Source: Chitinophagaceae bacterium (GTDB lineage Bacteria > Bacteroidota > Bacteroidia > Chitinophagales > Chitinophagaceae). Taken from it: a DNA stretch of 36,367 nt. The stretch lies in contig JANWHX010000225.1 in the NCBI GenBank assembly GCA_025450235.1, positions 1 through 36,367 on the forward strand, written 5' to 3'. Below are positions 1 through 36,367 of this stretch, piece by piece (the stretch's first letter is position 1; every line of letters starts with the position of its first letter). The notes below the pieces were generated by a model. The model was not told the origin of the DNA. It worked only from the letters and a program-made list of their open reading frames with translations, and ran no database searches. A program made the position numbers and the translations under genes.

Positions 1-327
1 GATAAATCAAAGCTGAAGATCGCTTTTTCAAATATTCTTATCAATGCAATAGAAGCGATGGAAGAGAATAAAGGTGAACTTGCCGTTTCCATGCACGCAT
101 CGCCTGATACCTATACAGTATCAATAAAAGATAATGGGATAGGCATCTCCGAAGAAAATCTTCCCAGGCTGTTTGAGCCGTTCTTTACTTCCAAGAAAAA
201 TGGAATGGGTCTTGGGTTGGCTGCTTCTTATTCGATCCTTCAATCTCACCGTGCAAGCATACAGGTGGAAAGCAAGGTTAATAAAGGAACAAACTTTATT
301 ATCAATTTTACTACGCCGGTTTATTAA
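1..327 (+). CDS. Sensor histidine kinase, C-terminal HATPase_c domain (5' truncated by window edge)
   Basis: Frame 1 is open from base 1 (DKSKLKIAFSNILINAIEAMEENKGE...); N-box NILINAIEA, G1 box DNGIGI, F box LFEPFFTSK, G2 box GMGLGLAAS. Confidence 0.9.
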   Translation, partial: DKSKLKIAFSNILINAIEAMEENKGELAVSMHASPDTYTVSIKDNGIGISEENLPRLFEPFFTSKKNGMGLGLAASYSILQSHRASIQVESKVNKGTNFIINFTTPVY

Positions 328-418
328 CCAGGTATTGAACGAAATTCTTTCGGTCGTTCTCCGTAAAGCGGGTGAAAAAGGCACGATTAAAAGCTGGAGG
401 AATAGGTATGCTATAAAG

Positions 419-1633
419 CTAATTCACCGTTTTAATGATGCCATCCTGCCATTTCATGAAGTATAATTTCTTATTCTCAAAATAATCCAAAGTCCTGGTT
501 TGTTTATTGATGACAGGTTGGATATCAAAGTCGGTAAAGACCTTATTTTGCCTGTTGGTGATATTGGAAGAAAGATCTCTGCCGAATTGCAACAATAATT
601 TGGCAAACTTCCAAGTGACTTCATAGCCGCGGAACACCATGTCCGTGGGTCGTGCATACATGATCGAGTTGAAGTGATTGGTAATACTCTGGCTTACTTT
701 GTCTGTTTTAGCATTATAAAAAGGAGTGCTGTAAATAATCTCCAGCCCTTTGTATTCGGGTCTTGCAAAATCCCTGATAGCATCCCACGTTGGCATCCCC
801 ATTACAACAGAAGGATATTGTGAATTGATAGATGCTAATTGCGCGGCAAGTCGTTTTCCAAAATTGGCGTCGAGACTTCCGGCAATACAAAGCGTCCGGT
901 GAACTGTATCCAAATGTCGCTTTAGCTGGTTCACGTTAAAACTATCGGAAAGGTCCACATATTTTATTTTTAAGGGTATCGACATAGTGCTCTTGCCATA
1001 CTCATCAAAATAATTTTTGATCTGGTCTTCAGTAGCCCCCCTTTTTCTAAAAACAACGATAGGCTGAATGGCGTAATATTTTTGAATGTATTTGTAGATC
1101 CCTTCGCATTGTGTCCTGAGTGTTGGATTTAATACCACAAAAAAAGGATTATTGGTTGTACCGCCGTCATTTGGAACGGAAACATTTATAACAGGGATGT
1201 TTTTTCTCATACCAATTTCAGCAAACGTCCGCACTTCATTATTACCGCAATTAGCAATGATCAGGTCAATATTCTCAAGTTCGGATCTGTTCAATTGTTC
1301 ATCGAGTGTCTCTTTACCCGACCTCGTATCATAAACAAATACTTCCAGTTCCTTTCCTTCTTTACCCAATGAATCCAGGGCAAGCTGGGCACCTTCATAG
1401 AATTCAAGTCCCGCATTAATGAATTTGGGAAACACATTCTTGGCATAACGGTATTCGGTAAACGAATTGAATGCTGAATCAAGGTAGAGGGGAGCAAAGA
1501 TCGCGATCTTGTATTTGGAAGGCAGGGAATCGTTTTGTGCAAACGTCCTGCCCGGCAATATGCAATATGTAATGAGTAAAGTGCAACATGCGAAATGCTT
1601 CAATAATTTACCCGATAAAAAATCGTATTTCAT
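419..1633 (-). CDS. Periplasmic binding protein-like (type 1 fold) secreted protein, ABC substrate-binding-like
   Basis: 404 aa ORF with N-terminal signal peptide ending TFAQ; IAIFAPLYLDSAF...FYEGAQLALDSL...VYDTRS resembles type-1 periplasmic binding proteins often encoded next to guaA in Bacteroidota. Confidence 0.65.
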   Translation of the reverse strand: MKYDFLSGKLLKHFACCTLLITYCILPGRTFAQNDSLPSKYKIAIFAPLYLDSAFNSFTEYRYAKNVFPKFINAGLEFYEGAQLALDSLGKEGKELEVFVYDTRSGKETLDEQLNRSELENIDLIIANCGNNEVRTFAEIGMRKNIPVINVSVPNDGGTTNNPFFVVLNPTLRTQCEGIYKYIQKYYAIQPIVVFRKRGATEDQIKNYFDEYGKSTMSIPLKIKYVDLSDSFNVNQLKRHLDTVHRTLCIAGSLDANFGKRLAAQLASINSQYPSVVMGMPTWDAIRDFARPEYKGLEIIYSTPFYNAKTDKVSQSITNHFNSIMYARPTDMVFRGYEVTWKFAKLLLQFGRDLSSNITNRQNKVFTDFDIQPVINKQTRTLDYFENKKLYFMKWQDGIIKTVN

Positions 1634-1674
1634 TTTTTCATTTTGGGTTTTGCCTGTTGCCTGTTCGTGTTAAA

Positions 1675-3210
1675 TTATTCCCATTCGATTGTTGCTGGCG
1701 GTTTACTGCTGATATCGTATACCACCCGGTTGATACCTCTTACATTATTGATAATCTGGTTGGAAACGTTAGCTAAAAACTCATATGGCAAATGAGCCCA
1801 GTCAGCGGTCATCCCATCGACACTTGTAACAGCTCTCAATGCAACAGTGAATTCATAGGTCCGTTCATCACCCATTACACCGACACTTTTTACCGGTAAT
1901 AAGATTGCCCCGGCCTGCCATACCGTTGCATACAAACCAGATTCTTTCAAAGCTTTCACATACAGGTAATCAGCCTCTTGCAACAATTGTACCTTTTCCT
2001 CAGTGATTTCTCCTAAAATACGGATGGCCAACCCCGGTCCGGGAAAAGGATGCCGGTCGATCAGCCCGGAAGGTATGCCCAGCTCCTTTCCCACCTTTCG
2101 TACTTCATCTTTAAATAACGAACGCAAAGGTTCCACTAATTCCAGGTGCAAATGTTCGGGCAATCCACCCACATTATGATGCGATTTAATCGTAACGGAA
2201 GGCCCATGCACCGATACGCTTTCAATGACATCGGGATAGATGGTCCCTTGCCCCAAAAAACCAACATCTTCTATTTTTTTTGCCTCCTCCTGGAATATAT
2301 CAATGAATAAACTTCCTATTGCTTTTCGTTTGGCTTCGGGATCGATCTTACCCGCCAGTGCATCATAAAATCGTTTCTTCGCATCTATGCCGGTCACATT
2401 CAATCCCAATTTCGCATACGTAATAAGAACATCATTGTATTCGTTTTTGCGAAGCACTGCATTGTCAACAAAAATACCATGTAGCTGGTCGCCCACTGCC
2501 TTATGAATTAATGTGGCAGCCACGGTAGAGTCAACGCCACCGCTAAGTGCCATTACTACCTTGCGGTTGCCGATCTTCTTTTTCAATTCCCCGACAGTGT
2601 CGGTAATAAAATGGGCCGCCGTCCAATCCTGGCTGCATCCACAGACATTCACTAAAAAATTATGAAGGACCTTTTTGCCTTCGACAGAATGATATACTTC
2701 AGGATGGAATTGAACCCCATAGAGAGGAAAGTCGGGCGTACCATTTTTCTTAAAGGCAGCTATCGGAATACTATCAGTCGTTGCCAATAGTTCAAAGCCT
2801 TTTGGCAATTCAAGAATGGTATCGGCATGGCTCATCCATACCTGGCTCTCCTTCGACACATTTTCCAGCAACACATCATCTTTTGTTCTTTGTAATACGG
2901 CTCTTCCATATTCCCTCTTATTGCTTTTTTCCACCCTGCCTCCAAATTGCTTGGCTGTTAGTTGAGCACCATAACAAACACCCAATACGGGCACCATGGT
3001 AATGAACTCCTTAATATTGACATCGGGAGCCTTTTCTTCATTTACTGAAAAGGGAGAACCCGAAAGTATAATACCTTTTAACCCAGGCCCGAATTCAAAC
3101 TTTTGGTAATAAGGAATGATCTCACAGTAAACATTTGCCTCCCTTACTGCACGGGCAATCAACTGGGTATATTGAGAACCGAAGTCAAGGATCAGAATTT
3201 TTTCCGTCAT
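1675..3210 (-). CDS. guaA: GMP synthase (glutamine-hydrolysing)
   Basis: 511 aa; class I amidotransferase GVCYGAQL and [10 protein letters not shown]-loop [13 protein letters not shown]-terminal [16 protein letters not shown] and KPPATIEWE. Confidence 0.98.
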
Positions 3211-3218
3211 GGTGCTGC

Positions 3219-3226
3219 GAAGGTAA
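3219..3226 (-). promoter_or_regulatory. Candidate -7 element TACCTTCG upstream of guaA
   Basis: Reverse strand TACCTTCG (one mismatch to TAnnTTTG), 8 nt before the guaA ATG. Confidence 0.4.
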
Positions 3227-3407
3227 AAAACTGGCAGCAGTTCACGGGACGGTTTTTAAACTGCCTCTGCTCTTGCAGTTTTTCCGCCCGGCCGGCAATG
3301 CCAAATCTGCTGAATAACCGCATTTTGTGTAACCTCTTTCTTTATTTTAGCGTCCCATGACTTAATCAACGAAAACATTTTAATATTTGCAACTAAAACC
3401 ACACTAT

Positions 3408-4130
3408 ATGAACCGCTTTCTGATAATTGCCCTTTGCAGCCTGGTCATTTTTTCTTCCTGTGACTTCATTCACGGTAAACGTGTAAGAGGAAGCGGAAAT
3501 GTAATTATGCAGAGCCGCAACGTTTCCGATTTTACGGGAGTGAGTATAAGCGGCGCCATGCACCTTTATCTGAAACAGGAGACGTCTTCTTCTGTCAAAA
3601 TTGAAACAGATGACAACCTTCAGCAGTATATTATGATAACGGTGGAAAATGGTGTGTTGCGTATAAGGCCGCAACAAAATATCAACCTTGTTGAGACCGG
3701 TAAGATCAAAGTGTTTGTAAGTGCCCCTGTCTTTAGAAGCATGGAAGCGACCGGGGCTTGTAATATCTTTAGCGAGAACATGCTTTCATCCGGTGAAGCT
3801 ATCGATATTGATCTTACAGGTGCCAGCGACGCAAGGGTAGAGTTAAAATCGCCAAAGGTATCAGCAGATTTGACGGGCGCCAGTTCACTCTCATTAAAAG
3901 GAGAAGCAAAAGAATTTTCGATAGATGGTAGTGGCAGTTCAAATGTCCGGTGTTTTGACCTCCTGACCGAAGAAACCCGTATTGATATGTCCGGAGCCTG
4001 TGATGCCGAAGTGTTTGCGAGTGTAAAGCTGGATGTTAAAGCAAGCGGTGCCAGTGATGTGAAATATAAAGGTAATGCTGCAGTGAGCCAGGATGTAAGC
4101 GGGGCAGGCAGTGTGAAGAAGGTTCAATGA
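3408..4130 (+). CDS. Head GIN domain / DUF2807-family lipoprotein
   Basis: MNRFLIIALCSLVIFSSCDF lipobox; GSGNVIMQSRNVSDFTGVSISGAMHLYLKQ and repeated SGASD/TGAS strands typical of DUF2807. ORF-track start at 3387 has no signal sequence; ATG at 3408 preferred. Confidence 0.85.
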   Translation: MNRFLIIALCSLVIFSSCDFIHGKRVRGSGNVIMQSRNVSDFTGVSISGAMHLYLKQETSSSVKIETDDNLQQYIMITVENGVLRIRPQQNINLVETGKIKVFVSAPVFRSMEATGACNIFSENMLSSGEAIDIDLTGASDARVELKSPKVSADLTGASSLSLKGEAKEFSIDGSGSSNVRCFDLLTEETRIDMSGACDAEVFASVKLDVKASGASDVKYKGNAAVSQDVSGAGSVKKVQ

Positions 4131-4181
4131 TTTTAGCACAGGAGATAGCCATAACACTGTTCGGCCCAATATAAATTGCCG

Positions 4182-4202
4182 GGAATAATAATTTATTATT
4201 CC
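4182..4202. repeat. 21-bp AT-rich palindrome GGAATAATAATTTATTATTCC
   Basis: Perfect 10-bp arms around 1 nt, downstream of the DUF2807 gene; possible weak terminator. Confidence 0.5.
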
Positions 4203-4401
4203 ATTTTTCAGGTTTCTTGTTTGTAACAGAGTATTGATTTTAATTCTGATCTGTCTTCAAAACTGCCGGGTGTGAGTAATAATTGCGGCAAAAAAATGCG
4301 GGCATACTATGATCCTGAGACGTCTATAGCGAAAGCTCATAAAATAAAAATTACAAGTTTGGAATTCCTTCAGTTTCATTGCATTTTCCAAATTAAGTTT
4401 C

Positions 4402-4409
4402 TACTTTTG
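4402..4409 (+). promoter_or_regulatory. Bacteroidota-type promoter (-7 TACTTTTG, -33 TTG at 4379-4381)
   Basis: Exact TAnnTTTG with TTG 20 nt upstream; 19 nt from -7 end to ATG at 4429. Confidence 0.55.
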
Positions 4410-4428
4410 TTCCTTAGTTGATTACCCA

Positions 4429-4827
4429 ATGAAACGTCGTGTATTTTTACTAACTGCAGCCGCAGCCGCTTCAGTTATTCTGTTTCCGATATTTAATCAC
4501 AAACGCAAAATTTCGCGGAATTCCGATCCGTTGCTTTTGCCTGACGTATTAACCAGATTCTGCGATGAAAAAACTATTCGCAAAATCGGGGATCAATATT
4601 TATTGCATGCTCCATCTGAAGCCGAAATTGTGAGGCTGAAAAAACTGATTCTTACAGATGAATCCGGAGCAATTCTGCAGTTATCAGACAGGGCAGGACT
4701 CAGCAAGTGGATTAGTGAGAAGATAAGCCATGACTTTGCAGTAAGAAAAACACTTATTGTAGACGGATGGATTTTATCGGAGACCGAAGCCCGCCAATGT
4801 GCCTTTTATTCACTTTTTAATAGATGA
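4429..4827 (+). CDS. Small secreted/Tat-like protein, possible small subunit of the downstream GMC dehydrogenase
   Basis: 132 aa, MKRRVFLLTAAAAASVILFP signal-like N-terminus with an RR pair; overlaps the GMC start (ATGA at 4824-4827). Family not firmly recognised. Confidence 0.65.
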   Translation: MKRRVFLLTAAAAASVILFPIFNHKRKISRNSDPLLLPDVLTRFCDEKTIRKIGDQYLLHAPSEAEIVRLKKLILTDESGAILQLSDRAGLSKWISEKISHDFAVRKTLIVDGWILSETEARQCAFYSLFNR

Positions 4828-6395
4828 TTTCCATGCATTTGGATGCCAGACAGGAGGATAACGATTCTTTAATTGAAGGGGATATTTGCATAATTGGAGC
4901 CGGTGCGGCGGGCATTAGTATGGCTCTCGAATGGGTCGACACAGCCTATAAAGTAATTCTTCTGGAAGGAGGTGGGTTTGATTATGACGATAAGGTCCAG
5001 GAATTATACAGGGGAGTAACAACAGGACAAAATTATTATCCCCTAAAATCAACCTGCTTGCACTATTTTGGGGGTACAACTGGTCATTGGGGCGGCCTGT
5101 GCTCCATGTTTGACCCCATTGCTTTTCAGAAAAGAGCGTGGATTGACCAAAGTGGATGGCCCTTTAACGAGCAGGAATTACTTGAATATTATAAAAGGGC
5201 ACATTCCGTTCTCGCTCTTGGAGAATTTGAATTCGAAGTGGATTACTGGTTAAAGCAAAATCCATCATTATTTTCAATGCCTTTAGATCAAAATGTATTC
5301 TGGTCAAAAATCTGGAGATATGGTGTTCCTACTTCGATGAAATTCGGAACTGTATTCAGAGATAGGATTACAAATGCCGGAAACGTTCATCTATATACCT
5401 ACGCCAATGTAGTGGATATCCGGACAAGTGAAAATGTATCGTCAATCAGTGAAGTTACCGTTAAAAATCACTCTGGTAAAACACAGAAGGTTAAGGCAAA
5501 GTATTTTGTTCTTGCATGTAGTGCAATACAAAATGCAAGATTGCTCCTGGCTTCTAACAAACAATCGTCACGGGGTCTCGGTAATCACAATGATTTTGTC
5601 GGTAGATATTTCATGGAGAATATAGAAATTAAGGCGGCCGAACTTTGGCTTAAAGAACCGAATCGATTGCAACTATATATGAACAATCCGCCCAATTTTA
5701 GGGCAGAATTGGCAATAACACCAGCCAAACAGGCCGAGTATAAAATCCTGAATGGAATGCTCTCTTTTGTTCCCCTGGAAAAGGCCAGGAAAATTCCTCC
5801 ATTTATAAAAACTTGGACAAGTGATGATCCCCGTGAAGACAGGAAAAGGCAAGGGAAAATTTATGAAGACGCAGACGGAACCAGGATATCCCGCTTTTTT
5901 GAGTCAGATGCCCATGAGTCATTTGAAGTAACACTGCGCCTCGAGCAAGCTCCAAATCCATTATCCCGGGTTACTTTAAGCAATGAAAAAGACGAACTGG
6001 GGGTACCGCGGGCCCATCTTCATTGGCAATTTACTGATCTTGAAAGAAGGAGTCTCCGGAAAATTTACGAGATGCTTGGTGAGCAGGTTGGCATTAAGGG
6101 AATCGGCAGGATTAAATTACAGGATAATCTTCAGGATGAAAATGATAATTCGATGCCATCATCTACCAGCGGAGGATGGCATCATATGGGCACAACCAGG
6201 ATGAATAACGATCCTAAAAAGGGAGTAGTGAATAGTAATTGCCAGGTGCATGGAATTCATAATTTGTATGTGGCCGGCTCTTCATGTTATCCGAATGGTG
6301 GCGCCGTAAACCCGACCTTTACATTAATAGCATTGTCATTAAGGCTTTCCGATCATCTTAAAAGAAAACTAAAAGAAGAAGCCCGGTTTATATAG
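4824..6395 (+). CDS. GMC-family FAD-dependent oxidoreductase/dehydrogenase
   Basis: 523 aa; N-terminal IIGAGAAGISMA FAD motif, GGTTGHWGG, C-terminal GGWHHMGTTRM...VAGSSCYPNGGAVNPTFTLIALSLRLSDHL. Confidence 0.92.
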   Translation: MISMHLDARQEDNDSLIEGDICIIGAGAAGISMALEWVDTAYKVILLEGGGFDYDDKVQELYRGVTTGQNYYPLKSTCLHYFGGTTGHWGGLCSMFDPIAFQKRAWIDQSGWPFNEQELLEYYKRAHSVLALGEFEFEVDYWLKQNPSLFSMPLDQNVFWSKIWRYGVPTSMKFGTVFRDRITNAGNVHLYTYANVVDIRTSENVSSISEVTVKNHSGKTQKVKAKYFVLACSAIQNARLLLASNKQSSRGLGNHNDFVGRYFMENIEIKAAELWLKEPNRLQLYMNNPPNFRAELAITPAKQAEYKILNGMLSFVPLEKARKIPPFIKTWTSDDPREDRKRQGKIYEDADGTRISRFFESDAHESFEVTLRLEQAPNPLSRVTLSNEKDELGVPRAHLHWQFTDLERRSLRKIYEMLGEQVGIKGIGRIKLQDNLQDENDNSMPSSTSGGWHHMGTTRMNNDPKKGVVNSNCQVHGIHNLYVAGSSCYPNGGAVNPTFTLIALSLRLSDHLKRKLKEEARFI

Positions 6396-6438
6396 TCACG
6401 CTATAAAAAGGACAATAAGAGAGGAAAAACCTGTGACT

Positions 6439-8769
6439 TTACAGATTCACATACTTCACCATGATCTTTATATCCCTGTTTCTTCCTTTATCATCTGTAC
6501 ACGAGATTTTCACCGGGCCTTCTTCCGGGACAAAAAACTGCTTCTCCCCGGCATTACAGGCTTTGTAAAACCGGTTGTTGACGTACCAATAAACCTTGCT
6601 GACATCATTGGATGTTTTGCAAATGAGTTGCAGCGGATCCGGCGACTTCTTGCTGATCAGGTATTCAGAGCCATTGACAGGGAAGGTGATAAAAGGAGCA
6701 TTGCCTTTAAAGATCAGCTCGCAATCAGGGTTATGCTCCGGTATTTTGCTATAGCTGATCCGGTTATCTTCATACCAGCTTTGCATATCTGGTCCTGTTA
6801 ATTTATACCATTTCTTTTTATACCCGTTTTCCGGAACACAGCCTTTGCAATAAGAGATCTTTTCTTCCGGGCTAATCATGATCTCCTGCCAGTTGTTGCA
6901 GGATTGGTTGGATGAAATCAGCGGAATAAAATAGTCGCTTGTAATATTGGTGCAGTGGTCTGTTGGAACAAGGCCTGTTTCACTGCAAACCTGTCTTATC
7001 TCGCAATCGTTCGGGGGAGTGAACCATTCTTCATCGCTGTCATAATCTATCGTATTAAAGATCTTAAATAATAAGGGAGTGGCTACGTTTGCACCGCTGA
7101 GATCTGCCACACCTACACCGGAAAAATTCCCCACCCATACACCTACCGTATAGCTTTTGTTATACCCAATGCTCCAGGCATCTCTTCTACCATAACTGGT
7201 ACCTGTTTTCCAGGCTATTTTCGGCATGCGTTCAGTAGCACTCCAATTCAAAGGAAAATCCGGGCGATTGATCTTTGATAATATCTCATTGGTCATATAT
7301 GCAGCGGCCGCGCTGACAATATTCTTCGCCGCATGAGCGGTATCATCCCGGGTAAAGGATGGAGATATATAATTTCCATTATTAGCAAATAAAGAGAACA
7401 TGCCCGTCAATTCTTCCAGGGTAGTGCCACATCCGCCAAGTATCATGGACAAACCAAGCTTTCGCTGATCTTTTTGTATTTGTTTGAAATTGCATTGAAT
7501 TAGTTTTTGAATGAGGGTCTCTTGTCCAAGCAGTTTCAAACTTTTTACCGCCGGAATGTTTAATGAATGATCCAGTGAATACTCAACGGTTACGTATCCA
7601 TTGAATTTCTGATCATAGTTCTCCGGCGCATATCCCTGGTAATTGACGGCCACATCCGACACCACGGCTTTGGGCGTTAACAATCCTTCATCAAAACACA
7701 AGGCATACAACAATGGTTTCAGTGTACTTCCGGGCTGCCGGACTGCGTTTGCTCCATTTACCTGCCCGCCATCGGTCGGGTCCATAAAGGCCGATGACCC
7801 AACGTAGGTAACAACCTTGTGTGTTTTGTTATCAATGATCACTACAGCAGCATTCTTAATGTTGCGTAGCCGCTGCGTTCTTACATAATCTTCTACGAGC
7901 TTTTCTGTTTTCAATTGCGTATTGAGTTCAATATTCGTTTCAATGAGGTCACCGCGGAGGGTCTTTTTTAGTTTGTAGGAGAGATGGGGAATGTAATGTG
8001 GCACCGTTCCTCTTGATGCGGCCAATGGTTCCACCAATGCATCTTCAATTTCTTTTTCGGTAAACACCTTATCTGCAGCAAATTTTCTTAACCAGCGATT
8101 CCTTTCTTCGACGATCCGGTCATTATTTTTTCCCATCACCAGGGAAGAGGGGCGATTTGGAATAATGCTCAAGGCGGTTATTTCTGCCAACGATAAGTGA
8201 TCCGGGTTTTTTCTGAAGTATAACTGGGAGGCGGATTTTACTCCTTCGATATTACCACCATAGGGAACCAGGTTAAGATACATTTGCAATATGTCATCTT
8301 TATCGTATTTCCATTCCAATTGAAGGGCCCGGAACATTTCAATCAGCTTGCTGCCTATATTTCTTTTTCTTGGTTCCAGGGCTCTTGCCACCTGCATTGT
8401 GATGGTACTGGCGCCGGATGTTCTTTTCATCCGGAAGATATTCTTGAAGAATGCTCTCGTAGCGGCAACGGGATTAATCCCGGGGTGAGAATAAAAGTAT
8501 TTGTCCTCTTTCGCTATGATCGTTTTGCGCAATAATGGTGAAATTTCATCCAGTTCTGTTTTCATCCGCCATTTCTGATCGCTGGTCAGGTACGCATTAA
8601 TAACTTCCCCATTGTTGTCGGTAACAATGGTAGAATATTCGATTTTATCGTGTAGCGGAAAGATCCAGTTTAATAAGAAGAAAAGCATGAATAGTGCGAC
8701 GATGACGATCCCGAGTCGTTTGACGAATTTCAGAATGAGTTTTTTGGTAATGCGGAATTTTAGTTTCAT
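6439..8769 (-). CDS. pbpC: Penicillin-binding protein 1C (bifunctional transglycosylase/transpeptidase)
   Basis: 776 aa; GT51 EDKYFYSHPGINPVAATRA and TSGASTITMQVARALEPR, transpeptidase RQPGSTLKPLLYAL, KTGTSYGRRDAWSIGY, C-terminal PBP1C domain. Confidence 0.95.
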   Translation of the reverse strand: MKLKFRITKKLILKFVKRLGIVIVALFMLFFLLNWIFPLHDKIEYSTIVTDNNGEVINAYLTSDQKWRMKTELDEISPLLRKTIIAKEDKYFYSHPGINPVAATRAFFKNIFRMKRTSGASTITMQVARALEPRKRNIGSKLIEMFRALQLEWKYDKDDILQMYLNLVPYGGNIEGVKSASQLYFRKNPDHLSLAEITALSIIPNRPSSLVMGKNNDRIVEERNRWLRKFAADKVFTEKEIEDALVEPLAASRGTVPHYIPHLSYKLKKTLRGDLIETNIELNTQLKTEKLVEDYVRTQRLRNIKNAAVVIIDNKTHKVVTYVGSSAFMDPTDGGQVNGANAVRQPGSTLKPLLYALCFDEGLLTPKAVVSDVAVNYQGYAPENYDQKFNGYVTVEYSLDHSLNIPAVKSLKLLGQETLIQKLIQCNFKQIQKDQRKLGLSMILGGCGTTLEELTGMFSLFANNGNYISPSFTRDDTAHAAKNIVSAAAAYMTNEILSKINRPDFPLNWSATERMPKIAWKTGTSYGRRDAWSIGYNKSYTVGVWVGNFSGVGVADLSGANVATPLLFKIFNTIDYDSDEEWFTPPNDCEIRQVCSETGLVPTDHCTNITSDYFIPLISSNQSCNNWQEIMISPEEKISYCKGCVPENGYKKKWYKLTGPDMQSWYEDNRISYSKIPEHNPDCELIFKGNAPFITFPVNGSEYLISKKSPDPLQLICKTSNDVSKVYWYVNNRFYKACNAGEKQFFVPEEGPVKISCTDDKGRNRDIKIMVKYVNL

Positions 8770-8787
8770 GACGCTGAGCTAAGGTAT

Positions 8788-8813
8788 GGTATACTTTGGC
8801 AGCATCGTATACC
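8788..8813. promoter_or_regulatory. Dyad GGTATAC-N12-GTATACC in the pbpC/alpha-2-macroglobulin divergent region
   Basis: Perfect 7-bp inverted arms at 8788-8794 and 8807-8813, just upstream of pbpC. Confidence 0.4.
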
Positions 8814-9116
8814 CATGAATCACCCCTTAACAAAGATTTATATTCCAAAATTTGCAAAGCTTCTTTTATACTCATTATCTTTCCTTTCAAATTCCTCGCA
8901 GTCTTTATGGACTCAACAGATTTCTCCTCCGATGGAGTACTCGCGGACCGGCCAACGAAAGATATTCCTCCCTAGCTTTTTTGACCACAGTAGTAAGTCT
9001 TTTCCCGACCAATGCCGGACAGGCTTTGTGTATGAAAAAGGATCAAGGCCAAATTTTTTGGTTCATTAAATTTCTTTACCTTCTCATTTATAACAGACAT
9101 CTCAACCAATCTTATA

Positions 9117-12100
9117 TGCGTATCAAATTCTTCCTTGCCCCGGTGTGTATCGGGACATTTTTTTTATTAGCCTGCAACAGACATAGTGCGATATCTCTTG
9201 ATTTTACCAATGCTAAAGGTGAAGTGCCACAGCTTGGAAATCTTGTCTTCCGGTTTAATCAATCTCTAGTGAACGATTCAATGCTTAATGCCTGGGATTC
9301 CACCGACTATATTTCCTTTGAACCCCGCATTCCCGGTAAGTTCCGCTGGGAGGGCCCCGATCAATTAGTTTTCTCGCCATCACAACCCCTGTTACCTGCC
9401 ACTTCTTATAAGGCCGAGATCAAAAAGGCGGTGTTACGGTTCAGTAAATACAATTCAGTAAATGGAGCAGAAGGGATCAGCTTTCATACGCCTGAACTTA
9501 CATTGGATAATTCACAGGTAATATGGACGCAACCCGGAGAAAGTCCCTCCTCAGCGTTGCCGCAATTGGATCTGCAATTCAATTACCGTGTCAACCCCGC
9601 TGACTTGAAGGAAAAACTAAACATAGAAATAGAAGGCCAGAAAGCCGACTATACTCTAATTACTATGTCCACGGATAATAAGATCTCTGTTCGGATTATC
9701 AATTTGAAAATGCAGGATAAGGATTATGAAGCTAAAGTGACAATTGATAAAGGTTTGAAACCTGAAAGCGGTAATAATTCAACGGGTGAACCCATCGTTT
9801 CCTCTTTGTCTATTCCCTCGCCTTATGTGCTTACTATCCAGGGATTGCAAGCAGAGCATGACGGCACCGAAGGAACCGTTCACATTACTACCAGCCAGCA
9901 ATTGACCAGTGAAAACGTGAAATCGTTGATCAAATTCGAGCCGGCCCTCAGCTATACTGTTGAACAAGCCGATGACGGTTTAGTTTTGCGCAGCGACAAG
10001 TTCGATCTCGAAAAAAGTTATTCATTAACCATCGCAAAAGGATTGCGGGGTAAGATCGGCGGTGTATTAAAAGAAGACTATTATGGAAGCGTCGCTTTCG
10101 GCGAATTGGAAGCCAATATAAGTTTCAGCAGTAATAAGGCGGTGTATTTATCAAAAAAAGGGGGGAAGAATATAGAAGTGAAGATCACAAATGTGCCTAA
10201 AGTTAAACTGGTTATTTCTAAGATCTATGAGAGCAATTTGCTGATGTCACAGCGATATGAGTATTATCCGCAGGAAACAAGAGCCAGTTATGCCAGCTAT
10301 GAGGATTATGATGGCGAATACTGGGGAAACAGGAGCGAGGCAACGTTAGGTGATATTATTTATGAAAAAGAAATCGACACTAAGTCATTACCCAAAAGCG
10401 GGATCGGCCGCATACTGAATTTTTCACAGTTCGATGATCGCCTGCAGGATTTTAAAGGTATTTATCATGTAATGATCCGTTCGACCGAAGACTATTGGAT
10501 AAAAGACAGCCGCTACATTTCTTTATCTGATCTTGGTTTGATTGCTAAAGAGGGACAGGATAAGATCTATGTTTTTACCAACTCAATAAAAACTGCCGGG
10601 CCGGTAGATGGGGTGAACGTGTCAGTGTATGCTGCCAACAATCAATTAATAGGAAATGGTTCTACTAATGGCGAAGGCGTGGCAGAAATCTCTTATTCAA
10701 AAAAGGATTTTGGTGGATTCAAACCAGCCATGGTCATTGCAAAGACAGCTGATGATTTCAACTATCTTCCTTTTAATAATACGCGGGTAAATACTTCACG
10801 CTTTGAAGTAAGCGGTAAACGAAATAATCAAACTGGGCTTGATGCCTTTGTATATGCGGAAAGAGATATTTATCGCCCGGGTGAAAAGATCAATTTTTCT
10901 GTGGTGCTTCGTGACAGGCAGTGGAAGGTGCCGGGCAATATCCCTCTAAAAATGAAATTCCTTCTTCCGAATGGTAAAGAATTGAAGTCGTTTAGGAAGA
11001 GCTTGAATGAAGAAGGTTCGTTGGAGGGTAATATAGATATTGCTACGTCTGCCATTACCGGTGGATATACCCTGGAAGTGTATACTTCAAATGATGTATT
11101 ACTGGCGAGCAAAAATTTTTCGGTAGAAGAATTCGTTCCGGACCGGATCCGTATAAATGTAAAGCTTGATAAAACGTTCATGAAACCGGGTGAATCCTCG
11201 AATCTGTCGATCAATGCGACTAACTTTTTTGGTCCTCCGGCGGCAAACAGGAATTATGAAACGGAGATCCAGGTGAAGCAAAAATATTTTGCTCCTGAAA
11301 AATTCGGTGACTATAATTTTAGTTTCGCCAACCAGAACACCTTCTTTGATAAAGTCGTGAAGCAGGGAAAGACAGATGAACAGGGAAATGCCAGTGAAGT
11401 ATACGCAGTGCCGGCAACATATGGTAATATGGGTGCTTTGCAGGCGAGTTTTTACACGACGGTATTTGACGAAACTGGAAGACCGGTAAGCCGGGCGGCA
11501 TCGGTAGATATTTATACACAGGATGTTTTCTTCGGGGTAAATCGTGATTGGTTTTATTATTATCCGCTGAATCAGCCTGTAAAGTTTCAAATTGTCGCGG
11601 CTAACAAAGAGGGGAACGCCGTCAGTGGGACTGCAAGAGTGGAAGTGATTAAGCATGAGTACCGGACTGTACTCAGCCGTAGCGGCGAATATTTCCGTTA
11701 TGAATCGCAAAAGGACGATAAAATGATGACGGAAAGCCAGCTATCTGTCAGCAACAGCGGGAATACTGTTTATAATTATACCCCGCGTTCTCCGGGTGAA
11801 TATGAATTACGAATTTATCGGCCGGGTGCGAGTAATTATGTCAGCCGCAACTTTTATAGCTATGGAGGATGGGGCTGGGGCAACAATTCATTTGAAGTGA
11901 ATAATGAGGGCAACGTGGCCATAAAACTGGAGAAAAAATCTTACCTGGCAGGTGAAACGGTGAAAGCTTTATTCACCACTCCGTTCAGTGGTAAGATGCT
12001 CGTAACGATGGAAACAGACCATGTCATTTCTTACCAATACGTGGAAGTTAGTCAACGTAATGCAAGTCTTGATCTCAAACTGACCGGTGATCATGTGCCT

Positions 12101-14530
12101 AATGTTTATATTACTGCAACATTGATCAAACCGCATGAGGTATCAGACATTCCATTAACAGTTGCCCATGGTTTTCAAAATATAATAGTGGAAGAAAAAA
12201 GCCGGAAGATACCCATGGAGATCATTGCAAAGAAAAATGTTCGTTCTAAAACACACCAGCGTGTAACAGTGAAAGCTATTGCCGGAAGCTTTGTCACCTT
12301 ATCAGCCGTTGACAACGGGGTTTTACAAATAAGTGATTTTAAAACGCCCGATCCTTACAACTATTTCTATCAGAAAAAAGCATTGCAGGTAAACGCGTAT
12401 GATCTTTACCCTTTATTATTTGCAGAGGTAAGGAGCAAGATCAGCAGTACAGGGGGTGACGGTGAAAGCGACATGAGCAAAAGAGTGAACCCGATGCCGG
12501 CGAAAAGAATAAAGGTAGTGAGCTATTGGAGCGGGATTGCAAAGGCAGATGGCGGCGGCGAAGCCAATTTTGAATTTGATATTCCTCAATTCAGCGGCGA
12601 ACTAAGATTAATGGCAGTTTCATATAAAGGATCAGGATTTGGGTCTGCTGAAAATACAATGACCGTCGCCGATCCGATCGTTATCAGCACAGCTTTGCCG
12701 AGATTCTTAAGTCCGGGTGACACGGTGATTGTGCCGGTGACACTTAGTAACACGACTGATAAAACAACCAGTGTAAAGGCTGATATCACTACCGATGGTG
12801 CTGTAAAACTGATAAGCGGCTCAAGTCAAACTGTTTCACTTAACGCAAAGAGCGAAGGCAGGGCTGTATTTAATGTTGTGGCCGGTTCAACCATTGGTAT
12901 TGGAAGTATAAAAGTCACCGTAAATGGTTTGGGTGAAAAGTTTGAGGACGCCACTGAAATATCTGTTCGTCCCCCGTCAACTTTACAAAAAGTTTCAGGC
13001 AGTGGTTCAATTGCGGGAGGAAGCACCCAGAAAATAAATATTGGGTTAAGTGATTTTATTCCGGGCAGTACGGATTACACTTTGGTAGTGAGCCGGTCAC
13101 CAGTGTTGGAACTGGGTGAACAGTTGCGTTACCTTGTTCAATATCCATATGGATGTACTGAACAAACCGTATCGGCAGCTTTTCCGCAATTGTATTATGG
13201 AGACCTGGCCGACCTGATGCAACTGAACAAACAAAATAAGCTCAATGCAAATACAAATGTTCTGGAAGCGATCCGTAAGATAAAGATGCGGCAATTATAT
13301 ACGGGGGCAGTTACATTGTGGGATGGGGAGGGTGAACCAGATTGGTGGACGACGATCTACGCCGCACATTTTTTATTGGAAGCAAGAAAGGCCGGGTTTG
13401 ATGTAGGTGATGGTTTGATTGAAACCATGCTGAACTATATCAGCAATCATTTAAAGAATAAAGAAACGATCAACTATTATTACAACAGGAACCAGAACAG
13501 GAAAATCGCACCTAAAGAAGTTGCGTATAGTTTATACGTATTGGCTATTGCCGGCCGTACCAATATCCCGGCTATGAACTATTATAAAGCCAATACCTCG
13601 ATCCTTGCCCTGGACAGCCGTTATCTTTTGTCTGCGGCGTACGCCATAGCGGGGGATAAAAAATCATTTATGGCAATGCTTCCTTCTACGTTTGCCGGGG
13701 AAGAATCAGTACCGCAAACAGGGGGCAGCTATTATTCTGATGTGCGTGACGAAGCCATTGCATTAAATGCGCTGATCAGCGTTGATCCGGGCAATGCACA
13801 GGTGCCGGTAATGGCGAGGCATGTAGGGGATAAATTGAAAACCCGTAATTGGCTAAGTACACAGGAGCGGGCCTTCGCATTTTTGGCATTGGGTAAACTG
13901 GCAAAATCGTCTAACAATGCGACGGCAACTGCGGAGATAAAAGTGGATGGTAAAACGATCGCTAAAGTAGATGGAGGCCAGTGGAGAGGAGATAAGAATG
14001 CATTGAAAGGAACGACAATAGAAATAACGACGAGGGGGAGCGGTCCAATGTATTATTACTGGAATGCAGAAGGCATAAGTGCGAGCGGTGTTTATAAAGA
14101 AGAAGACAATTATCTCAAAGTCAGGAAACGTTTTTATGACCGGTTTGGAAATTCACTCTCGTCAAATACTTTTAAGCAAAACGAACTTATTATCATTGGC
14201 ATTACGCTGGAACGCTCATTCTCGACTCCAATAGAAAATGTAGTTATTACTGATCTGTTGCCTGCAGGTTTTGAAATTGAAAACCCAAGAACAAAGGAAA
14301 TACCCGGTATGGACTGGATCAAGGATGCATCCTATGCAACTGCATTGGACGTAAGAGATGACCGCATTCATTTCTTTGTGGATGCATATGCCAACAAACA
14401 GACCTATTATTATGCCGTTCGCGCTGTTTCACCCGGTCAGTATAAGATGGGACCCATCAGTGCCGACGCCATGTATAATGGGGAATATCACTCCTATAAT
14501 GGCGCGGGTGTGATAAGGGTGCTGCAATAA
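9117..14530 (+). CDS. Bacterial alpha-2-macroglobulin family lipoprotein (MG domains, thioester)
   Basis: MRIKFFLAPVCIGTFFLLACNRHS lipoprotein signal at 9117 (ORF track opens at 8852 without a signal); MG2-like AERDIYRPGEKINFSVVLRD; thioester motif YGCTEQ (codons 13151-13165); C-terminal FFVDAYANKQTYYYAVRAVSPGQYKMGPISADAMY. Confidence 0.93.
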
Positions 14531-14585
14531 TTGGATTTTAATATTAGTTTTATGGTGTCTGCTTCAAAACTGGTTTTTAATACTT

Positions 14586-14652
14586 AGCCGGTAAGACGGG
14601 AAAGTGGTAATCGTCGCATTAAAATTATTGTACTCTTTTCGTCTTACCGGCT
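14586..14652. repeat. Perfect 13-bp inverted repeat AGCCGGTAAGACG ... CGTCTTACCGGCT
   Basis: Arms at 14586-14598 and 14640-14652 separated by 41 nt. Confidence 0.7.
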
Positions 14653-14667
14653 TCCTCCAACTGAAAA

Positions 14668-14700
14668 TAAAAAAAGTCCGGTAGTTAAACCGAACTTTTC
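14668..14700. terminator. Bidirectional intrinsic terminator
   Basis: AAAAAAAGTCCGGTAGTTAAACCGAACTTTT: stem AAAAGT(C)CGGT / ACCG(A)ACTTTT between convergent genes. Confidence 0.75.
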
Positions 14701-14734
14701 CGAAAACATTTCAGGTTAAGAAAGTACTCAATAC

Positions 14735-15562
14735 TTATTTACTATTGTTGTTATTAGAGACTACAGTAACTACAGGTATTTTGGAAGCATACGATAAAAG
14801 TTTATTCGTGATTCTGTTCCATAATCCCGGAAGACGAAAATCTTTTACCGGATTTACCATTATCAGGTCGGCATTGATTTTTTTGGAGAACTCCAGCGTG
14901 CTCTTGGCCAGGTTCTGTCCTTCCAGCAAAAAGCATTGAACAGGAATGGTAGATATGCTTTGAACTACTTCCAGCGCTTTATCAACAATATTCACATTCT
15001 TGTCGTCGGCATGTGTTCTCAATGAAACAAAATAAACCGTCGATTTGAAGGCTCTTCCAAGTAAGGCTGCCAATCGAATTTGCCGCATCGGTATTTCGCC
15101 GGCTACGGGTAAGACGATCTTTTTAAAATGACAAACCAATCCACTGGCTCTCACGGCGAGAACAGGAACATTTGTTTTCTTTGCCAACCGGCTGATCGAA
15201 ATAGAAGATGCAATTCTGTGTATAAGGTTGAATTTAGGAAGCCCGGTCACTACAAGGTCCATTTCGTATTGCTGAATATATCTGGCAAGCTGTTCCTGCC
15301 GGTTACCTGTTAAAACGTTTATTTCCAGCGTTCCTTCACCGCACAGTTGTTGCCGGTAACTGTCTTTTACCTGTACTAATTTTTCTAAAGAAATTTCGAC
15401 CTGTTTACTCCTGTTGAAAATCGAGCTTCGTTTACCGGTCACATGTACAAGGTGAATATTGCAATTGAAACTATTGGAAAGCTCAATGGCTTTGGCAATT
15501 GCCCACCGGTTTTTCATTGTGAAATCTACCGGAACTAAGATATTATAAAGTCTGTTGGACAT
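14735..15562 (-). CDS. Universal stress protein, tandem UspA domains
   Basis: 275 aa; NILVPVDFTMKNRWAIAKAIELS...VVTGLP...VPVLAVRA then second KIVLPVAGEIP...LIMVNP...IPVVTVVSN. Confidence 0.85.
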   Translation of the reverse strand: MSNRLYNILVPVDFTMKNRWAIAKAIELSNSFNCNIHLVHVTGKRSSIFNRSKQVEISLEKLVQVKDSYRQQLCGEGTLEINVLTGNRQEQLARYIQQYEMDLVVTGLPKFNLIHRIASSISISRLAKKTNVPVLAVRASGLVCHFKKIVLPVAGEIPMRQIRLAALLGRAFKSTVYFVSLRTHADDKNVNIVDKALEVVQSISTIPVQCFLLEGQNLAKSTLEFSKKINADLIMVNPVKDFRLPGLWNRITNKLLSYASKIPVVTVVSNNNNSK

Positions 15563-15636
15563 GGCATTAGTTTTTGCAGTTATTAGTTAATGGGGTACAG
15601 CTATCTTTTAAAATTATTATGTCGTCACAGTTATTA

Positions 15637-17013
15637 TTACGCCAATGCGAGTAAAGGTTCAAAGTTCCTTTCCTTAATACTCTTATGGGCGATCTTTTCC
15701 AGCAATTCATCCGAGGTACAGAAAGCAACACCCTTTCCGGCATATGCGATTATGCACCTGTCATCTTTATTGTCGCCAACGGCAATACAATTCTTCATCG
15801 CTACGTTATATTTTTCACATACATGTTGCAGCGCATTGGTTTTGCAGAATGAATGTCCGCAAATGCTATCCGGTGACCCGAAAAAATAGGACGGCAGGTT
15901 CACTTCCCCGGTTGCCTTGCCTTCAAAAAATTCGAGCTGGTGGGCCACGGAGAAATCAGCGCCTATCTGTTGCTTTACATAATTAGCGATTAAGGTATAG
16001 CTATGACTGATAATACCCACGAGGTAGCCTTTTTGCCTGAATGTTTGCACTACTTCTTTTATGTTGTCCGCCATTTCCATATTACTGATTACATGAAGCA
16101 ATTCATCCATTGTCCGGTTCTTCAGCAAAAGTCCAATCCGTTTTGTAAGAATGATTGGATCTTTTTCACGAAAGCGCAATTCTTCTAATTGAGGCATAAA
16201 TCCAAAACTTTCCGCACATTCGTTGATAAACCTCTTTTTCAATATCGTTTCATCCATATCAAGCACAATCATTTTGTTATACACAGATAAATTCTCGCGT
16301 AACACATTATTCATTTCCCGTTGAATGACTTCCAGAGAATTTGCACTTTCAACTGATAATGCGTTATTTTCCTGTCCCTGTGCTTTTGTAATAATTGCTC
16401 GTGACACTTCCCGGCTCATTTTACCCAATGCCTCCCACGGTTTACTTTTATTTTCAATATATCCGATGTTGACCTCTTTTACCCTGGCTTTCATCAGGTA
16501 CATGTCAATGAGTATGCCGATGTCAACTCCATAGTCATTAAAGAACTCAATTTTCTGGAAGAATGTTTTTTTCCCTGCAATCATTCCGCTGAGCGGCTGT
16601 GAAAAATGCGATAATCCAGGGAATAATATCGTTAGGAGCGGTTTGGCAACGAGCTCTGTTACACGTCCGGCATTTCTTGCAAAGGCTCCTTTCACAAAAT
16701 CGGCTTCACTGTTCACAATTGGAACGGTAAGTTCTTTTATGGAATTTTCCGGGTAAGGATCGATATCAGCGTCAAGGAAAACTATGATCTCATTTGTCGA
16801 ACCATCAATACCCTCTCTCATGGAAATACCCTTACCTCTCGATGCACTTATTATGACTTTTGCCCCGGCATGTGCTGCTATTGATGCTGTCTTGTCTTCT
16901 GAGCTGTCATCGACTACTATAATTTCCGAAACGTCCGGATCTGCCTGGCAAAAGTTTATTACTTGCCCGATTGTTTTTTCTTCATTTAAAGCAGGAATGA
17001 CGACAGTGAGCAT
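15637..17013 (-). CDS. Fusion protein: GT2/GT81-like glycosyltransferase (glucosyl-3-phosphoglycerate synthase-like) plus HAD phosphatase (SerB-like)
   Basis: 458 aa; aa 1-210 VVIPALNEEKTI, VVDDSSEDKT, FLDADIDPYP, GRVTELVAKPLL, QPLSG, YGVDIGILID, ENKSKPWEALGKMSREV; aa 248-440 HAD motifs LDMDETILKK, GIISHSYT, AVGDNKDD. Confidence 0.85.
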   Translation of the reverse strand: MLTVVIPALNEEKTIGQVINFCQADPDVSEIIVVDDSSEDKTASIAAHAGAKVIISASRGKGISMREGIDGSTNEIIVFLDADIDPYPENSIKELTVPIVNSEADFVKGAFARNAGRVTELVAKPLLTILFPGLSHFSQPLSGMIAGKKTFFQKIEFFNDYGVDIGILIDMYLMKARVKEVNIGYIENKSKPWEALGKMSREVSRAIITKAQGQENNALSVESANSLEVIQREMNNVLRENLSVYNKMIVLDMDETILKKRFINECAESFGFMPQLEELRFREKDPIILTKRIGLLLKNRTMDELLHVISNMEMADNIKEVVQTFRQKGYLVGIISHSYTLIANYVKQQIGADFSVAHQLEFFEGKATGEVNLPSYFFGSPDSICGHSFCKTNALQHVCEKYNVAMKNCIAVGDNKDDRCIIAYAGKGVAFCTSDELLEKIAHKSIKERNFEPLLALA

Positions 17014-17224
17014 GGTTTGACTTTGTATTTAATAAAATGAGGATGACAAAACCTGCCATATAATTCAAAACAACTAATATGTAATAACCTGTTCGTCCGA
17101 TTAAGTCAAACATCAGGCCCGAAATGCCAGACCCGGATTATATTTTGATTAGAAAAGAACATCAACCGGACAAATCGATTGGGTATGAACCTTTATTGCC
17201 GGGAATTTGAAATCCGGTTTAAAT

Positions 17225-17268
17225 AAAAAAGCCCGATCCTTGCGAACCAGGCTTCTAAAGCTTTTTTA
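17225..17268. terminator. Terminator-like hairpin downstream of the RRM gene
   Basis: AAAAAAGCCCGATCCTTGCGAACCAGGCTTCTAAAGCTTTTTT, stem AAGCC/GGCTT flanked by A and T runs. Confidence 0.6.
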
Positions 17269-17297
17269 TCCTGCTATTACCAGGGGCTGATTATTGA

Positions 17298-17717
17298 TTA
17301 ATAATCATTGCTGTAACCGCCACTTCCGCCGCGATCACGGTTGTAACCGCCGCCGCCGCCTTTATTGTAACCGCCACCGCCGCCACCTTTGCCTTTGTAG
17401 CCGCCACCGCCGCCGCCGCCACCAAAGCTTCTCTTTTTGAAGCCGCCGCCACCACCGCCGCCACTTCCACCTTCAGGTTTAGGGCGACTTTCATTGACGA
17501 CAATGTTGCGACCATCAACCTCAGAACCATTCAGAGCAGCAATTGCTGCCTGGGCTGAAGTATCATCGGCCATTTCAACAAAGCCAAAGCCTTTGCTGCG
17601 TTGAGTGAATTTGTCGGTAACGATCTTAGCAGATGTTACTTCGCCATACGTGGCGAAAAGGTTGGACAGGTCCTGATCTTTCAGGTTCCAACTAAGGTTT
17701 CCTACGTAAATGTTCAT
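17298..17717 (-). CDS. RRM-type RNA-binding protein with Gly-rich C-terminal tail
   Basis: RNP2 IYVGNLSW and RNP1 KGFGFVEM; tail GGGGGYNKGGGGGYNRDRGG. ATG at 17717 preferred over 17777. Confidence 0.93.
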   Translation of the reverse strand: MNIYVGNLSWNLKDQDLSNLFATYGEVTSAKIVTDKFTQRSKGFGFVEMADDTSAQAAIAALNGSEVDGRNIVVNESRPKPEGGSGGGGGGGFKKRSFGGGGGGGGYKGKGGGGGGYNKGGGGGYNRDRGGSGGYSNDY

Positions 17718-17752
17718 TTTACTGATAAATTTAAAAAAACTAATAAGTGCCA

Positions 17753-17766
17753 ACAGTAAACAGTAA
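17753..17766. repeat. Two tandem heptamers ACAGTAA
   Basis: ACAGTAAACAGTAA directly repeated upstream of the RRM gene. Confidence 0.5.
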
Positions 17767-17957
17767 CCATTGAACATTTACCATATGGATAAGTAGTTCT
17801 TCAGGACTTGTGAAACTGTACAATACACCAAGACAATACAAAATAACGGATTTTTTTTCGACATATTACCAATTAAAAAATTGATTTTTAAGGCGATTTA
17901 ATGAACTGTTCGTCTGAATTCTGCCACATTCCCTTGATTTTCACGATATTTCAGGCA

Positions 17958-17994
17958 AAATAAAAGGCCAGCCCTTTCGAACTGACCTTTCAAC
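17958..17994. terminator. Terminator-like hairpin for the T9SS gene
   Basis: AAAAGGCCAGCCCTTTCGAACTGACCTTT: near-perfect AAAGGCCAG/CTGACCTTT stem, A run on plus (U run in the minus transcript). Confidence 0.65.
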
Positions 17995-18010
17995 TCCTGC
18001 AACATTCATC

Positions 18011-19219
18011 TTAATTCTTGATCAACTTAGCTGATTGAATGTCTCCTTTTCCGTCATCCATTCTGACAAAATACACACCTGCAGGTAAACCCGCAATATC
18101 AATGGGTGTGTGGGATGCACCGGGAACAGGGATAATTGTTCTGATGATTTGACCAGCGGAGCCTGTAATCATTATTCTCGAATTACTCATTACCCGTCGA
18201 TGTTGTGCTGTGACTTCGTTAGTCGCTGGTACGGGATAAAGTTGTAATTGGTTTGAAAAACTATTGTTTCCCGAGATCTTTACGATGCCGCTGTATTTAT
18301 ATTTTCCATCATAGTCCATGCTTTTGATCCGATAAAATAATGTCGTCGATGGCACATCCACATTAGAGAAGGAATATATCGATTTGCCTTTGGCAACCGC
18401 TGTTCCTACTGTTGTAAAATTCGTGCCCGATGCACTTCTTTCAACCTGGTATTCCCTGACATTCACTTCGTCGCTCACGTCCCATCGCAAATCAACCCCG
18501 TTGGAGTTATTTCTTTGAGCGACTAAACCAATGAAGTCAACCGGTAACGAAAGAGTTTGGGGTCCGATCGACAAATTATCAAACACGGCAAAGGATCCTT
18601 CATTGATAAGGTATGTTAGTTCAACTCTGAAAGTTGTACTCGGGCCGCTGGCGATATCCGGATCAATGAGACGTAAACAAACATTTCCTTCAAAGCCATT
18701 CAGGAACGGTGTAGGATCGGGAACCGGCGATGTAACTCCATCAATATAAGGCGTCGGCGCCGGTGGCCAGGCAGCAAAGAACTGTACACCTGATGTAGCT
18801 ACAACGTTCGTAACTGTACCTGTCGGGCCTTGCGTCACACTGATGACTCTTACCTGGAATCTGTCGACTGCAGGATTGGGCACTATGTAATGAAATCCCA
18901 CATTAAATGTACCGTTAGGATTTGGATTTGGATACGGGGCTGAGATGATGTTCATCACCCGCGGGAACCCGGGAGAAGTTGTTCGGTATGGTGGTAAATA
19001 ATCAGTCCAATAACCGCGACCTGCGTGGTAATAAAAAGAACTATCAAAGATACTACCATAGATACTGGGAGAATTGGCGCCATTATCATTAAAATTGAAA
19101 TTGGCAACAACCCCATCACAGACTCCCGAAGTTACCTGAGAAGGGGTTTGTGAATTTGCAATAGACGAAATAAATAACAGGCCAACCAAAATGGCCCTTA
19201 CGGAGTAAATTTTTTTCAT
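18011..19219 (-). CDS. Secreted protein with T9SS type A C-terminal sorting domain
   Basis: 402 aa, signal MKKIYSVRAILVGLLFISSIANSQ; C-terminal LQLYPVPATNEVTA...GLPAGVYFVRMDDGKGDIQSAKLIKN. Confidence 0.85.
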   Translation of the reverse strand: MKKIYSVRAILVGLLFISSIANSQTPSQVTSGVCDGVVANFNFNDNGANSPSIYGSIFDSSFYYHAGRGYWTDYLPPYRTTSPGFPRVMNIISAPYPNPNPNGTFNVGFHYIVPNPAVDRFQVRVISVTQGPTGTVTNVVATSGVQFFAAWPPAPTPYIDGVTSPVPDPTPFLNGFEGNVCLRLIDPDIASGPSTTFRVELTYLINEGSFAVFDNLSIGPQTLSLPVDFIGLVAQRNNSNGVDLRWDVSDEVNVREYQVERSASGTNFTTVGTAVAKGKSIYSFSNVDVPSTTLFYRIKSMDYDGKYKYSGIVKISGNNSFSNQLQLYPVPATNEVTAQHRRVMSNSRIMITGSAGQIIRTIIPVPGASHTPIDIAGLPAGVYFVRMDDGKGDIQSAKLIKN

Positions 19220-19397
19220 ACCTCTGTTTGTTTTTAGGATAATTAAATATTAGTGTCTTCACGGGAGGTATGGTTTGTTTCAAGGGATTTGAACGAGGAC
19301 AATAGACTTACCAGTATAACAAATTACATTCCCCTTTTTTCTAAGCACAATATGAATAGTCATTGAGAGGTTTGTGTAGAAAAAAATGCACGAAACG

Positions 19398-19424
19398 TAA
19401 AAAGCCTTTCGCGACGAAAGGCTT
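19398..19424. terminator. Intrinsic terminator of the rpsF-rpsR-rplI operon
   Basis: AAGCCTTTCG-CGA-CGAAAGGCTT perfect 10-bp stem with A run on plus (U run in minus transcript). Confidence 0.85.
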
Positions 19425-19445
19425 GAACAAATTAAATGGTAAAGA

Positions 19446-19892
19446 TTATTCACCTATAACTTCAAATTCGACTTCAGTTGATTGCCCGGCGCCGAATTCA
19501 ATAAGGGCTTTATACGTTCCCACTTCTTTCACATCTTCAGGTATGCTGATCTTTTTGCGATCAATTTCGTAGCCTTTTTGTTCGCGGATGGCACGGCTGA
19601 TTTGTAACGAAGTAACGCTACCGAAGATCTTACCGCTTGTACCTGTCTTGGCACCTATTTTTAATGGAGCCTCTTTCAATTTAGCTACGACATTATTGAA
19701 CTCGGCCAGCATCTTATCTTCTTTCTTTTTCACTTGTTTCATCCTTTCATCCAGCTGCTTGCGGTTACCAGGGCTGCTTTCGACAGCGAGCTGGCGGGGT
19801 AACAGATAATTACGGGCATACCCGTTCTTTACTTTTACCAATTCATTCTTGGCACCAAGATTATCTACATCCTGTATTAATATTACTTCCAT
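19446..19892 (-). CDS. rplI: 50S ribosomal protein L9
   Basis: MEVILIQDVDNLGAKNELVKVKNGYARNYLLPRQLA; operon context. Confidence 0.97.
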   Translation of the reverse strand: MEVILIQDVDNLGAKNELVKVKNGYARNYLLPRQLAVESSPGNRKQLDERMKQVKKKEDKMLAEFNNVVAKLKEAPLKIGAKTGTSGKIFGSVTSLQISRAIREQKGYEIDRKKISIPEDVKEVGTYKALIEFGAGQSTEVEFEVIGE

Positions 19893-19909
19893 GAGTTTTT
19901 CTTTTGTTG

Positions 19910-19954
19910 TCCCTCACCCTCACCTTCTCCACTTGTGGAGAGGGACGGGGAGAG
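19910..19954. repeat. REP-like imperfect hairpin in the rpsR-rplI spacer
   Basis: CCCTCACCCTCACCTTCTCCACTTGTGGAGAGGGACGGGGAGAGG with perfect core TCTCCAC-TT-GTGGAGA (19926-19941). Confidence 0.55.
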
Positions 19955-19955
19955 G

Positions 19956-20219
19956 TTATTTTAAAAGATCGGTTACATACGGCAATAATGCCATCTGGCG
20001 GGCTTTCTTTACCGCGTCGGAAACCTTTCGCTGGTATTTCAAACTGTTTCCGCTAAGGCGGCGTGGTAATAGCTTACCCTGCTCGTTCAGAAATTTTTTC
20101 AGGAACTCTACATCTTTATAGTCAATGTAGCGGATATGATACTTTTTGAACCGGCAAAATTTCTTTATCCGTTTGTCGCTTTTAATCGCGGTCAGGTATT
20201 TGATCTCATTCTTTGCCAT
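19956..20219 (-). CDS. rpsR: 30S ribosomal protein S18
   Basis: [64 protein letters not shown]. Confidence 0.97.
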
Positions 20220-20222
20220 AGT

Positions 20223-20579
20223 TTACACCTCCAGTATTTTTTCAGTTCCTGTTTTAGCGCCACTTCTCTTTCTGCCATTGTACTCGACGGCGTATTTATC
20301 GAGTTTAGTGCATAAGTGACGAAGTATTGATTCGTCGCGGAGGATCTGGATCTTCAATTTTTCATTGAAGTCTGAAGGCGCCGTATATTCCAGTACCCAG
20401 TAAAGACCGGTTGTCTTTTTCTGGATCGGATAAGCCAGCCCTTTTAAACCCCATGCGTTTTCAGCCACAACGGAACCGCCGCTGTCTTTGATGAATTTGG
20501 CATACTTCTTTTGTTCGGCCTTGAATTCTTCATCGCTGAGAACCGGGGTAAAGATCACCATCAATTCGTAATTGTTCAT
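20223..20579 (-). CDS. rpsF: 30S ribosomal protein S6
   Basis: MNNYELMVIFTPVLSDEEF...WGLKGLAYPIQKKTTGLYWVLEY; first gene of operon. Confidence 0.96.
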   Translation of the reverse strand: MNNYELMVIFTPVLSDEEFKAEQKKYAKFIKDSGGSVVAENAWGLKGLAYPIQKKTTGLYWVLEYTAPSDFNEKLKIQILRDESILRHLCTKLDKYAVEYNGRKRSGAKTGTEKILEV

Positions 20580-20696
20580 TTACCTTTTTGTTTTTAGTCC
20601 CACCTCTTTTGGCGGGCAAGTTAAAAATTCGATTTATCCCAATGGACATCATCTGCCGCGGCGGATGAAGAATCTGCGAAACCAGATTTGGGGTCG

Positions 20697-20704
20697 CAAA
20701 GATA
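20697..20704 (-). promoter_or_regulatory. -7 element TATCTTTG for the rpsF operon
   Basis: Exact TAnnTTTG on minus strand, implying a leader of about 110 nt. Confidence 0.5.
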
Positions 20705-20934
20705 GGGGAATGAGGTCAGAACGTAAAGTGATACCGGGAGTATTTTCAGGTATCCAGGGAGCCACTTAACAAAAAGATTTCTAAATCATTACCTGCAAAA
20801 GCTGCATATTTCAGATGGGGATATCCTTTGATTTCCGCCACGGATTTGGGGCCGAAGATGACAGAAATTCTAAATTAAAACGGCCAAACACGTTATTATT
20901 TATCAACATAAGAGGTTCTCTTTCCCGACTGGTT

Positions 20935-20963
20935 AAAAAAAGCGTCTCTAAAAAGAGACGCTT
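20935..20963. terminator. Intrinsic terminator of the 1812-aa gene
   Basis: AAAAAA-AAGCGTCTC-TAAAAA-GAGACGCTT, perfect 9-bp stem. Confidence 0.85.
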
Positions 20964-20986
20964 GATTGCATTTGCCGGATGGAATT

Positions 20987-23900
20987 TTATTGCAACTTTA
21001 TGAGTTTAACTACTTTCTTTACTTTACCCTGGGTCACTTCAGCAAAATAAATCCCGTTCTTCAATTCATTTCCTAATTGTATTGCCGAATTGGATGCAAC
21101 ACCCTGGCGCATCATAATAAACTTACCAGATACATCCGATATTCTGATAGTGACAGGTGTATTATCCCTGCTTTGTATCCGAACCGTGAAGAGACTGGTA
21201 CTCGGATTTGGGCTTACTTCCACCGTGAATGCATCCTTCTCAACTTCTGCTTCCATTTCTTTCAGCTTTTGTTTTCCGTCCACCAGTTCATGCATGGCGC
21301 TTGTTGTGCTGCAATTGTTATCATTCCAGACTACCAGGCGTCCTTCATTCAACACGCTTTCAGCAATGAACCATCCCTTCATCAGCGCGATATCACCATT
21401 CACCTTCAGTTGTCCTTTCTTGATGTACACGTTTACAGCGATGATATTATTATTGCCTTCCACGATGAATTGTTCATCATCATTGTTAGTATCGCCGAGA
21501 CAGAAAGTTACTTTTGGTCCGTCCATATTTACTTGTGTGAATTCACCGACCTCTACTTTATCTTTTATTCTTACGGATGTACAATTACTGAACTTAATTC
21601 TTGTGATTGCATTGCTGCGTCCTGTCAGTTTCAGGTTTTCAATATTCACGATTCCACCAGCCGGTGAGAATGTGACCTGGGCACCTTCTTCTATATCTAT
21701 CATTCCATACAGTGTACCGGTTATCGTTACCGTAACATTCTTCTTAATCTTGAGTTGTTTGTAATTAGCCGAAACCGGTGTTGCCGTCGAACTACTGAGA
21801 GTAAGGCTTGGTAAACCGGTTGTTGTGCCTGCAAAGTTGAAGAAAGGTGGATTAGGACCATCATTAGCGGCACTTAAGATCTTATTCGGAATAACTGTTA
21901 ATACAGCAGCATCAATACTCTTTGCTCTTGCAAAATACGGCGCCGGTAAGATTGTTCCTGTTTTGAACCTTGCTATACCATTTGATGCAGTCACACCTAC
22001 AGAACCATTGATCAGGTTAAGCTCACCAAATTTGGCTTCCTTTACTGCATATACAAGGTAAGTTGTATTGTTATCTGTTACTCTGATGATTTGAACCTGG
22101 GCAGGTGCCTGGTTACCGCCGTTGTCTGCAAGTTTCCATGTTCTTGTGATCGTGACGATATTGCCGCAGGCTGATACCAAATCAGTATAAGTAGCCTGGA
22201 TACCGAAAGAACAATTATCATGTTCATTGGTCACATCGCCGGTTGCTGCGGGACTCGCATCGTAGGTACAAGTTGATGTAAATGCAATGGTCTTATCAGC
22301 AGGCCTTGTGAATGTGGGGGCCTCGTTATCCGAAACAGTGACTGTGAATGAACATGTTTCTGTATTGCCACTCGCATCGGTTACCACAAACGTATTGGTG
22401 GTCGTTCCTGCCGGGAATACGGTTCCACTCGCAAAGCCTGTTGTTTGTTGCATCGTTGCACCGGGGCAGTTATCTGCAAATGCGACTGTATAGTTAACCG
22501 TTGCGCCACACGAACCCGGGTCGCTATCGGCATCGATGTTTGCAGGACAGGCGATCGTCGGTTTTTCCGAATCAATGATTGTTACCATAAAGGAACAGGT
22601 ATCCTTGCTACCGGCTCCATCCGTCACGACAAACGTATTGGTCGTCGTACCAACCGGGAATTCAGAACCGTTTGCAATGCCTTCTATTTGTTCCAGGACT
22701 CCTTCACCGCAACTTACGTTATAGATTATATAATAGCCTACCATTGCTCCGCAAGTACCGGGCGTATTGTTTTGTTGAATATCAGCGTGACATATGATCA
22801 GTGGCGCCGGAGGCAATTCAAACCTGTAACGTGTAAATACAGGGAAGTGATCCGAAGTGGTAGAACCATAATTCGACACGAGGTCAGCCACATCATTCAA
22901 AATATTTGCTGAATTGGCCATGTAGTAAGCCGCCATTTCATCTGACGCAATCACATGATCAATCACATCATTAAAACCTACGGTTGATTTTTTCCCTGCC
23001 CTGCTTAGGGGAAGCGTAAGCGCCGGGTAATTGACTGAATCATTCGTAAAACTGCTCCACGATGTTATTCTGGGACTAATACCTGCGGTAATGGTACTAT
23101 CCAGGTCATCATTAATGTCACCAAGGATAATAATATTCTCTCCGGGGAACAAGGCATTCAAAGTAAAATGCAAGGTATCCGCTCCCTGTTTTCTTCGCTG
23201 ATACGCTGTAGCCGTTGGGGAAGTATTGGCTTTGGCGTGACACAATACGAATTTTACATTCTTGGTTACGCAATTCAAGGTAACATCGGCACTCATCAGG
23301 AATGGAAAACGACCGCTTGACCAATAGTTATAAGCCGGGTTGGAAAGATCAGCGGGAGAATTTGTTCCCTGCGAAAGTAATGGCATGGTAGTTATATTAC
23401 TAAACACAGAGGTCTTATATACAAAAGCCTCTTTTTGTGCTTGCGATAATGGGCTTGGATTATTTTCATTAATATTCGTATGGGAACCGTAATTACAGAT
23501 TACATAGGAGTAACCTGGCATTTGATTGACGATATTCTGCAGCCTGGCTTCATCGACTACTTCAACGAGTGCATACAAGTCCGCGCCAATACTTTGCAAA
23601 ATGGTTTTGGCATTTTGCTCCTGTAAAGGATCATTGGTAGGACCGAGCGAAGGATCGGTACTGCCGAACCATTCCATGTTCCAGTTAACTATTTCAAGGG
23701 TGCTGTTAGGATCGATACTTGTTCCTACGAGGTTGACGATTCCTGATAAGCTGCCGGTAGTAACTGTAACAGTTCCGGTAAAATCCTGGCCGTTTTGCGT
23801 AGGTGCAAAACGGACATAAACTGTTTCATTCACATTGTTGGCCTCCCCAACTGTATATAATAATGTAGAACTGAAGCTTATTCCATCTTTGGAAATCAAG

Positions 23901-26398
23901 AACGCACCGGTCACATCAAGCGTTATATCGTTTGTCAGGTCATTCCCGATAAACGAAAACGTTTTATCGAATGTTGATCCGCTTGCAACGTATGGGAATT
24001 GAATATCGGATGTGCCGATCGTTAAGCTGGGTGGCGGAGGAACCGCGGAATTATCCAACTGAACATCGTCAATGGTCCATCTCGCTCCATCTTCATCGCT
24101 TGAAGTATACACGAATGCAAAATGGACATTGGATTGTTTGAATGCCGACAAATTGATAAACTCTGCAAGCGTCCAGGTATTAGATGTCTGTGCAGGGAAT
24201 TTACCATTGATATCTACCCACGTCGCAGAGGACGGATCACCACTCACATAATCAGTTGAAACCTTCAATTGTAATGGCGCTCCATTGAAAGCAGTACGGC
24301 TCCAGAATGAAAGCAGTGGGAATACAGTTCCGGTAAGATCGATCGATGGTGAAATTAGCCAATCAATGTTCGGAACATTCGTGCCATTGGCAAAACCATT
24401 CATCTGTATCCCATTGGGGAATTGAGCTGTACCTGCAGGTGCTGCCGGATCCCTGCCGAACGGCGTACAGTCCCAGCGAATCGTTCCTGCAATACTGTAT
24501 TGCGTAAAGCCATGAGGTAATAAACCGGAGCCGCTGCAGTTCTGGAAATTAAATGTAGCCGGCAGTGTAACAGCAATCGCTGAGTTATAAGTGGTAAAAG
24601 CCCAGGTACTGTTGTTACTGATACCCGCAAAATTATTTCCAAACACATCTTTGAATGTACCCGCATCAATATGCACGAAGTAAGATTTCCCGCTTGCCAG
24701 GATAGTATTGATTGTCGCGGTCGTATTGTTTGAAATAGTAACAGCAGGAGATGTGACATCGATCACGATTGTTGGAACACCGTTTTCAAAGAACGTGATA
24801 GTACCGGTTCCTTTCTGAACAGGTTTATTAAATATAAGGGAAGGCCCGACATTATAAGGCACATCCAGGCTATTATTGGGAGGACTGAATGTAACGACGA
24901 CGGGAGCCGCGGTAGTATACGTGCTATTTCTTGGAACCGGGGGTTCAACTATGATAAAATCAGTTGAGTTGTTGTCCGTATCAAATCCGTCCGGGGATCG
25001 TTGTGCAGCGGTGGCATTTTCAAGAAGACCAGCCGGTGCAGTTTCAAAGCCTGTAGCAGTCCCATATCCTACTTTATCAATTACATTGATTCCGGAAGGA
25101 TTTGCTCCTGTTTGAGCTGTAGTGGTATTACATAAAATCACTTTACCTGAGCCCGCTGCCATGGCGATAGTTCCGGTTGCATCAGAGACAGGCAAGTTTG
25201 TTGTACCGCCAGCACCTGCCACTTCCTGCACCAAATAAAAACCATGTGGAGGAATTGTGCCGCTTAAATTAGTTACCTGCCATGTACCTGTTCCGGCAGC
25301 ACTTTGATATTGAACGGACCATCCGGCGAGACTTACCGCTATATTTTCATTATTGAACAATTCAATAAAATCATTTTTGTACACGGAACCTGAATTACCG
25401 CCACCTCCATACACTTGGTTCACTACAACATCAAAAACTGGCTGGGGGTCATTATCTGTCAGGTTGATGCTGGCAGTAGCCGTACCAATCGTATAACCAT
25501 TCGTAGCACTGTTGAGCGTAATGGTTATGATCTCAGTGCCTTCAAAAGCTGCATCATCATTAATATTTAGCGTTACAACAGCGCTATTGTCACCTGCATT
25601 TAAGGTTATACTTCCACCCTGCGGATCTGTATAATCAGCACTCATTCCTAAAGTTGCTTCATTGCTCGCAACACTTCCTAAAGTATAATTGATACTTACG
25701 CCGCCTGTGGGGGCAGCATTCGAGAGACTTATGTTGAATGTCCCATTCGGTTCACCTTCGGCTGCGTGCGTCCCCGCTGCAACAGATGCTGAACTACCCG
25801 CTGAAATCATGGAGCCCTTAATAATAAAATCAGCGCCGGCTGTACTTTCAAATCCTCCGCTTCCCGCTGTGCCTGTTGCTGCAAAACCATACATTCTGAA
25901 TGTAACCGCACCTGTTTGATTGTTTACACCACTGATGTTAATGGTGTTTCCCGAACTAATAGCTGCCAGCAGACCACTGATAGAACCAATGTTTGTAGTG
26001 AAGCCATCAAGAGATGATCTCACTATAAAATTCGGTGGTCCTGTAGCAGATCTTTCATAGCTGAAAACAAATTGAGTAACGGAAAATTGATTGCCTGCCT
26101 GCGGAGTTACGGTAAATTCAAAATAATCATTTCCCGTAACCGCATCAGCCCCATCGGCAGTAATGGTCCAGCTTGTCGCATTAATACGGTTTGCATTCCC
26201 TGCGGCAGTCAGGCCTACACCTCTTGTAATCACCGAGGAGTTTAGTCCGGCAATATTAAAATTACTCGTGAAACTTGCCTCACTTCCCGCCACTCCGGCC
26301 GCTTCCCAGGATAGCAAATCGACTTGTGCGTTAGTAACATGACTAGTTAACAGAATGGGAAGACAAATGACAAATAATCTCAGGCAAAACTTTCTCAT
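20987..26398 (-). CDS. Giant secreted multidomain protein: Calx-beta, lamin-tail, Ig-like, choice-of-anchor, endonuclease/exonuclease/phosphatase, HYR x2, T9SS sorting domain
   Basis: Signal MRKFCLRLFVICLPILLTSHVTNAQ (ATG 26398); LTD VVNQVYGGGGNSGSVYKNDFIELFN; EEP LEIVNWNMEWFG...ILGDINDDLDS...SDHFPVFTRYRF; HYR KPTIACPANIDADSDPGSCGATVNYTV; C-terminal VEVSPNPSTSLFTVRIQ...NGIYFAEVTQGKVKKVVKLIKLQ. Confidence 0.88.
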   Translation of the reverse strand: MRKFCLRLFVICLPILLTSHVTNAQVDLLSWEAAGVAGSEASFTSNFNIAGLNSSVITRGVGLTAAGNANRINATSWTITADGADAVTGNDYFEFTVTPQAGNQFSVTQFVFSYERSATGPPNFIVRSSLDGFTTNIGSISGLLAAISSGNTINISGVNNQTGAVTFRMYGFAATGTAGSGGFESTAGADFIIKGSMISAGSSASVAAGTHAAEGEPNGTFNISLSNAAPTGGVSINYTLGSVASNEATLGMSADYTDPQGGSITLNAGDNSAVVTLNINDDAAFEGTEIITITLNSATNGYTIGTATASINLTDNDPQPVFDVVVNQVYGGGGNSGSVYKNDFIELFNNENIAVSLAGWSVQYQSAAGTGTWQVTNLSGTIPPHGFYLVQEVAGAGGTTNLPVSDATGTIAMAAGSGKVILCNTTTAQTGANPSGINVIDKVGYGTATGFETAPAGLLENATAAQRSPDGFDTDNNSTDFIIVEPPVPRNSTYTTAAPVVVTFSPPNNSLDVPYNVGPSLIFNKPVQKGTGTITFFENGVPTIVIDVTSPAVTISNNTTATINTILASGKSYFVHIDAGTFKDVFGNNFAGISNNSTWAFTTYNSAIAVTLPATFNFQNCSGSGLLPHGFTQYSIAGTIRWDCTPFGRDPAAPAGTAQFPNGIQMNGFANGTNVPNIDWLISPSIDLTGTVFPLLSFWSRTAFNGAPLQLKVSTDYVSGDPSSATWVDINGKFPAQTSNTWTLAEFINLSAFKQSNVHFAFVYTSSDEDGARWTIDDVQLDNSAVPPPPSLTIGTSDIQFPYVASGSTFDKTFSFIGNDLTNDITLDVTGAFLISKDGISFSSTLLYTVGEANNVNETVYVRFAPTQNGQDFTGTVTVTTGSLSGIVNLVGTSIDPNSTLEIVNWNMEWFGSTDPSLGPTNDPLQEQNAKTILQSIGADLYALVEVVDEARLQNIVNQMPGYSYVICNYGSHTNINENNPSPLSQAQKEAFVYKTSVFSNITTMPLLSQGTNSPADLSNPAYNYWSSGRFPFLMSADVTLNCVTKNVKFVLCHAKANTSPTATAYQRRKQGADTLHFTLNALFPGENIIILGDINDDLDSTITAGISPRITSWSSFTNDSVNYPALTLPLSRAGKKSTVGFNDVIDHVIASDEMAAYYMANSANILNDVADLVSNYGSTTSDHFPVFTRYRFELPPAPLIICHADIQQNNTPGTCGAMVGYYIIYNVSCGEGVLEQIEGIANGSEFPVGTTTNTFVVTDGAGSKDTCSFMVTIIDSEKPTIACPANIDADSDPGSCGATVNYTVAFADNCPGATMQQTTGFASGTVFPAGTTTNTFVVTDASGNTETCSFTVTVSDNEAPTFTRPADKTIAFTSTCTYDASPAATGDVTNEHDNCSFGIQATYTDLVSACGNIVTITRTWKLADNGGNQAPAQVQIIRVTDNNTTYLVYAVKEAKFGELNLINGSVGVTASNGIARFKTGTILPAPYFARAKSIDAAVLTVIPNKILSAANDGPNPPFFNFAGTTTGLPSLTLSSSTATPVSANYKQLKIKKNVTVTITGTLYGMIDIEEGAQVTFSPAGGIVNIENLKLTGRSNAITRIKFSNCTSVRIKDKVEVGEFTQVNMDGPKVTFCLGDTNNDDEQFIVEGNNNIIAVNVYIKKGQLKVNGDIALMKGWFIAESVLNEGRLVVWNDNNCSTTSAMHELVDGKQKLKEMEAEVEKDAFTVEVSPNPSTSLFTVRIQSRDNTPVTIRISDVSGKFIMMRQGVASNSAIQLGNELKNGIYFAEVTQGKVKKVVKLIKLQ

Positions 26399-26634
26399 AG
26401 TTTTTAGTTTTGAATGTTGCAGCATTATTTAGAGCAATCAGCCAGTTAATACAATAAAGTTGAAACTGTACGTGGCGGTTTTTAAAGGAAGGAGTTCATC
26501 CGAAAACAGGAAAGCTATGTAAAAAAATAATATCGGCTTCACCTCACACGGTATTTTGTTGGAATAGTAAAACTACCTGTTAATAAGTTTTCGTGAAGCG
26601 GTTAACAGTAAAATAATATTAACTAAAAGGGAAA

Positions 26635-28341
26635 TTAGTTTTCCGAAGATCTTATATCAATTACTCGCAATTGTAGATTTTTCTCTCCATTCCATTCATT
26701 TTCATCAATCTTGAAAACGATATCCACAGGTTTTTTCATTTGCAACAGCGGCAATTTCTCTGCCATTCCAAATCCAATCCCGGTGATTGTTACATTGTCG
26801 GCAGATTGGCGAACGGATACACGGAGATGTTGTTCTTTAACTATTTTGGAATACCCGGTGTCCATTGCGTTACGGCAAACAAATACAGGACGCAAATTCT
26901 CCGGTCCGAATGGCTCCATTTGACCAAGTATATTATAGAAAGGCCATTTAATATCTTTTAATGAAATTTCAGCATCAATTACGATCTCAGGTATCAGCTG
27001 ATCGGGATGAATCGTAGATGAGACAACTTCTTCAAATTTATTTCTGAATGCATCCACCTGGTCAATTTCGAGGGTCATACCAGCGGCGGCAAAATGACCC
27101 CCATAGCCGAGCAAATGTTCACGACAGGCATGAATGGCTTCATAGAGATTAAAACCCGGAACACTCCTGGCACTGCCGGATGCAAATTCGCCTGATTGGG
27201 TCAATACAATAGTTGGCCGGTAGTGATGTTCTATAAGTCTTGAGGCAACAATCCCCACCACCCCCTTGTGCCAATGAGGTTTGAACACTAACGTTGACCT
27301 GCGTTCTCTCCATTCTTCATTTGCGCCAATCAGCGCCAATGCTTCTTCCGTAATATTAATATCGGCTTCTTTTCTGTCGGTATTATCGCTGTGCAACATC
27401 TCCGCATAATGGAAAGCCTCTTCATCGCTGTCTGCCACAAACATCTGGACCGCCTTTCTCGCATCATCCATTCTTCCGGCGGCATTTACTCTCGGAGCGA
27501 TCATGAAAACAAGATTGCTGATATGCAAATCCTGTTTCAACCCGCTTAACTGTATCAGGGCTTTGATCCCTTTGTTAGGATCCGCATTTACTTTTTTTAA
27601 ACCATGATAGGCAAGAATCCGGTTTTCATTCGTCATGGGAACGATATCCGCAGCGATTGCTGTAGCGACGAGGTCGAGATATTCGAAAACATGTTCATCG
27701 CCCAGGCCAAACTGTGGTGCCAGCGCGGTGATCAATTTAAATCCAACACCGCAACCACATAACTCTTTATACGGATAATTACAATCTATTTGCTTTGGGT
27801 TCAAAATAGCAATGGCCGGTGGTAAAATGTCATCGGGCAAATGATGATCGCAAACAATGAAATCGATAGCCATTTGCTTTGCATAGGCAATAAGCTCAGC
27901 CGATTTGATACCGCAATCAAGTGAAATAATCAGTGTGAAATTATTTTCTTTGGCAAAATCAATTCCTGCTTTGCTTACGCCATATCCTTCGCGGTAACGG
28001 TTTGGAATGTAAAAATCAAGATGCGGATGAACTTTTCTTAAGAATTGATACATGCAGGCAACAGCTGTCGTACCATCCACGTCATAATCCCCAAAAACCA
28101 AAATTCTTTCATTGTTGCTTATGGCTAACAAAATTCTTTCAACTGCTTTGTCCATGTCTTTCATCAGCCAGGGATCATGCAAATCAGAGAGAGCCGGGCG
28201 GAAAAAATTCTTAGCCTTTTCAAATGTTTCAATATCCCGTTGTACCAGTATTTTGCAAATTACCGGATGTATTTTAAGGGCTTGCTGTAACGCATCCACT
28301 CTTGATTCGTCTGCTCTTAATATTTTCCATCTTTTCTGCAT
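26635..28341 (-). CDS. recJ: Single-stranded-DNA-specific exonuclease RecJ
   Basis: 568 aa; VFGDYDVDGTTAVA, VCDHHLPDD, GYGGHFAAAGMTL (DHHA1). Confidence 0.96.
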   Translation of the reverse strand: MQKRWKILRADESRVDALQQALKIHPVICKILVQRDIETFEKAKNFFRPALSDLHDPWLMKDMDKAVERILLAISNNERILVFGDYDVDGTTAVACMYQFLRKVHPHLDFYIPNRYREGYGVSKAGIDFAKENNFTLIISLDCGIKSAELIAYAKQMAIDFIVCDHHLPDDILPPAIAILNPKQIDCNYPYKELCGCGVGFKLITALAPQFGLGDEHVFEYLDLVATAIAADIVPMTNENRILAYHGLKKVNADPNKGIKALIQLSGLKQDLHISNLVFMIAPRVNAAGRMDDARKAVQMFVADSDEEAFHYAEMLHSDNTDRKEADINITEEALALIGANEEWRERRSTLVFKPHWHKGVVGIVASRLIEHHYRPTIVLTQSGEFASGSARSVPGFNLYEAIHACREHLLGYGGHFAAAGMTLEIDQVDAFRNKFEEVVSSTIHPDQLIPEIVIDAEISLKDIKWPFYNILGQMEPFGPENLRPVFVCRNAMDTGYSKIVKEQHLRVSVRQSADNVTITGIGFGMAEKLPLLQMKKPVDIVFKIDENEWNGEKNLQLRVIDIRSSEN

Positions 28342-28374
28342 AAAAAAATCCGCGCAATCAAAATCAATCCTTTT

Positions 28375-28464
28375 AATCCGTGATCACAATCCTTCAATCC
28401 GTGATCCAACCGTGAAATCAAACTAATCTTTCAATCCGTGATCACAATCCTTTAATCCGCGATC
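28375..28464. repeat. Dispersed AATCCGTGATCA repeat, two ~32-bp copies in the recJ/polyprenyl-synthetase spacer
   Basis: AATCCGTGATCACAATCCTTCAATCCGTGATC (28375-28406) and AATCCGTGATCACAATCCTTTAATCCGCGATC (28433-28464). Confidence 0.75.
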
Positions 28465-29425
28465 AATATTTCCGGTCTGTCACATACAACACCAGATCTT
28501 CCAACCCTTTTCGTACGGGAGTTTCAGAAAACTGCCGTAATACCTGTAAGGCATCATTCTTATATTGGTTCATCCTTTCCGTTGCATAACTGATACCTCC
28601 ACTTTCTTCCACTTTCTTAACAACCCACCGAACTTTTTCTTTATCGGTATTATTGTTCTTAACAATATAGATCATCTTCCTTCGTGTCTCTTTATCCACG
28701 TTGTTTAATGAGTAGATAAGCGGCAGGGTCAGTTTTTTTTCTTTGATGTCATTCCCGGTTGGTTTACCCACATTGTCGCTGGCGTAGTCAAAAAGGTCGT
28801 CTTTTATCTGGAAAGCAATACCGGCTTTTTCACCAAAACAGCGCATTTTTTCGGTAAGATCATCGTCATGGCTGGTCGACCAGGCGCCGGCCGCACAGGC
28901 AGAAGCTAAAAGGGAGGCTGTTTTATTCTTTATGATCTCAAAATAAATGTCCTCTTTCAGATTAAGAGACCGGGCCTTTTCGAGCTGAAGCAGCTCCCCT
29001 TCACTCATTTTCCGAACTGCGTCCGAAAGAATATGAAGTATCCGGTGATCATTGTGGTCCAGTGACAACAGGAGTCCTTTTGCCAGCAGGTAATCCCCAA
29101 TAAGTACGTTTGCTTTTGCTTTCCAAAGGGCATAAGTTGAAAAAAAACCTCGCCTTTCCATAGAATCATCTACCACATCATCATGGACCAGCGTGGCAGT
29201 ATGCAAAAGTTCTACAAGCGAGGCTGCGCGGTATGCTGAGTCGTTAACCTCTGCGCAAAGTTTAGCTGAAAGCAGTACAAACATGGGCCGGAGTTGTTTG
29301 CCTTTGCGTTTTACAATGAAACGCATGATGCGATCCAGTAACGGGGTCTGGCTTCGAACGGCTTCTTTGAAGCGGGATTCAAATATTTTCAATTCATCTT
29401 TAATCAGGTGGACCGGCAGTTGCAT
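28463..29425 (-). CDS. Polyprenyl synthetase (trans-isoprenyl diphosphate synthase)
   Basis: LVHDDVVDDSMERRG (FARM) and FQIKDDLFDYASD (SARM). ATG at 29425; track start 29452 is TTG. Confidence 0.94.
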   Translation of the reverse strand: MQLPVHLIKDELKIFESRFKEAVRSQTPLLDRIMRFIVKRKGKQLRPMFVLLSAKLCAEVNDSAYRAASLVELLHTATLVHDDVVDDSMERRGFFSTYALWKAKANVLIGDYLLAKGLLLSLDHNDHRILHILSDAVRKMSEGELLQLEKARSLNLKEDIYFEIIKNKTASLLASACAAGAWSTSHDDDLTEKMRCFGEKAGIAFQIKDDLFDYASDNVGKPTGNDIKEKKLTLPLIYSLNNVDKETRRKMIYIVKNNNTDKEKVRWVVKKVEESGGISYATERMNQYKNDALQVLRQFSETPVRKGLEDLVLYVTDRKY

Positions 29426-29546
29426 AATTAAGTTTGGCAATTTACGCCGCAAAAAAATAATGACTGAAAATGAAACAAAGTCGATTTTTTAACCACCGGT
29501 CGATGGGAGAACAAACATTACGAATGGAAATAATTAGTACAAAAAT

Positions 29547-29576
29547 TTGGTAGTTAATGCTTAAGCCCTAATTTTG
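29547..29576 (+). promoter_or_regulatory. Bacteroidota promoter TTG-N19-TAATTTTG
   Basis: TTG at 29547-29549, TAATTTTG at 29569-29576, exact spacing for the primary sigma of Bacteroidota. Confidence 0.65.
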
Positions 29577-29623
29577 CATTTTTATTAGCATATAGAATTC
29601 GTTTAAAATCTTAATCCTTAGTT

Positions 29624-31336
29624 ATGGCAAGCAAAAAGTACATCCTATTAGCAGGCATCCTTTGTCTGCTGTTTTCGTCAGCATTTTCACAAGCTCCAGT
29701 TCGGTCTTACGAGGACTCTTCGGTGATCCCATCCAAGAGAATGCCTCAATACACTGAGTTTATGGCAGGAACAAATAATTTCCCTGCAAAACCCCGAAAT
29801 CAATGGGAAATCGGATTAAAGGCCGGTATGTTCAGGATCAGCGGCGATGTCGCCTCTGAAATGAACCTGGGTCTTGGACTGCACGTCCGCAAGGCATTTG
29901 GGTATGTATTCTCAATGCGACTTGAATACATGTACGGATGGGGAAGCGGCCTCGACTGGACAGCCAACCAGAATACCGCTAAGAATGTTGCATGGCAGGG
30001 ACCCACGGTCGCGACAAGATATTCGGCGCCTTACAGAGCTCCTAACGGTACTGTAATTTCCACAATGGCTGGTGTTGGCGGTAGTCCTGCTGCGCCATTT
30101 GATATTGTTTATTACAATTATAAAGCAAAAGTACAGGACCTGTCGCTCCAGGGTATAATAACACTAAACAATATCCGGTTTCATAAAGCCAAGACCGGAT
30201 TTAATTTCTATGGCTTTGGTGGTTTGGGGGTAACGGTTTATGAGACCAAGATAAACGCCTTAAATGGCAGTGCTAAGTACGCATTCAATGGTATCTCCGG
30301 TAGCGTGTACGAGAATCGCAAAGACACTAAGAATGCCATAAAGGATTTGCTGGATGATAGCTGGGAAACGGCAGCGGAGAGCCAGGGAAACCGCCGGCCG
30401 AAAATGGGTAGCAATACATTGAAACCGTCGGGCACAATTGGTGCTGGTATGGCCTTTAAATTAAACAACAGATGGAATCTTGCACTGGAAGATCGTTTGA
30501 CCATCGTTAAAGATGATCTGTTGGATGGTCAACGCTGGGCTGAAAATCCATGGGGCGACGCCTCTCTCACCGCTGACTATGATTCTTACAACTTTCTCAG
30601 CTTGGGAATTAATTATAATATCGGATCTAAAGCGGTTGAGCCATTGTGGTGGTTAAATCCACTGGACTATGCTTATGCAGAAATTCGCAACCCCAAGCTC
30701 ATGAAAATACCAAAGCCAGTATTGCCTGACAGCGATGGCGATGGTGTTACTGATCAGTTTGACCGTGAACAAACACCTGCTAATTGCCCGGTCGATACCC
30801 ATGGCGTAAGCCGCGATACCGACGGTGATGGTGTTCCTGATTGTAAGGATAAAGAACTGGTTACTCCAACTTATTGCCAGCCTGTAGATGCTGATGGCGT
30901 GGGTAAATGTCCTGTTCCATGCCCGACTTGCGAAGGTTGTCCTGATCTGTGTAAAGGTGGTCAACCTGGTGGCTGTAGTGAAAAACTTGGAATGTTACCT
31001 AGCATCTCTTTCAAAGAGGGTTCAAATGTGCTTAGTAAAGACGCTGAAGCCGTTTTAGCTTCAGTTGCAGGAAGAATGCGCAATAATCCTGAATGTAAAG
31101 TGGTAGTTATCGGCTACTGCGCATCGGATAAAAAACAACAGCAGATGAGCTGGGATCATGTAAACAAGGTAATAACTTACCTGGTAGAAAAAGAAGGTAT
31201 AAGCGCCGACCGCTTTATCTTCAACTATGGACAGGAAGGTGGCGATTGCAATACAGTTGATCTTCGTGCAGCTTCAGAAGGCGAAGAAGGACCTAATACA
31301 GTGGCTCCTCCTCACCCCAATCTGCGTAAAAAATAA
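29624..31336 (+). CDS. OmpA-family outer membrane protein with TSP3-type Asp-rich repeats
   Basis: Signal MASKKYILLAGILCLLFSSAFSQ; beta-barrel N-term; DSDGDGVTDQFD, DTDGDGVPDCKD; C-term LSKDAEAVLASVAGRMRNNPECKVVVIGYC OmpA-like. Confidence 0.88.
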   Translation: MASKKYILLAGILCLLFSSAFSQAPVRSYEDSSVIPSKRMPQYTEFMAGTNNFPAKPRNQWEIGLKAGMFRISGDVASEMNLGLGLHVRKAFGYVFSMRLEYMYGWGSGLDWTANQNTAKNVAWQGPTVATRYSAPYRAPNGTVISTMAGVGGSPAAPFDIVYYNYKAKVQDLSLQGIITLNNIRFHKAKTGFNFYGFGGLGVTVYETKINALNGSAKYAFNGISGSVYENRKDTKNAIKDLLDDSWETAAESQGNRRPKMGSNTLKPSGTIGAGMAFKLNNRWNLALEDRLTIVKDDLLDGQRWAENPWGDASLTADYDSYNFLSLGINYNIGSKAVEPLWWLNPLDYAYAEIRNPKLMKIPKPVLPDSDGDGVTDQFDREQTPANCPVDTHGVSRDTDGDGVPDCKDKELVTPTYCQPVDADGVGKCPVPCPTCEGCPDLCKGGQPGGCSEKLGMLPSISFKEGSNVLSKDAEAVLASVAGRMRNNPECKVVVIGYCASDKKQQQMSWDHVNKVITYLVEKEGISADRFIFNYGQEGGDCNTVDLRAASEGEEGPNTVAPPHPNLRKK

Positions 31337-31373
31337 CGTAAGTAGGTGATTACTTTTTGCTGATAGATTAAGT

Positions 31374-31403
31374 CCCTCCCCAGTTCTGGGGAGGGTTTTT
31401 TTT
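31374..31403 (+). terminator. Strong intrinsic terminator
   Basis: CCCTCCCC-AGTTCT-GGGGAGGG-TTTTTTTT. Confidence 0.93.
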
Positions 31404-31525
31404 ATCGCGAATCACGGATTTCACGGATTATTGATCACGGATTAACGGATATCCTGGATTTCGGGACGATTGCCTTTGAATCCGCAAAATCTTCCATTTT
31501 ATCCGTGAAATCCGCGATTCGTGAT
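31404..31525. repeat. Long imperfect inverted repeat of the AATCCGTGA family
   Basis: Arms ATCGCGAATCACGGATTTCACGGAT (31404-31428) and ATCCGTGAAATCCGCGATTCGTGAT (31501-31525), 23/25 complementary. Confidence 0.75.
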
Positions 31526-31594
31526 GTTTATCAAAAGCTTAACCCTTGGGGTTTGGAGCCTGATATTTTTTGAGCAAGATTTGCCGGTAACAAC

Positions 31595-31602
31595 TACCTT
31601 TG
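31595..31602 (+). promoter_or_regulatory. -7 element TACCTTTG upstream of bamD
   Basis: Exact TAnnTTTG, 8 nt before the proposed ATG at 31611. Confidence 0.5.
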
Positions 31603-31610
31603 CACACTTT

Positions 31611-32429
31611 ATGCGTCGTCTTTTACCAGTCTTCATAACAATCATTTTTCTTAGCAGTTGCAGTCAGGGAATCAATAAGATACTTAAGAATTCCGATCCC
31701 GAGTATAAGCTTCGCTATGCCGAACAATATTTTGTAAAAAAGAAATACAATAAAGCGCAGGTGCTGTATGAAGACGTCATGCCTTTTTACAAAACCCGGC
31801 CGGAATTTCCGGACATTTATTATAAGTATGCTTATTGCGCCTACTACCAGGCTGATTATTTCAATGCGGAAAACCTTTTTAAGACTTTCATAGAAATATT
31901 CCCAAATAGTGCCAAGTCGGAAGAAATGGACTATATGAGAGCCTATTCGTTTTATAAGCAATCACCCAAGCCCGAGTTGGACCAGACAAACACCATAAAG
32001 GCAATAGGGATGATGCAGACCTTTATTAATACGCACCCGGGCTCAGCGCGTAATAAAGAAGCTTCAGAGATAATAGACATATGCAGGGCAAAGCTGGAGA
32101 CCAAGGATTTTAAAAGTGCTCAATTATATTACGACATGGGTCAGTTTCGTGCGGCAGGTGTCGCATTTGCCGCATTACTGAATTCATATCCCGAATCTTC
32201 CCGCGGGGATGAATATAAACTGATGATCATAAAATCCTATTATCGTTATGCTGAACTAAGTATTGAAGACAAGAAACCGGAACGATTTGAACATGTTATA
32301 AGTGAATACCAGGATTTCGTGGACCGGTTCCCGGAAAGTAAATTACGTAAAGAAGCAGAAGACTATCTGAATCTATCACAATCACAAATAAAAAAATTGT
32401 CGTATGAGCAAATTAAGACGCCAGCTTAG
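31611..32429 (+). CDS. bamD: Outer membrane assembly lipoprotein BamD (YfiO)
   Basis: MRRLLPVFITIIFLSSCSQG lipobox; TPR-rich YAEQYFVKKKYNKAQVLYEDVMPFYKT...ALLNSYPESSRGDEYKLMIIKSYYRYA. Start 31611 preferred over 31521. Confidence 0.9.
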   Translation: MRRLLPVFITIIFLSSCSQGINKILKNSDPEYKLRYAEQYFVKKKYNKAQVLYEDVMPFYKTRPEFPDIYYKYAYCAYYQADYFNAENLFKTFIEIFPNSAKSEEMDYMRAYSFYKQSPKPELDQTNTIKAIGMMQTFINTHPGSARNKEASEIIDICRAKLETKDFKSAQLYYDMGQFRAAGVAFAALLNSYPESSRGDEYKLMIIKSYYRYAELSIEDKKPERFEHVISEYQDFVDRFPESKLRKEAEDYLNLSQSQIKKLSYEQIKTPA

Positions 32430-32745
32430 TGCCGGCATTACAAATAATGTTGAGACAAAAAGCCTGGATGATATTAAGAATAAGACAGGCAATATCTATG
32501 AATCTATTGCTATTATTGGCAAAAGAGCTAACCAGATCAATATCTCTTTGAAAGAGGAATTGCATAACAAGCTCGATGAGTTTGCCAGCCATACCGATAG
32601 TCTCGAAGAAATCCACGAGAATAAAGAGCAAATTGAGATCTCACGGGCTTATGAAAGAATGCCCAACCCCGCCTTGCTGGCTACACAGGAGTTCATGGAG
32701 GATAAGGTGTATTTCCGTAAGGAAGAAGATGAGTTATTTAGCTAA
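32404..32745 (+). CDS. rpoZ: DNA-directed RNA polymerase omega/Rpb6-like subunit
   Basis: KTGNIYESIAIIGKRANQINISLKEELHNKL...YERMPNPALLATQEFMEDKVYFR; Bacteroidota bamD-rpoZ-coaBC order. Confidence 0.85.
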   Translation: MSKLRRQLSAGITNNVETKSLDDIKNKTGNIYESIAIIGKRANQINISLKEELHNKLDEFASHTDSLEEIHENKEQIEISRAYERMPNPALLATQEFMEDKVYFRKEEDELFS

Positions 32746-32767
32746 ATTTCTGTTATAGGAACATATG

Positions 32768-32803
32768 AAAGCGATCTCGTCGAAGTCGGGATCGCTTTTT
32801 ATT
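32768..32803 (+). terminator. Intrinsic terminator after rpoZ
   Basis: AAAGCGATCtCG...CGgGATCGCTTTTT. Confidence 0.8.
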
Positions 32804-32892
32804 TAGACCTCATGGTCCCAATGTTTCGGTTACTTTCTCCGAAGAAGATGACCAACTGTCCTTAAGCAGTATGAGGTTTTATAACTAAATGG

Positions 32893-32900
32893 TACTTTTG
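32893..32900 (+). promoter_or_regulatory. Candidate -7 element TACTTTTG abutting coaBC start
   Basis: Exact TAnnTTTG directly followed by ATG (32901) and a second ATG (32907); no clear -33 TTG. Confidence 0.4.
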
Positions 32901-32906
32901 ATGCGG

Positions 32907-34103
32907 ATGCTCAAGGGGAAAAAAATATTATTGGGAATTACAGGAAGCATTGCTGCCTATAAATCGATTTATCTTGTGCGCCTGCTTGTAAAAGCAGGTG
33001 CTGAAGTAAGGGTGATCATGACTCCTTCATCAAAAGATTTTGTATCGACTCTTACGCTTTCAACTCTTAGTCATCATCCTGTTCTTATTGAAATGTTTGA
33101 TGAGCAAAGCTGGTCAAACCATGTCATGCTTGGACGCTGGGCGGATGTAATGATCATAGCTCCGCTTAGCTGTAATACACTGGCCAAAATGGCAAATGGT
33201 CAATGCGATAATCTTTTGTTGGCGGTTTACCTCTCCGCAACATGTAAAGTTGTGGTTGCCCCCGCTATGGATGAGGACATGTGGAATCATCCTACAACAA
33301 AGGAAAATCTCAGGAAACTTGAATCGTTCGGTAATTCAATAATACCCGTCGAAAAAGGCGAGTTGGCCAGCGGATTGTTCGGGGATGGTCGAATGGCAGA
33401 GCCCGGGGATATTATAGAGTTCATAACAGCTAATTTTTTTTCAAAAGGTCCCCTTTCCGGTAAAAAAGTCCTTGTTACTGCCGGGCCCACATACGAAGCT
33501 ATTGACCCCGTTCGTTTTATTGGCAATCATTCATCGGGGAAAATGGGAATAGCTATTGCGAAGGAATTACATCACCGGGGCGCGGAAGTTACGTTGGTTA
33601 TTGGACCGGCGGCAACTGAGTTTTCTGCGAATGGAATTAATCTCGTTCGGGTAACCTCTGCAGAGGATATGTATAAAGCCTGTCATAAGGTATTTGCAGA
33701 TACGGATCTTGCTGTAATGTCGGCTGCGGTTGCCGATTATACCCCGGTAACAAGAGCAAAGGACAAGATCAAGAAGAAAGACGAAAGATTGCAGCTTGAA
33801 CTTACCAAAACAAAGGATATTCTAAAAAGCCTTGGGGAAAAAAAGAAGCCGGGCCAGGTATTGGTTGGCTTTGCATTGGAAACAGCAGACGAGAAGAAAC
33901 ATGCGTTGGAGAAGTTGGTGAAGAAAAATGCTGATATGATCATCCTGAATTCATTGAATGATACCGGCGCCGGGTTTGGACACGATACCAACAAGATCAC
34001 CATATTCAGGAAAAAAGGGAAAGAGATCGGTTTTACGACCAAATCAAAGGACGAAGTAGCAAAAGATATTGTCGACACCATAATTCGTTTTCATTATGCT
34101 TAA
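32907..34103 (+). CDS. coaBC: Bifunctional phosphopantothenoylcysteine decarboxylase/synthetase
   Basis: MLKGKKILLGITGSIAAYKS; PAMDEDMW; VTAGPTYEAIDPVRFIGNHSSGKMG; VGFALET. Track start 32889; 32901 or 32907 more likely. Confidence 0.95.
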   Translation: MLKGKKILLGITGSIAAYKSIYLVRLLVKAGAEVRVIMTPSSKDFVSTLTLSTLSHHPVLIEMFDEQSWSNHVMLGRWADVMIIAPLSCNTLAKMANGQCDNLLLAVYLSATCKVVVAPAMDEDMWNHPTTKENLRKLESFGNSIIPVEKGELASGLFGDGRMAEPGDIIEFITANFFSKGPLSGKKVLVTAGPTYEAIDPVRFIGNHSSGKMGIAIAKELHHRGAEVTLVIGPAATEFSANGINLVRVTSAEDMYKACHKVFADTDLAVMSAAVADYTPVTRAKDKIKKKDERLQLELTKTKDILKSLGEKKKPGQVLVGFALETADEKKHALEKLVKKNADMIILNSLNDTGAGFGHDTNKITIFRKKGKEIGFTTKSKDEVAKDIVDTIIRFHYA

Positions 34104-35013
34104 AAAGACATTTTTTATCCTTTCGTTTGTCATTGCCTTCTTCATGGCAGACGCACAGGAAATACAAGCCCGGTTGACCCTGATCACAAGCCAGATCGGA
34201 ACCACCGTGAACAAAAGTGTATTTCAATCTCTTCAAACCGGGTTAATGAATTTTCTAAATAACAGGAAATGGACGAATGATGTTTTTCAAATCAATGAAA
34301 AAATACAGTGTAATTTCTTGCTGAGTATAGAAGAAGCGCTTCCCAATAATGTATTCCGGGGCAAACTAACAGTCCAGGCAGCCCGCCCGGTGTACCGCTC
34401 AACTTATGATTCTCCTATCATCAATTTCATGGACGATAATATTGTTTTTCGCTACCAGGAATTTCAGTCGATTGAATTCAATGAGAACCGGGTACAGGGC
34501 AACGATCCTGTAGCGGCGAATCTTATGGCTATTCTCGCTTACTATGTTAACATTATACTTGGTTTTGACTATGATTCGTTCTCTCTTCGCGGGGGTGATA
34601 ACTATTTTCAAAAAGCATGGAATATAGTGAACAACGCACCCGAGTCGGGAGAGATCAGCGGATGGAAATCATTTGAAGGGCTTCGCAACCGTTATTGGCT
34701 TGCGGAAAACCTCAATAATAACCGGTTTGCTTTGATTCATGATGTCCTTTATTCGTATTATCGCACCGGCCTGGATCTTTTCCTTGAGAATGAGGACGGG
34801 GGCAGGACGGGTGTCCTGAACAGTATAAACTACCTGAACACAATCAACACAGAAAACCCTAATTCAATGATCCTGCAATTTTTCTTCCAGGGAAAGACCT
34901 CTGAATTAGTAAAAATTTTCAGTAAGGCGAAGCCGGATGTAAAAACACGGGCGCGGGACATACTCAGTAAATTAGATATTACAAATTCCGCGGCGTATAA
35001 AGAACTGAAATGA
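34096..35013 (+). CDS. DUF4835 family secreted protein
   Basis: 305 aa, signal ending ADAQEIQARLT; downstream of coaBC as usual in Bacteroidota; overlaps coaBC by 8 bp. Confidence 0.8.
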   Translation: MLKKTFFILSFVIAFFMADAQEIQARLTLITSQIGTTVNKSVFQSLQTGLMNFLNNRKWTNDVFQINEKIQCNFLLSIEEALPNNVFRGKLTVQAARPVYRSTYDSPIINFMDDNIVFRYQEFQSIEFNENRVQGNDPVAANLMAILAYYVNIILGFDYDSFSLRGGDNYFQKAWNIVNNAPESGEISGWKSFEGLRNRYWLAENLNNNRFALIHDVLYSYYRTGLDLFLENEDGGRTGVLNSINYLNTINTENPNSMILQFFFQGKTSELVKIFSKAKPDVKTRARDILSKLDITNSAAYKELK

Positions 35014-35405
35014 AAAAACTATTATTCTTTTTTTTCTCCTTACTTCTTTTCAACGCCTGCAAGGATAAGGATAAGGTTCCAAAGGGTATTTTACCAAAAG
35101 AAAAAATGCAGGAAGTAATGTGGAGCATGATAACCGCAGGTGAGTTCTTAAATGGATACATATTAAGCAAAGATTCCGTAGACAGGGTGGCGGAAAGTTC
35201 AAGAGTATATGGCCAGGTTTTCCAGATCCATCATGTTTCCAGGGAGGAGTTTGACAAAAGCTACTTCTATTACCGGCAACATCCCGATCTGATGCAGGTT
35301 ATTCTGGACTCTCTGGCAAAAAAACAAAACTATTCTATCGGCACATCTCAAAGAAGGGAAGATTCAATGCGCGGCAGACTACTAAAAGATTCTACAATAA
35401 AATAA
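35010..35405 (+). CDS. DUF4296 family lipoprotein
   Basis: MKKLLFFFFSLLLFNACKDKD lipobox; ATGA overlap with upstream gene. Confidence 0.75.
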   Translation: MKKLLFFFFSLLLFNACKDKDKVPKGILPKEKMQEVMWSMITAGEFLNGYILSKDSVDRVAESSRVYGQVFQIHHVSREEFDKSYFYYRQHPDLMQVILDSLAKKQNYSIGTSQRREDSMRGRLLKDSTIK

Positions 35406-35454
35406 CAGGTTGATCTAATCACAACTTCCCTAATTTTATCCCTCAATTTTTTGT

Positions 35455-36153
35455 ATGAATAAGGTTGTTGCCAATGCAGAAGAGGCTATACGTGATATAA
35501 ACGATGGAGCCGTACTGATGCTTGGCGGTTTCGGGTTATGCGGCATTCCGGAAAACTGTATTGCAGCATTGGTAAAAAAAGGAACAAAGCAACTGACCTG
35601 TATATCCAACAATGCCGGGGTGGATGATTTTGGAATCGGACTGATGCTCCGGAAAAAACAGGTAAAGAAGATGATATCTTCTTATGTGGGAGAGAATGCG
35701 GAATTTGAAAGGCAATTGCTGAGTGGAGAATTAGAAGTTGAATTGATCCCGCAGGGAAGCCTGGCCACACGATGTATGGCGGCAGGTTATGGGATGCCGG
35801 CTATTTATACTCCCGCCGGTGTCGGCACAGAGGTCGCGGCAGGAAAAGAGACAAGAAATTTCAACGGTAAAGACTACCTGATGGAATACGCTTTTGAAGC
35901 GGAGTTTGCCCTAGTAAAGGCGTGGAAGGGAGATACGGATGGCAATCTTATTTATAAAGAAACGGCGAGAAACTTCAACCCGCTAATGGCCATGGCAGGC
36001 AAAACAACTATAGCAGAAGTAGAAGAATTAGTTCCGGCAGGTGAATTGGATCCCAATAACATTCATACCCCGGGTATTTATGTTCGCCGGATTTTCCAGG
36101 GAAAGGATTATCAGAAAAGAATTGAGCAGCGAACGGTGAGGAAGAAGTCGTGA
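35455..36153 (+). CDS. scoA: 3-oxoacid CoA-transferase subunit A
   Basis: DGAVLMLGGFGLCGIPENCIAALVKKGTKQLTCISNNAGVDDFGIGLML...YTPAGVGTEVAAGKETR; family I CoA-transferase alpha subunit. Confidence 0.92.
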   Translation: MNKVVANAEEAIRDINDGAVLMLGGFGLCGIPENCIAALVKKGTKQLTCISNNAGVDDFGIGLMLRKKQVKKMISSYVGENAEFERQLLSGELEVELIPQGSLATRCMAAGYGMPAIYTPAGVGTEVAAGKETRNFNGKDYLMEYAFEAEFALVKAWKGDTDGNLIYKETARNFNPLMAMAGKTTIAEVEELVPAGELDPNNIHTPGIYVRRIFQGKDYQKRIEQRTVRKKS

Positions 36154-36258
36154 GTCGTGAGTCGTGAGTGGTGAGTGGTGAGTGGTGAGTGGTGAGTGGT
36201 GAGTGGTGAGTGGTGAGTCGTGAGTGGTGAGTCGTGAGTGGGGAGTCGGGAGTCGGGA
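36147..36258. repeat. Heptanucleotide minisatellite GTSGTGA, 16 tandem units
   Basis: 16 consecutive 7-mers (GTCGTGA/GTGGTGA, last three GTGGGGA/GTCGGGA), starting inside the last codons of scoA. Confidence 0.95.
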
Positions 36259-36343
36259 GTAATAAGATATAAGGATGAAGATAAGTAATATAGTATGTTA
36301 GTCAATTGGCGACATTCAATTTATTGACCGCATCAATAAAAGC

Positions 36344-36367
36344 ATGGCATTAACCAAAGAGCAAATA
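36344..36367 (+). CDS. Start of probable CoA-transferase subunit B (3' truncated)
   Basis: ATGGCATTAACCAAAGAGCAAATA = MALTKEQI, expected position and N-terminus for subunit B; only 8 codons visible. Confidence 0.5.

Follow-up and report, generated by a model that had tools for sequence, protein, structure and literature searches.

The locus examined here raises the question of whether a single polypeptide could perform both steps, synthesis and dephosphorylation, of a glucosylglycerate-type pathway. The window, i.e. the whole analysed stretch of 36,367 nucleotides from a Chitinophagaceae bacterium, carries on its minus strand a gene in which a glycosyltransferase (GT) and a HAD phosphatase are joined.

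A gene joining a glycosyltransferase and a HAD phosphatase

The fusion ORF has an ATG start, 458 codons and zero internal stops, while the plus strand read in the same register shows many stops. The preliminary description of this DNA had reported a single ORF of that length uniting both activities; every sequence block that it quoted was found at its residues (Table 1), and the same two-domain order is repeated in full-length homologues from many genomes. Pfam recognises Glycos_transf_2 and HAD hydrolase families in the protein. The AlphaFold2 model has a mean pLDDT of 88.6 and a pTM of 0.50; since the latter value is low, the placement of the two domains relative to each other is unsure. The pLDDT of the linker between them is about 51-71, falling below 50 at residues 237-243.

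Table 1. Features of the fusion gene and of its two neighbours, with positions in the window.
Feature	Position	Strand	Basis or remark
Fusion ORF: GpgS-like GT, linker and HAD-IB phosphatase	15637..17013	minus	458 aa
N-terminal GT-A glycosyltransferase half, residues 1-212, GT81/GpgS-like	16378..17013	minus	HMM, PDB profile, Foldseek
DADI (residues 81-84), DxD motif; D81/D83 = Asp134/Asp136 of M. tuberculosis GpgS	16762..16773	minus	Alignment
GRVTELVAKPLL (residues 116-127); V118/T119 = GpgS Val186/Thr187	16633..16668	minus	Alignment
QPLSG(M) loop (QPLSG, residues 139-143); Ser210 equivalent retained, Glu212 equivalent = Met144	16585..16599	minus	
YGVDIGILID (residues 161-170); D164 = GpgS Glu232 (Asp192 of MgS)	16504..16533	minus	Alignment
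KSKPWEALGKMSREV (residues 189-203); end of beta8-alpha9 loop and following helix	16405..16449	minus	Alignment
Flexible linker, residues 213-245; gene fission point in two relatives	16279..16377	minus	Model pLDDT
C-terminal HAD-IB phosphatase half with C1 helical cap, residues 246-458	15640..16278	minus	HMM, PDB profile, Foldseek
HAD motif I DMDET (residues 252-256); nucleophile D252, acid/base D254	16246..16260	minus	
C385-x-H387-x2-C390-K391; candidate metal ligands beside HAD motif III Lys391	15841..15861	minus	
HAD motif IV GDNKDD (residues 413-418) and C420, candidate fourth metal ligand	15754..15777	minus	
Universal stress protein gene, next downstream, 74-bp gap	14735..15562	minus	Pfam Usp, conserved neighbour
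RNA-recognition-motif-like protein with Gly-rich tail, next upstream	17298..17777	minus	Named by eye

Family and conserved residues of the glycosyltransferase half

Residues 3-228 match the NCBIfam model of glucosyl-3-phosphoglycerate synthase, GpgS (NF010496; E=2.9e-52), with 177.7 bits, which is below the curated equivalog cut-off of 262 bits; a Mycobacteriales sequence (L135) scores 372.1 against the same model. No match over this cut-off was found in the 11 genomes scanned, nor any further GpgS-close gene in the fusion-bearing genomes examined. Mycobacterial GpgS was the top match of the GT half in a PDB sequence search (E about 1e-27), and the PDB profile search gave GpgS at E=3.6e-47 and the Rubrobacter mannosyl enzyme MpgS (3f1y) at E=1.1e-42. 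As for the fold, Foldseek run with the GT half of the model returned GpgS 7qib at E=1.2e-19 and 5jqx with an rmsd of 1.7 A over 225 columns, the closest solved structures being GT81 enzymes. The likeness to GpgS, initially proposed from short sequence blocks, is thus borne out by HMM, PDB search and the comparison of the predicted model with GpgS.

In the structure of M. tuberculosis GpgS, Val186/Thr187 hold the carboxylate of 3-phosphoglycerate, Asp134-Lys114-Glu232 surround the donor sugar, Ser210 of PLSGE contributes to the exclusion of mannose, and Arg256, His258 and Asn260 belong to a loop that moves upon ligand binding, His258 being positioned as a metal ligand; a PLGG motif has been linked to mannose use in MgS (PMC2581804). 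According to the alignment, the window protein retains the donor network as D81-K61-D164, with Asp replacing Glu232 as it does in MgS, together with D83 of the DxD motif, the GRVT acceptor-carboxylate site (G116-R117-V118-T119) and the equivalents of Leu209, Ser210, Tyr229 and Met269. Glu212 of PLSGE is replaced by M144 (PLSGM), and Arg256/His258/Asn260 by I186/N188/S190. Among the GpgS-type sequences, Glu212, Arg256 and His258 occur in 13 out of 13, and Asn260 in 12 out of 13. His258 is present in nearly all the fusions from Proteobacteria, Acidobacteriota, Planctomycetota and Verrucomicrobiota, so that the residue appears to have been lost secondarily. Concerning the acceptor, 87 of the 90 aligned sequences have both the Arg185 and the Thr187 equivalent in GRVT (exceptions: L037, L090 and L128); since they are so widely kept, the acceptor likely carries a carboxylate and may be 3-phosphoglycerate.

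Phosphatase half and candidate metal site

The match of residues 243-455 to the phosphoserine phosphatase model SerB (TIGR00338; E=1.4e-28) also remains below cut-off (100 vs. 144.15 bits). Phosphoserine phosphatases (PSPs) were the top matches of the HAD half in the PDB sequence search (E=9e-15), 1f5s was retrieved by the profile search (E=1.8e-38), and Foldseek with this half of the model gave PSP 3m1y with a target-normalised TM of 0.89. The HAD-IB hallmarks are present, namely DxDxT, the Lys, GDxxxD and a C1 cap made of four helices between motif I and the strand at residues 330-339; the score against the HAD-IB model TIGR01488 is 42.1 for a cut-off of 45, and one homologue (L107) reaches 47.6. 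Motifs I-IV are intact and the five catalytic positions checked are all present, so the aligned catalytic residues of both GT and HAD stand in one chain.

Glu20 of PSP, a phosphoserine contact, corresponds to R261 in the window protein and is mostly Arg or Ser among the relatives, while the SGG of PSP motif II reads SHS here and SHS or SDS among the relatives. Because both are altered, phosphoserine would be an unlikely substrate of this half.

Of 68 relatives, 15 have lost one or more of the HAD catalytic positions but still have the GT. Ten of these 15 form one lineage that includes Chitinophaga (L018, L019, L020, L089, L091, L094-L097 and L101) and that bears a C-terminal hydrophobic segment. 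In this lineage the role has likely changed: with a dead HAD, its GT must work without an in-chain phosphatase or have taken on a new role.

A feature absent from the preliminary description is the trio C385, H387 and C390, which immediately precedes motif III Lys391, together with C420 shortly after motif IV. Out of 68 sequences, 46 have the trio together with C420, 21 have neither and one is an exception; because the trio and C420 come and go together, they probably form a shared metal site. When mapped on the tree, nearly all co-losses are concordant, with 4 independent pairs only and a sign test that is not significant. The candidate site presumably resembles the zinc loop of GmhB/HisB-type HADs.

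As a separate observation, no gene over the SerB cut-off was found in a number of Chitinophagaceae genomes, fused or not (G000, G002, G011 and others), which suggests that these genomes rely on a different kind of phosphoserine phosphatase.

Distribution and phylogeny of the fusion

Within the genus group to which the window belongs, six of seven genomes have homologues with both domains, as do 10 of 30 other genomes sampled from its family; across the phylum, the full-length fusion occurs in 8 of 396 genomes, the window's own being counted. A wider scan, in which most relatives are fused GT-HAD proteins, recovered the fusion in Bacteroidota (Niastella, Terrimonas, Pseudoflavitalea, Chitinophaga, Emticicia and others), in Burkholderiales (Limnohabitans, Rubrivivax, Polynucleobacter), in Chitinimonas, and in Acidobacteriota, Planctomycetota (Gemmatales), Verrucomicrobiota, Bdellovibrionota (Bdellovibrionales) and CPR bins; the carriers are often metagenome-assembled bins, and single taxon labels need care.

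In the GT-domain tree, true stand-alone GpgS (Actinomycetota and sequences from other Bacteroidota families) forms one group on a long branch of 1.21, with a support of 100/99, apart from the fusions. The separate genes and the single-domain GTs from Bacillota described below are nested within the fusion-rich half of this midpoint-rooted tree, which suggests that, in that half, the fusion came before them.

The fusion is a real, scattered family that has apparently not been described so far. Our literature search found no paper describing a GT-HAD fusion of this kind; a review on glucosylglycerate synthesis does not contain the terms GpgS, GT81, fused or fusion, and a paper on Rhodopirellula solutes does not mention such an enzyme. 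Two other ideas were tried and rejected: for a plasmid-borne origin, the plasmids yielded three partial GpgS-type matches and no full-length one, and for a function in defence, PADLOC gave no match.

One glycosyltransferase, several pairings with a phosphatase

In two relatives, Pseudarcicella (L087) and a groundwater Sphingobacteriales bin (L120), GT and HAD are encoded by two neighbouring genes of the same strand, with a gap of about 15 and 8 bases, respectively. The split point falls in the region modelled as a loose linker, and the GT-domain tree requires two independent splits. In Bacillota, a close relative of the GT (48-55% identical) without HAD was found in eight loci. In six of them, the next gene codes for a histidine phosphatase (for L118, Pfam His_Phos_1 at E=3e-40): in L118, L119 and L127 it follows the GT gene immediately and on its strand, while L121, L122 and L129 have it in convergent orientation. 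M. tuberculosis GpgP (Rv2419c) is a histidine phosphatase too (PMC3866925, PMC4555173).

Since one GT occurs in three gene arrangements and with two unrelated phosphatases, a synthase-phosphatase pathway is the best explanation, and the product of the GT is probably phosphorylated. The order of a synthase followed by a phosphatase, as initially suggested, is supported by the HMMs, the fold comparison, the gene fissions and the pairing with a non-homologous phosphatase. As an additional observation, a group 1 (GT4-like) glycosyltransferase gene follows the histidine phosphatase gene in L118, L119 and L127.

Proposed reaction and alternatives

We favour, with a probability of about 0.55, a one-chain glucosyl-3-phosphoglycerate synthase/phosphatase producing glucosylglycerate. 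With a nucleotide sugar as donor (probably UDP- or ADP-glucose), the N-terminal retaining GT-A domain would glucosylate 3-phosphoglycerate at its 2-hydroxyl. From the resulting glucosyl-3-phosphoglycerate, the C-terminal HAD-IB domain would then strip the phosphate, which would make the pathway irreversible and release glucosylglycerate as a stress or osmolyte solute. Of the earlier proposal that this chain makes glucosylglycerate, the enzyme class stands; given a score below the GpgS cut-off and the replacement of Glu212, Arg256, His258 and Asn260, we infer the product itself, as we do the donor, the acceptor and the physiological role.

The same mechanism could act on a different acceptor (e.g. 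glycerol 3-phosphate, phosphoserine or another phospho-acid) and lead to a different solute or building block, a possible if tentative alternative. The altered Arg256/His258/Asn260 loop, the separation of the whole group from GpgS and the phosphoserine-phosphatase-like nature of the HAD half are in its favour; on the other hand, the conservation of GRVT points to a carboxylate acceptor, and the PSP residues described above are changed, which counts against phosphoserine as the acceptor. The product might then be a new glycosylated acid, and the motif III loop, stabilised by metal, might confer a new HAD specificity; we hold this as a minority possibility. A mannosyl-3-phosphoglycerate synthase/phosphatase making mannosylglycerate, functionally like MgsD of Dehalococcoides or MpgS of Rubrobacter, appears improbable: although the latter is a GT81 relative with a strong profile match and the Burkholderiales and related members carry the PLGG motif tied to mannose use, the window protein retains the PLSG Ser associated with glucose selection, and GpgS outscores MpgS for it.

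That the HAD half is the phosphoserine phosphatase of the cell, fused by chance to an unrelated GT, is very doubtful. SerB is indeed the best family for this half, and several Chitinophagaceae genomes have no good SerB-like match other than the fusion; however, Chitinophagaceae that have no fusion lack a good SerB match as well (G007, G011, G014, G016 and G033), and two genomes (G013 and G038) hold the fusion plus another SerB-like gene. Moreover, the fusion is kept across many phyla, its halves stay adjacent when split, another phosphatase accompanies the GT in other lineages, and the substrate residues of PSP are not retained. Equally remote is a sugar transferase of the polyprenyl- or lipid-linked type, to which the phosphatase would be accessory. 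The GT-A fold is common to AglJ and to dolichyl-phosphate transferases, and the Chitinophaga-containing side lineage combines a hydrophobic stretch at the C terminus with a dead HAD. Yet a better alignment with dolichol-type enzymes, named beforehand as an argument against a GpgS-like enzyme, was not obtained (82.4 bits for AglJ and 56.5 for dolichyl-phosphate hexose transferase), the GpgS score being at least twice as high, and no segment of the window protein looks membrane-like (highest hydropathy over 19 residues, 1.06).

Comparison with known systems

With the mycobacterial pair GpgS (Rv1208, GT81) and GpgP (Rv2419c), the window protein shares the GT fold, DxD, GRVT, the Asp-Lys-acid network and the logic of a synthase plus a phosphatase. 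The mycobacterial system consists of two genes and uses a histidine phosphatase, whereas here there is one chain with a HAD; the window protein also lacks the PLSGE Glu, Arg256, His258 and Asn260, and has a shorter loop before GRVT. Rubrobacter MpgS (GT81, PDB 3f1y) has the same GT fold and family, but no fused phosphatase and a mannosyl donor. The bifunctional mannosyl-3-phosphoglycerate synthase/phosphatase MgsD of Dehalococcoides is likewise a synthase followed by a HAD phosphatase in one chain; it combines a GT55-type synthase with a HAD-IIB MpgP phosphatase, as opposed to GT81-like and HAD-IB in the window protein. Another one-chain osmolyte enzyme is Marinobacter GgpPS, described as a glucosylglycerol-phosphate synthase/phosphatase fusion (PMC10873239). 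Its product is different from the one proposed here. The synthase of GgpPS is a GT-B enzyme, unrelated to the GT of the window. As for SerB (M. jannaschii 1f5s, H. pylori 3m1y), the HAD-IB fold and catalytic motifs are common to both, while the window HAD scores below cut-off, has a changed Glu20-type residue and SGG, and carries the extra Cys-His-Cys-Cys set. One-chain sugar-phosphoglycerate synthase/phosphatases are thus a known kind of enzyme, the acceptor being possibly different here.

If the favoured glucosylglycerate reading is true, the synthesis of such solutes would extend to seldom-examined groups (freshwater Burkholderiales, Chitinophagaceae and CPR bacteria), and a single gene could be transferred to other hosts for osmolyte production. 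The series of fused, split, HAD-less with another phosphatase, and HAD-dead forms would serve well for studying the packaging of two-step pathways, and the altered acceptor loop makes the substrate assignment open to direct test.

Gene neighbourhood

The adjacent universal stress protein (USP) gene, which had been said to fit a stress-related role, is real (Pfam Usp, E=4e-12), and USP genes are neighbours in 17 loci. The nearest relatives share the order rpsF-rpsR-rplI-RRM-fusion-USP, the RRM gene being a conserved neighbour among them; other relatives display the order response regulator-kinase-fusion-USP, the regulator and kinase lying directly upstream of the fusion in several loci. In the two split loci, the orders are USP-regulator-kinase-GT-HAD (L087) and regulator-kinase-USP-GT-HAD (L120). 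That the USP gene and the two-component pair have repeatedly rejoined the fusion speaks for a role in stress, in line with the initial proposal.

Other neighbours were also noticed. Genes of the ClC chloride channel and Na+/H+ exchanger or antiporter families lie near five of the fusions (L083, L107, L117, L078 and L098), which may hint at ion or osmotic stress. In the window, a 402-aa secreted-type ORF (18011-19219, minus strand) stands between rplI and the RRM gene, a position that is empty of such a gene in most syntenic relatives. Further away, a divergent pair (6439-8769, minus strand, and 8852-14530, plus strand) resembles, as judged by eye, a gene of the penicillin-binding protein 1C type next to a giant gene of the alpha-2-macroglobulin kind.
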